Of a stretch of DNA of 64,000 bases, positions 1 to 64,000 are shown one piece after another (within the stretch, counting starts at the first letter, position 1; every line of letters begins with the position of its first letter). The position numbers were made by a program, and so were the translations under genes. The stretch comes from Planctomicrobium piriforme. GTDB taxonomy: Bacteria; Planctomycetota; Planctomycetia; Planctomycetales; Planctomycetaceae. The stretch covers positions 1-64,000 of the forward strand of contig CAMATH010000031.1 of the NCBI GenBank assembly GCA_945860955.1, written 5' to 3'. The notes beneath the pieces were generated by a model. That model did not search any database. It was not told the origin of the DNA and was given only the letters and a program-made list of their open reading frames with translations.

Positions 1-1
1 T

Positions 2-1366
2 CGCGATTCGATCACGTGGGCCCGCCAGATCGCGCCACTTTTCCTTGCGCATTGTGTGGAGTGCCATCACGCTGGCGGACTGGCCCCGTTTCCCCTGGCC
101 ACTCTCGCCGAAGTTCGCCCGCATGCCCACGCGATCGTGTCGCTGCTGAAAAACCGCACCATGCCGCCGTGGAAACCGGTCCATGGCTTTGGAAGTTTTC
201 AGAACGAGCGTCGCCTCAGTCAGACCGAAATTGAACTGTTCGCGAGTTGGGTCGCGGGGGGAACCGTGCCTGGAAATGATGACGATCTCCCCCCTCCGCA
301 GGATTATGGCGACGGTTGGCTGCTGGGAGAACCGGACTTGGTCTACCAGGTGCATCCCCTCGAATCGGATATCGATCACAACGCCGTCACCCGACATTAT
401 GTCTGGCCGACTCAATTACCAACCGAGCGCCTGGTGTCGGCCGTGGAATTCCGACCTGGAAATGCCGCGAGAGTTTCGGAAATCAGTGTCCGAATCGACA
501 CCACGGGAGCCGCCAGGCGGTACGAACTGCGCGATCCATCGCCGGGCTATGACCCCCTCGAATTCCCCCCACTCACGACCGCCTCGGGCCTTGGCGGCTG
601 GGCTCCCGTCGTGGTCGCCAGCCGACTGCCCGCGGGACTGGGACGGGTGTTGCCCCCGTCCGCCGACCTGGTCGTTCAGGTGACGTACGAGACCTCGGCC
701 GACCTGGCACGCGTCGGGCCGAAACTGGGGATTTTTCTGGCACCGGAATCCACGAAACGACCGGTGGGAGATCTGGTACTCGCTGATCTCAAGCTACGGA
801 TCCCCGCAGGTGCCTCCCGGCATCGCCATCGGGCGCGGTACGAACTTCCCACCGCGACGACCATCCTTGGTCTCACACCGCACTTTCGCAATTTCGCCCG
901 CGATATCGCCGTGGTCGCGGTTCTACCCGATGGCTCGACCGATCGGCTGCTTCGAATCGACGACTGGGATTCGAAGTGGCATGATCAATATCAACTGCGC
1001 CGCCCCTTGCGGCTGCCGGCGGGCACGCGTCTTGAAATGGAGGCGGTCTTCGACAATTCGAGCAAGAATCCCCGCCAGCCGTTGGATCCCCCGGTCTCCG
1101 TCCGTTGGGGTGAAGGACCGGGTCAGGAGACGGCGGTCTGTTTTCTGCAAGTGTCGGCCGATTCCGCGAAAGAATTCGCCGAGCTGATGCGACATAACGC
1201 CGACTACGTCGCCGTGCAACTCCCCGCATCCCCCGCCCGCGACTCCGGGCGCGACACAGGGGTCAAACAGGCGTCGGGAGTGACACCGGTACCAATCCAC
1301 CCAGAGAAGAAACCCGCCAGTGGAATTGAAAAAGCGCTGCGGTTGATCCAGGGGCGTGCGAAATAG
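2..1366 (+). CDS. Cytochrome c-like / copper-monooxygenase-fold protein, cut at its 5' end
   Basis: The reading frame is open from base 2, so the gene begins before the window; 454 residues are visible. Reading back from the first possible internal start (GTG at 56) gives a CVECH sequence at bases 53-67, which is a CxxCH haem c motif, followed by a stretch ending in MPPWKP that is typical of planctomycetal monohaem domains. The C-terminal half (PHFRNFARDI, then a long beta-rich region) resembles the C-terminal fold of type II copper ascorbate-dependent monooxygenases. I infer an exported redox protein. The export signal would lie outside the window. The usual copper-binding His pattern is only partly visible, so enzyme activity is uncertain. 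The tail (about 60 residues) is low in complexity. Confidence 0.8.
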   Translation, partial: RDSITWARQIAPLFLAHCVECHHAGGLAPFPLATLAEVRPHAHAIVSLLKNRTMPPWKPVHGFGSFQNERRLSQTEIELFASWVAGGTVPGNDDDLPPPQDYGDGWLLGEPDLVYQVHPLESDIDHNAVTRHYVWPTQLPTERLVSAVEFRPGNAARVSEISVRIDTTGAARRYELRDPSPGYDPLEFPPLTTASGLGGWAPVVVASRLPAGLGRVLPPSADLVVQVTYETSADLARVGPKLGIFLAPESTKRPVGDLVLADLKLRIPAGASRHRHRARYELPTATTILGLTPHFRNFARDIAVVAVLPDGSTDRLLRIDDWDSKWHDQYQLRRPLRLPAGTRLEMEAVFDNSSKNPRQPLDPPVSVRWGEGPGQETAVCFLQVSADSAKEFAELMRHNADYVAVQLPASPARDSGRDTGVKQASGVTPVPIHPEKKPASGIEKALRLIQGRAK

Positions 1367-1425
1367 TTGAGCCCGAAGCTGTGATTGGTTTTTCCAGCCG
1401 AGCCGAGCGTACTTTTCAAGTCAAA

Positions 1426-1455
1426 TTGCCTTATACCGTGGTTTGGCACTAGAAT
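1426..1455 (+). promoter_or_regulatory. Candidate sigma70-type promoter for the alcohol dehydrogenase unit
   Basis: TTGCCT at 1426-1431 and TAGAAT at 1450-1455 are separated by 18 nt. They lie about 110 nt upstream of the dehydrogenase start, in the only gap ahead of this four-gene unit. Match to consensus is 4/6 and 5/6. This is a motif match only. Confidence 0.4.
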
Positions 1456-1564
1456 CAGTCCATCTGCGAAAAGCAGCCGGTCGAGCCGGCCAACTCTCCC
1501 TCCTTGACGATGGCCCCCTTCCCCAGGTCCCATCTCCCGCCCCCCCCGCCAGAGTTCGGAATCC

Positions 1565-2767
1565 ATGCCGGCTGAACCATCGCGCGTTGAGAACCAGGCG
1601 CGAACCGCTCGCTCAGAAGGAGTCATCTCATTTGATTACGAACCTCGAACGCGGGTAGTGTTTGGTGCGGGAAAACTCACGGATTTGGGGACACTGGCCC
1701 GGGAACTTGGGGCTCGCAGGGTTCTTCTGGTGACCGACCGCGGTCTGGCGAAAGCGGGGCACCCCCAGCGCGGAATTGCCTTGCTGGAACAGGCCGGTCT
1801 GACCGTCACGGTGTTTGACGATGTGCAGGAAAATCCCACGTCCGACGACGTCGAACAGGGACTCGCCGTCGCCCGGTCCGCCGAGATCGATCTGCTGATC
1901 GGTCTCGGCGGCGGGAGCAGTATGGATTGCGCCAAGGGGATCAACTTTCTCCTCACCAATGGCGGCGTGATGGAGGACTACTGGGGGACCGGCAAGGCGA
2001 AGCTCCCCATGCTTCCCATGATCGCTGTCCCCACGACGGCCGGGACCGGCAGTGAGGCGCAATCGTACGCGCTCATCGCCAATACCCGCACCCACATGAA
2101 AATGGCGTGCGGCGATCCCAAAGCCGCCTGCAAGATCGCCCTTCTCGATCCCGAACTGACCCTCAGCATGCCGCCATCGGTCACCACCGCCAGCGGCATC
2201 GACGCGGTCAGTCACGCGGTGGAATCGTATGTCTGCACCCGTCGGACTCCCGTCTCGATGCTCTTCGCCGAGCAGGCGTTCAAGCTGCTGTCCCGGGGCC
2301 TGCCCGCCGTCATCCGAAACCCCGGCGATGTCGACTCCCGCGCCATGATGCTTCTGGGATCGCATCTGGCCGGGGCGGCGATTGAGAATTCCATGCTGGG
2401 GGCCACCCATGCGCTGGTGAACCCCCTGTCGGCCCACTGTGGCCTGGTCCACGGCGTCGCGATCGGGGTGATGCTGCCGCACGTTGTGCGGTACAATGGA
2501 GGCGCGGTCGGCGAATTGTACGGTCGGCTGGCCGCCGCCGCGGAACTGTGCGACGCCCGCGATCCCAACGCGGCGGAATTGCTGGCCGCCCGGTTGCGAA
2601 CACTGGTGGAGTCTGCCGGCATGCCCACGACACTCTCCGCTTGTGGAGTGGACCGAGACGTGATTCCCCGGATGGCGGCCGACGCGGCCAAACAGTGGAC
2701 GGGAACGTTCAATCCCCGACCGGTCGCCGAACCTGATTTTCGATCACTTTACGAAGAGGCGCTGTGA
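1565..2767 (+). CDS. Iron-containing (group III) alcohol dehydrogenase
   Basis: 400 residues, the usual length for this family of NAD(P)-linked alcohol dehydrogenases that interconvert alcohols and aldehydes. The nucleotide-binding GGGSSMD motif is at residues 115-121. The four metal ligands have the canonical spacing: D213, H217, H282 and H296 (intervals 4, 65 and 14, as in FucO-type enzymes). No signal peptide is seen, so it should be cytoplasmic. The ATG at 1565 has no clear ribosome-binding site. The stop overlaps the start of the next gene, so the two are probably co-translated. The alcohol substrate cannot be told from the sequence. Confidence 0.93.
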   Translation: MPAEPSRVENQARTARSEGVISFDYEPRTRVVFGAGKLTDLGTLARELGARRVLLVTDRGLAKAGHPQRGIALLEQAGLTVTVFDDVQENPTSDDVEQGLAVARSAEIDLLIGLGGGSSMDCAKGINFLLTNGGVMEDYWGTGKAKLPMLPMIAVPTTAGTGSEAQSYALIANTRTHMKMACGDPKAACKIALLDPELTLSMPPSVTTASGIDAVSHAVESYVCTRRTPVSMLFAEQAFKLLSRGLPAVIRNPGDVDSRAMMLLGSHLAGAAIENSMLGATHALVNPLSAHCGLVHGVAIGVMLPHVVRYNGGAVGELYGRLAAAAELCDARDPNAAELLAARLRTLVESAGMPTTLSACGVDRDVIPRMAADAAKQWTGTFNPRPVAEPDFRSLYEEAL

Positions 2768-4038
2768 TGCGACTTCAACCTCGAATGGACGACGCTGGTG
2801 AAGTGAACCCGAACGCGTTGACCTCCCCGATCCCACGACGGACGGCGCTCGGCTGGCTGGGGCTGCTGGCGGCCGCCCCGCTCGCACCATTGACTTCCTC
2901 GGTCCTCGCCGCCGTTCCGGAGATCACCGCGACAAGCTGGCCCAGCTTTCGCAATGGCAACGCGCAGCGCGGGGTCGCCCAGTCGAAACTCCCCGCCAAA
3001 CTCGATCAACTGTGGGTGGTGGACGCGGGACCGAAAGACGGCATGATCACCGCGACGGCCGCCATTGTGGGGGATCGCGTCTACGCCGCCTCGCTCAACG
3101 GCGAAGTCTTCGCCCTCGACAAACAGACCGGCCGCCGATTGTGGACCTACCGCTCGCGCGAAGAACCCGACACCAGCAAGTTCATTCCGGGATTCAAAGC
3201 GTCGGTCGCGGTTTTTGGCGATGCGGTCTACATTGGCGATGAAGAAGGATTGTTCCACGCCATCGACCGCGAGACTGGCAAGAAGAAGTGGCTCTTTTCC
3301 ACAAATCCCGACGATCCTACCGGCGGGGGGGCCCCCATCGTCAGTTGCGCGGGCTTCTTCGAGGGGAACGTGCTGTTCGGGTCGCACGACAACAACCTCT
3401 ATTGCCTGAACGCGGCCAATGGTTCGCTGGTGTGGAAGTTCGCGACCGAGGGAATGGTCAACTGCTCGCCGGCGATCGTCGACGGACACACGTTTGTCAC
3501 CGGATGTGACTCTCACCTCCGCGTGATCGACGTCAAGACCGGCATGCAGGTGACCGACATGCCGCTCGGAATCTACCTGATCGCGTCACCCGCCGTCGTC
3601 GACAACATGCTGTATGTGGGGACGCATGGCGGGGAAGTGCTGGCGATCGACTGGAAGGCCTCCAAACACGTTTGGACCTACGAAGTGAAGCCGGGCGAGG
3701 TCGCGTTCCATTCGTCGGCCGCTGTCAATGACAAGTATGTAATCGTCGGCGGACAGGACAAGAAACTGCACTGTCTGCACCGCGCGACGGGGAAGGTCGC
3801 ATGGATCTTCAACGCGAAACGTCAGATCGACAGTTCGCCGGTCATCGTCGCGGATCGCGTTTACGTGGGTTCGCATGACGGCAAACTGTACGGGCTGGAT
3901 CTGGAGACCGGCAAAGAAGTCTGGAGCTTCACCGACGGACGCCCGTTCTCCGCCTCTCCCGCCGTCGGCGAGGGCTGCCTGGTGATTGGTTCGGAATCGA
4001 GCACGGGCAAGTTGTACTGCTTTGGCGAGAAAGCGTGA
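2767..4038 (+). CDS. Tat-exported PQQ-type beta-propeller protein
   Basis: 423 residues. The N-terminus carries a twin-arginine motif ([12 protein letters not shown]) and a hydrophobic stretch ending near VLAA, so export by the Tat route is likely. The rest is a run of about seven blades with the repeating pattern of BamB/PQQ-dehydrogenase propellers (for example [37 protein letters not shown]). No catalytic residues for a quinoprotein are evident, so a binding or scaffold role is as likely as an enzyme. An ATG at 2767 or a GTG one codon upstream both overlap the dehydrogenase stop, which implies translational coupling. Confidence 0.9.
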
Positions 4039-4045
4039 CGCGACC

Positions 4046-5368
4046 ATGAGCACAGAGACCCTTGCCGTCGCGGAGTCGACTGAAGTCGGCAGCTACTTCA
4101 TCGCGAACTACCCGCCGTTTTCGCAATGGAAGCGCGAGTTCGTCGATGAAATCCAGCGCACGCTCGACCAGCCACCCGCCCGACCAGAAACTCCGCTGGG
4201 GTTGTATCTGCACATTCCGTTCTGCCGCAAACGGTGCCGGTTCTGCTACTTCCGGGTCTATACCGATCAGAACGCGAAAGACATCGAGCGGTACGCGCAG
4301 GCCCTGGCCCGCGAGGTCGAACTGCTCTCGACGAAGCCGGCCGTCGCGGGGCGGAAACTCAAGTTCGTCTATTTTGGCGGCGGAACCCCGTCGTACCTGA
4401 GCGCCAAGCAACTTTTGGCGCTGCGCGAGCGGCTGCATCGGTCGGTCTCATGGGACGACGCCGAGGAGGTGACGTTTGAGTGTGAACCGGGAACGTTGAG
4501 TCTCGAAAAGTTAAAGACTCTCAAAGAGATCGGCATCACCCGGGTCTCCCTGGGGGTCGAGAACTTTGACGACAAGGTTTTGGAGGTCAACGGCCGGGCG
4601 CATTTGTCCCCTGAGATTTTCCGGGCGTACGACTGGATCCAGCAGGTGGGGTTCCCGCAGGTGAATATCGACTTGATCGCTGGCATGATCGGCGAGACGG
4701 ACGACAACTGGCGGGCGTGCATCGCGAAGGCGCGGGAACTCGCTCCCGACAACATCACCGTCTATCAGATGGAATTGCCGTTCAACACTTTGATCGCCAA
4801 AGAGATGAAAGAGGCGGGGGTGACATCACCCGTCGCGAACTGGCCAACGAAGCGCCGCTGGGTGGATGAGGCGTTTGAGACGCTGGAGGGGGCGGGCTAC
4901 CACATCTCCAGCGCGCAGGAGTTGGTGCGCAATCCCGAGCGGGATCATTTCGTCTATCGCGATCAGGTGTGGCGGGGAGCCGACCTGTTGTGTGGCGGGG
5001 TCGCCTCGTTCGGGCACATGCAGGGAGTCCACTACCAGAACGTCGATCAGCTCGCCGACTACCTCACGATTCTGGAAGAGGGACGGCTTCCGTTGAACCG
5101 CGCTCTGCGCGTCACGCCGCACCAGGCGCTGATCCGCGAAGTGGTGTTGCAGCTCAAGGAAGGTCGCATTTCCGCCGGCCCGTTTCAGCAAAAGTACGGG
5201 GTCAACATTCTCGCCGAATTCCGTGAGCCGTTCGCCCGGCAGGAGGCGGCGGGTTATTTAACGGTCGCCGGGGAGGATGTGATCCTCACCCGCAAGGGAT
5301 TGCTGCAAGTCGACACGCTGCTGCCCGAGTATTTCGAGCCGGCGCATCGCGCGGTGCGCTACACCTGA
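4046..5368 (+). CDS. Radical SAM protein of the coproporphyrinogen III oxidase / HemW-like family
   Basis: 440 residues from the ATG at 4046. An upstream in-frame start at 3986 would overlap the propeller gene by about 50 nt and is less likely. The motif [14 protein letters not shown] puts the 4Fe-4S ligands at C60, C64 and C67. GGGTP at 111-115 is the SAM-binding glycine motif. The C-terminal part matches the HemN_C type domain (QLKEGRI ... GYLTV ... LTRKG). Known relatives are oxygen-independent coproporphyrinogen dehydrogenases or haem chaperones. The protein could be either, or a divergent relative serving the exported neighbour. It starts 7 nt after the propeller gene, so it is in the same operon. 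Confidence 0.88.
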
Positions 5369-5397
5369 TGAATTTTTGGCGAACGGAGGGTTCCAAT

Positions 5398-6021
5398 ATG
5401 CCTTTCCGGACCATCGAACGGACGCTCAAGTATCGGATCAGACGGTCGCTGATTCGTCTCTCGCTGCCACTCGCGGCTGTCGTTGCGGGGATCATGTGGT
5501 ATGGCGGTTTCCTCCATCGACTTGGGATTCCCTGGTTCGAACACGTCCACGGGAGTGTCGAATTTCTACCACTGTATTTTCTCGCGATTGCAATACTGGG
5601 GATTATCTGCGAGATCGATGAATTCCGGAAAGGCGTCGACCGGTTCGACACGATTCGAACGACGGATCCCGCCTGCGACGCCGTTGTCGATACCGTGCTT
5701 CAGGCACTCGTCGCAGGTGACATAATGACGCTTCATGGGGCATTCTCGTCGGAATTGCGAGACCGACTTCCGTTGATAGAACTCGCAAAGGTCGTTCATT
5801 GTACAGGACCGGTCCCAAAGTCTGAGCGACTTGAGTTCCATGCCGGCGAAGTCGACCCGAAAAATCCTCGCCGTGACTGGACAGATATCAATATGGAGGT
5901 CGAGGGAGTTTGGTTTGATGTCGGTCTGTACGGCCAATGTGGTTGTTATTATGACAACGTCGCATTGTGCGTCACTCTCACCGCGCCGTTTCAGATCGTG
6001 GAATTTCATTATTTGGATTGA
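5398..6021 (+). CDS. Small membrane protein of unknown function
   Basis: 207 residues. The start at 5398 is chosen over an in-frame ATG at 5368 because GGAGGG at 5385-5390 lies 7 nt before it. Two hydrophobic segments (about residues 22-40 and 55-75) are followed by a soluble domain of about 130 residues with Cys residues near the end (QCGCYYD). I do not recognise the family. It is the last gene of the dehydrogenase/propeller/radical SAM unit, which suggests but does not prove a shared role. Confidence 0.7.
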   Translation: MPFRTIERTLKYRIRRSLIRLSLPLAAVVAGIMWYGGFLHRLGIPWFEHVHGSVEFLPLYFLAIAILGIICEIDEFRKGVDRFDTIRTTDPACDAVVDTVLQALVAGDIMTLHGAFSSELRDRLPLIELAKVVHCTGPVPKSERLEFHAGEVDPKNPRRDWTDINMEVEGVWFDVGLYGQCGCYYDNVALCVTLTAPFQIVEFHYLD

Positions 6022-6122
6022 CGTTGTCTTCCACCGTTCGGTTGTTTCGCGGTCATTCTCCGTGATAAACGCCGCACGGCGTCAAAACAAACTCGCTGCG
6101 CTCGCGAGTCGTTGAATTTTCT

Positions 6123-6385
6123 GACAGGATGAAAGGGATGAAAAGGATTTCTGAGGCGATAGTCAATCGTGTGGATTGGGAGTTTTTCGATTTCAGCCAC
6201 TTATCCAGAGAGCAGGAATGGCGCGCAACTCCATCCTGTTCATCCCTTTCATCCTCTTCATCCTGTCAAATTCTTTCCGTCAGTCGTACGCATTCTCATC
6301 GCTGTACAACCACACTCCGCAGTTCTGCTTCACGGCCCACTCGCTGCATTCGCTGGCCTTGGCACTCAACTTGGCCTCCTAGCGG
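6123..6385 (+). repeat. Dispersed intergenic repeat element, copy A (about 263 bp)
   Basis: This segment matches the reverse complement of 61819-62091 along nearly its whole length, by eye at about 75-80 percent. It starts with a purine-rich arm (ACAGGATGAAAGGGATGAA) and holds its inverted counterpart at 6233-6267 (CATCCCTTTCATCC core), so it can fold into a hairpin with about 85 nt between the arms. A 68-codon frame (6176-6382) stays open in both copies, but many differences change amino acids, so coding is doubtful. The rest of the gap 6022-6582 holds nothing I can name apart from TATAAA at 6484, which has no good -35 partner. Confidence 0.8.
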
Positions 6386-6582
6386 GCCGTTGATCTCTCA
6401 ATCCGCTCAAGGCGGATGTGGCCGTCGCCAACCCCCGCCGCCAACCGGCTCAAATTCAATGTCGCGTTTTCTGCCGCGTGGAGTATAAACTGGCGAAGTA
6501 CGAGTCGACATTTTCCCCCCCGCCCTTGATCCACCGCCAGACAACCTCGGTTTTTGGCTGCGGATTGGAAAGCTGAGATTCA

Positions 6583-8016
6583 ATGCTCACACTGCTTGGG
6601 ACACCCCGTCGCTGCTGCGATGGAATCACCCGTCGCGAGACTCTGAAGGCCGGCGCTCTTTCGGCGGTCGGGGGCTTTGGGCTATCTCAATACCTTCAAG
6701 CCGCCGAGTCACCGCTGGCACGCGTCGCCAACGGGCCGGCGAAGAATGTGATCGTGCTGTATCTGCTGGGCGGGGCCGCCACGCAGGACATGTACGATAT
6801 GAAGCCGAACGCGCCGGCTGAGATTCGCGGCGAGTTCAAGCCAATCCCCTCGACCGCCCCGGGAATTGATGTCTGCGAACACCTCCCCAGCTTCGCCCGA
6901 TGGATGAACAGTGCCGCCGTCGTGCGGTCGCTCAGTCATCGTGGCGGATGCCACAATCCGCTTCCCAGCTACACCGGGTACGATCTGCCGGTCGACAATC
7001 TGGTCTCGACCAAGTCGAGTTATCCTCCCAGTATGGGGTCGGTCTGCGAGTACCTGAACGGCGGACGGGTCGATCAGCCGGCGTACGTTTACATGCCCTG
7101 TTACCTCGGCTGGGGACAATCGATCCGCCGACCGGGACCGTACGGTGGATTTCTGGGGGCCAGCTTCGATCCGCTGTTCACCGAGTGCAAACCGTATGTC
7201 GACAACCCTCCGGACGTTCCCTACCGGGCACAACCGTTGCGTGGTGTGCCGGTCATTCCCAATACGACACTCTCGGAACAGATGACCGTCGACCGATTGA
7301 GTTCCCGCCGGGATCTGCTGACGCAGCTTGACGCCGAGCGATTGCGGGTCGACGTTCGGGGGGAACTCGGTTCGTTCAACAGACAGGAACAGCGGGCCTG
7401 GAGCATTCTTACCTCGTCGAAAGTCCGAACCGCGTTTGATCTGGAGTCGATCGATCCGACGGTTCGATCGCGGTACGGGAATACGTTGTTCGGGCAGAGC
7501 ACGCTGATTGCCAGCCGACTGGTCGACGCGGGGGTGAAGTTCATCAACGTCACCTGGGACTGCTACTGGGAACGGCTGAATCTGCAGTTCGAATGCTGGG
7601 ACACGCACGCCGCCAATTTCTCGGTCCTGAAGAATTACAATCTGCCGTATCTCGACATGGCGTTTGGCGCGCTGATGCAGGATCTCGACGAGAGCGGTCA
7701 CCTGAGCGACACTCTGGTCGTGGTGATGAGCGAGATGGGGCGGACGCCCAAGATCAACGGGAACGCCGGGCGGGACCATTGGCCGTTTGTCTATTCGGTA
7801 CTCTTCGCCGGCGCGGGGATCCGTGGCGGCACGGTCCACGGAGCTTCGGATTCGCAGGCGGGTTATCCGGCGGAGAATCCGGTCAGCGCCGCCGACGTCT
7901 GTGCGACGATCTACGAATGCCTGGGGATCGATCCCGAAATGGAGGTCCGCGATCAGGTGGGACGTCCGTCAAAGATCGCCCAGGGGGGGCGGGCGATCCG
8001 GGAAATTTTGGTCTGA
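6583..8016 (+). CDS. DUF1501 protein with Tat signal
   Basis: 477 residues, the normal size for DUF1501 proteins, which are abundant in planctomycetes and belong to the alkaline phosphatase/sulfatase-like fold. The N-terminus has TRRETLKAG followed by a hydrophobic stretch, a twin-arginine signal. Family signatures include the GGAATQDMYDMKP segment, LSHRGGCHN, and VMSEMGRTPKINGNAGRDHWP near residue 390. The family often pairs with a cytochrome-type DUF1549/DUF1553 protein, but none is next to it here. The substrate is unknown. It is preceded by a long gap carrying a repeat, so it probably has its own promoter. Confidence 0.95.
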   Translation: MLTLLGTPRRCCDGITRRETLKAGALSAVGGFGLSQYLQAAESPLARVANGPAKNVIVLYLLGGAATQDMYDMKPNAPAEIRGEFKPIPSTAPGIDVCEHLPSFARWMNSAAVVRSLSHRGGCHNPLPSYTGYDLPVDNLVSTKSSYPPSMGSVCEYLNGGRVDQPAYVYMPCYLGWGQSIRRPGPYGGFLGASFDPLFTECKPYVDNPPDVPYRAQPLRGVPVIPNTTLSEQMTVDRLSSRRDLLTQLDAERLRVDVRGELGSFNRQEQRAWSILTSSKVRTAFDLESIDPTVRSRYGNTLFGQSTLIASRLVDAGVKFINVTWDCYWERLNLQFECWDTHAANFSVLKNYNLPYLDMAFGALMQDLDESGHLSDTLVVVMSEMGRTPKINGNAGRDHWPFVYSVLFAGAGIRGGTVHGASDSQAGYPAENPVSAADVCATIYECLGIDPEMEVRDQVGRPSKIAQGGRAIREILV

Positions 8017-8096
8017 TCGACAGCGGTCCCGTGTTGCGGGACCATTTCCAGTCACCTGACTTCAACTCGTTTCAACAAACCTGTTCGGAACAAACC

Positions 8097-8630
8097 ATGC
8101 GTTCATTTTTCGCGTTCACCGTGTTCTGCTGCGGCTTGATCGCAGCGACTCATTCGGTCGCCGCCGAGCCGGAACTGGATGAACACCTCAAGCCCTTCAA
8201 ACAATTCGTCGGCAAGACCTGGCGCGGCGAATTCAAGGGTTCGACCAAGGACAAGCCGATGTTCGATGTCTCGCGGTGGGAGGTCGCGCTCAAGGGGAAA
8301 GCGATCCGCACGAAGCACTCGGTGAATGACGGGATCTACGGCGGCGAAACAATCATCATGTGGAGTCCCGAAAAGAAATCTCTGGTCGGGTTCTACTTCA
8401 CGACGGCTGGGTTTTTCACGGAATCAACATTCGAGTTCCGCGACGACAAAATGGTCTCTCGCGAGATCGTCCGGGGGAATCAGCAGGGGGTGACCGAGGT
8501 GGAGGCGACGAGTGAAATCACGGAGGGGAAACTCCACGTGAAGTCCAAGTACCTCAAAGAAGGAAAGTGGGTGGATGGGCACGAAATCACTTACACCGAG
8601 GCTCCGGAGGCCAAGGTGATGTTGGATTGA
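8097..8630 (+). CDS. Small exported protein with DUF1579-like character
   Basis: 177 residues from the ATG at 8097; a much longer frame running back into the DUF1501 gene is not the real start. The N-terminus is a classical signal peptide (MRSFFAFTVFCCGLIAATHSVAAEP) with a probable cleavage after VAA. The mature part begins HLKPFKQFVGKTWRGEFKG and continues as a beta-rich domain (YGGETIIMWSPEKK ... GFYFTTAGFF). This resembles planctomycetal proteins of the lipocalin-like DUF1579 type, a ligand-binding fold. That assignment is from general resemblance only. It lies 80 nt after the DUF1501 gene and may share its transcript. Confidence 0.8.
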   Translation: MRSFFAFTVFCCGLIAATHSVAAEPELDEHLKPFKQFVGKTWRGEFKGSTKDKPMFDVSRWEVALKGKAIRTKHSVNDGIYGGETIIMWSPEKKSLVGFYFTTAGFFTESTFEFRDDKMVSREIVRGNQQGVTEVEATSEITEGKLHVKSKYLKEGKWVDGHEITYTEAPEAKVMLD

Positions 8631-8707
8631 CTGCGGTTCCTCCTATATCCCGCTCGGCCGCAAACGTGACATTGCACTCGATCCGGACAGGGGCCTGCTA
8701 AATCCAG

Positions 8708-8725
8708 CGTGGATTCTAATCCACG
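8708..8725. repeat. Palindromic repeat, GTGGATT-type, copy 1
   Basis: An 18-bp inverted repeat with arms CGTGGATT and AATCCACG, followed by TTACCCTCCCC. Related sites are at 59428-59445 and 63971-63986. Confidence 0.6.
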
Positions 8726-8785
8726 TTACCCTCCCCCAAGCGTTTCGCGAGAACCAGTTCCCGCACGCCACACGTTGTAGACCGC

Positions 8786-8887
8786 GACCCCGGCAGGGGT
8801 CAAATCGATTAGCCCCGGGTCACGATCGCGCAGCGATCGTGACCCGGGGTTTTGGCCCGCCAAGGCGTCTGACCCCGGCAGGGGTCA
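8786..8887. repeat. Direct copies of a GACCCC..GGGGTC motif flanking a hairpin
   Basis: GACCCCGGCAGGGGTCA occurs at 8786-8802 and again at 8871-8887. Each copy is itself a 6-bp stem with a 4-nt loop. Between the copies lies the perfect 17-bp hairpin at 8813-8849. The rest of the gap 8631-9001 holds nothing I can assign. Confidence 0.7.
8813..8849. terminator. Perfect 17-bp hairpin, possible bidirectional terminator
   Basis: The arm at 8813-8829 (CCCCGGGTCACGATCGC) is exactly complementary to 8833-8849, with the loop GCA. TTTT follows on the plus strand. It sits between two convergent genes (ends at 8630 and 9002), where a shared terminator would be expected. Confidence 0.6.
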
Positions 8888-9001
8888 CATTCGCCGTCGC
8901 GCGACCCTCCCAACACATTGTTCGGGCGTGCCTTCGGAATACGACGGCGGCCGCGCCGCGGAAAGTCCTACAAAACGACGGATTTGATTTTGGACAGGTA
9001 C

Positions 9002-10996
9002 TTACCCGCCGCCGTTGTCACCGGCCCCGGCGGCGGTCGTCGCAATCACATCGCACAATCTGGTGATCAACTCGCGGGGCGGAAAGGGCTTTTGGATGAA
9101 TGCGCTCGCTCCCTGTTCCGACGTACCGGTCAACACTTCGCGTGCGCTGTATCCGCTCATGATCAGGACGGGGATCCTGGGGGCGAGAATTCGCAACTGT
9201 CGCAGTGTTTCCGTTCCATCCATCCGCGGCATCATCAAATCGAGCAAAACCGCCGAGATTGCGGACTGGTGTTGTGAAAAGACGTCAAGCCCCTGAAGCC
9301 CGTCCTCCGCGGTCAGGACCGTGAATCCCGCTCCCCCGAGAACCCGTTGGATAAAGTGTCGAACGGAGGGTTCATCCTCCACAACCAAAATCGTGCCGGC
9401 ACCGCGCGGCATGGGACTGGACGCCACGGGGGGAATGGCGGGCGAGGTCGCAACCTCAAAGTAGGGGAACAGCACTCGAAACGCAGTCCCCTTACCGGGT
9501 TCGCTGCAAACCTGAATCGACCCGTGGTGACCGCGCACGATTCCCAGCACCGCCGCCAGCCCCAGGCCTCGGCCGGTGAATTTTGTCGTGAAGAACGGCT
9601 CAAAAATCCGCGAGGCAGTCAAGGCGTCCATCCCCGCCCCGTTGTCAGACACTTCGACGAAGGAGTACCGACCGGCCGGAAGCTCCCCCGGAATGTAGGG
9701 TGAGCGCAATTCGTCGCCAGTGGCGAAACGAACTCCAGTCCGCAGTTCGATGACCCCCTCGCCACCGGTCATGGCGTCAGCGGCGTTGACGATGAGGTTC
9801 ATCACCACCTGGCGGATTTGAGTCGCATCCGCTTCGATGGTGGCCGTCTCCAGTCGCGGTTTGATCACCACCTTTTTTGAAACGGCCGAAAGCATCAGTT
9901 GGCCCATGTCGCGAACGAGCGTCGCCAGATCGACTTTCTCGACAACGAATTGGCCACGTCCCGAGTACGCCAGCATTTGCTGTGTCAAACTCGCAGCCTG
10001 ATTGGCCGCCTCTTCAATATCGCGCAACATCGGACAGATCGGGGAATCTTCCGGAAGTTCCATCAACGAAAGTTCGGCACAGCCCCGGATCGTCGTCAGC
10101 AGGTTGTTGAAATCGTGCGCGACCCCGCCAGCCAGCACGGCCAGGCTTTCCAGTTGCTGTGTCTGCTGGATCTTGGCGTCGAGCTTTTTCCGTTCCTCTT
10201 CAGCCCGTTTTCGATCTGTGATATCGAGCATCAAGCCGACGACGTTTTCCACTCCCCCTTCCATTTCCACCAATGAGGTGGAAATCGCCACGATCCGCCG
10301 CTCACCACCCTTGCGAACAATCTCCCATTCCTCGGAGTGCAGGTCGTCGCCGACACGCATCCGAGACATCCGTTCGATCGCCCGATTTCGTACCTCTTCG
10401 TCGGGATACAACGACTGGTACCACCCCAACCGGTTGATTTCCTCACAGGAATAACCGGTGATTTCGTCCATCCGTTCGTTCCAAACGGAGAACGCCACAT
10501 AGGGAAAATCGGGGATGGGGTAACAGACGCAAATTCCCTCCGCGGCAGTTCGGATGATCGTCTCGCGAAACGTGCTGGTCTTGCGAACCGTCTCCTCGGC
10601 TAGCACCTGGCCGGTGACGTCGATCGCAATTCCCCCCACCCACGCAGAGCCCCCGTTCGGTCGCGGGATCGCGAATTTGCTGATCACCGACTGGTGGACC
10701 ACACCGTCGGACTGTTCCAGCGTCTCGAACGAATGCAGGCCGGCATCTTTCGCGAGTGCCTGTCGATCGTGTTCTCGAAACTGCGCCGCGGTCGCCGCCG
10801 GGAAAATCTCGGCGTCGGTCTTGCCGTAAAGCTGATCGCGCGACGTTTGAAATGCCACCACCGCAGCGTCGTTGGCATATCGGTACCGACCTGCGTCATC
10901 TTTGATCCAGGCGAGCCCTGGGAGATGGCGCATGAAAAGCGAAAATCGGGTTTCGCAATCACACGGCGCAGGTTCGAGATCCAAGCGGTCGTTCAT
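9002..10996 (-). CDS. PAS-domain hybrid sensor histidine kinase with receiver domain
   Basis: 664 residues with no membrane segment, so probably a cytoplasmic sensor. Two PAS domains (about residues 15-135 and 140-262) are followed by a histidine kinase of the AHDFNNLL type. The phosphoacceptor is H294, the N box is NLIVNAADAM near 401-410, G1 is DNGAGMD at 451-457 and FEPFFTTK is at 465-472. A receiver domain (about 533-650) has the phosphoacceptor D586 in LLDLMMP and a conserved Lys in FIQKPF. No response regulator or output gene is adjacent, so the target is unknown. It is read towards the gene at 8097-8630, with hairpins between the two ends. Confidence 0.95.
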   Translation of the reverse strand: MNDRLDLEPAPCDCETRFSLFMRHLPGLAWIKDDAGRYRYANDAAVVAFQTSRDQLYGKTDAEIFPAATAAQFREHDRQALAKDAGLHSFETLEQSDGVVHQSVISKFAIPRPNGGSAWVGGIAIDVTGQVLAEETVRKTSTFRETIIRTAAEGICVCYPIPDFPYVAFSVWNERMDEITGYSCEEINRLGWYQSLYPDEEVRNRAIERMSRMRVGDDLHSEEWEIVRKGGERRIVAISTSLVEMEGGVENVVGLMLDITDRKRAEEERKKLDAKIQQTQQLESLAVLAGGVAHDFNNLLTTIRGCAELSLMELPEDSPICPMLRDIEEAANQAASLTQQMLAYSGRGQFVVEKVDLATLVRDMGQLMLSAVSKKVVIKPRLETATIEADATQIRQVVMNLIVNAADAMTGGEGVIELRTGVRFATGDELRSPYIPGELPAGRYSFVEVSDNGAGMDALTASRIFEPFFTTKFTGRGLGLAAVLGIVRGHHGSIQVCSEPGKGTAFRVLFPYFEVATSPAIPPVASSPMPRGAGTILVVEDEPSVRHFIQRVLGGAGFTVLTAEDGLQGLDVFSQHQSAISAVLLDLMMPRMDGTETLRQLRILAPRIPVLIMSGYSAREVLTGTSEQGASAFIQKPFPPRELITRLCDVIATTAAGAGDNGGG

Positions 10997-11463
10997 GCAA
11001 TGTTCGACGCCTCAGAAACACCAATCACTTCACTCGACGCGAGAAGGTTTCCGCGGACACACGATCCACGGAAGAGTCAACACCGCAACCCGAGATCAAT
11101 CCAAAAGCGACCCTCGACTCCTAGGGAGTTCTCGTAGTCGCGTTCCGCAACGTGGGAACCAGAGGAACGGAGTCTCCGTCTACACTTCCGACCGGCACGT
11201 GCGAAGCGATGAGGCGAGCGCGCGCAGCGTCTCTCCGACTTCGAATTCCCGAACGTGGTCGCGTGGAAAATGTGAGCCGCAGCTCGGTTTGGGAACGGGG
11301 CCGACGCGCCAGACTGCGACGCAGACCGAACGCTTCGATGGCCGCATTCAAGGCGCACCGCAGATCGCGTCACCGATTCCACGGACCTAAAGGCTCGGCC
11401 CGCTTTCGAGTGACGAACTCGCGCGAATTTTCACCTGTGGACTCGATTTAGTCAACAGGTGAA
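10997..11463. other. Gene-free stretch upstream of the histidine kinase
   Basis: 467 bp between two minus-strand genes. Overlapping open frames of 60-170 codons exist on both strands, but they are Arg/Ser-rich, mutually overlapping and match no family I know, so I take them as GC-rich noise. The stretch should hold the promoter of the histidine kinase gene; I could not find a convincing one. Confidence 0.6.
11430..11463 (-). terminator. Hairpin directly after the helicase stop codon
   Basis: Arms at 11430-11443 and 11450-11463 are complementary over 14 bp with one mismatch and a 6-nt loop. The hairpin abuts the helicase stop codon (11464-11466 on the minus strand). No T-run follows on that strand, so termination may need a factor. 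Confidence 0.5.
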
Positions 11464-12702
11464 TCACACCGCAGCCCACTCTTCCGCTTCGTCTGGCTCG
11501 GTGGCCGAGACTTGGGCCGGGGGGGCGACCGCCGGCTTGGCCGGTGGTCTACGACAGGATTCATATCCGTCGAACTGGTATTGTGGCAGCAGTTTGTTGA
11601 TCCGGATTTCGATATTCGTCAACTGTTCGCCCTCTTCGCGGGTGACAAACGTGAACGCGAACCCGGCCTCACCCGAAAGTCGTCCCGTGCGGCCGATCCG
11701 ATGGACGTAGTCGTCGCAATACTCGGGAACGTCGTAATTGATAATGTGCGACACGCTCGTGACGTCGATCCCGCGTCCCACCACGTCGGTCGCGATCAAC
11801 AATCGTACCTTGCCTTCGCGGAACTGTTTCATCACGCGGTCACGCACGTTTTGTGCGAGATCCCCATGAATTGCCGCAACACCGGGGAGTTTTTTCGACA
11901 TCCGGTTGTGTAGCGCGTCGGCACCGCGTTTGGTTCGGCAAAACACGATCGCCTGCCGGGGACGCTCCTGGTACAAGAGCCGGGCCAGAGTGCTGAGCTT
12001 CCGATCCCCATCAACCGAGACGTAGTACTGGTCGACGGTCTCCACGACAACCTGATTGGCCGACACGTCGATCCGTAGCGGATCTCTCATGTAGCGGTGG
12101 GCGAGCCGTTCGACCGGGCCGGGAAGGGTGGCCGACAGCAGCAGTGTCTGCCGTTCGGTTGGGCAACGCCTGAGAATCTTCTCGATATCGGGCCGAAAGC
12201 CGATGTCGAGCATGCGGTCGGCCTCATCCAGCACGACAATTTTGAGGCCATCGAGCGACAGCACCCGACGGGTGAGCAGGTCGATGATTCGACCCGGTGT
12301 GCCAATCACGATCTGGGCACCACGGCGGATGTCGTCAATCTGCCGTTGGATGGTTTTGCCCCCCACACAGCATGCAAACTTGACGGGGCGGGTGAATGCG
12401 AGTTTTTCGCATTCTGCGGCGACCTGGGCGCTCAATTCCCGAGTAGGAGTGAGAACCAATGCCTGGACGTGCGGCTCGTCTTCATCGATCAATTCGAGAA
12501 TGGGAAGACAAAATGCCGCCGTCTTTCCGGTTCCGGTTCGTGCCTGGCCAATGCAGTCGCGCCCCGTCAGGGCCTCAGGAATGAACGCCGACTGAATCGA
12601 ACTCGGTACCTCGTAATTGACGTTCGCAAGTGCCTTGAGCCTATCGGGCGAAAGACCCAACTGACGGAACCCGAGTACGGGTTCGGAACTGCCTTGTGAC
12701 AA
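11464..12702 (-). CDS. DEAD-box RNA helicase
   Basis: 412 residues from a TTG at 12702, which follows AGGAG (12711-12715) by 8 nt. A longer in-frame version starts with TTG/ATG near 12855 and adds about 51 Arg-rich residues without a good ribosome-binding site. All helicase motifs are present: Q motif (FRQLGL ... PSSIQ), [24 protein letters not shown], and HRIGRTGR. The C-terminal tail is short and Pro/Ala-rich. It is a cytoplasmic ATP-dependent RNA unwinding enzyme of the RhlE/CsdA type, acting in ribosome assembly or RNA decay. It seems to be a single-gene unit with a hairpin at its end. Confidence 0.95.
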
Positions 12703-12941
12703 GTAGGAAACTCCTGAAGAAACGAGAACTCTGGTTGCCGGCCATTCGCCTTCCGGCTGCGCGCTGCGACCCTTTCCCGGGCCGACTCCAACACGACGAT
12801 CTGATCTGTGGCCCTCTGTCGCCACACGATTCATCAAAATTCTTCGATTCATCAAGAGTAGGGGTTCGGGTGAGGTTCGTCAATGGGATAACATGGAAAT
12901 CGAACTCTTCACGTTGAATTCACCCCACTCAATTGGACCAC

Positions 12942-13712
12942 ATGGCCTCAGCTCAAACAGACACTCTTTGGAACCCTCAACTCTATCAAGGGAGTCATTC
13001 GTTCGTTTGGAAACTCGGGGCGTCGGTGGTCGAACTGCTGGCTCCCCAGGCGGGGGAGCGAATTCTCGACCTGGGTTGCGGCACGGGGCAACTGACGGCG
13101 GAGATCGCCAAGAGTGGTGCCGACGTTTTGGGAATCGACAACTCCGAGAAAATGCTCGCAGAGGCCCGGCGAAACCATCCCGGAATTCGTTTTCAGCAAG
13201 GGGACGCTCGAACATTCGCCGTCGACGAGCCTTTTGATGCCCTGTTTTCGAACGCCGTTTTGCACTGGGTCAAGCCTCCAGAACAGGCCGTCGGGCGGAT
13301 TCATGCCGCTTTAAAGCCGGGGGGAAGGTTTGTCGCCGAGTTTGGCGGCCGGGGGAATACCGAGTTGATGCAGGAGGCGTTTCGACGGCTGGTGCGCGAG
13401 GCGGGGATCAGCAACTTCGAAACGCCGTGGTTCTTCCCGGGAATCGGCGAGTACGCTTCGCTCCTGGAAGCCCACGGTTTCGAGGTATTAAATGCAGCGC
13501 TAGTCGATCGACCGACCGCGCTGGACGGGGAACACGGCCTGCGGAACTGGTTCGAAATGTTCCTTTCCAACACATTGGATCAGCTTTCATCCCTCGAACT
13601 GCGGTCGCGGTTGCTGGAGGATGTCGAAGCCGAGCTGAGGCCTCGGCTGTACCAGAATGGGACATGGTACGCCGACTACCGAAGGTTGAGGCTGGTCGCG
13701 CGGCGGCAGTGA
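12942..13712 (+). CDS. Class I SAM-dependent methyltransferase
   Basis: 256 residues from the ATG at 12942 (a TTG lies three codons upstream). Motif I is ILDLGCGTGQL, followed by an acidic ribose-binding residue in VLGIDNS and the motif IV region DALFSNAVLHWV. The pattern FSNAVLHWV with LKPGGRF is typical of the trans-aconitate methyltransferase/ubiE-like group that methylates small molecules. The substrate is unknown. It is divergent from the helicase gene and convergent with the small membrane protein that follows, with only 2 nt between their ends. Confidence 0.9.
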   Translation: MASAQTDTLWNPQLYQGSHSFVWKLGASVVELLAPQAGERILDLGCGTGQLTAEIAKSGADVLGIDNSEKMLAEARRNHPGIRFQQGDARTFAVDEPFDALFSNAVLHWVKPPEQAVGRIHAALKPGGRFVAEFGGRGNTELMQEAFRRLVREAGISNFETPWFFPGIGEYASLLEAHGFEVLNAALVDRPTALDGEHGLRNWFEMFLSNTLDQLSSLELRSRLLEDVEAELRPRLYQNGTWYADYRRLRLVARRQ

Positions 13713-13714
13713 CT

Positions 13715-14149
13715 TCACGAATTCGTTTCCCCGCAACCCCGTTCCAGCGCCCAGATCATTCCGCCGAGGGTCGCAAAGCCTGGCCCCTCGGTCAGGATCC
13801 ACCACATCGGTAAACCGCTTGCCATGTCGATGCCGACCAGCATCCCGCCGTGTGCCATGGAGACGATCGCCAGAAATCGGATCAATCGGCGGTAACGCGG
13901 GATGTCACCCGCGACATAACACAGCGCGAGGCCATGCGCGGCGTACATCGCCGAGACGTTGCGGGCGAGATAAGCAGCGATCGGCGCTGTGGGAAACTGC
14001 CCCAGGCCGGCGAATTGGTGGAGCGACTCGATGGCTGACACCGGGAGGAAACAGACGGCAATGGCCAGAAAGTCCAGTCCGCCGAGGAGCCGCAGTGCAC
14101 AGCGCAGACGGCGTTCCGCAGGCGGAAGTTGTGTCGGCGGTGGTGACAA
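13715..14149 (-). CDS. Small four-helix membrane protein
   Basis: 144 residues starting at a TTG (14149) with a weak GGAG upstream. Four hydrophobic segments are visible (about residues 22-38, 57-82, 88-108 and 112-132), with short polar ends. A conserved-looking YLARNVSAMYAAHGLALCYV stretch forms helix two, and the sequence GDIPRYRRLIRF lies in the loop. I believe such proteins recur in planctomycetes but cannot name a function. It follows the DUF4912 gene in the same direction, 113 nt apart, with a strong hairpin in between. Confidence 0.65.
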   Translation of the reverse strand: MSPPPTQLPPAERRLRCALRLLGGLDFLAIAVCFLPVSAIESLHQFAGLGQFPTAPIAAYLARNVSAMYAAHGLALCYVAGDIPRYRRLIRFLAIVSMAHGGMLVGIDMASGLPMWWILTEGPGFATLGGMIWALERGCGETNS

Positions 14150-14191
14150 TTACTCAAATCTCCACGTGACCGCAAAGTTGATGCTCCCGCA

Positions 14192-14247
14192 GAGCCGCGC
14201 CCGTCAGGAAGCGGTAGCCGATCACCGCTTCCTGACGGGCGCGGCTC
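14192..14247. repeat. 24-bp perfect hairpin repeat, copy 1
   Basis: Arms at 14192-14215 and 14224-14247 are perfectly complementary over 24 bp around an 8-nt loop; the core is GCCCGTCAGGAAGCGGT. Related copies occur at 50472-50527 (a few mismatches) and 62160-62212 (degenerate right arm). It lies just after the DUF4912 stop codon and may double as its terminator. Confidence 0.8.
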
Positions 14248-14262
14248 GGGTTGAATTCGAGG

Positions 14263-15459
14263 CTATTCGCCTGTCATTTCCGTGTGGCCGCCATCGAAGT
14301 ATTGGCGTTCGAGTTCTTTGGTGTTGCGTTCCATTGCCAGCACAATCATGCGGCGTTCGTTGCCCCGCGGATCCATCGCGGTGAACGCCAGAACCTGTCG
14401 CCCTTCAGGCTGGTTGATCCGCAAGGTGAATGAACCATCGTCGCGAAGTTCGACCGATTCCCCCTGTACGGTCAACGCCGATCCGGGACGTGTGTTGCCG
14501 TGAATGACCAGCTCTGTCGCCAGTTTGAACGTGAATTCGCCCGTGAGTCGCTCGCGGGTGGCGGCCGGGCCGAAATGGGCGATTGTCGAAAACCCGATCG
14601 GTCGGGCGGGGTTGGCATCATCCCCGGCTCCCTCTCCGTCGACCATGACGCCGTGTTCGGAAAACGCGCCGACCGATGTGGGATCCGTCAAGCGGGCGGC
14701 GTTCAATTTGGGCATGTGGCAGATGCCAGATTTCGCCATCGCGAAGAACGTGCCACTGCTTCCCCGATAACCGATGTGGACCCGGAACGCCCGGCCGGGT
14801 GTGGGGACCGGGAGATACCAGGTGCTGGAGTTGGAATCAATGACCGCGTCTTTGACGAACGTTTCGTTGCCGGCGGAAGCGTCGTCGGAATGGATTCGAA
14901 ACAGGCGCAGCACGGGAATGGCACGATGCCATTCCGGTCCCAGTCGGGTCTCGGCACGACGCACACTGTCGCGTGACAGCAACCACGAGATGCGGATCCA
15001 ATGGGGATCGCACGCCGAGGCGACCAGCAGGTTCTTGCCGCGCGCGTTCCCCGCGTCACCGGTACTGAGGTCTCGGTGTCGTACGATCGGGGGAGCAGCG
15101 GTCGGATCGCCTGCACGACCGGACTCGGTATTCGCACGGGGTGCTGGTGTTCTCGGCTTGGTGGGTTGCGTTGCTGTGGCGGTCGGCTTTGCGACGACTG
15201 TCGGTGGCTTTTTGGCGACTCGGCCATTTCGGGAGGGCGCGACCGACTTCTTACTCGAGTTCGCGGCGGCCGCTTTGGTGCGGCTGGCGGGTTTTGAAGT
15301 GCCCGAGTGAGTCTTGCTATTATTAGAGGTCGGTTGACCCTGTTGCAGTGCCCGCAGCAACTGGGGTTTCGAAAGCGAAGCTGCCCCGGCGACTCCCTGT
15401 TTTCGAGCCAGGACTTCGAGGTCTTTGCGGGAGAGCGACTGCAGTGAGTCGGGCGACAT
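14263..15459 (-). CDS. DUF4912 protein with N-terminal Rho-N-like segment
   Basis: 398 residues from the ATG at 15459. Residues 1-40 (SLSRKDLEVLARKQGV ... SKPQLLRALQ) look like the SAP/Rho N-terminal helical motif that binds nucleic acid. A low-complexity Lys/Ser/Thr/Pro-rich linker of roughly 100 residues follows. The rest fits DUF4912 (DPHWIRISWLLSRDSV ... YLPVPTPGRAFRVHIGYRG), a domain of unknown role seen in many bacteria. The C-terminal part continues as a beta-rich region. Function unknown; the Rho-N-like end hints at nucleic acid binding. It is divergent from the ATP synthase operon. Confidence 0.85.
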   Translation of the reverse strand: MSPDSLQSLSRKDLEVLARKQGVAGAASLSKPQLLRALQQGQPTSNNSKTHSGTSKPASRTKAAAANSSKKSVAPSRNGRVAKKPPTVVAKPTATATQPTKPRTPAPRANTESGRAGDPTAAPPIVRHRDLSTGDAGNARGKNLLVASACDPHWIRISWLLSRDSVRRAETRLGPEWHRAIPVLRLFRIHSDDASAGNETFVKDAVIDSNSSTWYLPVPTPGRAFRVHIGYRGSSGTFFAMAKSGICHMPKLNAARLTDPTSVGAFSEHGVMVDGEGAGDDANPARPIGFSTIAHFGPAATRERLTGEFTFKLATELVIHGNTRPGSALTVQGESVELRDDGSFTLRINQPEGRQVLAFTAMDPRGNERRMIVLAMERNTKELERQYFDGGHTEMTGE

Positions 15460-15932
15460 GGCGCGGGAGTGACGTCCGAAGAGGGAAGAAACCAAGCGGG
15501 GGTGTCGAGCCGGCGCGGTCCTCGCCCCCAGTTCCACGAGCTTCCATTCTCACAAACAAGAACGAGAGACGCTTCAAGATCGTCTCGAAATCGGCCTGAA
15601 CCATTATTAACGCGTGGGGGGCGCGGCTGCAACGCCTGCGATCGGGATCGGCGCTGCTCCGGGGACAATTTGTCCGAATGTAAGGGATTGTCAGCCGGGA
15701 TCTTACATCGCTGCGCCTGTTCGCCGACAGCTAAGCGGGAAAGTCTCCACGGGCTAACGCTTTTGTCGTGGGGTCAGGGGATTCATTCCGATATCGCTGA
15801 ATCGTCCTGAACCCGTCTGTCCAAATTCCATCCACCACCTTTGAGAATTTGCGATCCATCGGCACAGGCACTTTGACACCGCGCCCTCGGGTCAGTATTC
15901 TTCAGCCCGAAGTCCAAATCAGCGTTCCGGTT
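15460..15932. other. Divergent upstream region of the ATP synthase operon
   Basis: 473 bp between the DUF4912 gene (minus) and the first ATP synthase gene (plus). It must carry the promoters of both. No hexamer pair stands out. I see no gene in it; the open frames are short and unlike any family known to me. Confidence 0.6.
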
Positions 15933-16226
15933 ATGGCCCCCACCCCCGAAGATCGAGTCCCCTCGGTAGTTCAGGGTTATCAACGGGCCTCGGAGATCAT
16001 CTCCGTCGCCCTGACGATGACGCTGCCGGCGCTGTGCGGACTTTGGCTCGATTCGTGGCTCGGCAGTTCCCCTTGGATTCTGATTGCGGGGGCAGTGCTG
16101 GGTTTGGGGTCGGGTTTGTTGCAGTTGCTGCGGATTTCCGCTCCCACTTCACGTCGCCGGCGTTTGGCCGCGCGGCCTGACAATACCGGGGGAGAGAATT
16201 CGCGACCGTCGTCGGGGTCCGCCTGA
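15933..16226 (+). CDS. AtpZ/AtpI-like ATP synthase accessory membrane protein
   Basis: 97 residues from the ATG at 15933; an in-frame TTG at 15849 would add 28 residues. Two hydrophobic helices (about residues 22-42 and 46-64) match the AtpZ pattern, with the signature PALCGLWLDSWLGSSPW between the helices and LGLGSGLLQLLRI after it. AtpZ/AtpI proteins help assemble the c-ring or supply magnesium or calcium to the synthase. It is the first gene of the atp operon. The C-terminal 30 residues are Arg-rich and then polar. Confidence 0.85.
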   Translation: MAPTPEDRVPSVVQGYQRASEIISVALTMTLPALCGLWLDSWLGSSPWILIAGAVLGLGSGLLQLLRISAPTSRRRRLAARPDNTGGENSRPSSGSA

Positions 16227-16260
16227 CCTCGAAATCAACCTGATTGAGACGATTTGGCGG

Positions 16261-16704
16261 ATGGTGAACTGGCGACCGCGATGTGTGAGAGGGCGGATCG
16301 GTCTGTTGACTGCGGTCGCTCTGTTGGTGGCGCTGGTCGCCGCTCCGATTGCGAACTCGATTTTCGGCCGTTCCGGAATTCTCGCAGTTGGTATCGCCTG
16401 CGTTAGTTGCCTGTTGCCGGGATGTGTGCTATTCGTTCTCGCACGTCGCTGGACGCAAGGCTCAGCTCAGCTCAATTTGATGCTGGCGGGGATGGCGTTG
16501 CGAGGCGTGTGTTGTGTGCTGGCGGGTGTGGCGATGGAATTTCCACTCCAAATCCCGCGCGACAATTACCTGATCTGGTTGTGTGTCTTTTACTTCCCGA
16601 TGCTCGCGTGCGAGACATCGCTGATTTTGCAAAAAGACCACGCCGAGCGCTCCCCTGCGGGAGTGTCGGCGAACGACCCGGTCGAGTCGACCAAAACTCC
16701 TTGA
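16261..16704 (+). CDS. Small membrane protein of the atp operon (putative subunit I-like)
   Basis: 147 residues from the ATG at 16261; an earlier frame start at 16084 would overlap the AtpZ-like gene. Four hydrophobic segments are visible (about residues 15-30, 38-60, 70-90 and 96-120). Its place between the AtpZ-like gene and atpB is where AtpI/AtpR proteins are found. Sequence similarity to AtpI is not obvious to me, so the role as an assembly factor comes from position. It ends 60 nt before atpB. Confidence 0.7.
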   Translation: MVNWRPRCVRGRIGLLTAVALLVALVAAPIANSIFGRSGILAVGIACVSCLLPGCVLFVLARRWTQGSAQLNLMLAGMALRGVCCVLAGVAMEFPLQIPRDNYLIWLCVFYFPMLACETSLILQKDHAERSPAGVSANDPVESTKTP

Positions 16705-16764
16705 ACCAACTTCCTTCGGGACATCATTCACCGGATCGCCTCTGGCTGAAAGATTCGAGACACC

Positions 16765-17781
16765 ATGGCTGAGGGACATCACGACGTCTTCCATCACGTG
16801 CGCGACGCGTGGGAGTTTGTGTTACCGGAATTCCTCGGTGGCGTGTACGAAATTCCTCAGCCGTTCGGGAAGAATGTCTTCCCCATCACCAAGTTCATGA
16901 TCATTGAGGTGGTGGCGCTGGTTCTCGCGTTCGTGATTTTCCGTGGTCTGGCGAAACGGGTCGCGACCGGCGAACCGGTCAAGGGTCGGTTCTGGAATTT
17001 TTTCGAATCGATCCTGCTGTTTTTGCGAGATGAAGTCGTCCGCCCTACAATTGGCGACGATCACGGTCACGGCCACGACGATCACGGGCATGCTGGCCAC
17101 GGTTCGCATGGTCAAGAGCCTGAACTGCACGGGTCGCCTGCACTCGGAATGGCGTCAGTGGTCGTTCCGGTCATTGACGGTTCGGTCCCGCACCACGATC
17201 ACCACGCGGCTCCCGCACTGGCGACTGCTGGCGGCGGGGCGGTCGCGGTCGGTCACCCGGCGGATCAGTATCTGCCGTTTATCTGGTCGGTCTTCTTCTT
17301 CATTCTGTTCTGCAACCTACTGGGGGCGGTCCCCTCGCTCGGATCGCCGACGGGGAATTTGTGGGTGACCACCGTTTTGGCGCTGTTCACTTTCGCGGTC
17401 GTCCTGCGGGCTGGCTTCGAGGCGATGGGTTTCGTCGGATTCTGGAAGGCTCTGATCCCAGCCATGGAACTTCCGTTCCCGCTCGGCTTGGCAATTAAGC
17501 CACTGATGTGGGTCATCGAATTTGTCGGTTTGATCATTAAGCACGGCGTGCTGGCCGTTCGATTGTTCGCCAACATCATGGCCGGCCATACGGTCATCGC
17601 GGTCATTTTGGGATTCATCGCCCAGGCCTATGGGAGCAAATTGATCTACATTGTCGCCCCGGCGAGTGTTCTCGGTCAGATCGGCGTCGGTCTGCTGGAG
17701 CTGTTCGTGGCGTTCCTGCAGGCGTATGTTTTCGCCTACTTGTCGACATTGTTCATTGCGGCTGCCAAGCATCCGCACTAG
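16765..17781 (+). CDS. atpB: ATP synthase Fo subunit a, with His-rich loop
   Basis: 338 residues, longer than the usual 240-290. It forms the proton half-channels against the c-ring. The essential Arg is R266 in the family motif AVRLFANIMAGH, and Q319 is in the last helix. The extra length is a His/Gly/Asp-rich insert at about residues 98-150, with some 12 histidines, between the first helix (about 43-62) and the second (about 170-190). In known structures this loop faces the cytoplasm near subunit b. The His-rich loop may bind metal, but that is a guess from composition. Confidence 0.97.
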   Translation: MAEGHHDVFHHVRDAWEFVLPEFLGGVYEIPQPFGKNVFPITKFMIIEVVALVLAFVIFRGLAKRVATGEPVKGRFWNFFESILLFLRDEVVRPTIGDDHGHGHDDHGHAGHGSHGQEPELHGSPALGMASVVVPVIDGSVPHHDHHAAPALATAGGGAVAVGHPADQYLPFIWSVFFFILFCNLLGAVPSLGSPTGNLWVTTVLALFTFAVVLRAGFEAMGFVGFWKALIPAMELPFPLGLAIKPLMWVIEFVGLIIKHGVLAVRLFANIMAGHTVIAVILGFIAQAYGSKLIYIVAPASVLGQIGVGLLELFVAFLQAYVFAYLSTLFIAAAKHPH

Positions 17782-17896
17782 AGTCTGGCACCACCGCCAA
17801 TGTGCGGCGTGGGGTGTCTTGAAGAGTGTGTGTTCCGCGCTGCTCGCGCTACCGTCCAACTCGTTCCGTTCGTCTAAGTCCAAAGAGGAGAATCAC

Positions 17897-18190
17897 GTGA
17901 ATCGTACACTGCGCACGCTGGCCATGGCGTTGGGATTGATGCTGCTGTCCACCCCGGTCTTTGCCGCTGATGAAGCCGCCCCACTGGTCATTTTCTCGGC
18001 GTCGTTCGGTGCCGCCGTCACGATCCTGGGTGCCGGCTACGGTTTCGCCAAGATTGGCTCGGCCGCTCTGGAGAGCATCGCCCGTCAGCCCGAAGCGGCT
18101 GGCGACATCCGCGGCTCGATGATTTTCGCCGCCGCTCTGCTGGAAGGGGCGACCTTCTTCGCGTTGATCGTTTGCATCGCCCGCGGTTAG
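17897..18190 (+). CDS. atpE: ATP synthase Fo subunit c, with signal-peptide-like N-terminus
   Basis: 97 residues from a GTG at 17897, with AGAGGAG at 17884-17890 giving 6-nt spacing. Other starts in this frame lie far upstream in a region that is not subunit-c-like. The two c-ring helices are residues 30-58 and 74-94. The polar loop RQP is at 63-65 and the proton-binding Glu is E83. No second Na+ ligand pattern (such as E-S/T) follows E83, so proton coupling is likely. Residues 1-23 look like a cleavable signal peptide ending in VFA. The family is normally about 70-80 residues without such a leader. Confidence 0.95.
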   Translation: MNRTLRTLAMALGLMLLSTPVFAADEAAPLVIFSASFGAAVTILGAGYGFAKIGSAALESIARQPEAAGDIRGSMIFAAALLEGATFFALIVCIARG

Positions 18191-18239
18191 TTCTTCGGTC
18201 GCACACGTTTCCGCAATCTTGGTCGGAAAGGGAATTGGC

Positions 18240-18959
18240 ATGTCGGGTTTGATCCCCGCGACCCGGACGAGTGTTCGGTGCGGTCTGCTGGCGTCATTGA
18301 TGGTCCTGTTCTCAGCCGTTGGCACGATGGGTGTGCGGGCTGAGGACGCTCCCAAAGCGGAGGCGGCTCCTGCGGAGCACGCCGCGCCGGTTGCTGATCA
18401 TCCGGCGGCTGACCATCCCGCAGACGGGCATGCCGAAGCGGGTCATCCCGCCGAGGGCCCGATGACCGCCAAGCAGGAGGAAATGTTCCTCGCGCTCTGG
18501 AGTCTGATCACATTCGCGGTCTTCCTGTTGGTGCTGAAGAAGTTCGCCTGGAAGCCGTTGATAGAAGGACTCGACAAGCGTGAAGGCAAAGTTTTTGGTG
18601 CCCTGTCGGAAGCCGAGGCGGCCCGCGGCAAGGCCCAGAAGTTGCTCGAAGAACATCAGAACAAGATCGATCGCGTGCAGGACCAGGTTCGCGAGATCCT
18701 GGCCGAGGCCCGCCGCGACGCCGAGACGACCAAGAACGACATCATCGCAACCGCCCAAGGTGAAGCGGAAGCGAATCGCAAGCGTGCGATTGTCGAAATT
18801 GAAAGGGCTCGCGATCAGGCGCTCGACGAATTGTTCGACCACATGTCGAAATCGGTCGATCTGGCGACTCAGCAGGTGGTAGGACGCTCACTGACCGGTG
18901 CGGACCATGACCGTCTGATTCGCGAATCGCTTCAAGAGTTCGCCAGCCGGCGTAATTGA
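18240..18959 (+). CDS. atpF: ATP synthase Fo subunit b, with leader and His-rich linker
   Basis: 239 residues from the ATG at 18240, which follows GGAAAGGGA. It forms the peripheral stalk that holds F1 to Fo. Residues 12-34 are a signal-peptide-like hydrophobic stretch, 35-75 an Ala/Pro/His-rich linker, 80-100 the real membrane anchor (MFLALWSLITFAVFLLVL), and 105-239 the long charged coiled coil typical of subunit b. Standard subunit b is about 155-180 residues and starts directly at the membrane anchor. No separate b' gene is present. Confidence 0.95.
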   Translation: MSGLIPATRTSVRCGLLASLMVLFSAVGTMGVRAEDAPKAEAAPAEHAAPVADHPAADHPADGHAEAGHPAEGPMTAKQEEMFLALWSLITFAVFLLVLKKFAWKPLIEGLDKREGKVFGALSEAEAARGKAQKLLEEHQNKIDRVQDQVREILAEARRDAETTKNDIIATAQGEAEANRKRAIVEIERARDQALDELFDHMSKSVDLATQQVVGRSLTGADHDRLIRESLQEFASRRN

Positions 18960-19036
18960 CCTGCCGGCGCGGTTGACATTGGCAATCGAGTTGCTGGAAG
19001 TAGTCCTTACATCGTTTTCCCGGGTTCCGTGAAGTC

Positions 19037-19681
19037 ATGGCCGAAGCACAGCAGGTGCAGACACGAATTCCCAGCGTGATGGAGGATCCCCAGGCGGGAT
19101 CCATCGCGCGGGTCTACGCCGACGCGCTGCTTGACGCGGTTCCGACCGAAAAGCAGCCGGGGGTGATTGAAGAGCTGGACTCGTTCGTTCACGACGTTCT
19201 GCCGAAGTTTCCCGAGTTTCAAAGGCTGCTTGGTTCAGCCATTGTCGGTCGGGACGAGAAATTGCGGTTGATCCAGAACGTGGTCGCCCCCCGGGCTTCC
19301 GAAACGTTCACGAGTTTTATGAAGGTTCTGGCCCGCCACGATCGGTTGGACCTGTTGCCGAACATCTGTCGGCATGTCGGGTTGCAGCACGAGATTCGAG
19401 GGGGGCGGCGACGGGTGCAGGTCACCACCGCTCAAGCGGTGTCTGAGGAGACCCAGCGCGCGATCGAACAGAGCCTGGCGCAGAGTCTGCCGTTCACGCC
19501 GATCGTTGAAATGGCGGTCGACGCGGCGCTCGTTGGCGGGATGCGCATTCGTGTGGGAGATACAGTCTACGACGGTTCATTGCGGGCGCGGTTGAAGCAA
19601 CTGCAGCAACGCGTTCAGCAGAGGAGCACTCATGAGATTCAGAGCGGACGAGATCGCTTCAGTCATCCAGAAAGAGATTGA
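19037..19681 (+). CDS. atpH: ATP synthase F1 subunit delta
   Basis: 214 residues; the OSCP/delta subunit that links the peripheral stalk to the alpha/beta crown. Family features are the N-terminal helical domain ([13 protein letters not shown] ... LDSFVHDVL) and the C-terminal [33 protein letters not shown] motif region. Its last 50 nt overlap the start of atpA in another frame, so the final 16 residues are encoded within atpA. This is a long overlap for this gene pair and suggests tight translational coupling. Confidence 0.95.
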
Positions 19682-21155
19682 GGACTTTCACGGCCAGATC
19701 GAGACCAGCGAAGTCGGTCGCGTCCTGGAGGTTGGCGACGGTATCGCCCGCGTCTATGGCCTCGCCGGCGCGATGTCTGGCGAGATGGTTGAGTTCCCCA
19801 ATGGCACCCGCGGCCAGGTCTTCAATCTCGAAGAAAACTCCGTCGGTGTGATCATTCTGGGCGATTACCTGAAAATCGCCGAGGGGGATGAGGTACGCAC
19901 CACGGGCCAACTGCTGTCGGTTCCGGTGGGCGAAGCGCTGATTGGCCGCGTGGTCGATCCACTGGGAAATCCGCTCGACGGCAAGGGGCCGGTGATTTCG
20001 TCACAGACCCGTCCGCTCGAGATGATCGCCCCAGGAATTGCCGGCCGCCAGCCGGTGACCGAGCCGTTGCAGACCGGCATCAAGGCGATTGACGCCATGA
20101 CCCCGGTCGGTCGTGGTCAGCGCGAGTTGATCATTGGTGACCGCAAGACGGGCAAGACGGCGATCTGTCTCGACACGATCATTAACCAAAAGGGCCAGGA
20201 CGTCATTTGCGTCTATGTCGCCTGCGGTCAGCGATCGACGTCGGTGGCCAGCGTGGTCGAGGCTCTGCGAGCCAACGGCGCGATGGACTACACTGTGGTG
20301 GTGAGCGCCCCGGCCAGTGCCCCCGCCCCGCTGCAATACATCGCTCCTTACGCCGGCGCTGCGATTTGCGAACACTTCATGTACCAGGGGAAACACACCC
20401 TGGTCGTGTACGATGACCTGTCGAAGCAGGCGACCGCGTATCGTCAGTTGTCGCTGTTGATGCGGCGGCCTCCTGGCCGCGAGGCGTATCCTGGTGACGT
20501 GTTCTACTGCCACAGCCGACTGTTGGAACGGTCGGTGAAGTTGAGCGACGAACTCGGCGGCGGTTCGATGACGGCCCTCCCCGTGATCGAAACCCTGCAA
20601 GGGGACGTGTCGGCCTACATTCCGACGAACGTGATTTCGATCACCGACGGTCAGATTTACCTCGAGCCGGACTTGTTTTTTGCGGGGGTTCGCCCTGCGG
20701 TCAACGTCGGTATCTCGGTGTCGCGCGTCGGTGGCAACGCTCAGACGAAGGCGATGAAGAACAAGAAGGTCGCCGGCGGTTTGCGACTCGACTTGGCTTC
20801 GTTCCGCGAACTCGAAGCGTTCGCCCAGTTGGGAACGGAACTCGACAAGGAAACCCAGGGTCGGCTTGATCGTGGTTACCGCATGGTCGAGCTACTGAAG
20901 CAGCCTCAGTTCCAGCCGTTGCACTTCGCCGACCAGGTGATCAGCATTTTCGCCGGCACACAAGGCTACTTTGACGCCGTGCCGGTGAACAAGGTGCTGG
21001 ACGCCGAGAAGGATCTGATTCGCTTCCTGCGGGAAGAGAAGTCGGAAGTCCGCAAGGCGATTGTCGATACCAAGGCGATTTCCGACGACACCGAAAAGAT
21101 TCTGCGAAGCGCATTGGAAGAGTGGAAGAAGCGTTACGCTGACGCCACCAAGTAG
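19632..21155 (+). CDS. atpA: ATP synthase F1 subunit alpha
   Basis: 507 residues, the standard length. The ATG at 19632 follows GAGGAG (19621-19626) by 5 nt, which fixes the start despite the overlap with atpH. Walker A is GDRKTGKT at 169-176. The signature region [14 protein letters not shown] carries the Arg finger that reaches into the catalytic site. It forms the alpha3beta3 hexamer with AtpD. Gene order and spacing fit a single operon. Confidence 0.98.
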
Positions 21156-21242
21156 TCCCGTCGGTGTCCCTCGTCCTCTGAGTCGTTCGTCCTTTTTGTC
21201 ACTCGTCTTTCCGCAACCCACTGAAGCCCCCCTGGCACCGCC

Positions 21243-23673
<2,431 letters not shown>

Positions 23674-23764
23674 TGCCGGCTGTGCCGACCAGTCCCTGGT
23701 GAGAACCACACCGGGGACAGATTTCAGAACTTCGACCCGTAATCCCTGACCCCACATTCGTCCC

Positions 23765-24172
23765 ATGGCCGCCTCGAAAAATCTGCAGATTGTGCTGGTC
23801 ACCCCCGAGACCACGCTGCTGAACGAACCGGTCGACTCGATTCGGTTGCCGATGTTCGACGGCCAGTTGGGGATCTATCCGATGCGATCCCCCGCCGTGG
23901 GTCGGCTCGGCGCGGGAGAATTGCGATTGGTCCAGGGGGGGACGACCCGCAGTTATTACATTGATGGCGGCTTTGTGCAGGTGAAGGGACCGGTGGTATC
24001 GGTTCTGACGAATCGGGCGGTGACGGCTGAGTCGCTCAGCACGAAAGCGGTTGAAGACGAGTTGCAGGCGGCGAAGGTCCGAGTGGCAAAGACCGACGAC
24101 GAATTCGCCGCTAAGGCGGCGGAGCTGGCTAAGGCACGCAAACGGCTCGCGCTGGCGAAACGCGGGAAGTAG
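23765..24172 (+). CDS. atpC: ATP synthase F1 subunit epsilon
   Basis: 135 residues. The N-terminal beta-sandwich has the usual start (QIVLVTPETTLLNEPVDSIRLPMFDGQLGIYP) and YYIDGGFVQV. The C-terminal part is a Lys/Ala-rich helical hairpin that in other species can inhibit ATP hydrolysis. It closes the operon. No strong terminator hairpin follows. Confidence 0.96.
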   Translation: MAASKNLQIVLVTPETTLLNEPVDSIRLPMFDGQLGIYPMRSPAVGRLGAGELRLVQGGTTRSYYIDGGFVQVKGPVVSVLTNRAVTAESLSTKAVEDELQAAKVRVAKTDDEFAAKAAELAKARKRLALAKRGK

Positions 24173-24342
24173 TATTGCGTGGCGGGGGTGTTGATCCACG
24201 TTTTCCGTGCGTCGAGCGGTTGTCCGTCCTGGGGTCATATTCGCTTTCAGGGGCTGACGTGTTGCTCAGCACTTGGCACTGGATAATTGGTCGGTTCGCG
24301 GTTGCAGGGCTTTTTTTCGGATCAAGTCCCCGAAAATTGCCA

Positions 24343-24371
24343 TTGGCGAACTTTTCGAGTCGCTCTATACT
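24343..24371 (+). promoter_or_regulatory. Candidate sigma70-type promoter for the RmlD-like gene
   Basis: TTGGCG at 24343-24348 and TATACT at 24366-24371 are exactly 17 nt apart, about 140 nt before the GTG start at 24510. It lies in the 337-bp gap after atpC, in which I see nothing else I can name. Motif match only. Confidence 0.55.
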
Positions 24372-24509
24372 TCGCCTCCTTCGCCGGTCGGCAGATCAAA
24401 GCTGTTGATGGGTGCGAGGAACAGACCCGTTCGGACGAAATGGAATTCGACCGCGTTGCGTCAGGCGTAACGGCCTGTGCGCGGCGCGCCAAAGCAGGGA
24501 GGTTTCCGC

Positions 24510-25454
24510 GTGGACAAGTTGCTGATCGCCGGGGTGGATACAGTCGTGGGTGCGAACCTGGCAGCATGGCTGGGCGGGCGCTATCAGGTCGCCGGGCTGA
24601 GTTGGGAATCGTCCCTTTCCATTGAGGGTTGCGAAATCGAGTTGTGCCGATCGAGTCGTGACAACCCCGCAGCATGGCTCTCGAATGGCCAGCCCGACTG
24701 GATCGTCTTTTGTGGTCCCGGGGCCGAATCAAGCTGGGACGAAGAGTCCTCGTTCTCAACACGTTCCGACTGGCAGGAAATCGCCGCCACTTGGGCTCGG
24801 GCCGCCAAAGAATGGAACGCCGAGTTCACCTTGGTTTCCTCTGACGCGGTCTTCACCGGCCCCTGGATGTTCCATCGGGAAACCGGCAGTTGCTTCTGCG
24901 ACACCCCGACCGCTAGGTTGTTGCGGAACATCGAACAGTCAGTGATTGAAGCCAATCCTCAGGCGTTGATCGTTCGAACCAATGCATTCGGCTGGTCTCC
25001 CGTCGAACATCGCCCCGGCTTGGCCGAGCGGATTGTTGAGACTTTGGCGAATGGCCAGGAATTGCGACTCGATTGTCTCCGCCATGCGACGCCGATTCTG
25101 GCAACCGATCTGGCGGACGTTTTGGATGAAGCCCGGCAGCAGAAGCTGGCCGGGATTTATCATGTTGGTGGGGGCGAGCGGATCAATCCGTTCCGGTTCG
25201 CCTGCCTGCTCGCCGACCAGTTCGGCTTGTCGCTCTCGGGGCTGGAAGCGTGTGATACGACTTTGGGTGAGCGTCGCGAATACGGTGCGGGCGAAACATC
25301 GCTGCAAAGTCGACGGATCCGCAAGACGCTGGATGTCGCGCTCCCCTTGATTCGCGAAGGAATCGCCCGGCTGCACGAACAGCACGTCAGTGGTTATCGC
25401 GATCGTTTTTCGGTCGAGACCTCGTCACTGATGGAAACGTCGCGAGCCGCGTGA
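24510..25454 (+). CDS. RmlD-like NAD(P)-dependent sugar-nucleotide reductase/epimerase
   Basis: 314 residues from a GTG at 24510, set by GGGAGG (24497-24502) 7 nt upstream. The N-terminus is a Rossmann start (KLLIAGVDTVVGANLAAWL). The body follows dTDP-4-dehydrorhamnose reductase (RmlD) proteins: TLVSSDAVFTG, a region LLRNIEQSVIEANPQALIVRTNAFGW, then TPILATDLADVLDEARQQKLAGIYHVGGGERIN. The usual catalytic YxxxK is not intact (the region reads TPTARLLRN), so it may have lost or changed activity. No other rhamnose genes are near, so a role in dTDP-rhamnose synthesis is doubtful. Confidence 0.8.
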   Translation: MDKLLIAGVDTVVGANLAAWLGGRYQVAGLSWESSLSIEGCEIELCRSSRDNPAAWLSNGQPDWIVFCGPGAESSWDEESSFSTRSDWQEIAATWARAAKEWNAEFTLVSSDAVFTGPWMFHRETGSCFCDTPTARLLRNIEQSVIEANPQALIVRTNAFGWSPVEHRPGLAERIVETLANGQELRLDCLRHATPILATDLADVLDEARQQKLAGIYHVGGGERINPFRFACLLADQFGLSLSGLEACDTTLGERREYGAGETSLQSRRIRKTLDVALPLIREGIARLHEQHVSGYRDRFSVETSSLMETSRAA

Positions 25455-25508
25455 CGTATCTGATGCTGGCTCTGGATTCACACGACGCGTTCTCTCGACT
25501 CATCGAGA

Positions 25509-26615
25509 TCAGCGGTCGGTGATCTCGGCCAACTCGACGACGCGATGCTCTTTAGCTGCCAGAAAGGCCGCCTCGACCAGCGCGATTGTCTGAAGGTTGT
25601 CCTCCCCCGCCAGGCTCGGCTCGGTTCCGTGTTTTAGGGCGAGCAGCAATTCCCCCATCGTCCCTTTGAACGCCTCGGGAAACCACGCTTCGGACCAGCG
25701 GGGTTGGAACCAGTAATCCCCCCGGTGCCGGGTAGTGAAGTCGAGCGTGCTGGGCGTGTGCGCAGGAAACCTGGGCCAGCCGATGGTCCCCCGCGCTAAC
25801 CCGTCGGTCCCCTCAACGCGCCAGCGGATGCCAATGTCTCCCTGACTTCCTTCGCGAACAGGACCCGTCCAGACGTCATCCCAGCCGCTGGCTCGGCAAC
25901 CGTCGGGAAACTCGAGGATATAGAGATTGATGCCATCGGTATGTGGAAATTTCGTGCGCGGATCGCGCCCAGTGCTGGCCATCACCCGCACCGGATCTCC
26001 CAGCCAATACCGAAAGCAGTCGAGATGATGGATCGACATGATAAATGTCGAGAGTGAATGCAGGTCGCGACTCCAGGGCATCCAGTGGGGAATCGCCCGC
26101 ATATCGATCGTCGCCAGCACCGGCTCACCCAGCCAACCTCTTCGCAATATGTCTTTGCAGCAGCGAACCGACTGGTCGTGCCGCATGTTTTGGTTCACCG
26201 CCAGGGTGATCCCGGCGTCACGACAGACGGTCACCAGCTCGCGAGCTTCGCGGAAGCTCATCGCGAGCGGCTTCTGGGCGAGAATTCCTTTGACATGCCG
26301 ACCCCGGCGGGCGATTTCCCGAATGATCGCCGGCTGATGTTGCGGGGGGACGCCGATATCAACCACTTGGACATCACTGTCAGAGAGCAGGTCGGCCAGA
26401 TCGCGATAGACCGTGGGAATCCCCCGGAGTTCGGCGACATCGGCCGCCCGGTCGGGAGTCCGCGACGTGATTCCCACGACACGGAATCCCGCCTGGGCAT
26501 ACGCGACAAGGTGACAATCTCGCACGATGAACCCGGCCCCGACAACACCAATCCCAAACTCCTCCAATCCCGGCTCGAGGGTCAATTGATGATCGAGATC
26601 GAGGTCGATGTGCAT
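25509..26615 (-). CDS. Gfo/Idh/MocA family oxidoreductase
   Basis: 368 residues, typical length. The Rossmann domain begins IGVVGAGFIVRDCHLVAY, and the conserved catalytic Lys lies in AQKPLA (the family's EKP motif, with Gln in place of Glu). The C-terminal domain has the family's HHLDCFRYWLGDPVRV segment. These enzymes oxidise sugars, inositols or sugar acids with NAD(P). No signal peptide is visible, so it should be cytoplasmic. It is convergent with the RmlD-like gene and probably has its own promoter in the gap at 26616-26758. Confidence 0.93.
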   Translation of the reverse strand: MHIDLDLDHQLTLEPGLEEFGIGVVGAGFIVRDCHLVAYAQAGFRVVGITSRTPDRAADVAELRGIPTVYRDLADLLSDSDVQVVDIGVPPQHQPAIIREIARRGRHVKGILAQKPLAMSFREARELVTVCRDAGITLAVNQNMRHDQSVRCCKDILRRGWLGEPVLATIDMRAIPHWMPWSRDLHSLSTFIMSIHHLDCFRYWLGDPVRVMASTGRDPRTKFPHTDGINLYILEFPDGCRASGWDDVWTGPVREGSQGDIGIRWRVEGTDGLARGTIGWPRFPAHTPSTLDFTTRHRGDYWFQPRWSEAWFPEAFKGTMGELLLALKHGTEPSLAGEDNLQTIALVEAAFLAAKEHRVVELAEITDR

Positions 26616-26758
26616 GGGGTTTAGCCGTAACTGAGAGGCCGCGTTTCTGTCGCGAACAGTGACGAAATGGTGAGATGGTTAGATTGTGAAAACCCTGCGT
26701 CGAAATCGCAACCGGACACTTTCCCCGCGCCGAGCCAATAGTAATTCCGTTTGTCACT

Positions 26759-27904
26759 TCACGGCGTCTTCGATTTCGTCACGCCCCAGACCTGCACGGT
26801 CGTGAATCGAAATGGAGGGTCGCGTCCGACAGCCAGCAGCCGCTTGCCGTCGGGACTCACGCTGAACGACAGGATGTTCTTGGGAGCGTCCATTTCGTGG
26901 ACCAGAGACCAGTCGACAGGATTCCAGAACGCCACAATGCTGGGACCGACGGTCGCCAGCAATTCGCCATTCGCGATCCACCGCGCCCCGGTCGGATTCT
27001 GTTCTTCCATCTCTTTCTGCACGATCGACTCTCCCGTCGTCGCGTTCCAGATCGAGAGTTTTCCCCCTTGATGGATCGTCAGCAGTCGTTCCGATTTGGG
27101 ATCGAACAGACACCCCAGAATGTTGCTGTTGTTCGCCTGAGCGATTTCACACTTCTGGTCACCCGTTTCAACATCCCAGACACGAATCGAACCCCGCGGC
27201 GGCGCGACCGCCAGCAGTTTTCCGTCGGGACTGAAGACCGGCTGAATGATGTACCGCTCTTTCAGAACTTCAATCGTGCGAATTGTCTCCCCCGTTTCGG
27301 CCGGACACAGCCGAATCGAACCGCTCTGTCCGCCGATCGCGATCACCTTGCCATCGGGCCGAAACGACATCGTCGGATTCCGACCGACATCGTCAATGAA
27401 ATAGCCCTCGCCCGATTCCGTGTTCAGGACTTCGATTTTGCCCTCCTGGGTCACCCAGGCGACCTGCGGCGATTTGGGGTTGAAGGAGAAACCAGTGATG
27501 GTTCGCCCCTGTCCCGTGGTATGCAACACCTCAAACGTCTCTCCGTCACGAATCTCAACCCCTTCGCCCGCCTTCCCCCGGTTGAGAACAATGCAGACGA
27601 CTTCTTTGCTGTCGGGGCGCCAGACCACATTCGAGACATCCATCGGCTCTGAATGAATCTCGTCGAGTTTCAGGACGTTGGCTTTCCCAATCGGTTCCAG
27701 CTCGAGTCGCCGCCGCGGTACGACGGCGACCTCCTCTTCTTCGGCTTTTGACTCCTCCGTCTGCGGTGCCGCTGGTCTCGGCTCGGCACCAGTCGCCATG
27801 CGGTCCGAGAAGAATCCCAGTGCCGTCAGCAGCAGGAGCGCCGCCAGGTGGGCGCGAAGAACCGGCAGCGGGTTCTGGGATGGAAAGGAAGCGAACGGCG
27901 ACAT
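26759..27904 (-). CDS. Exported or anchored WD40-repeat protein
   Basis: 381 residues from the ATG at 27904, fixed by GAGGAG about 6 nt upstream; a frame start 33 codons earlier is not needed. Residues 14-34 are hydrophobic (a signal peptide or anchor), followed by a Glu-rich linker. The rest is a seven-bladed propeller of WD40 type, with blades such as GSIRVWDVETGD, GKLSIWNATTGES and TTVQVWGV. It most likely acts as a protein-binding scaffold in the periplasm. It is divergent from the enolase-superfamily gene, with the two starts 152 nt apart. Confidence 0.88.
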   Translation of the reverse strand: MSPFASFPSQNPLPVLRAHLAALLLLTALGFFSDRMATGAEPRPAAPQTEESKAEEEEVAVVPRRRLELEPIGKANVLKLDEIHSEPMDVSNVVWRPDSKEVVCIVLNRGKAGEGVEIRDGETFEVLHTTGQGRTITGFSFNPKSPQVAWVTQEGKIEVLNTESGEGYFIDDVGRNPTMSFRPDGKVIAIGGQSGSIRLCPAETGETIRTIEVLKERYIIQPVFSPDGKLLAVAPPRGSIRVWDVETGDQKCEIAQANNSNILGCLFDPKSERLLTIHQGGKLSIWNATTGESIVQKEMEEQNPTGARWIANGELLATVGPSIVAFWNPVDWSLVHEMDAPKNILSFSVSPDGKRLLAVGRDPPFRFTTVQVWGVTKSKTP

Positions 27905-28056
27905 CGACGACTCCTCAAAGGGGCTGACGGGATTATAGCCCGAACCTCGGCAAATTGAGACATCGACCTGACCCGTCGTCCGCCACTCGCTATGATTCGC
28001 CAACGCTCGCCCTCGTTGGTCAGATTACCCCTTCGTCATCAATCGGGAAGCCCGCC

Positions 28057-29328
28057 ATGCCACTCTCCGCTTTCGATCCGTCGGTCTCTTGCGAACGTCG
28101 CGGTTTCTTGAAGTCGTTGGGGGTGGCCGGCCTGGCAGGAGCGGCCACTGTCGCCGGGAACTCTGCGCTCGCCGCCGACGGACCGGTCGGGAAGCCCAGC
28201 TCGCTGACTATCACCAAAGTCGAAACGTTCGCGTTGTTGCACAAGCTGCCCCGCGCCATGGGGCCTTCGACTGCGGTGTCCGATCTCAAAGACACGCTAC
28301 TGATCAAGATCACCACCGACAGCGGCATCGTCGGCTGGGGAGAGACCGCCGATGTTGGGGGCACACGCGGCATCATCGAAGACCATCTGAAGCCGCTGCT
28401 CCTCGGAAAGAATCCGCTGGAACATCGCAAACTCTGGCGGTCCCTGTGGGGTGCCAATTTCGGCGATGGTCGGGCGGTCGCGGGGCTGGACCTGGCGCTG
28501 CATGACGTGCGCGGCAAGGCGCTGGGGCAGTCGGTCGCCGAGATGTACGGCGGACGATTGCGCGACACGGTTCCTGTTTACGCAGCGGCAATGAACTACC
28601 AAATCGGTCTCGAACCCGAAAAACAGTTTCCGGAAGAAGCGTCGAGTCTGGTCAAGCGAGGTTTCCGCGCACTGAAAGCCCGCACCGGCCGACTCGATCA
28701 CAAGCGGGATCTGGCGATCCTGGCGAAAGTGAGAGAAACCGTCGGGCCGAGCATCCGATTGTTGACCGATGGCAACGGGGCGTTCACGTTGCCGCAGGCG
28801 GTACGTTTTGGAAAGGAACTCGAAAAGCTCGATTTCTATTTTTTCGAAGAACCGTTGCCACAGGGATTGAACTATGCCGGCTATGACGAACTGACCAAAT
28901 CGCTGGATATCGCGATTGCCGGGGGCGAGGTTCTCGATTCGCGCGCGAGTGCCCGCGAACACATCGTTAAGCGGTCGTTCGACCTCATTCAGCCCGACCC
29001 GACCTTGTGTGGCGGAATCGCCGAGGTGCTGTTCATCGCCGAGATGGCCCGCCTGTTCAGCATTCAATGTCTGCCACACTGTTACGCCGGCGCGATCGCC
29101 GACGCGGCGACATTGCAGGTGCTCTCGTTGCTGCCCCCGTACACGTTTGGCTTCAGCAGCGACGAACCGATGCTGGAATACGATGTCGGTGAGAATCCGT
29201 TCCGGGACGAAGTAGTTCCGCAGACGTTCCAGCTTGAAGATGGTCGGTTCCGCGTTCCGACCGGCCCCGGATTGGGCATTGAAGTCGACGAAGCCGCCGT
29301 GAAAAAGTACGCGACCAAACCCCGGTGA
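28057..29328 (+). CDS. Tat-exported mandelate racemase/muconate-lactonizing family enzyme
   Basis: 423 residues from the ATG at 28057 (GGGAAG just upstream). A twin-arginine signal (CERRGFLKSLGVAGLAG) precedes an enolase-superfamily enzyme. Visible active-site residues are K208 in the K-x-R/K motif (KAR), metal ligands D239, E265 and E292, and H342 (LPHC) on the seventh strand. In known relatives such a set abstracts a proton next to a carboxylate, as in sugar-acid dehydratases and racemases. Export through Tat is unusual for the family. It is followed 42 nt later by a sugar-binding-like protein, so a role in polysaccharide breakdown is plausible. Confidence 0.92.
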   Translation: MPLSAFDPSVSCERRGFLKSLGVAGLAGAATVAGNSALAADGPVGKPSSLTITKVETFALLHKLPRAMGPSTAVSDLKDTLLIKITTDSGIVGWGETADVGGTRGIIEDHLKPLLLGKNPLEHRKLWRSLWGANFGDGRAVAGLDLALHDVRGKALGQSVAEMYGGRLRDTVPVYAAAMNYQIGLEPEKQFPEEASSLVKRGFRALKARTGRLDHKRDLAILAKVRETVGPSIRLLTDGNGAFTLPQAVRFGKELEKLDFYFFEEPLPQGLNYAGYDELTKSLDIAIAGGEVLDSRASAREHIVKRSFDLIQPDPTLCGGIAEVLFIAEMARLFSIQCLPHCYAGAIADAATLQVLSLLPPYTFGFSSDEPMLEYDVGENPFRDEVVPQTFQLEDGRFRVPTGPGLGIEVDEAAVKKYATKPR

Positions 29329-29370
29329 CCCACCGTCGCCTCGCGATCTCGCAACGACTATCCTGCTCTC

Positions 29371-30033
29371 ATGGCCGCCACGCTCGTTCCCCCCAGCTTT
29401 CTGTTCCGTTTCTCCCTGCCGGTGCGGCACGCGCCGCGAATTCCGGGAACGGATGACAAACTGCTGAATTTGTCGGAAGCGCATCGACTGCCCGATTTGG
29501 GACCAATTGAAGGCCGAACCGGGTTCGCCGATGTGCGACTGGGATGGAACGAACGGGGACTGGGAATCTCGGTGGAAGTGCGTGGCAAGAAGAAGGGGGT
29601 GATCGGGCGACAGCCGATCCCCTCGTCAGCAGATCGGCTGCGCTTATGGATCGACACCCGCAACACCCAGAACATTCACCGCGCGGGAAAATTCTGTCAC
29701 GAGTTTCACCTGTACCCGGCGGCCGGCCCGGGACCAAAAGGTGACCCGGTCGCCGAACTCCGGACGATCGACCGCGCTCGGGAGTCACCCAGCACCGCCA
29801 ACCTGTCTCTGGTTCGCACGCGGTTGGAAGCTTTGCCGGGCGGGTATCGGTTGGAAGCGTGGTTCCCCGCAGAAGTCCTCACCGGGTATTCGCCGGGAGA
29901 ACAGGCGAAGCTGGGGTTCTATTATCACTTCCGTGATACCGAATTGGGGGACCAGTTCCTGTCGATGGGGCGGGAATTCCCGTTTGACTACGACCCGAGT
30001 CTGTGGCAGACGCTGGAGCTGGGCGGCACGTAA
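29371..30033 (+). CDS. DOMON/CBM9-like domain protein
   Basis: 220 residues without signal peptide. The beta-rich sequence has features of the CBM9/DOMON-like fold used by bacterial proteins that bind sugars or haem: FADVRLGWNERGLGISVEV, SADRLRLWIDTRNTQNIHRAGKFCHEFHLYP, and YRLEAWFPAEVLTGY. Proteins of this look are common next to planctomycetal catabolic genes, but the fold call is by resemblance and the ligand is unknown. It directly follows the enolase-superfamily gene. Confidence 0.7.
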   Translation: MAATLVPPSFLFRFSLPVRHAPRIPGTDDKLLNLSEAHRLPDLGPIEGRTGFADVRLGWNERGLGISVEVRGKKKGVIGRQPIPSSADRLRLWIDTRNTQNIHRAGKFCHEFHLYPAAGPGPKGDPVAELRTIDRARESPSTANLSLVRTRLEALPGGYRLEAWFPAEVLTGYSPGEQAKLGFYYHFRDTELGDQFLSMGREFPFDYDPSLWQTLELGGT

Positions 30034-30083
30034 GATTCGCCCGCGCGTCAGCGCGGTCGGTGCCGATTCCCGTTCAATTCCCG

Positions 30084-30353
30084 TTACCGGGGGATCCGGG
30101 GTGGAGTGAAATCGGGTGGCTCTTCGGAAGCACCACCACCGCCTCGGCGGGGCCATTCCATTTCGACCGGAGCGACCGATTCGCGCGGCGCTTTTTCATT
30201 GGCACGCAACGGGAACACGAAGAAGTCTTCGTCGTCGCACGCCGCCAGCGCCGCCCGTTTTTCGGTGAAAACACCCACCAGCTCCCACGATCGGCAGCCG
30301 TCGGCTTCCGTAAGCATTCCGCACACCCAAAGCATCATGAGGGGGACTACCAT
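30084..30353 (-). CDS. Small hypothetical protein
   Basis: 89 residues from the ATG at 30353; a longer frame reaches back to 30686 over the next gene's 5' end and is unlikely. After a hydrophobic start (MVVPLMMLWVCGML) comes ELVGVFTEKRAALAACDDEDFFVFPLR. This resembles small planctomycetal proteins in which an ExAxxAC segment is followed by an aromatic-rich strand. The tail is Pro/Arg-rich. No ribosome-binding site is visible. Antisense noise is possible, so this is a tentative call. Confidence 0.4.
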   Translation of the reverse strand: MVVPLMMLWVCGMLTEADGCRSWELVGVFTEKRAALAACDDEDFFVFPLRANEKAPRESVAPVEMEWPRRGGGGASEEPPDFTPPRIPR

Positions 30354-30546
30354 CGTCAGAGGAGTGGGTTGGTTGCCGCCAGAGATGAGTGTAACGGGCG
30401 GTTGGGAACGGCGACAGTGAGGGGTCTGGACACCGGCGGAAGACTGCCATGCGCCGTTGCGATTTGGTACGGTTTGCCGATTGTCTCCGCCGCGGTTTCG
30501 CGACGGTTTCGCGTTTCGCCATCCTGTCATTCGGTACGAGACTCGT

Positions 30547-31647
30547 ATGATCAGTTCCCTGCTGCGCTCCCAGCTCTGGATTCGTTGGTCTTTGGCCATG
30601 TTGTCGATCGGCTGCATCGCGCCGCAATCGCTGCACGCCGCCGACCCCATCATCCCCGCCGACCCCATCATCCCCGCCGACGCCAAAGTCGAAAAACTGT
30701 TCGAAGCCCGCGTGTTGACCGAAGGGGTCGCCGTCGCTCCCGATGGCCTCGTCTACTTCAGCGAGATCACCTTTTCGCATGTCGCCCGCGACGAACGGGG
30801 GGCGATCGAAGCGGGACACATCTGGCGGTTCGATCCTTCTACGGGCAAGACGGCGATCTTCCGCTCCCCCAGTGGCATGTCGAATGGCATCAAATTTGAC
30901 GCGGCGGGAAACATGATCGTCGCCGAGGGGGCTGATTACGGTGGCCGCCGCGTCACCCGCACCGACATGTCGACCGGCAAGACACACATCATCGCCGGTT
31001 TGTACGAAGGCCGCCCGCTCAACTCGCCGAACGACATCGCGATCGACGAGAAGGGACGAATCTTCTTCAGTGATCCGCGCTACCTGGGACACGAACCGAT
31101 CGACCAGTCGGTGATGGCGGTCTACCGCATTGATACGGACGGCACCCTGCACCGGGTGGTGACTGACGCGGGGAAGCCGAATGGTGTGGCGATCTCCCCC
31201 GATCAAAAGACGCTGTACGTGGTCAGCAACGAGAACGGGACCACGGCGATCGAGCGGCTCGACAAAGGAGGCGCGGCCCAGGCGGACAAAGTGACGACGC
31301 CACTTCGCAAGGGACACATGGCACTGATGGCCTATGACCTGGCCGCCGATGGGTCGGCGAAGTTCCGCAAGACGCTGGTCGATTACGCCCCCCAGGACGG
31401 CCCTGACGGATTGACCGTCGACAAGGACGGGAACCTGTGGGTGGCGGTTCGGGCGGAGAATCGTCCGGGAATCTGCGTGTACTCTCCCGACGGAAAGGAA
31501 CTCGCGTACCTCAAGACCGAGGTTCCGACCAATGTCGGATTCGGTCGCGGGAAAGACGCCAACCTGCTGTACATCACGGCTGGAAAAAGCCTGTACCGCG
31601 TGCGTGTGAACCGCGAGGGGTACCAGCTTCCCGCCAAGAAGGGTTAG
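30547..31647 (+). CDS. SMP-30/gluconolactonase-like exported beta-propeller
   Basis: 366 residues from the ATG at 30547. A signal peptide (MISSLLRSQLWIRWSLAMLSIGCIAPQSLHAAD) is followed by a six-bladed propeller with SMP-30 signatures: EGVAVAPDGLVYFSE, NSPNDIAIDEKGRIFFSDPRY, GKPNGVAISPDQKTLYVVS and DGLTVDKDGNLWVA. Such enzymes are metal-dependent lactonases acting on sugar lactones. The acidic metal ligands fall in the usual places (E in EGVA, N in SPND, D in DGLT). Just after the signal peptide an 18-bp unit is duplicated, giving ADPIIP twice. A strong terminator follows. Confidence 0.92.
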   Translation: MISSLLRSQLWIRWSLAMLSIGCIAPQSLHAADPIIPADPIIPADAKVEKLFEARVLTEGVAVAPDGLVYFSEITFSHVARDERGAIEAGHIWRFDPSTGKTAIFRSPSGMSNGIKFDAAGNMIVAEGADYGGRRVTRTDMSTGKTHIIAGLYEGRPLNSPNDIAIDEKGRIFFSDPRYLGHEPIDQSVMAVYRIDTDGTLHRVVTDAGKPNGVAISPDQKTLYVVSNENGTTAIERLDKGGAAQADKVTTPLRKGHMALMAYDLAADGSAKFRKTLVDYAPQDGPDGLTVDKDGNLWVAVRAENRPGICVYSPDGKELAYLKTEVPTNVGFGRGKDANLLYITAGKSLYRVRVNREGYQLPAKKG

Positions 31648-31660
31648 TTGTCGGCACTCG

Positions 31661-31694
31661 CCCCCCACAGGGAACTGTGGGGGGGGCATTTTTT
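31661..31694 (+). terminator. Rho-independent terminator of the SMP-30-like gene
   Basis: The stem CCCCCCACAG (31661-31670) pairs with CTGTGGGGGG (31675-31684) around the loop GGAA. A T-run begins at 31689. It lies 14 nt after the stop codon. Confidence 0.9.
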
Positions 31695-31753
31695 GACAAC
31701 TCCTCGTTTGCAGGCTATATCGCGAACGGGGTAAAGTCGGACATCCAGTGAGC

Positions 31754-31862
31754 GACCCCTTGCCGGCTTGCCCGGCAGGTGAAGGAGATCGGTGGCTAAC
31801 TCGACACGCCTCGAATGCGACTCAGACCCCTGCCACGTCCTGTGGCAGGTGAATCAGATCGG
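31754..31862. repeat. Two tandem stem-loop units with matched base changes
   Basis: Two units of about 38 bp, 71 bp apart, share GACCCC, a TGCC..GGCA stem-loop and GGTGAA..AGATCGG. In unit 1 the stem is TGCCGG/CCGGCA (31761-31777); in unit 2 it is TGCCAC/GTGGCA (31831-31847). Both halves changed together. The remaining gap 31648-32043 also holds the short repeat at 31961-31998 and nothing else I can name. Confidence 0.65.
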
Positions 31863-31960
31863 CGCTCAGGTATTGCAGTTGACGCGGATGGTACAGCCGA
31901 CTGCGAGCCCGGTGCGCTGGGTGAGTCGGCCGTGCGAGCGTCAACTGGCGTTTCGGTTGG

Positions 31961-31998
31961 AATTCGGGTGATCCTGGCCCCGAAGCGGGCCGTTGATT
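31961..31998. repeat. Short dispersed repeat (GATCCTRGCCCCG family), copy 1
   Basis: TTCGGGTGATCCTGGCCCCG followed by AAGCGGGCCGTTGATT. Near-identical stretches occur at 59562-59594 and 62253-62288, all between genes. The end of the element at 6123-6385 shares AGCGGGCCGTTGAT. Confidence 0.7.
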
Positions 31999-32043
31999 TT
32001 TTTATGCTGCGTTAATTCGACCCGTCACAGAATCGAGTTCGAG

Positions 32044-32406
32044 ATGTCCGAGTATCGCTGCCAGGAGTGTTTTCTCTTACTGCCGTCGGCCGACGCGATT
32101 TGTCCGGAATGCGGCGATTTGCTGGAAACCGAGGCCGAGGCTGCGGGCGAGAATCCGATCTGCTATGCCTGCGGGACAACGGCGACCACGCGCTGTCAAT
32201 GTTGCAACACGTACAGTTGTGTGCGCCACGTGGAATCAATGAAGATCGGTGTGTATCGCGGAGTGGTCCACGAATTGCGCTGCAAGACCTGCCGCGAATC
32301 CGCAGGAAAACTCGCGGAAGAAGTGCTCCAAATGCAGAGAGTATTTCCCTACGTTATGGTCGCGATCGTTGTGATTTGTTTTGTCTTGATTGCACTGAGT
32401 CGGTGA
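32044..32406 (+). CDS. Zinc-ribbon protein with C-terminal membrane helix
   Basis: 120 residues from the ATG at 32044. Cys pairs C6/C9 and C20/C23 make a zinc-ribbon. A second cluster (C40/C43, C51, C53, C54, C59, H62, then C80/C83) probably binds one or two more metal ions. A single hydrophobic helix at 101-118 anchors the C-terminus, leaving the metal-binding part in the cytoplasm. The family is unknown to me; it could be a membrane-tethered adaptor or metal site. It seems to be a single-gene unit. Confidence 0.8.
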   Translation: MSEYRCQECFLLLPSADAICPECGDLLETEAEAAGENPICYACGTTATTRCQCCNTYSCVRHVESMKIGVYRGVVHELRCKTCRESAGKLAEEVLQMQRVFPYVMVAIVVICFVLIALSR

Positions 32407-32739
32407 TGGTCAATCACGCTCGATAACGCGGCCAGCGAAATCAGACCTCGGGCAACAGGCCGTGGTGCGCCGCCTGATCAAACCCGGGGGCGAAGAGCCC
32501 GTTTCGTGACATTCGCCAGATCCCCTACAACCGGAATATTCTTCCGAAACTCGTCGGGTTCTGAGCGACGGGAGCGGAGTCACTCGCTCGCGCCGCACTG
32601 CGGGATTCATACTGAGTGGACTGGGGCCAGTTCGCTTTCGTCGCCCTCCCGATCGAGTGATTCGCGCGACGTGTCGACCTGGAACCGCTACGAACCTGCC
32701 ATTCACCCCGCTTAAAAACCCGAGCGACCGTACCGTCGC
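32407..32739. other. Gene-free stretch ahead of the Ser/Thr kinase gene
   Basis: 333 bp with no convincing gene; a minus-strand open frame (32410-32805) is Arg/Gly-rich, overlaps the kinase start and resembles nothing known. It should hold the kinase promoter, but I see no good hexamer pair and no repeats. Confidence 0.55.
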
Positions 32740-35013
32740 ATGAACTTCCTCACCCGCATCCTCAACGCGTTTCGTCGGCAGAAAACCGACCTCCACCGGT
32801 CGCACGAAGCCCGAATGACCTGGGCCTCTGGTACCGGGCGGACCGCTGTTTCGCGGACCGGCGTGTTTCTTCGACGCCAGTTATGGATCTGGCCGATCAT
32901 CGCCACGGTGTTTCTCGGCACACTGGGATTTCTGGTCAACCGATCCATCGCCGCCACGATGAAGGCGAATCTGCATTCACAACTGACCACGCTCGTCTCG
33001 GTGGAAACCGAGATGCTCCAGAACTGGATTCGGGACAATATGGCGACAGCCGCCTCCCTCGCGAACAATCAGTCGGTGCGAGAAAGTGTCTATGAGCTGA
33101 TTCAGGGACTGGAGAAATCCGCTGAGGGCGAGGTTCCCGTCGACCTCGCGGAGGTCCGTCGAAAACTGCAGAAGCAGCTCAGCCCGACAATCAGCTCGCA
33201 CGGTTACGCCGGGTTTATTGTGGCGGATAAGTCCCGTCGGATTCTGGCAGCCGCCACCCAGGAGTTGGTTGGACAGCAGTCGATTCCCGAATTCGAAACG
33301 GCGTTCTCAACCGTTCTGAAGGGAAACACGACAATTTGCCCTCCGTTCGCCAGCGTGGTGATGCTGCGAGACGCTTCGGGGCGACTTCGTTCGGGAGTGC
33401 CAACGATGTTTGTTTGCGCTCCGGTTCGCGATTCGAGCTTTGAAGTTGTGGGACTTCTGGCGTTGCGAATTCTTCCCGAACTCGAGTTCACCCGAATCCT
33501 GCAACTCGGTCAGTTTGGTGTTTCAGGAGAAACGTACGCCTTCGACAAACAGGGAACGATGGTTTCGAACAGCCGGTTCGATGACCAGTTGGTTCTCCTG
33601 GGGATCATCCCTGACCGGAGTGATTCCCAGTCGATCCTGAACGTGCAATTGCGGGATCCCCAAGGAGACATGACGGCGGGTTACCGACCGACGGTTCGCA
33701 GGTCCGAACAACCCTTGACGAAGCCTGTCGCGGAAGCGATTTCGGGAAAGAACGTAGTCGAAATCGAAGGTTACCGCGACTACCGGGGCGTGCCAAAACT
33801 CGGGGCGTGGATCTGGCTCGCCGACTACGGGATGGGAGTGGTCACCGAGGTGGACCGAGTCGAGGCTTACCGGCCGCTCACGATTCTGCATTGGACATTC
33901 CGCAGCCTGATCGCGCTGCTCGCGGTCAGTTCGGTTGTGATCTTCGTCTTCACGCTGCGGGTCGCGAAGTTGCAACGCGAGGCTCAGAAGGCCTCGATCG
34001 AGGCGAAACAGCTCGGGCAGTATACGCTCGAAGAAAAACTGGGTGCCGGTGGTATGGGGGTGGTTTACAAGGGGCACCACGCGATGCTGCGGCGACCCAC
34101 CGCCATCAAGATGCTCGACGTCGACAAAGTCAACGACGCGTCGGTTGAGCGGTTCTCCCGCGAAGTGCAGATCACCTGCCAGCTCAATCATCCCAACACG
34201 ATCGCGATCTACGATTACGGTCGAACCCCGGAAGGGGTGTTCTACTACGCGATGGAATACCTCGACGGCATCAACCTCCAGACGCTGGTCGAGCGGCATG
34301 GGCCACAGCCTGAGTCGCGGGTGATTCACATTCTCCACCAGATTTGCGGCTCACTGTACGAAGCGCATTCACTGGGGCTGGTACATCGCGACATCAAGCC
34401 GGCGAACATCATGCTCAACCGCCGGGGGGCCGAGGCCGATGTGGTGAAAGTCCTCGATTTTGGACTCGTAAAAGCGATCGACGACGCCAAACAGGCGGGA
34501 TTGACCGCCGCGAATTCTCTGACGGGAACGCCACTCTATATGGCACCCGAATCGATCCAGACGCCCAACTCGGTCGACGGCCGCAGTGACCTTTACGCCG
34601 TGGGGGCTGTCGGATACTTCCTGCTCACCGGACATCCCGTCTTCGACGCGTCGAACCTCGTCGTCCTGTGTCAGCAGCATGTTGACGCGGTTCCAATTCC
34701 TCCCTCGCAGAAACTGGGCCGACCCGTCTCGGCGGAACTGGAAAACGCGTTGCTGTCGTGTCTGGAAAAGCTCCGTTCGAAACGACCGCAGACGGCCCGG
34801 GAATTGGCTCAACTCTTGTCGCGGGCTCCAACGGCCCACGATTGGACATTGGAACTCGCCGACGACTGGTGGAATCGCAGAGAACGAGGCACACTGCCGC
34901 CGCAGCCAACGCTGGCGGGTTCGAACGTCGTAGAACGCTCATCAGAATTCGACCAAACCATGATTGGCGTCCCAGAGGCGGAGACCGAACAGGGACTGGA
35001 TCACCCGGGTTGA
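32740..35013 (+). CDS. Transmembrane Ser/Thr protein kinase with extracytoplasmic Cache-type sensor
   Basis: 757 residues. A short cytoplasmic N-terminus is followed by a membrane helix (48-66), a sensor domain of about 310 residues outside the membrane, and a second helix (about 385-407). A complete Hanks-type kinase domain lies inside: GAGGMG near 435, catalytic Lys K457 in AIK, HRD in LVHRDIKPANIML near 549, D573-F-G, and MAPES. The sensor has the look of a double Cache domain (LQNWIRDNMATAASLANNQSVRE; FGVSGETYAFDKQGTMVSNSRF), which in other receptors binds small ligands. The start has no clear ribosome-binding site. The next gene follows after 9 nt, so the two should be co-transcribed. 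Confidence 0.93.
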   Translation: MNFLTRILNAFRRQKTDLHRSHEARMTWASGTGRTAVSRTGVFLRRQLWIWPIIATVFLGTLGFLVNRSIAATMKANLHSQLTTLVSVETEMLQNWIRDNMATAASLANNQSVRESVYELIQGLEKSAEGEVPVDLAEVRRKLQKQLSPTISSHGYAGFIVADKSRRILAAATQELVGQQSIPEFETAFSTVLKGNTTICPPFASVVMLRDASGRLRSGVPTMFVCAPVRDSSFEVVGLLALRILPELEFTRILQLGQFGVSGETYAFDKQGTMVSNSRFDDQLVLLGIIPDRSDSQSILNVQLRDPQGDMTAGYRPTVRRSEQPLTKPVAEAISGKNVVEIEGYRDYRGVPKLGAWIWLADYGMGVVTEVDRVEAYRPLTILHWTFRSLIALLAVSSVVIFVFTLRVAKLQREAQKASIEAKQLGQYTLEEKLGAGGMGVVYKGHHAMLRRPTAIKMLDVDKVNDASVERFSREVQITCQLNHPNTIAIYDYGRTPEGVFYYAMEYLDGINLQTLVERHGPQPESRVIHILHQICGSLYEAHSLGLVHRDIKPANIMLNRRGAEADVVKVLDFGLVKAIDDAKQAGLTAANSLTGTPLYMAPESIQTPNSVDGRSDLYAVGAVGYFLLTGHPVFDASNLVVLCQQHVDAVPIPPSQKLGRPVSAELENALLSCLEKLRSKRPQTARELAQLLSRAPTAHDWTLELADDWWNRRERGTLPPQPTLAGSNVVERSSEFDQTMIGVPEAETEQGLDHPG

Positions 35014-35022
35014 GGAGATGAG

Positions 35023-36867
35023 ATGCCTCGGATTTCCGGTCGTCGTCGCATACTGCTGATTCAGCTCCCCATTCCACAACCGGGCATGGAGCCTGCGGAG
35101 GGGAATGTCCCGCTGGCCGCCGCCTATTTGATGATGCTGGCGCGGGCTCGCGGGCTCGAAGAGTGGTACGAAATCGAGATTCTCCCTGCGGCACTCGCGA
35201 ATCGACTCTCCGATCGCGGGTTGGCCGCTGAGATTCAGAACCGCGATCCCTGGATGGTCGGCTGGACCTGCTACCTCTGGAATGTCGAGCGGTCACTGGA
35301 AATCTCCCGGTACGTCAAGCAGACATGTCCCGAAACGCGGATCATTGTCGGCGGTCCGGAAATCACCGCCGACAATGACTGGGTACTCCGGCGGCCGGAA
35401 ATCGACTTCGCCGCCATTGGTGAGGGAGAACAGACGTTTTGTGAACTGCTGATGGAACTCTTGGCGGCCGACGTTCCAATCCATCCAATCGCCGGCCTGT
35501 ATGTCTCGCCCGCGCTGGCGAACACGATTCGCGGCGAGTGGAACGAAAATCCGACCGTACGAGGTGACATCCCGAGTTTTCGTCAACCGCTCCCCAATCT
35601 CAATGAAGTCTCGTCCCCCTATCTGGCAGGGATCCTCGACGCCGCCGACGAACGGTTGATGCTGCTGGAGACCTTGCGGGGGTGCGTCTTCAAATGCAAG
35701 TTTTGTTATTACCCCAAAAGCTATGACGATCTCTATTTCGTAGCGAAAGAGAAGATTATCGCGAATCTCGAACACGCCCGACGGCGCGGGGCGAAAGAAG
35801 TGGTGCTGCTCGATCCCACTCTCAACCAGCGGCGCGACTTTGACGAGTTTCTCAGGCTGCTCGCCGACTGCAATGCCGATCATCAATTCACCTATTTCGG
35901 CGAGCTTCGGGCCGAGGGAATCACGTCGAAGACCGCGAAACTCCTGCGGGAGGCGAATTTCAAACAGGTCGAAATCGGCCTTCAATCGATCGATCCTCTG
36001 GCTCAGGATCTGATGGACCGCAAGAACAACCTCAAGGCGTTTGAACGGGGCGTGCGGGCGCTGCGCGACGAGGGGATTTCGGTCAAAGTCGATCTCATCA
36101 TCGGACTGCCGGGCGATACGAAGGCGTCGATTCAACGCAGCCTCGACTACCTGAAAAGCAGCAACCTGTATGACGAAGCCCAGGTCTTCAATCTGGCGGT
36201 GTTGCCGGGAACGGCGTTTCGGCAGGAAGCGGCGGATTTGGGACTGGAGTATCAGGCCCGTCCCCCTTACTACGTCCTCAAGACACCAACGCTTGAATTG
36301 TGTGACCTGTATCAGTTGATGGACACCGCCGAGGAAGTGTTCGAAACCGAATTCGACCCGCTGCCTGACCCGGTCATTCCCGAACTCGCTCCACAAGAAC
36401 CCGTTGTCACGCGGCACGACGCATGTCGTATTGATTTGGATTCTCTGCGTGAGAACCACACGAACGGAACTCATCTGTGTTCCATCCTGGGGCCGCCCGA
36501 CACACGAACTCAAGCGTTTACACTGTGGTTGCGCGCTGGCGACATGGCTTCACATGTCGAATCGGCGACCCGGTTGATTGAGCGATTGTTAAGCGAAAAC
36601 CCACACACCACATTGCAGGTGCTGTTGGAACCGGACGACGCCACGTCGGTCACCCCGACCGTATTGGAAAACCTCAAGCGAACGTGTTACCTCCAGGCGA
36701 CCTATCTCGACCGCTTCTACTCGATCTTTCCCGGGCCAATGAAAGGCTCAAAACGACTGATCGTGCTGTTGAAACCGGACGACGCCACGCGAATCGCCCC
36801 GGAAGAACTCGCCGTCCTCAGCGACATCGCGACCGTCGTGCCCCATGTCCCCAGTCAACAGATTTGA
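35023..36867 (+). CDS. B12-binding-domain radical SAM protein
   Basis: 614 residues, with GAGGAG just before the ATG. The N-terminal 160 residues resemble a cobalamin-binding Rossmann domain (LLIQLPIPQPG ... VGWTCYLWN ... RIIVGGPEITA), but the classic DxHxxG cobalamin motif is not evident. The radical SAM domain has its 4Fe-4S ligands at C221, C225 and C228 (CVFKCKFC), and GLQSIDPLAQDLMDRKN later in the barrel. About 150 C-terminal residues are of unknown type. Relatives methylate or rearrange unreactive carbons. It sits 9 nt after the Cache-kinase gene; the substrate is unknown. Confidence 0.9.
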   Translation: MPRISGRRRILLIQLPIPQPGMEPAEGNVPLAAAYLMMLARARGLEEWYEIEILPAALANRLSDRGLAAEIQNRDPWMVGWTCYLWNVERSLEISRYVKQTCPETRIIVGGPEITADNDWVLRRPEIDFAAIGEGEQTFCELLMELLAADVPIHPIAGLYVSPALANTIRGEWNENPTVRGDIPSFRQPLPNLNEVSSPYLAGILDAADERLMLLETLRGCVFKCKFCYYPKSYDDLYFVAKEKIIANLEHARRRGAKEVVLLDPTLNQRRDFDEFLRLLADCNADHQFTYFGELRAEGITSKTAKLLREANFKQVEIGLQSIDPLAQDLMDRKNNLKAFERGVRALRDEGISVKVDLIIGLPGDTKASIQRSLDYLKSSNLYDEAQVFNLAVLPGTAFRQEAADLGLEYQARPPYYVLKTPTLELCDLYQLMDTAEEVFETEFDPLPDPVIPELAPQEPVVTRHDACRIDLDSLRENHTNGTHLCSILGPPDTRTQAFTLWLRAGDMASHVESATRLIERLLSENPHTTLQVLLEPDDATSVTPTVLENLKRTCYLQATYLDRFYSIFPGPMKGSKRLIVLLKPDDATRIAPEELAVLSDIATVVPHVPSQQI

Positions 36868-36885
36868 CATTCGTTGAAGCGATCC

Positions 36886-36908
36886 GCTTCATCCTCTTCA
36901 TCCTGTCA
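36886..36908. repeat. Fragment of the ATCCTCTTCATCC repeat family
   Basis: GCTTCATCCTCTTCATCCTGTC, the core of the inverted arm seen in the 6123 and 61819 elements, lies between the two convergent genes ending at 36867 and 36917. Confidence 0.6.
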
Positions 36909-36916
36909 AAAAAACC

Positions 36917-38461
36917 TTACAGGCCATTCATCGGCGGGGCACCTGTCACCACCAATTCCGGTTGCCCCCGTTTCCGTTCCAGTCGCACCGACATTCGGGA
37001 TCCATCCGCCAGATCATACGCCCAGTGTTCGGTGAACACCTTGGCGGTCGCGATTCGCGATATCCGGTGCGGCACCCCCAACGCCCGACGTGCCTGATCC
37101 TGATTCATCCCGTTTTCCACACGCCCCGATCGAATCGCCTTTTCAAACCGACTCTCCGGACGATTCTCAAACTCCTTCTGCGTCAGCCAGCGTCCCTCGT
37201 GCAGGCGATATCCCAGCGACTGCATTCTCTCTTCCAGCAACGCCGAACCCGGCACTCGTTTCCAAACCTCCATCAGCAGTTGCGCGCCCAATTCCGGACG
37301 GGCGAGCAGCGTCCGGTACTCGTTCGCCAGATCGAGCGCGCCGTCGACATCTAAGTCATCCAGTTTCTTTCGCCGCATCGCGAGCCACGTCTCGACAAGC
37401 TGCCGCCCCTGATCGGCCTGACCTCGCAGGCGGTAGTCTGACTCCAGCGCGACCAGTTCACCCCGCGTCAGTTTTTCGACATCCCGCGCCCGCCGCTCCA
37501 GTGCCTGGTCCCGCAACTCCTGCGCCTTCGCCTTTTCCTCCGGAATCAACCGCTCGATCGAGTCCGACACCTCGATCACGTTGCTGTCGTCGGGCTTCAG
37601 CCGCGAGAGCAACAGCCTCAATTCGACAGCGGCGTACAGCATGCGGTGCATCTGCGAGCGCTTGCTGGCCGACGCGCCGCGATACGTTTCCAAGGGCTGC
37701 TTAAAGTAACGTTCCCGCAGCGGAAGATCCCACGCCATGGTTGGTTGATCGCATCCCGACAATCGTCCCCGGGCAAGAATGAGAAATTCGTCGAGTTCCG
37801 GCGGCGCGGCCTCCCGCAGACTCTGATACCGCGCGACGCATCCCTGATGATCAACAGACTGAATAAACCCCGCTCCCGCACCACGCGCTTTCGCTCGGTC
37901 GGCGAGCAGAAACACTGCCGCCGGGTCGTCCGCCGGGATTTCCTTGAGTTCGATGTTGAACGCCGCGTCCCGTGCGTCGCTGGCCTCGCCAAGCAACTGC
38001 GAGTCGTTATAGAACCGACCCCGTCCCTCGGCCCAATCGGCCAGAGCATGCCACTTCTTCGCCGACTCTCCCTTGAGCCCTTTTTTGCGACTCGCGAATG
38101 TCTCCGCGTCCGACGGCATGGGGGAGAGCGACTCGATCAGAAATTCCAGCTTGAATGTGTCGGGATTCCGGACAACGGTTCCACGCACTTCCACATTCTG
38201 AACTGATTTCGTCAGTTTCGACGCCGCTTTTCCGACAAACGAAATGTCGCATTCCTTCAGCCGCAACAGTTGCTTGTCGAAGCCTTGAATTCGTCCTTCG
38301 ACCCGATGACTGTCGGCGGGGGGATTCTTCCCCTGCGGCCACTCTTTGAGCTTCTCCTTGAATTGCTCAACCGTGAAATTCTCCGCCAGCGCCAGACTGC
38401 CGACACCCAGCCAAACCGCCAGGCAGACTTTCAGTCGCAACGCTCGAAGTCGCGTGATCAT
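36917..38461 (-). CDS. Secreted protein of unknown function
   Basis: 514 residues with a signal peptide (KVCLAVWLGVGSLALAEN). Residues 25-115 look like an OB-type or beta-barrel domain (SHRVEGRIQGFDKQLLRLKECDISF ... VEVRGTVVRNP). The rest is mainly helical and repeat-like, with an ending similar to SmpA/OmlA-type folds (MNQDQARRALGVPHRISRI ... EHWAYDLADGSRMSVRLE). The start codon overlaps the previous gene's stop by 4 nt (ATGA), so translation is coupled. I do not recognise the family as a whole. Confidence 0.8.
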   Translation of the reverse strand: MITRLRALRLKVCLAVWLGVGSLALAENFTVEQFKEKLKEWPQGKNPPADSHRVEGRIQGFDKQLLRLKECDISFVGKAASKLTKSVQNVEVRGTVVRNPDTFKLEFLIESLSPMPSDAETFASRKKGLKGESAKKWHALADWAEGRGRFYNDSQLLGEASDARDAAFNIELKEIPADDPAAVFLLADRAKARGAGAGFIQSVDHQGCVARYQSLREAAPPELDEFLILARGRLSGCDQPTMAWDLPLRERYFKQPLETYRGASASKRSQMHRMLYAAVELRLLLSRLKPDDSNVIEVSDSIERLIPEEKAKAQELRDQALERRARDVEKLTRGELVALESDYRLRGQADQGRQLVETWLAMRRKKLDDLDVDGALDLANEYRTLLARPELGAQLLMEVWKRVPGSALLEERMQSLGYRLHEGRWLTQKEFENRPESRFEKAIRSGRVENGMNQDQARRALGVPHRISRIATAKVFTEHWAYDLADGSRMSVRLERKRGQPELVVTGAPPMNGL

Positions 38462-39756
38462 TGCGATAATCCCAATAGATCCGATTGTTGGCGGAGAACG
38501 GCGCGGGTCTCCTCATCCACCGTGAAACCCAGCGCGGCCAACGTGTCGGGATTGGACCACAAGAACCCCGATTGTGGATTCAGTTCAATCACCCATTCAA
38601 AATCCGTGGAGGACTTCGTGCGAAACGCATTCAACTGGGCGGCGAAAATCACCCGGCGTGGTTCGACATGCGACAGGGGCAACCGTCCGAATTCGACGAT
38701 CTCACCGGCGACCCGCACCTGCGTGGGACCAACCGACAGCGGGCATTCGATGTTGTAACTCAACTGCCCCTTCTTGATTGGCAGCAACGTCACCTGCGCA
38801 TCCATCACAATCCAGCCTCCCGCATACTGCGCACGAAACGACTGCTCCCAATTCTGGGGAAGATTCGTCAACGAATTCGCCGCTTCTGTCACCAGTTCGC
38901 CCAGCGAGATCTGGCTCAGGCGGGCGGTGGCGATGGTTTCGCGACCGGTCTGTCGGATCGCCAGCGCCCGCGGCTCGTCTCGTCCCAGAAACGCGATCGC
39001 AGCCACCACCCGTTCATATTCCTCCGCCGCCGTCGCGAGATCTCCCTTTTCCAGTGCGGTCGCGGCGCGTCGACCGCTTTCGGTCATCGTCCGTTCCGCA
39101 ATTCCTTTTTCCCGCTCACGATTCAGCCACCAGACCCCGGTCGCCAAGACCGCGATCGTAATCACCAGAACGAGCCGCACGGTGGTGAAGACGCGCCCTC
39201 CCTTGCGGCCCGGTTTCAGCCGAACCCCTTCGACGGTCACCACCGTCTGTCGGGGATACGATTTGTCGTCGACGGGGGCGGGCGGGGGCGCATGCGAGCT
39301 GAGCGATTTCCCCTGGGCACCGGTACGGCGATCCGTGGAACGGCTCTTCCCCCCGACGCTCGTTTTCGGTCGAGGAACCCCCGTCACGGTGGAGGAGGAC
39401 GGGTCGCCCCGAGCACCGCGGGGAGGCGCTTCAATCAATTCGACGCCACTCGGGTCGGCATCGGGGGGATCCGACGTCGTGTTGGGCAGGTCGCTGTCTC
39501 TTGGCGCGCCGTCGCTCGATGTTCCCTGAAACCAGCCTTCGAGCCCCTTTTGTCGCGCGGGTTTCGGCACCGGGTACGTTGAGACGGGGAGAACGAAATG
39601 GGAAGTTTGGCATTCCGGACAGGGGATGGACTGCGGAATCGACAGCCGATTGCCGACGAGGGAGTGTCCGCAACCACAGCGCAGCTCGTACGCCGAGACG
39701 CGTGTTTCGGTTTGACCCCGAAACAGCCGGGTGGCGTTTGAGAGCCAGTCGGACAT
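38458..39756 (-). CDS. Zinc-ribbon single-pass membrane protein
   Basis: 432 residues. An N-terminal zinc ribbon (C27, C29, C46, C49) is followed by a long Pro/Ser/Thr/Arg-rich disordered linker (about 60-180), one membrane helix (190-211) and a soluble C-terminal domain of 220 residues outside the membrane. The N-terminal ribbon would lie in the cytoplasm. Planctomycetes have many proteins with a zinc ribbon, linker and membrane helix, usually of unknown function. It is translationally coupled (4-nt ATGA overlap) to the secreted protein downstream, so the two probably form one complex or pathway at the envelope. Confidence 0.8.
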   Translation of the reverse strand: MSDWLSNATRLFRGQTETRVSAYELRCGCGHSLVGNRLSIPQSIPCPECQTSHFVLPVSTYPVPKPARQKGLEGWFQGTSSDGAPRDSDLPNTTSDPPDADPSGVELIEAPPRGARGDPSSSTVTGVPRPKTSVGGKSRSTDRRTGAQGKSLSSHAPPPAPVDDKSYPRQTVVTVEGVRLKPGRKGGRVFTTVRLVLVITIAVLATGVWWLNREREKGIAERTMTESGRRAATALEKGDLATAAEEYERVVAAIAFLGRDEPRALAIRQTGRETIATARLSQISLGELVTEAANSLTNLPQNWEQSFRAQYAGGWIVMDAQVTLLPIKKGQLSYNIECPLSVGPTQVRVAGEIVEFGRLPLSHVEPRRVIFAAQLNAFRTKSSTDFEWVIELNPQSGFLWSNPDTLAALGFTVDEETRAVLRQQSDLLGLSQ

Positions 39757-40031
39757 GGGTGCCAGCGGGAGCGGAGACGGGTGAATCGGGAAACGGTCGC
39801 GACATGTCCTGGAAACGCGGAATCGCGGTTTGTGACGGGATTCCCAGGTGAGGCCGACTGGGGTTGATTATCGAATGCCGGGGGAACCGGGTCAACCGGG
39901 GGAGGGAAGAGGGGACGATTGTGGACAGACTGCGGGCATTGAATACAGTCGCTACAATCAGTTTCCTTTCAGAAGCGAGCGTCGAGTCGACGTTCGCCAG
40001 GTTTGTTCACAACAAGTCCCGGGTGCGTGAC

Positions 40032-42428
40032 ATGTTCGGCCACTTCAATCGAATCGCTCTGCCGACACTGGCTTTGGTGTGGATCGTCGCCTGGAGTGGC
40101 AGCCGGGCGAGTGCACAGGAAACGGCTCCCGACTCTTTGGTCCAGGCATTGAAGAACGCCGAGCGGATTCTGGTCGCCTTTTCCGAGGAAGATCTCGACG
40201 TCGCACCTGGAAAACCGTTTCTGGTGGAAATTGAACGGTCACTCCGGGGGACCGGCGCACGCGGCTCGCGGGCTCGAATCAACGCCGCCACTGTGGAAGG
40301 GAAGTCCACCAAATACAAAGGGCGGCGTCTGCACGTCTTGCTGCTGGTCAAAGGACCGGGAGGCAAAGGTTGGGCGAATCTGGGGACGGAGATTCTTGAA
40401 GTTCAAAAAGGAAAGGCGCGGTGGCTGGTCGAGGGGAAACCGCCGTACGAACTGACGGTGCCACAATTGGAAGCACTGGTCGAGCAGACAGCGACCGCAC
40501 CCGATGCGGACACGCCCAAACGCGAGACTCTGCAAGGGCGCTGGCTGGTCTATTTCTCCGAGCGTGGGACCGACAACGCTGCCTGGCTGGTGGATTTTCA
40601 GCCCGATCCCCAGGGGGGATTCGCAACCAAAATGCTGGAAGGGAGCCTGGAATCCTCCACACTGAAGTCGCAACATGTGGAGACACCTGAAATCGCGATG
40701 GACTTCGTGGCCAATTCGGTGGATTTTCGGTTTCGGGGTCGGTTCGCCAACGGAGCGGTGAGGGGCGTGATGCAGGCGGGCAAAGGGAACATCATCCCCG
40801 CGTGGATGACCGCGACCGATGTCGAGACTTTGGATCGCTATCGCAAGCCGCGCGCGACGACAGGTCACTCCGAGCTGATCGACGCCGTGGGGCAGGAAGA
40901 ACCCCTTGCCGATCTGTTGCGTTTCGCAAGACGATACAAAGATCAGCCTGCGGCGGTCGACGCGTATCTCGCCCTGATGCCCCTGTTGATCAGCGATGCC
41001 AAGTCGGTCGACGCGCTGCGTTCGGTCATGGATGCGTATGTCGCGTCCGGTGCGACCTGGGGGCCCGAACTCGCGACGCGGGCCGAGATCGATTCGGCAC
41101 TGGCGCTGGCGAAATTCGGCGGCTACCCGGAACTGGGATTGGAGTATATCGAACGGGCGGCCCCCAAGATCAACGCCGAGTCGCCGGCGGTCTGGGGCAT
41201 GATCGTGCGCCGAATTCGGGGGCAAATGTTGTTGGAGGTGGGGAGGGAAGACGAAGGGATCGAGCAACTGCGAATTGCCCGGGGGGACAACGCGTTTGAC
41301 CCGGAGATCACCTGGCTGCTCTCTCAGCACGCGCAAAAGAACGACAAGCTGGAGGAAGCGCTGGAGCTGTTGGGCGAGTTGGTGGCGATGCCCGGATTGG
41401 AAGGAGCGATTCTGAACATTGTCGCGCAAAGTGAACTGTCGCAAGGGAAAAAACCCCCGCCGCAACTCGTTCCGAGCCGACTGGTGGAACGAACCTGGAA
41501 ACTGCTCAAGAAGCCCGAAGGGGGATTGCCAAAGTTCCTGGATGAAGTCTACGAACGGAAGATCCACGGAATGGCTGGAGAACGCCGGCCACGGCGTGGT
41601 GAGAAGGAAGGGAATCGCGTCGTGCTGGTGGAGTTGTACACGGGGGCGCAGTGTCCGCCGTGTGTGGCGGCCGACGTCGCGACGACCGCGCTCGAATCGG
41701 CCTATTCGCAAAGCGAAGTGATCGTCTTGCGATTCCACCAGCACACTCCCGGTCCCGATCCACTGGCCAACCCCGACACTTTGAGGCGATTCGCGTACTA
41801 CCAGGGAGACTCAACCCCCACGCTGTTTCTGAACGGACGCAATGTCGATTCGGTTGGCGGCCTGTTGCCCGCCGCCCCCGCCCTGTTGGCTCGCTTGCGC
41901 TCGTTGGTCGACCCCTTTCTCGAGGAGCAGATCGATCTGCGTCTGGAGTTGAGTGCCATCGCGAAAGGAAATGACGTCGAGATTCGAGCCAAAGGGGTGG
42001 GACTTCCCAAATTCCCCGCCGAAGTCAAACTGCGTTTGGCACTGGCGGAAGAGAAAATCGCGATGCCCGCGAAGAACGGTATTCGCATCCACGACATGGT
42101 TGCCCGCAAGATGCCGGGGGAGGTGGACGGAATCTCTCCCAGCGACGGGAAGCTCGAATTCCAGGAGACAATCGACATCGCGGAGTTTCGCACGCGCATC
42201 CGCGGATATCTCGAACATCTCGAAAAGGAGACGGGTGAGAAGTTTGACCGAAAGCCGGCGGAGATGACGAAGCTGGTGCTGGTCGGGTGGTTGCAGAACG
42301 ACGACACCGGCGAAGTATTGCAGGCGGCGGCCGTTCCGGTGGAAGGGATGCTCGATCCCCCCGCCGTGGTCGAGGCGGCGGTGGAACCGGGAGAGACGAA
42401 GAAGCCGGCGACCGACAAAAAGCCATGA
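40032..42428 (+). CDS. Large secreted thioredoxin-fold protein with CPPC motif
   Basis: 798 residues from the ATG at 40032; upstream in-frame codons extend to 39864 but precede the signal peptide (IALPTLALVWIVAWSGSRASAQE). The middle part (about 330-500) contains helical repeat-like sequence. Near residue 541 the sequence VLVELYTGAQCPPC gives a C541-x-x-C544 redox pair, followed by a thioredoxin-like region (VLRFHQHTPGPDPLANPDTLRRFAYYQGDSTPTLFLNG). This resembles the thioredoxin-like part of DUF1223-type proteins. I infer an exported oxidoreductase or scaffold. The stop overlaps the next gene by 4 nt (ATGA). Confidence 0.85.
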   Translation: MFGHFNRIALPTLALVWIVAWSGSRASAQETAPDSLVQALKNAERILVAFSEEDLDVAPGKPFLVEIERSLRGTGARGSRARINAATVEGKSTKYKGRRLHVLLLVKGPGGKGWANLGTEILEVQKGKARWLVEGKPPYELTVPQLEALVEQTATAPDADTPKRETLQGRWLVYFSERGTDNAAWLVDFQPDPQGGFATKMLEGSLESSTLKSQHVETPEIAMDFVANSVDFRFRGRFANGAVRGVMQAGKGNIIPAWMTATDVETLDRYRKPRATTGHSELIDAVGQEEPLADLLRFARRYKDQPAAVDAYLALMPLLISDAKSVDALRSVMDAYVASGATWGPELATRAEIDSALALAKFGGYPELGLEYIERAAPKINAESPAVWGMIVRRIRGQMLLEVGREDEGIEQLRIARGDNAFDPEITWLLSQHAQKNDKLEEALELLGELVAMPGLEGAILNIVAQSELSQGKKPPPQLVPSRLVERTWKLLKKPEGGLPKFLDEVYERKIHGMAGERRPRRGEKEGNRVVLVELYTGAQCPPCVAADVATTALESAYSQSEVIVLRFHQHTPGPDPLANPDTLRRFAYYQGDSTPTLFLNGRNVDSVGGLLPAAPALLARLRSLVDPFLEEQIDLRLELSAIAKGNDVEIRAKGVGLPKFPAEVKLRLALAEEKIAMPAKNGIRIHDMVARKMPGEVDGISPSDGKLEFQETIDIAEFRTRIRGYLEHLEKETGEKFDRKPAEMTKLVLVGWLQNDDTGEVLQAAAVPVEGMLDPPAVVEAAVEPGETKKPATDKKP

Positions 42429-43681
42429 CCGACGCTGATTCCCCGCAGGCGTCAACCACTCGAATGAAATTTGCCTGGCTGGGGGGTTCTCCCGCCGGGC
42501 TTGGTCTTGTCGCCGCACTGATCGAGTCGCAGCGGGGGGAGCTGTCGGCCGCCGCCGAGTGTGACACGGTGGCGTCCGAACTGCTGCGGATCGCGCCCCG
42601 AACCCGACTGGAACAATCCTGGAGCGGTTTGCTGGCCCGTTCGGATTTCACGTGGGCGGTGATTTCGGGTGGGAGCGACGCAGTTCTTGAGGGGGGACGC
42701 CAACTCGCCCGAAACGGAGTGCGGTTACTCGTCGATGTGGAGTCGGCGGAGGCGTCGCACCTGTTCACGGAACTCACGCTACTGGAAGCCGAGGGGCCGG
42801 GGATCCTGACACCGGCATTTCGACTGCGACAATTGCCCGCGGTCGCGCGATTGGGGGCGATGCTGGTCGCGGGCGAATTGGGAACTTTGAAACAGGTGCA
42901 ATTCGAACGGACCGGCGCGGACGCTGGGAGAGTTCTCGAGGTCGCCCAACTCGATCGCGACTTTGTCTGCGACATTGATCTGCTGCGCGGTCTGTTCGGG
43001 CGGTTTGAGCAGATCACAGCGTTTCGTCACACCGACAGCGCGGGGCGGGTCACGCTCGCGACGACGACGCTCGGCGGTGCGGGACAACCTCCCATTGTCT
43101 GGAGTGTCGCGCCGGGTGAACGCGCGGATTGGCGGCTGACCGTCCAAGGTGAACGAGCCACGGCGATCATTGAGTACGACCAGGAAGCCTGCCGACTGCT
43201 TGTCGACGGTGTCGCGACACTGACGCAGTCCCGCGAGGAGGCCGACCGGGATTCGCGGTGGCACGTGGTCACCGATTTGGTGGGTGGCCCCAGTCGTTCG
43301 CTCCCCAGTCGAGCGCTCGAAGCTCCGTTGATGCCCGGTAATGTACGACCTGCGCGGGCTGTCTGGGACGATCTCTTGCGGGTCGTCGAACTTCAGGCGG
43401 CGGCGGGGCAGTCGCTGCGACGTCGCCGCACGGTCGATGTGCTGTTTGAAGCTCCGTCGGAACGGGGATTGTTCAAATCGCAGATGACCGCGGTCGGCTG
43501 CAGCCTGCTCTTGTTCACGCCGGTGGCGATGGTGTTCTATCTGGTTCTGGCGGCGGCGGTGCCGATGCCGACTGGGATGAAGGTGATTCTGGTGGCGCTG
43601 GTTTTCGCCCCGGTGGGGCTGTTTCTGGCGACACAAGCGCTGCTATTCATCACCCGGCCTGCCGCGGGTGAGCCGAAATAG
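42425..43681 (+). CDS. Gfo/Idh-like Rossmann protein with C-terminal membrane helices
   Basis: 418 residues from the ATG at 42425, overlapping the previous stop. The first part (FAWLGGSPAGLGLVAALIESQRG) is a Rossmann start, and the layout up to residue 350 follows Gfo/Idh/MocA oxidoreductases. The catalytic EKP motif is not evident (DVESAEA stands in its place), so it may be inactive or bind a different ligand. Residues 360-410 contain two hydrophobic helices, which is unusual: members are normally soluble. The pairing with a secreted thioredoxin-fold protein suggests an envelope-linked role, but this is inference. Confidence 0.75.
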   Translation: MTDADSPQASTTRMKFAWLGGSPAGLGLVAALIESQRGELSAAAECDTVASELLRIAPRTRLEQSWSGLLARSDFTWAVISGGSDAVLEGGRQLARNGVRLLVDVESAEASHLFTELTLLEAEGPGILTPAFRLRQLPAVARLGAMLVAGELGTLKQVQFERTGADAGRVLEVAQLDRDFVCDIDLLRGLFGRFEQITAFRHTDSAGRVTLATTTLGGAGQPPIVWSVAPGERADWRLTVQGERATAIIEYDQEACRLLVDGVATLTQSREEADRDSRWHVVTDLVGGPSRSLPSRALEAPLMPGNVRPARAVWDDLLRVVELQAAAGQSLRRRRTVDVLFEAPSERGLFKSQMTAVGCSLLLFTPVAMVFYLVLAAAVPMPTGMKVILVALVFAPVGLFLATQALLFITRPAAGEPK

Positions 43682-43755
43682 CTCGGGCCCAAGAAACCAC
43701 TAGAATTCGGCAAATCCCGTGCATTTGGCTCCCGATATCTCCCGTCCGGATCCTG

Positions 43756-43786
43756 TTTCCTCCTCTTCATCCCTTTCATCCTGTCC
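43756..43786. repeat. Repeat-family fragment forming the aroB leader
   Basis: CCTCCTCTTCATCCC followed by TTTCATCCTGTCC, matching the arm of the large dispersed element. It ends 4 nt before the aroB start codon, so the transcript leader of aroB is made of repeat sequence. Confidence 0.6.
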
Positions 43787-43789
43787 ACC

Positions 43790-44923
43790 GTGCCCAACCC
43801 GACACATACAGTTCACGTTCCGCTCGCCGACCGCAGTTATGAGATCATCATCTCGAGTGGCCAGCTCTCCAACGCCGCCGGTGCGATCGATGACTGGTGT
43901 ACGCGACGCGGGGTGAAGTCGGGTGCGGGGCGACTGGCGCTGCTGGTGACGGACAAGAATGTGCGTGACTCGCACGCTCGGTCGGTTTATCTGGCTCTGG
44001 TGGCGAACGGTTGGCGGTGTGAAGTCGTGTCACTGCCAGCCGGGGAACCGACGAAGTCACTTGAGCAAGCCGCCCATCTCTGGGATCGGCTCATCGACCT
44101 GCAGGCTGACCGCAATACCGTGGTGATCGCGGTGGGGGGCGGGGTGATTGGCGACCTCGCCGGCTTCGCCGCCGCGACTTACGCCCGGGGAGTGTCATTC
44201 GTGCAGATTCCCACCACGCTTCTCGCCCAGGTCGACAGCTCGGTGGGAGGCAAAGTGGGAATCAACCATCCCCGCGCCAAAAACATGATTGGGGCGTTTC
44301 ATCAGCCGATCGGGGTGTATATCGACACCGTTCTGCTCGACACCCTCCCCGGTCGGGAATACCGGGCGGGCCTCGCCGAGGTGATCAAGTACGGGGTCAT
44401 TCTTGACGCCCCGTTCTTCGACTACCTCGAAAATCACGTCGCGGAATTGAATTCCCGGACTCCCGAGGTGATGCGTGAAATCGTCGCGCGAAGCTGTCAG
44501 TTAAAGGCCGACGTGGTCCAGCATGACGAATTCGAACGGACTGGTTTGCGGGCGGTCTTAAACTATGGACATACCTTCGCCCATGCGTTCGAGGCGCTCA
44601 GTGGCTATGGCGAGTTGCTGCATGGTGAGGCGGTCGCGGTGGGGATGGTCTATGCCAGCCGACTGTCCGACCGGCTGGGGCGGATCCCCACGGAGATGAC
44701 AAGGCGCCAGGTCGATTTACTGAAGGCGGTCGGGCTTCCGACCCGACTGCCGACTCCGCAGGCCCTTTCCACCGAGAGCATTCTGGGGCGGATGCAGCTT
44801 GATAAGAAGACGGTTGCGGGGAAGTTGCGGTTTGTGCTGCCCACGCGAATGGGGCATGTGGAACTGGTTTCCGATGTGCCGGCGAGCGAGGTTGTGGCGG
44901 TGATTGACGAGTTCCGCGCCTGA
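43790..44923 (+). CDS. aroB: 3-dehydroquinate synthase
   Basis: 377 residues from a GTG at 43790. The enzyme converts DAHP to 3-dehydroquinate in the second step of the shikimate pathway, in the cytoplasm, with NAD+ and a divalent metal. Family signatures are GGGVIGDLAGFAAATYARGV, PTTLLAQVDSSVGGKVGINHP and KNMIGAFHQP. The metal-site region includes GLAEVIKYG and LNYGHTFAHAFE. Length is normal (about 360). It seems to be a single-gene unit; no other aromatic biosynthesis gene is near. The leader carries a repeat fragment and no ribosome-binding site. Confidence 0.98.
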   Translation: MPNPTHTVHVPLADRSYEIIISSGQLSNAAGAIDDWCTRRGVKSGAGRLALLVTDKNVRDSHARSVYLALVANGWRCEVVSLPAGEPTKSLEQAAHLWDRLIDLQADRNTVVIAVGGGVIGDLAGFAAATYARGVSFVQIPTTLLAQVDSSVGGKVGINHPRAKNMIGAFHQPIGVYIDTVLLDTLPGREYRAGLAEVIKYGVILDAPFFDYLENHVAELNSRTPEVMREIVARSCQLKADVVQHDEFERTGLRAVLNYGHTFAHAFEALSGYGELLHGEAVAVGMVYASRLSDRLGRIPTEMTRRQVDLLKAVGLPTRLPTPQALSTESILGRMQLDKKTVAGKLRFVLPTRMGHVELVSDVPASEVVAVIDEFRA

Positions 44924-45098
44924 GTTTGAGCGAACGGACTGGACAAACCGATAGACTTCGTAAGCAGTCCGGGTCGCCGTGTGAACTTCGGACTCCGGAG
45001 TTGGACCGTTCCTCGTTTGTGTTTGCCCTGCCGATCGCGCAAACTGGACAATCTTGGATCGTGGACGCCGGGAACACAATTTGCGGAACACTCCTGGA

Positions 45099-46097
45099 AT
45101 GCCAGCCGTCAAGAAGCTCATCATTCCCCCGCCGTCGCGCCCGCCGGCTCCCGGGGTGATTCTCTTGGCCGATTCTCTCCCGGAAGAGAAACCGGCCCCG
45201 CAGACGTTACATGAATGGCTGCGCTGGGTCTGGCTGGCCGTCTGGACGTTTTGTGTCGAAAATCCCGGCTGGGGGGTTTCGATCGCCCTGCACAGCACCG
45301 TGATTGTGGTCATCGGTGCCTGGGTCATCCATGGTGACTCCGACCGTCGCGCGATTGGAATCAACGCGATGTTTGGCGACAAAACCGACGCGTCCCCCTT
45401 CGACCACATCGGGTTGGAGGGGGCGGTGGAAGTCGCGCAGCCCGATACCGACTTGAGCGCCCTTTCGGGTGTAATGCAGCCGGGGGGCGATGGAGAGCTG
45501 TCGTCCGACTTCGCGGAAATGCTGAACGGGAGTGGTGCCGGCGCGGGGAGTGGTGCTGGCGAGGGGGATGGGGGCGGCCCCGACCCGGGATTGGGGGCCG
45601 CGTTTTTTGGCAGTCAGGGGGCGGGGAAAACGTTCGTCTATATTGTCGACATGTCAGGGAGCATGTTCGGCGCGCGTTTTGAGCGTGCACGGAAAGAATT
45701 GATCTCCTCGATCGCAAAACTGAAGCCCGAGCAACAGTTCTACGTCTTCTTCTTCAGCGATCAGACATTCCCGTTGTTTTATCCGAAGCCGGCGAAAGGG
45801 CTGCTCCCCGCGACGAAGTCGAACCGGGACAAAGCGACCCGCTGGATCCGCGCTCGCGAACCGGGAGGATTGACCAATCCAATCGCGTCGTTGCGAGAAT
45901 CGCTGGCGATGAAGCCGGACGTGATTTTTCTGCTGACGGATGGCGAGGTCGACGACCCGGCGAATCTGCGGGAACTGATTCTGAAGAACAATAAAGGATC
46001 GACGATCCATACCATTGCCTTCGAAAATGAAGACGGCGCGGTGACGCTCGAATCGATCGCGAAGGAAAACAAGGGTTCGTTTCGGTTTGTTCGGTAA
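45099..46097 (+). CDS. Membrane-anchored von Willebrand factor A domain protein
   Basis: 332 residues from the ATG at 45099. A Pro-rich N-terminus is followed by a membrane helix (about 63-83), a Gly/Ala/Ser-rich linker (about 135-165) and a vWA domain starting FVYIVDMSGSM. DMSGS is an intact MIDAS metal-binding motif, and the TDGE stretch later on is also as in vWA domains. The domain would bind a protein partner through a divalent metal. Planctomycetes have several proteins of this build, of unknown role. It lies alone, with 175 nt of gap before and 252 nt after. Confidence 0.85.
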   Translation: MPAVKKLIIPPPSRPPAPGVILLADSLPEEKPAPQTLHEWLRWVWLAVWTFCVENPGWGVSIALHSTVIVVIGAWVIHGDSDRRAIGINAMFGDKTDASPFDHIGLEGAVEVAQPDTDLSALSGVMQPGGDGELSSDFAEMLNGSGAGAGSGAGEGDGGGPDPGLGAAFFGSQGAGKTFVYIVDMSGSMFGARFERARKELISSIAKLKPEQQFYVFFFSDQTFPLFYPKPAKGLLPATKSNRDKATRWIRAREPGGLTNPIASLRESLAMKPDVIFLLTDGEVDDPANLRELILKNNKGSTIHTIAFENEDGAVTLESIAKENKGSFRFVR

Positions 46098-46176
46098 ACA
46101 ACAAGAGTCGGGTACAGACTCGGCGTGGGGTTCTTTCAGCGTCTGAATCAAACGGGATTCCGAGAGTTCAACCCGC

Positions 46177-46205
46177 TTGCAGGCATTGGTGAGGCTCAGT
46201 ATACT
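46177..46205 (+). promoter_or_regulatory. Candidate sigma70-type promoter for the L25 gene
   Basis: TTGCAG at 46177-46182 and TATACT at 46200-46205 are 17 nt apart, 145 nt before the L25 start. TATACT is a 5/6 match. It is the best match in this gap. Confidence 0.55.
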
Positions 46206-46349
46206 ACCCGTTTCCCCCATTTCTGTGCGGCAACTGCGCCCGGGGGGAGTGGTTCTTCGAATTGCCCGGTGGCGAGGCCCAGTTTGGTCTGGTCGGCGGG
46301 GTGGTTCGCGAAGCGGGACGACCGCACGGCGAAGGAGTGATGAAGTCGA

Positions 46350-47003
46350 ATGTCTGTGATGGGAAAAATCGCCGCCAAACGGCGTACTGAACACGGCACC
46401 CGGGCCTGTATGCGTCTGCGCGAACAAGCTCGTGTTCCCGGCAATATCTACGGCCACAAGCAAGCCCCCGAACCAGTGACGGTGGCTGCCGCTGACTTGT
46501 TGAACATCATCAAGTCGGGTTCGAGGGTGTTAGAAGTCGACGTCGAAGGCAAGACGGAGACCGCGATCGTTCGCGAGATTCAATGGGACACGTTCGGCCG
46601 GCATCTGATGCACGTCGACCTCCTGCGAGTCGACCCGAACGAAAAACTGACCGTTGAAGTGAAGGTCGAACTCAAGGGAACCGCCCCCGGAATGCTCAGT
46701 GGCGGGATCCTCGACCATGAGATGCGCACGCTGACGCTGGAATGCCTGGCGATCCAGATTCCCGACAGCGTCCCCGTCAAGATCGGCGCGATGGAGATCG
46801 GGCATGCGATCCACGTTCGCGAACTCGAACTCCCCCCCAACACCCGCTGCCTGAATCACGCCGACGACGTCGTGGTGCAGATTCTGGTACGTGGAGCGGC
46901 TCCGGAACTTCCCACGGGGAACGAAACCCCGGCTCAGCCGGAAGTCATCAAGAAGGCCGCCAAAGAGGGTGCCGAGGACGCGGCCGACGCCAAGAAGAAG
47001 TAG
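46350..47003 (+). CDS. rplY: 50S ribosomal protein L25 (CTC family)
   Basis: 217 residues, the long CTC/TL5 version with two domains; GGAG lies 13 nt upstream of the ATG, and a second ATG three codons later is possible. The N-terminal domain binds 5S rRNA (KRRTEHGTRACMRLREQARVPGNIYGH). The C-terminal domain starts VDLLRVDPNEKLTVEVKVELKGTAPGM. It ends in an Ala/Lys-rich tail. The long version may also act in general stress. A terminator hairpin follows, but pth is read from the same strand just after. Confidence 0.96.
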   Translation: MSVMGKIAAKRRTEHGTRACMRLREQARVPGNIYGHKQAPEPVTVAAADLLNIIKSGSRVLEVDVEGKTETAIVREIQWDTFGRHLMHVDLLRVDPNEKLTVEVKVELKGTAPGMLSGGILDHEMRTLTLECLAIQIPDSVPVKIGAMEIGHAIHVRELELPPNTRCLNHADDVVVQILVRGAAPELPTGNETPAQPEVIKKAAKEGAEDAADAKKK

Positions 47004-47029
47004 TCGAGCTGTTGCAACACGTTTCCTGG

Positions 47030-47065
47030 CAGCCGCGTTCGTTTGAACGCGGCTGTTGGCTTTTT
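47030..47065 (+). terminator. Terminator hairpin between L25 and pth
   Basis: CAGCCGCGTTC (47030-47040) pairs with GAACGCGGCTG (47045-47055) around GTTT, with five T at 47061-47065. It lies 20 nt before the pth start, so it may lower read-through rather than block it fully. Confidence 0.8.
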
Positions 47066-47084
47066 GTCATGGCGGTTCCCTTCC

Positions 47085-47660
47085 ATGAAAGTACTCGTTG
47101 GCCTGGGAAATCCCGGGAAAAAGTACGAAGGAACCCGGCACAACGTCGGGTTTGACCTGCTGGCCGAGATGGGCAAGCGCTGGTCCGCGCCACGACCGAA
47201 AGAAAAATTCGAGGCGCTGCTGGCCGAGGTTCTTGTCGGATCGGAACGGCTGCTGTTGGTCGCGCCCCAGACCTTTATGAACGCCAGCGGGCACAGTGTT
47301 CGTCAAGTTATGGACTTTTACCAGCTCGCGCCGGTCGACTTTCTGGTCGCGTGCGACGATATGAACCTGCCGTTGGGGAAAATTCGCCTGCGGACCGGGG
47401 GTTCCTCTGGAGGGCAAAAGGGCTTGCAGAACATTTTGCAACATCTGAAAACCGAGAACGTTCCCCGACTGCGCCTGGGCGTGGGTCGGCCGCAAGGGGA
47501 GAAGTCGACTGTCGACTACGTGCTGGAACGATTCCACAAAGTGGAACTCGAAGCCGTCGATTCGGCGGTGACAGCGGCGGCGAACGCGGTCGAGTGCTGG
47601 TTGAAGGAGGGTTTGGCGGCGGCAATGAACAAATTCAACGCGGAACCGAAGTCGCCTTAA
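47085..47660 (+). CDS. pth: Peptidyl-tRNA hydrolase
   Basis: 191 residues from the ATG at 47085; an upstream in-frame start at 47043 lies inside the terminator. The enzyme frees tRNA from peptidyl-tRNA dropped by ribosomes. Signatures are GLGNPGKKYEGTRHNVGF with the catalytic His at H19, FMNASGHSV, and the acid residue in ACDDMNLP. GGSSGGQKGLQNI is also conserved. The L25-pth order is common in bacteria. Confidence 0.97.
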   Translation: MKVLVGLGNPGKKYEGTRHNVGFDLLAEMGKRWSAPRPKEKFEALLAEVLVGSERLLLVAPQTFMNASGHSVRQVMDFYQLAPVDFLVACDDMNLPLGKIRLRTGGSSGGQKGLQNILQHLKTENVPRLRLGVGRPQGEKSTVDYVLERFHKVELEAVDSAVTAAANAVECWLKEGLAAAMNKFNAEPKSP

Positions 47661-47682
47661 GCGGATGCCGGCGTGAGTCGAA

Positions 47683-47710
47683 TTGGCGGCGGAGATCGTC
47701 AAAATAGAAT
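47683..47710 (+). promoter_or_regulatory. Candidate sigma70-type promoter for the seven-haem cytochrome
   Basis: TTGGCG at 47683-47688 and TAGAAT at 47705-47710 are 16 nt apart, 133 nt before the cytochrome start. Match is 4/6 and 5/6. Confidence 0.45.
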
Positions 47711-47842
47711 TCCAGAGGGATTTTGGCGGATCCTGGGAAAGACTGGTACTCCCAAGGTCATCTGGCGACAGACAGACGCACTACGGAACCACTCACTGCG
47801 AACGCACCCTCGCTGCCGGTTCCACTGAAGTGAGAATCCGCC

Positions 47843-49063
47843 ATGTGGAGAATTGGTCCCGGCCCCCGGGCTGGAATTCGAGTGTTGTGTGCCGCCCTGG
47901 GATCGGCGGCGTTTGCCTATGTCATGCTCCGCCCCCCGGAAGCGGTCGAAGGAGCGGCACCCAAAGTGATCGCCCGGACCCCTTACACGGTCCTCGGGTA
48001 CAACGACCTGGGAATGCACTGCATGAATCAAGACTTCTCGGAGATGTGCATCCTTCCACCCTACAATACGCTGCGAGCGCAGGTGATCGATCGGTCGGGA
48101 GATGAGCCGCGGATTGTCTCCAAGGGCGTCACCGTCAAGTATTCGATTCCGGGGAATACGATTTCCTCGACGAAGACGAATTTCTGGACGTACGCCCCGA
48201 AGATTTTCGGAACGCCACTCGCCAAGGATGTCGGACTGACGGGAAACCGACTGTCGGGAACCATGAAAGGGACCGGCAACAATGATTGGAGCGCGACGGG
48301 GATTCCCGTCACCCAATTGACCGATAAGTACCTCAGCGATCCGTTTCAACTCTCTGAAATCATCGTTCAGGACCGCAAGGGAAAGACCGTCGCGACCACG
48401 AAAGCAGTGGTCCCGGTATCGTGGGAGATCAACTGCAACCTGTGTCATAACACTCCGGGAATCACTGTCGCGACCGACATTCTGCGGAAGCACGACAAAC
48501 TCCACGGCACCAAACTGGAAAACGCCAAGCCGGTGTTATGCGCCGGATGCCATGCCGACCCGGCGCTTGGCACCAAGGGGGCCCCCAATGTCAGTGCATT
48601 CTCCCACGCGATGCATCGGTCGCATGCCAGCCGCATGGCGCAGTTGCCGAACTTCAAAAACAATTGCTACGCCTGTCACCCGGGCGTCCAGACCGAATGT
48701 CAGAGGGATGTGCATGTTTCGAAGGGAATCACCTGCGTCAGTTGCCATGGCGACATGAAAGCGGTTGGAAACTCCGCAAGGCGGCCCTGGGTCGACGAAC
48801 CGTCGTGCAAGCAGTGTCATCAGACTCGCAAGCCAAAGTTTGAGTTTGAAGAGCCGGGCAAGTTGTTCAAGGATTCCAAAGGACATGGTGGGGTGCATTG
48901 CGCGGCGTGTCATGGCCCGCAGCACGCGACCGGGCCAGCCGTCACGCCGGCCGACGACGCACAGGCGATTCTGCAGCAAGGCACCGCGGGAGTGATCCGC
49001 GACTGCACGGTCTGCCATTCGAAACAACCAAGTGAACCGTTCTTTCACAAGCGAGACGACTGA
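47843..49063 (+). CDS. Exported seven-haem cytochrome c
   Basis: 406 residues. A signal peptide or anchor (residues 10-29) precedes a non-haem domain of about 150 residues that opens VLGYNDLGMHCMNQDFSEMC. Seven CxxCH motifs follow at C198, C233, C275, C298, C322, C353 and C388. I infer a periplasmic electron carrier or reductase with the haems in the last 210 residues. No cytochrome maturation or terminal oxidase genes are adjacent. It has its own candidate promoter upstream and a strong terminator downstream, so it is probably monocistronic. Confidence 0.9.
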   Translation: MWRIGPGPRAGIRVLCAALGSAAFAYVMLRPPEAVEGAAPKVIARTPYTVLGYNDLGMHCMNQDFSEMCILPPYNTLRAQVIDRSGDEPRIVSKGVTVKYSIPGNTISSTKTNFWTYAPKIFGTPLAKDVGLTGNRLSGTMKGTGNNDWSATGIPVTQLTDKYLSDPFQLSEIIVQDRKGKTVATTKAVVPVSWEINCNLCHNTPGITVATDILRKHDKLHGTKLENAKPVLCAGCHADPALGTKGAPNVSAFSHAMHRSHASRMAQLPNFKNNCYACHPGVQTECQRDVHVSKGITCVSCHGDMKAVGNSARRPWVDEPSCKQCHQTRKPKFEFEEPGKLFKDSKGHGGVHCAACHGPQHATGPAVTPADDAQAILQQGTAGVIRDCTVCHSKQPSEPFFHKRDD

Positions 49064-49106
49064 CGTTCGAACGCGGCCCCCGCCGCCAACGACGTCCGAT
49101 GGGCGC

Positions 49107-49148
49107 GACCGCCAAGTGGGCGACATCCACTTGGCGGTCCGCTTTTTT
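49107..49148 (+). terminator. Rho-independent terminator of the seven-haem cytochrome
   Basis: GACCGCCAAGTGG (49107-49119) pairs perfectly with CCACTTGGCGGTC (49127-49139) around a 7-nt loop; a T-run begins at 49143. The downstream convergent gene ends at 49317. Confidence 0.9.
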
Positions 49149-49316
49149 CTTCTCGTACCCGAAAACTAGGGGTTGGTTTTGGCAGTCGATTCCGAGGTTG
49201 TTGCCGGTTTTGGAGAGTGGAGGCAGGGATTCAGCTTCTTCATCGATCGGACCTCCGCCGTTCCCGTCGGACGAACCGTCCAGTGAGTGGCGTTGCACGT
49301 CTGGAAACGGAAATCA

Positions 49317-50384
49317 CTACCCCATCGGGTTATTCACCGCGTCATTGATCAGTCCGACGTACCAGAATGCGATCCGGAAAATCACGAAAATGATGCAGCC
49401 GGCGACAAACACCCAAACCAGTACCCCCATCGCCGTCGCCAGCATCGACAGGCCGCGTCGCGCCTGGTCTTCGAACTGCGGACTCAACCGCTGCATCGTT
49501 TCCGGAATCGTTCCCGACGCCTCGGCCACCTGCACCACCTGCAGGTATTCGTCGGTGAACAGATGGCTGTTCGCCAGGGCCTCGGTCAGTTCGTCCCCCT
49601 CTTGAACCCAGTGTCGAATCTCGTCGGACGCGCCGGCGAACGCCCCGTTGCCGGTTGCTTTCAGGCTGAAATCGATCGACCGCAGCATCGACATTCCGGT
49701 CTGTTGTGTCAGCCCCAAAGCCCACGAAAATCGCGCGATGGCGAACGACCGCATGCAGGTGCCGATCACCGGAATCTTCAACAGCACCGAATCCAAAAGG
49801 CGCTTCTGTTGAAACGATTCGGCCACCAGGTAATAGATGATCAACACGACGAAAATCGAACCGAACGTGATCGACAGAAATTTCGTCGCCCCCGCAGGGC
49901 CGTACAGCCCGAAGCCCAGGACATCGATCGGCTTATTCCCCCCCGAGGCGGCGATCATCCCCAGGACCAGGATCATTAACGCGATGATGAAAATGGCGGC
50001 GACCAGTTGAATCACCGGCATCGCGATCGTGCCAAGAAACGACCGCCGGAGTCGCAGCAGGTTTTCGTAGTGGTCGGACAATCCATCAAGGATTTCCGGC
50101 AGCGCCCCGGTGTTTTCACCAATTGAAATCATGTCGGCAAGGAGCGGTGGAAAGTATCCCCCCTGCTCGCGAAGTGCCTCGCTGATTTCGGTCCCCGTTT
50201 GCACAAGATCCCGAACTTGCGTCAGTTTCCGCCGGCACGTGGAATCGCCGGTCTTCCGCGAGACCACGTCGAGCGCCTTGAGCAGCGGCACCCCCGCGTG
50301 CAGCATGGTCGAGAGCGACTTGCAGACCGTGGCGGCGGTCTTCAAAGGGATTCGCGACGACAGAAAAGGCAGAGAGATGGCCAT
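49317..50384 (-). CDS. Type II secretion / type IV pilus inner-membrane protein (GspF/PilC-like)
   Basis: 355 residues from the ATG at 50384; a GTG 11 codons upstream is a weaker option. Two repeats of the T2SSF domain are visible (about 20-140 and 225-345; each has a pattern like LSTMLHAGVPLLKALDVV and LGLTQQTGMSMLRSIDF), with membrane helices at about 120-155, 170-195 and 325-350. In known systems this protein sits at the base of the secretion or pilus motor. No other GspE/GspG-like gene is in the window, so it is a stand-alone copy here. Confidence 0.93.
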   Translation of the reverse strand: MAISLPFLSSRIPLKTAATVCKSLSTMLHAGVPLLKALDVVSRKTGDSTCRRKLTQVRDLVQTGTEISEALREQGGYFPPLLADMISIGENTGALPEILDGLSDHYENLLRLRRSFLGTIAMPVIQLVAAIFIIALMILVLGMIAASGGNKPIDVLGFGLYGPAGATKFLSITFGSIFVVLIIYYLVAESFQQKRLLDSVLLKIPVIGTCMRSFAIARFSWALGLTQQTGMSMLRSIDFSLKATGNGAFAGASDEIRHWVQEGDELTEALANSHLFTDEYLQVVQVAEASGTIPETMQRLSPQFEDQARRGLSMLATAMGVLVWVFVAGCIIFVIFRIAFWYVGLINDAVNNPMG

Positions 50385-50471
50385 GTCGCGGTTCTGTGGA
50401 GTGAAAAACGCCGCCACACGAGCGGCAGGAAAAAATCGACGCCGGCCTCGAGGGACAATCGCGTTGACGCC

Positions 50472-50527
50472 GAGCCGCGCCCGTCAGGAAGCGGTACCCG
50501 ATCTCCACTTCCTGACGGGCGCAGCTC
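50472..50527. repeat. 24-bp hairpin repeat, copy 2
   Basis: The left arm 50472-50495 is identical to the copy at 14192, and the right arm 50504-50527 has a few changes. It lies between two divergent genes (49317-50384 minus, 50817 plus). The rest of the gap 50385-50816 has no gene; TACAAT at 50681 has no good -35 partner. Confidence 0.75.
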
Positions 50528-50816
50528 TGGCGAAACGTCGCACCTTTCGCCACCTTGAGTATAGACACGGGATCAGTCGCGAGGAAAGTAGCCACATTCG
50601 TCCGAAATCGAATCCCGGCCCGGGTGGAGCGAATCTCGCTTGGACCGGACGCGATCCATTCCCCGGGGCTGACAACGCGTTACAATCCAGCCCGTGTCGT
50701 CACGGATCGGTACGTTCGTTGATCCGTCGTGGTTCGGCGGGAAGAGTGTCCCGTGTTCGGACTCACCGTTTTTACCGCGGACATTCGGTCACAACCTCTT
50801 CCACTTCCCAGCGCTC

Positions 50817-51062
50817 ATGCAGCAATACAACGCCCGTCTTGGATTGTGGTTGTTTGGACTGTACCTGCTTTTATACGGTGGCTTCGTTCTGGTGAACGCG
50901 TTCTCACCCGAGACGATGGAGCAGACCCCATTCGGCGGAATCAACCTCGCGATCAGTTGGGGGTTTGGCCTGATCCTGGCCGCTGTCATCCTGTCGTTTG
51001 TCTACGGTCTGTTTTGTAAGGCTTCGGAAGATTCCCCAAAAGAACAGGGGCCGCATTCGTGA
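50817..51062 (+). CDS. DUF485 membrane protein, partner of the acetate-type symporter
   Basis: 81 residues from the ATG at 50817. Two hydrophobic helices (about 8-28 and 45-68) and the sequence RLGLWLFGLYLLLYGGFVLVNAF match DUF485 (YjcH type). Genes of this family lie directly before actP in many bacteria. The stop overlaps the symporter's start (GTGA), so the two are translated together. Confidence 0.9.
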   Translation: MQQYNARLGLWLFGLYLLLYGGFVLVNAFSPETMEQTPFGGINLAISWGFGLILAAVILSFVYGLFCKASEDSPKEQGPHS

Positions 51063-53011
51063 TTTACGAACCGTCGTGGACAGCGCTCGTCATTTTCGCG
51101 GCGTTCGTCGGAGTGACATTGGGAATCAGCTTCTACCTGGGGAGCAAAGCCAAGTCGGCCCAGGGATTCTTCACCGCCCACGGCCAGATTCCCTGGTTCG
51201 TGAACGGGATCGCGTTCGCCGGCGACTACCTTTCGGCCGCGTCGTTCCTCGGGATCTGCGGAATGATCGCGTTTTACGGCTACGACGGCTTCCTGTATTC
51301 GATAGGCTATCTGGCGGGGTGGGTGGTCGCGCTGTTCGTGATCGCCGAACCAATGAAACGACTCGGGAAATTCACCTTCGCCGACGCTCTCGACGCGAAG
51401 TTTCAGTCTCCCGGAATCAAGCTTGCCGCCGGCATCAGCACGCTGGCGGTGAGTATTTTCTACCTGATTCCTCAGATGGTGGGGGCCGGGGTGCTGGTGA
51501 AGCCACTGCTGGGGCTGGACCACTGGGTTGGAGTGGTTCTGGTGGGAACGACCGTCATCCTGATTGTGGTGACGGCAGGGATGGTCTCGACGACATGGGT
51601 TCAGTTTCTCAAAGGATCACTGCTGGTTCTCTTCAGCCTGATTCTGGTGGTGCTGTTGCTCCAACGGGGCTTCCACGTAGGCAAGGGGGGAGAGGACGGC
51701 TACGAATTCCTGGCCGTCGGACCGGCTGCGACAGACACGGTACTTGATGAACTCCACAAAGCCACTGGCTGGGAGAAAGCCGAACTCCTCCCGGATGAGG
51801 GGCCTTGGAAAGACAAGCCGTTCGTGCGCGTGCGGAAGTCGGCGGGAGCCCCGGTGACGGTGTTTCACAAGAGTTCTCCCACCGAGGGACAGACGCTGCT
51901 GACCGAATCGCAGACGGTTGGCAAACAGCCGGACGGAAAAGTCTTTTCGATCAACGGACTGCCGAAAGGGAAGAAAGAGGGGGAAGCGGTTTTGCATCCC
52001 GTGGGGCATGTGAGCAAGTTGCCCGGGGGTGTGGAGTCGTCGGGACCGCAGGGACCGATGGAGTTTTTGAAAACGCTGCAAAACAGTGAAGTGGTGCTGT
52101 GGGACAACCAGACCATCGTTGAGGAAGACAAAACGAAAACGACGGTGTACTTCCAGAAACCGACATCGGGGGCGCGTGTGTTGCGACCGGGGGAACACCC
52201 CACGTTTCGCGGAATTCGCAGCGCGAAGATTGTCGACCGGGTGAATTTTCTGTCGTTGATGCTGGCGCTGTTTTGTGGAACGGCGTCACTCCCTCACATT
52301 TTGATCCGATACTACACGGTCAAAGACGAAACGAGTGCCCGAAAAAGCACAATCGTGGGGATCGCCAGCATCGGCTTCTTCTATGTGCTGACGCTGTTTT
52401 TGGGACTGGGGGCAATGACAAGTGGAACGCTCGACGTCACCGACAGCAACATGGCGGCACCCTTGTTGGCACGCGGGATGAATGAGCTGTTGTTCGCTGC
52501 CATTTCCGGGATCGCGTTCACAACGGTACTGGGAACGGTGAGCGGCTTGATCCTGGCGTCGGCGGGGGCGGTGACGCACGACTTGGTCGGTCATGTATTC
52601 AAGATCGAACTCAACGACGCCGAGAAAGTGCGGCTGGCCCGCATCGCCTCGGTCGTGGTGGGAGCGATCGCGATTGGATTGGGGATCAAATTCGAGGGAA
52701 TGAACGTCAGCTACCTGGTCGGGTGGGCGTTTAGCGTGGCGGCCTCCGCGAACCTGCCAGCGCTGGTGACGCTGCTCTTCTGGAAGGGGGTCACGCGCAA
52801 GGGAGTGGTCGCGTCCGTCGTGGTGGGAATGTTCAGCTCACTCGCGTGGATTCTGGCGTCGGGGGAAACCTACAGCGCGATCTACGGCTTACCCGCCGAC
52901 CAGGCGATCGTCCCGTTCAGCCAACCCGGAATCGTGACGATCCCGCTCAGCTTCGTGGTGTTGATCGTCGTGTCGCTGGTGACGGCAAAGGAACCACGGA
53001 AGGACAAGTGA
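51059..53011 (+). CDS. Sodium:solute symporter, ActP-like acetate permease, with loop insert
   Basis: 650 residues from the GTG at 51059, compared with about 550 for E. coli ActP. The membrane core matches the SSS family: FLGSKAKSAQGFFTA-like start, GDYLSAASFLGICG, LIPQMVGAGVL, and SLPHILIRYYTVKD. The extra length is a hydrophilic insert at about residues 205-390 between the sixth and seventh helix of the core. Expected substrates are acetate or other short carboxylates with Na+. The insert is of unknown fold and has no Cys. It forms an operon with the DUF485 gene. Confidence 0.93.
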   Translation: MIYEPSWTALVIFAAFVGVTLGISFYLGSKAKSAQGFFTAHGQIPWFVNGIAFAGDYLSAASFLGICGMIAFYGYDGFLYSIGYLAGWVVALFVIAEPMKRLGKFTFADALDAKFQSPGIKLAAGISTLAVSIFYLIPQMVGAGVLVKPLLGLDHWVGVVLVGTTVILIVVTAGMVSTTWVQFLKGSLLVLFSLILVVLLLQRGFHVGKGGEDGYEFLAVGPAATDTVLDELHKATGWEKAELLPDEGPWKDKPFVRVRKSAGAPVTVFHKSSPTEGQTLLTESQTVGKQPDGKVFSINGLPKGKKEGEAVLHPVGHVSKLPGGVESSGPQGPMEFLKTLQNSEVVLWDNQTIVEEDKTKTTVYFQKPTSGARVLRPGEHPTFRGIRSAKIVDRVNFLSLMLALFCGTASLPHILIRYYTVKDETSARKSTIVGIASIGFFYVLTLFLGLGAMTSGTLDVTDSNMAAPLLARGMNELLFAAISGIAFTTVLGTVSGLILASAGAVTHDLVGHVFKIELNDAEKVRLARIASVVVGAIAIGLGIKFEGMNVSYLVGWAFSVAASANLPALVTLLFWKGVTRKGVVASVVVGMFSSLAWILASGETYSAIYGLPADQAIVPFSQPGIVTIPLSFVVLIVVSLVTAKEPRKDK

Positions 53012-53033
53012 GGACACCGAGGGAACCTGAGCC

Positions 53034-53264
53034 ATGACTGACGCAGCGAGATACGTGAAATTTGTCGAGTGCTCAGATGAGGATGGCGCGTTCGTCGGCC
53101 AGTGTCCCGGATTGATTGGTCCGTGCTGTCACGGTCCGGACGAATCCGAGGTCGATCGTGAGTTGTGCCAGATTGTCGAAGACTGGGTCAGTCTGTTGCG
53201 AATTGTGGGGCGTCCACTTCCGCCGCCGACGGCAGGAAAATACGTTTCGCGGCTCATTGCGTGA
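53034..53264 (+). CDS. HicB-like antitoxin-family protein (orphan)
   Basis: 76 residues; the ATG at 53034 has AGGGA upstream. The sequence YVKFVECSDEDGAFVGQCPGLIGPCCHG and LCQIVEDWVSLL matches the RNase H-like fold of HicB-family proteins. No DNA-binding domain is attached, and no HicA toxin gene lies next to it. It follows the symporter by 22 nt and may be co-transcribed with it. It is likely a stand-alone HicB-like protein, as is common in planctomycetes, rather than part of a toxin-antitoxin pair. Confidence 0.75.
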   Translation: MTDAARYVKFVECSDEDGAFVGQCPGLIGPCCHGPDESEVDRELCQIVEDWVSLLRIVGRPLPPPTAGKYVSRLIA

Positions 53265-53667
53265 CTTTGGATTGCGCCCCAGCGAACGGTTCTTGGCATG
53301 CGGTGACGCAGCGGCGGCTCGGCAGGAGCCTCGCCCTCCCGTCGCGCGGAATGCGTTCCGCCCTCACATAGTGCGGTCGCAGCCACACTGGCTTCACACG
53401 GGTTGGTCGAGGGATTCGAGGAATGGCAGTATCGGGGCGAATTCCATGTGTTGCGGGTCGCTGGCCGTGGAACCCTATGCAATGGAAGCAGTTGGTTGGA
53501 AAGTTTTGCCGGATTCTCACCGAGATTTCCAACTCCATCTGGTCTACAATCGTACCATTCAAGAGTCCGGTTATGTCGTCGGAATTCGCCCAGACTTGAA
53601 CGGCGACACGACGACTCCGATACTCTAAGCGACAGCACCGCATCCCACACGCGGAATTCCCCGGTTC
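53265..53667. other. Gene-free stretch
   Basis: 403 bp after the HicB-like gene. GGCTCGGCAGGAGCC at 53316-53330 is a short stem-loop, followed by TCGCCCTCCC, a string I associate with planctomycetal intergenic repeats. The open frames on both strands are mutually overlapping and match no family I know. Confidence 0.5.
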
Positions 53668-54105
53668 ATGCCGATTTTGCGACCCGTACGCATTGTCCCA
53701 GGTCTGGCGCTGGCGATCATCGTCACGTCGGGGGTGTGGTGCGCTCCGTCGGCGCTCGCGTCGTGTGGCGATTATGTTCAAGTTGGCGGAACCGCGTCGC
53801 GCTGGGTGGAACACGACTCGGTGACGCACCATCGCCCGCAGGGCGACGGACTTCGCCACCACGAGCATCGGCCACAAAATGAGCCGACTCTCCCCTGCGA
53901 CGGACCGGTGTGTCGGGGTGAAACTCCGCATCCCGTGGTACCGTCGATCCCATCAGTGAGCGGCAAATCGCACGATTTGATTTTGTCCTTCGGGGCCTGC
54001 GATCTTAAGCTTGGTGAATGTGGGCTCGTCGATTCTGGGCTAGGCGTGGCATTCTGTGTGCCCTATGCGGGGCGGTGGGAGCGTCCCCCGAGGCGGGTGG
54101 GCTAA
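53668..54105 (+). CDS. Small secreted Cys-containing protein
   Basis: 145 residues. A clear signal peptide (about residues 8-32, ending SALAS) is followed by CGDYV, and later by PCDGPVCRG, two Cys clusters separated by a His-rich region. The C-terminal half has two more Cys (GACDLKLGEC). Proteins with an SCGDY start and a P-C-x-G-P-x-C motif look to me like a planctomycetal family of unknown role; I cannot cite a name. No ribosome-binding site is visible. Confidence 0.6.
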   Translation: MPILRPVRIVPGLALAIIVTSGVWCAPSALASCGDYVQVGGTASRWVEHDSVTHHRPQGDGLRHHEHRPQNEPTLPCDGPVCRGETPHPVVPSIPSVSGKSHDLILSFGACDLKLGECGLVDSGLGVAFCVPYAGRWERPPRRVG

Positions 54106-54400
54106 AGGCGATCTCCCCCCGGTCCCTTGAGAATTTCGCGACTGTGAGGCGGTATCAGGTTCCCCGGACTCGTGAGTCGGACCACGATTCAACGGGAAGC
54201 CGACTTGGAATTCATCCCTCGGATGGATCCCCGCTGAAATTGAGGCGGTCGCGTTGTTTGCCGACAAAGCCGGGGGGATTGTTCGATTCAACGGTCGCCT
54301 GGCGATCGGCTGCGGCACGCTGATAGCGCGCTGGGATCGTCTTCCGACTCACCCATCTGGCGTGCCCTACAATCACCCGTCTGCCTGGAAATCTGTCGTC

Positions 54401-57400
54401 ATGCCGAACCCCACCCCACAATCGCCAGCGACATCGTTGCCAGCCAATCTCCCCCGCTCCACGGGTTACGTCCCCGCGATTGGACCGGGACTGAAACGGC
54501 TTTTTTACGTCGTGTTGTTCCTGGTCGCCCTGTTGGCCGCCAATTCGCTCTACCTGGGAACCGTCACGTTTCGGGGCTGGCTGGCCGGCGCGGGGATCAG
54601 CTACGAGAACTACTTCTACCTCTGGATGTTCTTTGTCCATCTGGCGTTGGGGCTGCTGCTGGTGGTCCCGTTCGTCGCGTTCGGCACGATTCACCTGGTG
54701 ACCTCCCGCAACCGACGCAATCGCCGTGCGGTTCGCGTCGGGTACGCGTTATTCATCGCGGGACTGGTCGTGTTGCTCACGGGGCTCGCGCTGATGCAGG
54801 TGGGCTTCATCGAATTGCGGCACGCCGCGACCAGGCAGTTGGTCTATTGGCTGCATGTGGGGGCACCGCTCGCGGCTGGCTGGCTGTACTGGTTGCATCG
54901 GCTCGCCGGTCCGCGCATCAAGTGGCGGTACGGATTGATGTATGGAGCCGCCGTCGCCGGTCTGGTGGCGACGATGATTGGAGTCCAGAACGCCGACCCG
55001 CGCAAACTGAACGCGCAAGGCTCGGTGGAAGGGGCGAAGTATTTCGAACCGTCGCGGGCGATCACCGTGTCGGGTCAGTTCATTCCCGCAGACACCCTGA
55101 TGATGGACGAGTATTGCCTGAAGTGCCATGCCGACGCCTATGCGCAACATCAGCACAGCGCGCACCGCTTCAGCTCGTTCAACAATCCGATGTACTTCGC
55201 CTCCGTGAACGAAACGCGCGAGTTCGCGATGAAACGGGACGGCAATGTGAAGGCGTCGCGATGGTGTGCCGGCTGTCACGACCCCGCCCCGTTTTTCAGC
55301 GGTCAGTTCGACGATCCCAAGTACGACATCGTCAATCATCCGACCGCGAAGGCGGGAATCACCTGCACCGTCTGCCACGCGATCACCAGCCTCAACAGCA
55401 CGGAATGGAACGACCAGTACAGCACTCGCGGCAACGCCGACTTCACCATCGACGAACCGATTCACTATCCATTCGCCAAGAGTGACAACACGATTCTGCA
55501 ATGGATCAACAATCAGCTCGTGAAGGCGAAGCCGACGTTTCACAAACAGACGTTCCTCAAACCCCTGCACAAGACGTCGGAGTTCTGCTCGGCCTGCCAC
55601 AAGGTGCATCTGCCGTACGAACTCAATCACTACAAAGAGTTCCTGCGCGGGCAGGACCATTACAATTCCTTCCTGCTCTCGGGGGTCAGCGGGGGAAATG
55701 CTAGGTCGTTCTACTATCCCGAGAAGGCGCGAGAAAACTGTGCCGAGTGCCACATGCCGATCAAGGAATCGGGCGATTTTGGTGCCCGGGATTTCGCCCG
55801 CGACGGCAAACTCAGCATCCACAATCACCTGTTTCCCGCCGCGAATACCGCCCTGCCCCATGTTCGCGGGGACGATGACGCGACAATCGCCGCACACCAG
55901 GCGTTCTTGAAAGACATCGTGCGGGTCGATTTGTTTGGGGTGAAAGAGGAGGGCAAAATCGACGGCGCGCTGTCGGCGCCGTTGCGACCGGAGTTGCCCA
56001 CCCTCAAGCCGGGGCACACGTATCTGCTGGAGACCGTGCTGCGGACCCTGAAAGTCGGGCACCTGTTTTCTCAGGGGACTGTGGACTCGAACGAGATCTG
56101 GGTGGAAGTCACCGTCAAGAGCGGCGACAAGGTCATTGGCCGAAACGGCGCGATCGACGACGAAGGATCGGTCGACGCTTGGTCGCACTTCATCAACGTG
56201 TTCATGCTCGATCGGCACGGCAATCGAATCGATCGGCGGAATCCGCAAGACATCTTCACGCCGCTCTACAACAAGCAGATTCCCCCCGGTGCGGCGCAGA
56301 TCGTGCATTTTGAACTGGCGCTGCCGGACAAGCTCGACGCGCCCGTCACTGTCGAAGTGAAACTGCAGTACCGCAAGTTCGACCGGATCTACATGGATTT
56401 TGTTGGCAGAAATCTGAAGGAAGGGGGACCGACGCTGCCCAACCACAAACCGGGCGAACCATGGAAGAACACCCTCCCCGTGACCACGATCGCCAGCGAC
56501 ACGGTCACGTTCCCGGTCGAGGGAGTCGTCGCCGAAATTCCCGAACAGAAGTCGAAAATCGCCGAGAAGGATCTGTGGCAGCGCTGGAATGACTACGGCA
56601 TTGGCCTGCTCCTCGAAGGATCGGCCCCCGGTTCTGGAGGGGGCAAGGCGGAACTGCTGCAAGCCGAGCAGGCGTTCCAGGAGGTCGAGAAACTGGGTCG
56701 GTACGACGGTCCGGTGAATCTGGCTCGCGTCTACTCAACCGAGGGACGAATTGACGAGGCGGTCGACGCGCTGCACCGCGCGGGGGAATTCAGGAATCCG
56801 AGCGCTCCCTCCTGGACGGTCGCGTGGTTCAGTGGTGTCATCAACAAACAGCAGGGATACCTCGACAAGGCGATCGAGAACTTCCGCAGCGTGCTGTCGG
56901 ACCAGACCGAAGAACGGCGCAGTCGGCGGTTGCATTTCGAGCGGGATTACGTTGTTCGCAATGAACTGGGCCAGACGTTGTACGAACTGGCGAAGCAGGT
57001 CCGCGATGACGAAAACGAACGGCGGAGATTGCTGGGGGAAGCGGTCACCGAGTTTGAGACGGTGCTGTTCTACGATTCCGAAGATGTGATGGCGCATTAC
57101 AACCTGGCCCGGCTGTACACCGAACTGGAAAATGAAGCGAAAGCCGAGCTGCATCGCAAAATGCACCTGCGGTACAAACCGGACGACAACGCGCAGGAAC
57201 TGGCGGTCAATGCCGCCCGACTCAAGTATCCGGCGGCGAACGTCGCGTCGGAACCCCTGGTGATTTACCCGTTGAATCGCCCGGGGGCACCGGGACTCCC
57301 TGCGGAGTTCGCGCGACAGAAAGCAGATGACCCCACAGTCCCCAAGCGCGCCGCCCAACCCCGCCCCGCCGCCATCGACGCCGCCGCCGGAAAGGCCGGC

Positions 57401-57430
57401 CACGAACCCAAAACCGGAGACGCGACATGA
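54401..57430 (+). CDS. Membrane-anchored five-haem cytochrome c with TPR domain
   Basis: 1009 residues from the ATG at 54401; an in-frame start 49 codons earlier adds no recognisable sequence. Four or five membrane helices lie within residues 30-195. Five CxxCH motifs follow at C239, C289, C322, C396 and C447, resembling haem-rich domains of the cytochrome c554 group. A beta-rich domain of about 200 residues comes next, then a TPR-like region (about 730-930; ARVYSTEGRIDEAVDALHRA, FRSVLSDQ, ARLYTELENEAKAELH). A 4-nt ATGA overlap links it to the CRTAC1-like gene. I infer an electron-transfer complex on the outer face of the membrane; the electron donor and acceptor are unknown. Confidence 0.9.
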   Translation: MPNPTPQSPATSLPANLPRSTGYVPAIGPGLKRLFYVVLFLVALLAANSLYLGTVTFRGWLAGAGISYENYFYLWMFFVHLALGLLLVVPFVAFGTIHLVTSRNRRNRRAVRVGYALFIAGLVVLLTGLALMQVGFIELRHAATRQLVYWLHVGAPLAAGWLYWLHRLAGPRIKWRYGLMYGAAVAGLVATMIGVQNADPRKLNAQGSVEGAKYFEPSRAITVSGQFIPADTLMMDEYCLKCHADAYAQHQHSAHRFSSFNNPMYFASVNETREFAMKRDGNVKASRWCAGCHDPAPFFSGQFDDPKYDIVNHPTAKAGITCTVCHAITSLNSTEWNDQYSTRGNADFTIDEPIHYPFAKSDNTILQWINNQLVKAKPTFHKQTFLKPLHKTSEFCSACHKVHLPYELNHYKEFLRGQDHYNSFLLSGVSGGNARSFYYPEKARENCAECHMPIKESGDFGARDFARDGKLSIHNHLFPAANTALPHVRGDDDATIAAHQAFLKDIVRVDLFGVKEEGKIDGALSAPLRPELPTLKPGHTYLLETVLRTLKVGHLFSQGTVDSNEIWVEVTVKSGDKVIGRNGAIDDEGSVDAWSHFINVFMLDRHGNRIDRRNPQDIFTPLYNKQIPPGAAQIVHFELALPDKLDAPVTVEVKLQYRKFDRIYMDFVGRNLKEGGPTLPNHKPGEPWKNTLPVTTIASDTVTFPVEGVVAEIPEQKSKIAEKDLWQRWNDYGIGLLLEGSAPGSGGGKAELLQAEQAFQEVEKLGRYDGPVNLARVYSTEGRIDEAVDALHRAGEFRNPSAPSWTVAWFSGVINKQQGYLDKAIENFRSVLSDQTEERRSRRLHFERDYVVRNELGQTLYELAKQVRDDENERRRLLGEAVTEFETVLFYDSEDVMAHYNLARLYTELENEAKAELHRKMHLRYKPDDNAQELAVNAARLKYPAANVASEPLVIYPLNRPGAPGLPAEFARQKADDPTVPKRAAQPRPAAIDAAAGKAGHEPKTGDAT

Positions 57431-59292
57431 TCGACAGGAGCAAACACAAGCCGGCGGCGTCGCAACCGGAGGTTCCCGCGGACGATTCGATCATCGGACG
57501 GATGTTTCGAAAGTCACTGATCGCGTTTGGTGCGATACTCGTGGCGCTGTTGGCCTTCTACTGGTTTGACAAGAAGACGGAAGACAAGCCGATCGACCAG
57601 CAAACCGAACTGTCGCCTGCCGAAAAGCGGAAAGAGGTGGCGGTGGAACTGCCCAAAGTGCCGCTGGTTGACATGACCGAATCCGCCGGCATTCGGTTTG
57701 TCCACCAGAATGGTGCCCGCGGAGAGAAGCTGCTCCCGGAATCGATGGGGGGTGGGTGCGCGATCATCGATTACAACAACGACGGCCGTCCTGACATTCT
57801 GTTTGTGAATTCTCGGAAGTGGAGGGAAGAGGAGTCTCCCGTCAGCGCTCCGGCGACCATGGCGCTGTACCGCAATGACGGAGATTGGAAATTCACCGAT
57901 GTCTCCGCCGACGCGGGCCTGGCAGTCTCGTTCTACGGCCAGGGAGTCGCGGTGGGAGACTATGACAACGACGGCTGGAGCGATCTGTTCATCACCGCCG
58001 TCGGTTACAACCACCTGTATCACAACGAACAGGGGAAGTTTGTGGATGTCACCGCGACTGCGGGGGTCGCTGGGGGCGAAACCGAATGGAGTACCAGCAG
58101 CGGATTCTTCGATTACGATCGCGATGGCGATCTCGATTTGTTCGTCGCCAACTACATTCGCTGGTCGCCCGAAATCGATCGCGACTTGCGCTGCACACTC
58201 GACGGCTCGCTCCGGGCGTACTGTCGGCCGCAGGCGTTCGACGGAACGTTTCCCTATTTGTATCGCAACGATGGCGATGGCAAATTCACGGACGTTTCCG
58301 CGGAAGCGGGAGTGCAGGTTCGCAACGTGAACACGCAGATCCCCTCGGCGAAGTCGCTGGGGATCGTTTTTGTCGACGCCGACGGTGATGGCAACTTGGA
58401 CATTGTCGTTGCCAACGACACCGTTCAGAACTTTCTATTCCACAACCTGGGGAATGGAAAATTCGAAGAGATTGGGATCGAGCGGGGAATTGGCGTCGAC
58501 AACTCGGGGAATGCCCGGGGAGCGATGGGCTGCGACGCCGGCTGGTTCCGGAACGATGAAACACTGGCAGTCGTCATTGGAAACTTCGCCAACGAGATGA
58601 CGGCGCTCTATTGCACCAAGAAGAGCGCGATGATGTTCAGTGACGATGCGGTGGCGACCGGCCTGGGTCCGCCGTCGCGCATCTGGCTGAAATTTGGGGT
58701 GTGCTTTCTCGACGTCGACCTCGATTCACGAACCGACCTGCTGGTCGCCAACGGGCATCTTGAAAACGACATCAGCAAGGTGCAGAAAAGCCAGCAGTAC
58801 CAGCAGCCGCCGCAACTTTACTGGAACACAGGTTCCCGGCGGGGAAGTGAATTCGCCAAGCTGGACGCCAATCTGACCGGAAGCGATTTTGTGAAACCGA
58901 TGGTCGGTCGCGGGGCGACCTACGCCGACTTTGATGGCGATGGCGACCTGGATCTGTTGCTGATGGCGACTGGTGAAGCGCCCCGGCTCCTCAAGAACGA
59001 TCAGCAACTGGGCCACCACTGGTTGCGGGTAAAGCTGGTGGGAAATGGCAAGTCGACCAATCGCGATGCCATTGGCACCCTCGTGAAACTGACTCAAAAG
59101 GGAGGAACACAGCGTCGGCTGGTTTCGCCCACGCGGAGCTACTTGTCGCAGGTGGAATTGGTCGCCACGTTTGGGTTGGGGACCGATGAAACGGTGACCT
59201 CGTTGACCATTCGCTGGCCCGACGGGAAGACCCAGGAAGTGACTGTCGAGGGGGTCGATCGGCAACTGACGGTCGAACAGGAGAGTCCGTAA
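57427..59292 (+). CDS. CRTAC1-like FG-GAP/VCBS repeat protein with ASPIC/UnbV end
   Basis: 621 residues. An N-terminal anchor (about residues 31-46) is followed by repeated FG-GAP calcium-binding strands: DYNNDGRPDILFVN, DYDNDGWSDLFI, DYDRDGDLDLFVANY, DADGDGNLDIVVAND and DFDGDGDLDLLLMA. The end (NRDAIGTLVKLTQKGGTQRRLVSPTRSYLSQ) matches the ASPIC/UnbV domain. Such proteins form a seven-bladed propeller that binds calcium at the cell surface. The 4-nt overlap with the cytochrome gene points to one complex. The pair is common in planctomycetes; its job is not known to me. Confidence 0.93.
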   Translation: MIDRSKHKPAASQPEVPADDSIIGRMFRKSLIAFGAILVALLAFYWFDKKTEDKPIDQQTELSPAEKRKEVAVELPKVPLVDMTESAGIRFVHQNGARGEKLLPESMGGGCAIIDYNNDGRPDILFVNSRKWREEESPVSAPATMALYRNDGDWKFTDVSADAGLAVSFYGQGVAVGDYDNDGWSDLFITAVGYNHLYHNEQGKFVDVTATAGVAGGETEWSTSSGFFDYDRDGDLDLFVANYIRWSPEIDRDLRCTLDGSLRAYCRPQAFDGTFPYLYRNDGDGKFTDVSAEAGVQVRNVNTQIPSAKSLGIVFVDADGDGNLDIVVANDTVQNFLFHNLGNGKFEEIGIERGIGVDNSGNARGAMGCDAGWFRNDETLAVVIGNFANEMTALYCTKKSAMMFSDDAVATGLGPPSRIWLKFGVCFLDVDLDSRTDLLVANGHLENDISKVQKSQQYQQPPQLYWNTGSRRGSEFAKLDANLTGSDFVKPMVGRGATYADFDGDGDLDLLLMATGEAPRLLKNDQQLGHHWLRVKLVGNGKSTNRDAIGTLVKLTQKGGTQRRLVSPTRSYLSQVELVATFGLGTDETVTSLTIRWPDGKTQEVTVEGVDRQLTVEQESP

Positions 59293-59427
59293 GTACCCGT
59301 CCCAGATCAAATCCGTCGATTGGTTGCATTCATCGCGGAACAGCCGCCATCGCATTCCTCCGGGATACACTCACTTCAACACGGCTACTGCGGATGTCGC
59401 GCGACAGGTGCGATCGGGGGAGGGTCG

Positions 59428-59512
59428 CGCGGATTTTAATCTACGCTACCCTCCGTACGACCGACGGAAAGAATTTGACAGGATGAAGAGGATGACAGGG
59501 ATGAACAGGATG
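59428..59512. repeat. Palindrome copy 2 followed by a truncated copy of the large element
   Basis: A palindrome-like copy (CGCGGATTTTAATCTACG) at 59428-59445, flanked by GGAGGGT and ACCCTCC, is followed at 59456-59512 by a segment that matches the reverse complement of 6236-6296 (GACGGAAAGAATTTGACAGG and on). The short GATCCTAGCCCCG repeat follows at 59562-59594. The gap 59293-59650 therefore consists largely of repeats and holds no gene I can name. Confidence 0.65.
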
Positions 59513-59561
59513 GGGTGGCTCGCCATTCCTTCTGTTGGGATTCAACGGCATTGCTGTCGGA

Positions 59562-59594
59562 GTTCGGGCGATCCTAGCCCCGAAGTGGGCCGCT
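59562..59594. repeat. Short dispersed repeat (GATCCTRGCCCCG family), copy 2
   Basis: GTTCGGGCGATCCTAGCCCC followed by GAAGTGGGCCGCT; see copies at 31961 and 62253. Confidence 0.7.
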
Positions 59595-59650
59595 AAATTC
59601 TTTCGCCCCTTCGACGTTGATCTCCGGGGCCGACCGGTTGCCTCGCATTG

Positions 59651-61707
<2,057 letters not shown>

Positions 61708-61773
61708 GTCGGCCATCGCAGATTGGAGGTGTGTTCATCCCTCCGTCTGCCGCTTCGCTTCAGTTGACACATG

Positions 61774-61811
61774 ACACCCCGATGGCCGCTTGGCTATCGG
61801 GGTGTTTTCTT
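61774..61811 (+). terminator. Rho-independent terminator of gap
   Basis: ACACCCCGAT (61774-61783) pairs with ATCGGGGTGT (61796-61805) around a 12-nt loop, then a T-rich run. It lies 66 nt after the gap stop codon. Confidence 0.85.
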
Positions 61812-61818
61812 TCGATGA

Positions 61819-62091
61819 CCCGCTGAGAGGCTAAATTGGGTGCAACGGCCAGCGATCGAAGCGAGGGGGCCGTGAAGCCGAACTGCAGAATGTTGTTGTG
61901 CAGCTTTGAGAGTTCGTACGACTGACATGAAAAATTTAACAGGATGAAGAGGATGAAAGGGATGAACAGGATGGAGTTGCGCGCCATTCCGGCTCTCTGG
62001 ATAAGTGGTTGAAATCGAAAGACTCCCAATCCCCAGGGGCGACAGTCGCCTCAGCAATCCTGTCCATCCTCTTCATCCCTTTCATCCTGTC
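61819..62091 (-). repeat. Dispersed intergenic repeat element, copy B (about 273 bp)
   Basis: This matches copy A (6123-6385) in the opposite orientation along nearly its whole length. The same hairpin arms and the same open 68-codon stretch are seen on the minus strand. The gap 61708-62309 is thus made of the gap terminator, this element, a degenerate hairpin copy (62160-62212) and the short repeat (62253-62288). TATACT at 62124 has no good partner. Confidence 0.8.
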
Positions 62092-62159
62092 TAAAAAGAC
62101 AACCGCCCGAATGCAGGCTAGGCTATACTCCGCGCGGCCCGCGTTGAAACATTTTGATC

Positions 62160-62212
62160 GAGCGGCACCCGTCAGGAAGCGGGATGATGATACCGCTTTC
62201 CGAAATTGTCTC
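62160..62212. repeat. 24-bp hairpin repeat, copy 3 (degenerate)
   Basis: The left arm (CACCCGTCAGGAAGCGG) is close to the copies at 14192 and 50472; the right arm (ACCGCTTTCCGAAATTG) has diverged strongly. Confidence 0.5.
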
Positions 62213-62252
62213 GTTTCCGGGCGTGTGAGCGTCTGCGGACATTGTGCCTGGG

Positions 62253-62288
62253 ATTCGGGTAATCCTAGCCCCGTAGCGGGCGGTTGTT
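62253..62288. repeat. Short dispersed repeat (GATCCTRGCCCCG family), copy 3
   Basis: ATTCGGGTAATCCTAGCCCC followed by GTAGCGGGCGGTTG. See 31961 and 59562. Confidence 0.65.
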
Positions 62289-62309
62289 TGTTTTCGCCGA
62301 TCGAAAACG

Positions 62310-63227
62310 TCACGTCGTCCAAACGAAGTTATTCCTGTCGAGTTCCTGCTCACCGTTCCAGCGGTAGGCGCAGAGGAAGCCCCCTTTCGCGACACTGTAG
62401 TCCAGGCACGCGACGTTGCGGGCGAGCGGCTGGGGCCGGTTCGGTGCGAGCCAGTAGTGTCCAAAAAAGACCGGTTTCGCATCTGACGGGTACGGTTCCG
62501 CCGCGTCGGCGACCGCCGATTCGAGAGGACGGTCACTCGCGATCTCATCAGTCAGCGCGTAACTGCGATAGGAATGTCCTTTGGGAGAGAGATACCACCG
62601 AATCCGGGTCCGGGTTCGCGCGTGGCCATCTCGATCCTGGAACGAAACCCCCACGGGGAGGGGCACCTCTTTTCCTTTGAGGACAGTTTCCACCGGAGCG
62701 AACAGCTTGCCGCCTTCGCCACAGGCTGAGTGAAGGAATTCGGGAGTGATTCCCTGGTGTCGCTCCAGCTCGGGGGCGACCACGGAGATCGCCGGCTCAC
62801 ACCAACAGGCATGGACCGCTCGCAAGCCCGGCAGATCGAGCCACAGCGGCAGCGTGCGAAACCACTCGAGCGCCTCCCGCAGCTCCCCGGGGTTCAGTTG
62901 TGTGACCGTCTGCCAAATCTGTTTTTCGTTCTTTGGCGTGTGCGGTCTCAAAAACTCGCCGGGCGAACCGGGCTTCTCCGTATGGTACGCCAGCGCATTC
63001 AACTCATGATTTCCCATCACTGCGAGGGCCGCCCCTTCGTCGATCATCGGGCGCACCGTCTCCAGCACCTGACGGATCTTCGGTCCCCGGTCGATGAAAT
63101 CTCCCAGAAAAATCACCTGGCGTTCGGGATGCCGGTAGACCCCCTGGGATCTCTGGTAGCCCAGTTTGCAGAGCAACTGTTCGAGATGGTCGGAGTGCCC
63201 GTGGATATCGCCAATCAGGTCGTACAT
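62310..63227 (-). CDS. PPP-type metallophosphatase
   Basis: 305 residues; GAGGAA lies just before the ATG. The three metal-binding motifs of the PPP family are intact: GDIHGH (residues 6-11), GDFIDRGP and GNHE. A later HACW and GHYW supply the remaining His ligands. Relatives are diadenosine tetraphosphate hydrolases and Ser/Thr protein phosphatases; the sequence does not decide between them. It could reverse phosphorylation by a Hanks-type kinase such as the one at 32740, but they are not linked. It follows the Uma2 gene by 61 nt and may be co-transcribed. Confidence 0.93.
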   Translation of the reverse strand: MYDLIGDIHGHSDHLEQLLCKLGYQRSQGVYRHPERQVIFLGDFIDRGPKIRQVLETVRPMIDEGAALAVMGNHELNALAYHTEKPGSPGEFLRPHTPKNEKQIWQTVTQLNPGELREALEWFRTLPLWLDLPGLRAVHACWCEPAISVVAPELERHQGITPEFLHSACGEGGKLFAPVETVLKGKEVPLPVGVSFQDRDGHARTRTRIRWYLSPKGHSYRSYALTDEIASDRPLESAVADAAEPYPSDAKPVFFGHYWLAPNRPQPLARNVACLDYSVAKGGFLCAYRWNGEQELDRNNFVWTT

Positions 63228-63288
63228 CGTTCCTCACAGTCGTCGTGAAAATCGGACAGAGTCTCGGGTCTCGTCGAGTCGTTTGCGA

Positions 63289-63939
63289 TTACGTCGCGGG
63301 AAGATTACCAAACAGGTCCGCCAGCGGAATTCGCAGACCGGGGAGAATAGATTCCCCATCAAGACTCTGGTCGACGGCGATGTGACTTTGTGTTCCATCA
63401 CGTCGAATGACTCGCGCAGTGCGTGACCTGGGATCGACGATCCAGACCAACTGCGTCCCCGCATCGAGGTACTCGCGAGTCTTGCGTTCCATTTCGGCCT
63501 GGGAATTCCCCGCAGAAAGCAACTCGATCGCCAGATCGGGGAAGACTTCAGGAATCGGTTCGCGTGGAAGTCGGCGATCGAGAAACTGTTGCCAGCCCAA
63601 AAATGCGACATCGGGAATTCTCACCAATCCGGGGGCGAGGCACATCATCCCCGATTCTCCGATGATGACTCCCAAATCGTGCGTCTGGACGAAATTCCCC
63701 AGGATTCGAATCAACTCGGAAGCGACGATCGACTCTAGGAATCCCATGACTTTCTCCACCAACGTACCATCGACCAATTCGAATAACGGGCGTTTGTTTT
63801 CGCGATCCCGAATCTGAAGAACATCCGCCTCCCTTGCCGTCCCGGGAGCGGGATGCAGTCGAACCCGACCCGGCTCGACGTTTCCCAGGTCGCGCAACAA
63901 GTCTTCGAGTGTCAGCGGGGGGGCCAGTGTGGTTGTCAT
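63289..63939 (-). CDS. Uma2 family (DUF820) putative endonuclease
   Basis: 216 residues, usual length. The family's PD-(D/E)xK-like core is visible: RIPDVAFL, PDLAIELLS, then EMERKTREYLDAGTQLVWIVDP. The start LTLEDLLRDLG is also typical. The family is very abundant in cyanobacteria and planctomycetes. Nuclease action is predicted from fold only and no biological role is established to my knowledge. The palindrome at 63971-63986 lies 32 nt upstream of its start. Confidence 0.93.
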   Translation of the reverse strand: MTTTLAPPLTLEDLLRDLGNVEPGRVRLHPAPGTAREADVLQIRDRENKRPLFELVDGTLVEKVMGFLESIVASELIRILGNFVQTHDLGVIIGESGMMCLAPGLVRIPDVAFLGWQQFLDRRLPREPIPEVFPDLAIELLSAGNSQAEMERKTREYLDAGTQLVWIVDPRSRTARVIRRDGTQSHIAVDQSLDGESILPGLRIPLADLFGNLPAT

Positions 63940-63970
63940 GGTTTCTGTTTCCGTGAACGGGTGCCGTGGT

Positions 63971-63986
63971 GTGGATTATAATCCAC
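63971..63986. repeat. Perfect 16-bp palindrome, copy 3 of the GTGGATT family
   Basis: GTGGATTATAATCCAC reads the same on both strands. It lies just upstream of the Uma2 gene, so it could be a repressor site, but related sites at 8708 and 59428 are far from any Uma2 gene, which favours a dispersed repeat. Confidence 0.55.
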
Positions 63987-64000
63987 GCGACATTCCCCAT

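Follow-up and report, generated by a model that had tools for sequence, protein, structure and literature searches.

A family of MITE-type elements in Planctomicrobium piriforme and its likely partner transposase

Repeat copies of the window

The window, by which we mean the whole stretch of 64,000 nucleotides analysed here (contig CAMATH010000031.1 of Planctomicrobium piriforme, assembly GCA_945860955.1), contains two related copies of a dispersed repeat in opposite orientation, the second of which is held in the T tail of an intrinsic terminator downstream of a GAPDH gene (GAPDH domains are found in the open reading frame 60397-61707). Positions 6123-6385 and the reverse complement of 61819-62091 can be aligned nearly end to end, at 82-83% identity (blastn 82.5% over 285 bp, E about 1e-81), as the original prediction had proposed, and the layout which it described, with a purine-rich arm, a spacer of about 85 nt, the inverted arm and about 120 nt of shared sequence, is indeed present. 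Its borders, set about 270 bp apart, were too narrow: in an alignment of 30 copies with their flanks the similarity extends beyond them, and the terminal inverted repeats (TIRs) that had been reported as not visible exist outside those coordinates, copy 2 occupying 61813-62286 and the right end of copy 1 being at 6392. The 270-base stretch is the inner part of the element, in which the arm-spacer-arm core is followed by a right module. The features are as follows.

6090..6392, + strand: copy 1, with a degraded left end, as aligned to 29 other copies; its right TIR (6372-6392) has two mismatches; of its left module only a trace is left, CTCGCTGCGCTCGCGAGTCGTTG
6123..6150, + strand: first arm of copy 1, purine-rich, with three 9-nt units
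6151..6231, + strand: spacer of copy 1; its identity to that of a full-length copy is 95%
6233..6267, + strand: second, inverted arm of copy 1, with four 9-nt units
6268..6392, + strand: right module and right TIR of copy 1; identity to the same module in a full-length copy is 88%
31697..31995, - strand: further member of 299 bp, with the same TIRs and left module and a different interior
36882..36910, + strand: stand-alone arm of 9-nt units, without TIR
43750..43785, + strand: stand-alone arm of 9-nt units, without TIR
59454..59595, - strand: shortened member, in which an arm and a portion of the left module, as far as a TIR, are kept
61773..61806, + strand: intrinsic terminator with a 15-pair stem, downstream of the GAPDH gene; its T tail holds copy 2
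61805..61812, + strand: copy of the target-site duplication (TSD) beside copy 2, TTTTCTTT, matching TTTGTTTT at 62287-62294 in 6 of 8 positions
61813..62286, - strand: copy 2, full length (474 bp), with both TIRs (TIR pair L013:1495-1968)
61938..62091, - strand: arm-spacer-arm core of copy 2 (L013:1620-1773 in alignment A5)

While the two near-full inverted copies are both real, the further member at 31697..31995, which has A/T flanks (ATTTTTTGA and ATTTTTTTA), had been overlooked. The three shorter pieces noticed earlier all exist as well; that at 59454-59595 is a longer, rearranged member, and the other two are arms only. As for the inverted arms, they are present but do not make a single exact hairpin: they consist of runs of 9-nt units (ATCCTGTTC ATCCCTTTC ATCCTCTTC ATCCTGTC, of the ATCCTGTNN type), the number of which is unequal between the two sides and varies among copies. 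Copy 2 has extra sequence within its left module. A GC-rich palindrome of the GCTTCCTGACGGGCGCGGCTC type, possibly a REP family of its own, lies inside copy 2 (window positions 62140-62230) and beside or inside several other copies (L003, L006, L029).

Ends, copy number and target sites

When the genome to which the window belongs, 8.4 Mb in 282 contigs, was searched with copy 1, 151 candidate places were obtained, and at least 40 copies of the inner part were scored among them. In the alignment of 30 copies with flanks, the full-length elements have CAACGGCCCGCTTCGGGGCTAGG at their start and CTTAGCCTCCAAGCGGGCCGTTG at their end, which make up an inverted repeat (CAACGGCCCGCTTSGRGGCTA) some 22 bp long. 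They usually measure about 380 bp (369-380 bp), with variants from 122 to 492 bp: among the TIR-paired elements, those of 122-123 bp are devoid of the core, those of 246-299 bp have deletions or other interiors, and the longer ones are copy 2 of the window, with its 474 bp, and an element of 492 bp in contig C61. Searches of this genome for the 21-base TIR gave 33 matches when one mismatch was allowed, against none for the reversed control, and 84 against 18 when three were allowed. Such a genome-wide search had been proposed at the outset, leaving room for an outcome in which the two long copies were alone or were remnants of a known gene; what it returned was a large set of copies with shared ends and target duplications, which supports mobility.

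The duplicated target is 8 bp long and rich in A/T. In the 19 elements with both ends (17 non-autonomous and two autonomous) the two flanks match on average at 6.5 of 8 positions, against 3.4 for permuted flanks, and none of 20,000 permutations reached the observed sum; chance matches are inflated by the A/T-rich flanks, which the permutation control, drawn from the same flanks, shares. The match is 95% at position 8 and at most 26% beyond. Many copies have imperfect TSDs, 58% being identical in at least seven of the eight bases; exact examples are AATTGAAG, which borders a 122-bp element (L048), AAAAAAAT, AGAAAAAT and ATTTTTTT.

Empty sites were sought by using the joined flanks of copies as queries against the sister genome G002. 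The copy in contig C39 has an orthologous empty site there, with flanks of 90-91% identity and 10 bp in place of the 394 bp found here, and at this place an intact A7 tract stands beside a terminator stem. A second, less tidy empty site corresponds to the copy in C207, with 33 bp in place of 284 bp and flanks of 79-86%. The locus of the 122-bp element, considered for the same purpose, was set aside as not clean, since neighbouring repeats of other kinds differ between the genomes. Two more high-copy repeats of about 165 bp were observed in the right flanks of L048 (after position 1529) and L015 (after 1770); both occur at dozens of places in the present genome and in G002, and that of L015 also comes in closely spaced series (for example C6:48130-48617).

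The element lands in A/T tracts, several of which are the tails of intrinsic terminators: the 8 bp before the TIR are 90% A/T, against 41% in the outer 40 bp. Just upstream, 25% of the T-tract ends occupied by elements have a fold of -14 kcal/mol or below, a share that is 5% among other T-tracts (the distributions of hairpin energy differ with p = 0.001). This enrichment in hairpins is real, but the control T-runs include coding ones, and terminators as the specific target were therefore abandoned in favour of the safer statement, A/T tracts. A preference for such tracts is also the simplest reading because terminators supply long intergenic T-runs. Insertions are shown in terminator tails rather than in genes.

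A candidate partner transposase in related genomes

Among 40 genomes, the present one and its relatives, the TIR (at most one mismatch) was met only here and in G002, which was one of the three congeners examined. Scanning the GTDB contigs added a MAG from Lake Baikal with the same TIR and a MAG from Lake Pavin, with contigs corresponding to those of G002. Matches in Bryobacter, Verrucomicrobia, Arthrobacter and the isolate J080 had no element sequence beside them, look like chance and were discarded. Many contigs of the Baikal MAG stop 120-146 bp into the element. Adjoining the TIR, they hold the C-terminus of an open frame ending in LLLAELEDRYQNTT, and at another place in the same MAG (L207) the TIR is followed, about 50 bp further in, by an N-terminal part of this protein; as the contigs are interrupted within the IS, only pieces of it can be read. 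In the Baikal and LacPavin MAGs the TIRs alone are common to MITE and IS, no similarity being recognised between the MITE interior and the transposase gene. The ends have diverged in a third genome, G509, where an assembly of 5 contigs contains two identical autonomous relatives of 1835 bp, with related ends and 8-bp TSDs, TAAAAAAA and AAAAAAAA.

A profile of the transposase C-terminus gave matches in 43 of 398 genomes of the class. It found no such transposase in the genome of the window, where, the assembly being in 282 contigs, the gene may be collapsed or unbinned; the PF01609 transposases of this genome, considered as partners, were rejected, as none carries the TIR. The C-terminus was absent from the viral contigs and, as an 86-aa query, from the plasmids. 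One contig of a Gemmataceae MAG (L108, Baikal-deep-G171) carries the IS end of the G167 MAG, with a transposase C-terminus at 100%, the result of either a recent transfer or mis-binning.

In G509 and in five other planctomycete copies the transposase is encoded in two frames, which overlap where a conserved A5-A6 run precedes G5; this suggests, as far as can be read from the genes, that programmed -1 frameshifting may operate at this GAAAAAAGGGGG-like run. The loci with ISNCY-type genes split in this way are L142, L143, L144, L145, L146 and L205. A homologue which fits in one frame, L150, has 537 residues; its plasmid relatives are 26-33% identical over 61-83% of the query, and one of them is annotated as an ISNCY family transposase. 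The ISNCY name rests on homology only, because no family model exceeded its cut-off: a Pfam match, MULE, stayed under it at E 8e-4, and NCBIfam gave none over it, the IS256 score being far below. In the structure predicted for L150 (pLDDT 77, pTM 0.58), the strands follow one another as in an RNase H-like core. According to Foldseek, the nearest solved structures to this model are those of ISCth4 (E 6e-8) and Hermes (E 2e-4), with low whole-chain TM-scores of 0.2-0.3, while the PDB had no sequence match for a 195-aa C-terminal part. Transposases of the IS256 type, such as ISCth4, and of the hAT type, such as Hermes, both make 8-bp TSDs.

The MITE is probably moved by the transposase of the related IS, whose action on the present copies we infer. 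This enzyme would bind the CAACGGCCCGC ends of the MITE in trans, and would then excise or copy the element, by a presumed cut chemistry. The element would be joined to an A/T tract through an 8-bp staggered cut, giving rise to the 8-bp duplication, and the tails of intrinsic terminators would be frequent targets of the joining.

Alternative readings and known systems

Two of the early suggestions, a structured RNA and a REP-like repeat, do not fare well. A riboswitch-like RNA or sRNA, with long pairing arms kept by selection, might be evoked by the stable folding of the strand (both window copies have a z-score of -5.8), but any inverted repeat gives strong folding. Four loci had no Rfam match at gathering score, and over 31 copies RNAalifold showed a two-sided change in one of 36 predicted pairs, with a covariation term of 0.04 kcal/mol, so that the good fold is best seen as a by-product of the inverted arms. 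Units of 9 nt are moreover gained or lost on one arm only, arm lengths thus varying independently, and copies sit in differing contexts and in both orientations; we hold an RNA to be very improbable. Little more can be said for a palindrome of the REP or BIME type, moved by a RAYT (a Y1 tyrosine transposase). Certainly palindromic repeats abound in this genome, and the arms are indeed inverted, yet REPs measure 20-40 bp, bear a GTAG or CGTC tag and are associated with transposases of the IS200/IS605 type (PMC3733652), whereas the unit studied here, about 380 bp long (122-492 bp), has TIRs of 22 bp and TSDs of 8 bp, and its partner has a predicted RNase H-like fold, all of which leaves this origin barely credible. 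Just as hard to credit is the decay of a protein-coding gene or of a known IS: the short open frame on the reverse strand of the right module might hint at a former gene, but frames are short and not kept alike among copies, no full-length gene aligning to the core was seen, and no PF01609-type IS of this genome has these ends.

The interior deserves separate consideration. The arm motif TCATCCYNTTCATCCTGTC occurs 138 times in the genome, against no occurrence of the reversed-pattern control. It has been tempting to consider that the arm-spacer-arm core is an older mobile or REP-like unit, made of ATCCTGTNN palindromes related to those around GxxExxY genes, which was captured between the MITE ends; such a history, which is compatible with the MITE explanation and refines it, we regard as a tentative possibility, somewhat short of even chances. 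In its favour, copies of the core are found in two different surroundings, and arms without MITE ends occur in this genome, also in two mirror orientations about 109 bp apart (for example L170-L177). There is a complete 122-bp MITE without core (L048, with its exact TSD), and a 123-bp unit lies inside 429-bp elements of G002. Similar arms were found in 60 of 392 Planctomycetota genomes, where control matches were restricted to a few genomes, and arms flank both sides of one of the two GxxExxY genes of the present genome. Against this, neither a TSD nor an empty site was seen for the core alone, and of 30 arm loci from other genomes, only two have a GxxExxY gene nearby. Both GxxExxY (PF13366) genes of this genome are bordered by pyrimidine/purine repeats of about 9 nt, of the ATCCTGT type at one (L031, in C66) and of the CCTTCGTTTCCTTTGTTGCCTTCTGTTC type at the other (L032, in C180). 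As a source of the element these two genes were rejected: arms are similar at one of them, and TIRs are absent. Of the arm loci in other genomes of Planctomycetota (L209-L238), several are short GACAGGAT...ATCCTGTC hairpins. Going further, the inverted arms of 9-nt units (ATCCTGTNN ... GACAGGAT) might be a separate, widespread palindromic element that spreads alone, perhaps with GxxExxY / PD-(D/E)XK proteins, and that, captured by the MITE, is now seeded into terminator tails where its hairpin may alter transcript 3' ends; this is a speculation, rather unlikely as it stands. The lead of the ATCCTGTNN palindromes could nevertheless matter more than the MITE itself, because they extend across many families of the phylum and because, in the literature searched, we found no description of arm sequences in this context or of such stand-alone palindromes.

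We come back to the MITE. Because TIRs, 8-bp TSDs, copy number, an empty site and transposase-linked relatives with the same ends are found together, the family is, with high confidence, a MITE-type (type II) non-autonomous transposon of about 380 bp with TIRs of about 22 bp, probably moved in trans by the putative DDE transposase of an ISNCY-annotated IS that has the same ends. The non-autonomous, MITE-like element of the original prediction is thus strongly supported, also by this autonomous IS in related MAGs. The traits of type II MITEs that sequence comparison can address are present, namely TIRs, a TSD of fixed length, short and numerous copies without transposase gene, an autonomous relative that shares the TIRs only, and an empty site. 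A repeat that otherwise resembles an unknown RNA or a gene remnant is now explained, and ends, target and likely transposase can be given for a MITE family of freshwater (lake) planctomycetes. The family is new and of a well-known kind, its landing in A/T tracts being mildly unusual.

Prokaryotic type II MITEs occur in many copies, at intergenic A/T-rich targets; their TIRs are 4-30 bp long, their TSDs erode with age, and they have sequence in common with the IS only at the TIRs (PMC10969869). The present family resembles them in size, TIRs, TSDs, copy number, target and TIR-only sharing with an IS; it differs by its GC-rich ends, by a target that is often a homopolymeric A/T tract, terminator tails included, and by an interior that holds variable arms of 9-nt repeats. 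For a MITE of Porphyromonas gingivalis an internal minisatellite is mentioned (PMC4596501), and to the extent of that mention the short tandem repeats inside are a common point, while the phylum is another one and the repeats here form two inverted arms, also found outside the element. In the literature searched, ISNCY, MITE and target-site duplication were found named together for Neisseria meningitidis only. As to the transposase, the nearest solved folds to the predicted partner are those of the IS256 type (ISCth4) and of the hAT type (Hermes). Its likeness to ISNCY-annotated IS, such as that of the Rhodovastum plasmid NZ_OW485604, is one of homology, at 26-33% identity. The planctomycete IS has the TIR CAACGG[C/T]CCGC and 8-bp A/T TSDs; for the Rhodovastum element, no definite ends could be assigned. 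In the planctomycete relatives two open reading frames overlap at the conserved A5-A6 run, and the Rhodovastum relative has an annotated CDS of 1510 nt, no multiple of 3, as expected for a frameshifted pair of frames.

Follow-up and report, generated by a model that had tools for sequence, protein, structure and literature searches.

The cytochrome gene and its family

The gene described here lies on the forward strand at positions 47843–49063 of the window—the whole 64,000-nucleotide stretch of DNA that was analysed—and is called as an open reading frame of 406 amino acids with an ATG start and seven CxxCH haem motifs. Just 9 further bases of open frame precede the ATG, so that the start codon is certain to within three codons. 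In our AlphaFold2 model, residues 9–29 (47867–47929, + strand) form a hydrophobic helix that would serve either as a signal peptide or as an N-terminal anchor; the protein is probably exported or secreted. On the same strand, an open frame at 47043–47660, which by inspection we take to encode peptidyl-tRNA hydrolase, stops 182 bases ahead of the ATG, and the frame that follows the cytochrome (49317–50417; type II secretion-like, by inspection) runs on the minus strand. A terminator-like stem-loop of 14 pairs with a T tail (49107–49139, + strand) starts 43 bases past the cytochrome stop codon, although the region tested contained two such sites against a shuffle mean of 2.4, i.e. no excess. The cytochrome gene appears to stand alone, and a search of a plasmid collection with it returned no match.

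The only other open frame in the window that exceeds 100 amino acids and carries at least two CxxCH motifs is found at 54176–57427. Here, a 1058-residue protein that combines TPR repeats with five CxxCH motifs is encoded at 54254–57430, its gene overlapping by four bases that of a 621-residue FG-GAP/UnbV_ASPIC protein (57427–59292); the two likely constitute a two-gene unit.

In a single scan of genome contigs we found 51 loci of the cytochrome family, at 31–92% identity, which we take to represent some nine phyla: Planctomycetota, Armatimonadota, Hydrogenedentota, Bacteroidota, Desulfobacterota, Poribacteria, Campylobacterota, Acidobacteriota and Pseudomonadota. Lacipirellula limnantheis I41 and Bythopirellula polymerisocia Pla144 are named planctomycete strains with a member. 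Members are scattered unevenly: of 59 genomes scanned, eight gave a match (the own genome counted, and two of the eight matching weakly and in the haem part alone), and of 392 genomes in a survey of the phylum, 35 did so at E-values no higher than 1e-20 (a total that includes the own genome and a partial match). Thirty loci from this survey divide into 25 with nine haem motifs, one with eight and four with seven. In a genome of the same genus (L054:4960–5513) we see only residues 1–71 and 288–406 of the orthologue, adjacent to each other and at 92–96% identity, the missing middle reflecting either a deletion or an assembly error. No publication on the heptahaem family was found among the literature matches listed, as judged by titles and the openings of abstracts and with subscription literature mostly outside the search; the family is apparently unnamed and undescribed.

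Cousins of ~800 residues, likewise with seven haems, are present in a Sulfurimonas genome and in 11 of 274 genomes from the class of a gammaproteobacterium (loci L094, L095 and L112–L133). Aligned over their whole length with the family they give an hhalign probability of 100% (E = 3.8e-38), and their identity to the first row of their own alignment is 65–78% for the gammaproteobacterial rows and 44% for that of Sulfurimonas.

The counts given below are drawn from three alignments. The first, A1, has 49 rows and omits fragments (L042, L043, L054, L060, L061), weak matches and repeat loci; the second has 87 rows, with the query present twice, and omits L042, L060, L061 and L006 (short, fewer than seven haem motifs) and, by rule, L094, L095, L107 and L111; the third has 118 rows, with the query again present twice (as QUERY and as L001), and omits L157 and L158, whose open frames are cut short. 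Counts 'of 117' refer to this last alignment minus L001.

The haem domain and the N-terminal domain

The original prediction had described a seven-haem cytochrome with its CxxCH motifs packed towards the C-terminus, and this description holds: all seven motifs fall within the last 209 residues, spanning residues 198–392 and located, on the + strand, at residues 198–202 (haem 1; 48434–48448), 233–237 (haem 2; 48539–48553), 275–279 (haem 3; 48665–48679), 298–302 (haem 4; 48734–48748), 322–326 (haem 5; 48806–48820), 353–357 (haem 6; 48899–48913) and 388–392 (haem 7; 49004–49018). C198 and H202 of haem 1 are found in all 118 rows, with haems 2–7 assigned by motif count; L044 and L049 carry CX4CH in place of CxxCH at haems 1 and 5, and L046 and L048 at haem 5. 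A chance origin for the seven motifs is ruled out, as 20,000 rounds of shuffling the same residues gave a maximum of 2 (mean 0.034). Seven CxxCH motifs in combination with the N-terminal hydrophobic helix, and the export it suggests, are the features of a multihaem c-type cytochrome.

Candidate distal ligands can be picked out from conservation across the 118 rows. They are (all + strand) H217 (48491–48493; 117/118 rows), H258 and H261 of an HxxH motif (48614–48625; 118/118), residue 291 (48713–48715; 37 His and 81 Met), and H348 (48884–48886), H361 (48923–48925) and H402 (49046–49048), each kept in every row. Thirteen columns hold nothing other than His or Met, these being the seven CxxCH histidines together with positions 258, 261, 291, 348, 361 and 402. 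Residue 291 is His in the window protein and Met in 81 of the 117 distinct rows; the column has changed once on our quick tree, with His in the branch that includes the window protein, and the ~800-residue cousins also carry His at the equivalent position. As it tolerates His and Met alone, column 291 fits a haem ligand; in general, haems with bis-His ligation have lower potentials than those with His/Met. Judged by this pattern of conservation, H217, H258, H261, H/M291, H348, H361 and H402 could close all seven haems. We also considered H59, in the N-terminal domain, as a haem ligand and rejected it, since the set of seven is already filled with residue 291, and some members lack H59 while retaining every haem motif.

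Searches of Pfam, NCBIfam and PDB sequences with the whole protein gave similarity to the haem part only. This part scores above the gathering threshold for Cytochrome_C7 (PF14522; 40.4 versus 24.8 bits), Cytochrom_c3_2 (PF14537; 27.3 versus 25 bits) and Cytochrome_C554 (PF13435; 26.9 versus 20.8 bits)—short haem modules of 67–84 positions that span neither the N-terminal domain nor the seven-haem arrangement. A weak local similarity to the decahaem DmsE family (TIGR03508), over residues 197–395, stays well outside membership, the score being 29.4 bits where the cut-off lies at 192.2.

Ahead of the haems, residues 46–195 (47978–48427, + strand) are modelled as an Ig-like beta-sandwich. The presence here of a non-haem domain of ~150 residues that could not be recognised had been predicted from the outset, and our searches agree: no curated Pfam or NCBIfam model matched, and the suggested HMM search of the domain, run with residues 41–189 alone, found no family in either collection at E up to 10, a setting under which the HMMER filters nevertheless discard most matches above E ~0.1. 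Nor did the family matches of the 49 A1 members (one set comprising the best 25 of 44) point to an identity for the domain. The domain itself is genuine and conserved. AlphaFold2 models the whole protein, haem-free and with alignment A1 as input, at a pLDDT of 89 and pTM of 0.84, and the N-terminal domain alone at 95.8 and 0.89.

In a fold search with the N-terminal domain, the best 50 PDB entries have Z 6.6–7.3 (~90–100 residues, 2.5–3.5 Å); most of these 50 are domains from antibodies or other Ig-like folds, and none stands out among them. Foldseek gave no match for the domain at E up to 0.001. The predicted fold is thus described as Ig-like, and we claim no specific relative in the PDB. Two copper-binding candidates were set aside. 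The likeness to the copper protein CrdA (Z 7.2, 89 residues, 2.5 Å) is tied with those to unrelated Ig folds. Type 1 copper cupredoxin domains have two conserved histidines and a cysteine, usually with a methionine, and H59 is the one conserved histidine within residues 40–195 of the 87-row alignment. In the same alignment, the only Cys, His or Met residues of the domain conserved in more than 95% of rows are M58, H59 and C60, with M61 present in 67 of 87. These residues mark out the GMHC motif, which is among the best conserved parts of the domain.

Conserved cysteines and the residues lost with them

Beyond the haem motifs, the mature window protein has three cysteines: C60 (48020–48022), C69 (48047–48049) and C286 (48698–48700), all on the + strand. 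C60 closes the GMHC motif (residues 57–60; 48011–48022, + strand), the glycine of which, G57, is present in 118 of 118 rows; C69 follows in a C60-x8-C69 arrangement; and C286 is located in the loop that separates haem 3 from haem 4, five residues ahead of position 291. The pattern originally noted around these residues, LGMHCMNQDFSEMC (residues 56–69), is indeed present and its GMHC portion conserved, but its last cysteine, C69, is a cysteine in only 20 of 117 rows. A further conserved stretch, LPPYN (residues 71–75; 48053–48067, + strand), ends with N75.

The number of non-haem cysteines in the core of the protein is two in 86 of the 117 distinct rows, three in 23, four in one and none in seven, with no row holding exactly one. 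In those 86 rows the sole non-haem core cysteines are C60 and C286. The two are also kept or lost along with H59 and N75, all four residues being present in 110 of 117 rows and all four absent in seven, without intermediates (111 and 7 in the raw tally of the 118-row alignment, where the query is counted twice). The seven rows lacking this quartet keep every haem motif and every candidate ligand position. They come from the Acidobacteriota searches (L058, L105, L106, L156, L159, L160 and L161) and form a single clade, so that the loss counts as one event (support 98, on a quick tree built without the quartet columns). Replacements vary within the clade—H59 to Asn; C60 to Pro or Ser; N75 to Val or Ala; C286 to Gly, Ser or Met—and M58 is Val in four of the seven. 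The clade can serve as a naturally occurring control for what the H59/C60/N75/C286 site does.

In the ~800-residue cousins, the GMHC motif, PPYN and a C...RDxH loop are kept in 12 of 12 sequences. The cousins have two further invariant cysteines, C51 and C52 in the numbering of their first row, one of which aligns with C69 and one of which falls earlier; C69 may therefore be old, its column having changed twice on the tree of the 117 rows with a polarity that reads either way. Pairing of C60 with C69 is possible in those members that have both. For most members we infer from the joint keeping and loss of C60 and C286 that these form an interdomain disulfide, close to the haem putatively ligated by residue 291, and that H59 and N75 would belong to the same site.

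Probable electron transfer and a proposed role of the cysteine pair

Clusters of neighbouring genes, built with blastp from a simple gene caller across 53 loci and the window, were dominated by response regulators (nine loci) and ABC-type ATPases (six loci), both common kinds of gene; no other neighbour family recurred in more than three loci of this set. In five loci (L004, L024, L028, L054 and L056) the gene caller missed the cytochrome itself, and hence its neighbours too. Signs of a cell-surface location are seen in some relatives: tails for type IX secretion (T9SS) in 2 of 49 A1 members among the matches listed; known domains (Big_2, Big_9/cadherin-like, InlB-type and EF-hand) in four of the eight extensions scanned; and lipobox-like signals in 19 of 116 sequences by a loose pattern, at least five of these being doubtful. 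A search for an MtrB-family porin in the own genome found none, but this is a weak test, the same search reaching its cut-off in 0 of 14 control genomes. Taken from sequence, the surface signs in relatives, together with the genes described below near the Sulfurimonas member and the cousins, would suit an envelope electron-transfer protein.

Two Campylobacterota loci (L051:9589–13093 and L053:2690–6190) place the member near a porin-looking gene of 337–354 residues, a gene of 137–138 residues and a sensor kinase. At the former, a Sulfurimonas locus, the 354-residue gene comes after the member, has no Pfam hit and is called a porin by sequence reading only, with a histidine kinase further on past it.

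The explanation that we prefer, and consider slightly better than an even bet, is that the gene encodes a stand-alone, probably exported heptahaem c-type cytochrome that acts as an electron carrier or outlet, in which an interdomain C60–C286 disulfide sits near the haem putatively ligated by residue 291. The protein would be located in the cell envelope or at the cell surface. Should every haem be closed by one of the seven conserved His/Met positions, electrons would run along the haem chain and no substrate would bind to haem iron. The C60–C286 disulfide would fix the N-terminal domain to the haem domain beside the haem that has residue 291 as its distal ligand and, more speculatively, the cysteine pair along with H59 and N75 might tune the outlet through their own redox state, by analogy with the CX8C disulfide of MtrC; in the window protein, C69 would offer C60 a second possible partner. 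Several observations count against this explanation. The link between C60 and C286 depends on one lineage, i.e. one loss event, and on cysteine numbers; a plain structural disulfide would not account for the accompanying loss of H59 and N75; the invariant cysteine of the cousins at the place of C69 means that C60 could pair with C69 instead; and, on the weak test above, the genome yielded no MtrB-family porin.

A simpler account, which we judge unlikely although it is the best placed of the alternatives, has an ordinary periplasmic electron carrier with a purely structural disulfide between C60 and C286 (or C69, where present). It draws on the uniform cysteine counts, with exactly two in 86 of 117 rows, and on the lack of recognised operon partners across the 53 loci and the window; the disappearance of the adjacent H59 and N75 together with the cysteine pair, and a motif that stays invariant even in the cousins, both speak against it.

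That M58, H59 and C60 might join C286 (and N75) in binding an extra metal or small ligand at the domain seam, the site exchanging electrons with the adjoining haem, seems to us improbable. The loss of H59, C60, N75 and C286 as a unit, with M58 replaced by Val in four of the seven losers, exceeds the needs of a disulfide, and the motif is kept in cousins homologous over their full length. Against this, the paired keeping and loss of two non-haem cysteines is the usual mark of a disulfide, the N-terminal domain has a single conserved histidine, and its CrdA match is one among equals with unrelated Ig folds. The further metal that the original prediction had allowed for in the N-terminal domain is not borne out in that form: C60 is kept or lost with a cysteine of the haem domain, and in 86 of 117 rows the core has no non-haem cysteine besides these two, which fits a disulfide better. 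A further metal would thus appear less likely than a cysteine bridge.

Less probable again is a terminal reductase of the NrfA or MccA kind, in which a haem would be the site of catalysis and the N-terminal domain would bind substrate. Searched against the PDB, the family profile aligns best with a nitrite reductase (6v0a; E = 3.5e-5), through its haem part; MccA was reached at E = 0.075 in a single-sequence PDB search, and near the cousins a cluster of NapC/NirT quinol dehydrogenase genes occurs in two of ten loci, confirmed in both. The ten loci include two from one genome and one from Sulfurimonas; c-type cytochrome genes lie near the cousins in part of the loci, and an AhpC/redoxin cluster in four, confirmed in three of the four. 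In catalytic multihaem reductases of the NrfA/MccA type one haem lacks a distal ligand, whereas here the seven haems could draw on as many conserved candidate distal ligands; nor was an NapC/NirT-type neighbour recognised at the window gene, where the scan with family models covered 54254–59289.

Least probable by some way is a subunit of an extracellular cytochrome filament: prolyl isomerases are linked with such filaments and a PPIC-type isomerase cluster (by blastp) lies near the cousins in eight of ten loci, Pfam-confirmed in three of the eight, with surface-type extra domains in some relatives, but all candidate ligands here lie within one chain, known filament cytochromes differ from proteins with a large beta-domain, and no isomerase was recognised, by inspection, beside the window gene. 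Cytochrome nanowires (OmcS, OmcE, OmcZ) polymerise with haem contacts between subunits.

Returning to the electron carrier or outlet with a possibly redox-active cysteine pair, the closest comparison is with MtrC, OmcA, MtrF and UndA of Shewanella, which also place a beta-domain beside a multihaem domain and carry, within domain III, two conserved cysteines in a CX8C arrangement. The MtrC CX8C disulfide is reported to be redox-active, to control flavin binding and reduction, and to hold back the reduction of flavin under air (PMC9973256, PMC4486940). A Foldseek search with our full model places MtrC first, at E = 1.3e-3 with a probability of 0.41, a TM-score of 0.16 and an rmsd of 22.7 Å, and the MtrC-type chain 9eov matches residues 230–328 by sequence (E = 9.7e-4). 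The OmcA/MtrC model TIGR03507 and the model for MtrC/MtrF haem domains II/IV, PF22113, both leave the window protein unmatched with an E-value limit of 10; with a limit of 0.1, the former matches 3 of the 49 A1 members among the matches listed and the latter 21 of 49, with a best value of 5.1e-14. The architectures differ: the MtrC family has ten haems, two haem domains and two beta-barrels, whereas the window protein has seven haems after one beta-domain that is Ig-like by model, and its C60/C286 pair spans two domains. A likeness in working principle to the MtrC switch is a hypothesis.

A bolder version is doubtful in our estimation: a distinct class of envelope electron outlets, spread over some nine phyla, in which a redox-active cysteine pair between Ig-like and haem domains, together with H59 and N75, would gate electron flow at the haem whose candidate distal ligand is His or Met—a switch unlike that of MtrC, and one in which members with C69 could swap the partner of C60. 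The family described here keeps one and the same layout in phyla far apart from one another, and it falls within an established kind of protein. Annotation of multihaem cytochromes is difficult, as curated models recognise little past the haem motifs; if the cysteine pair is a switch, the family would represent another thiol-controlled multihaem cytochrome beside the MtrC family.
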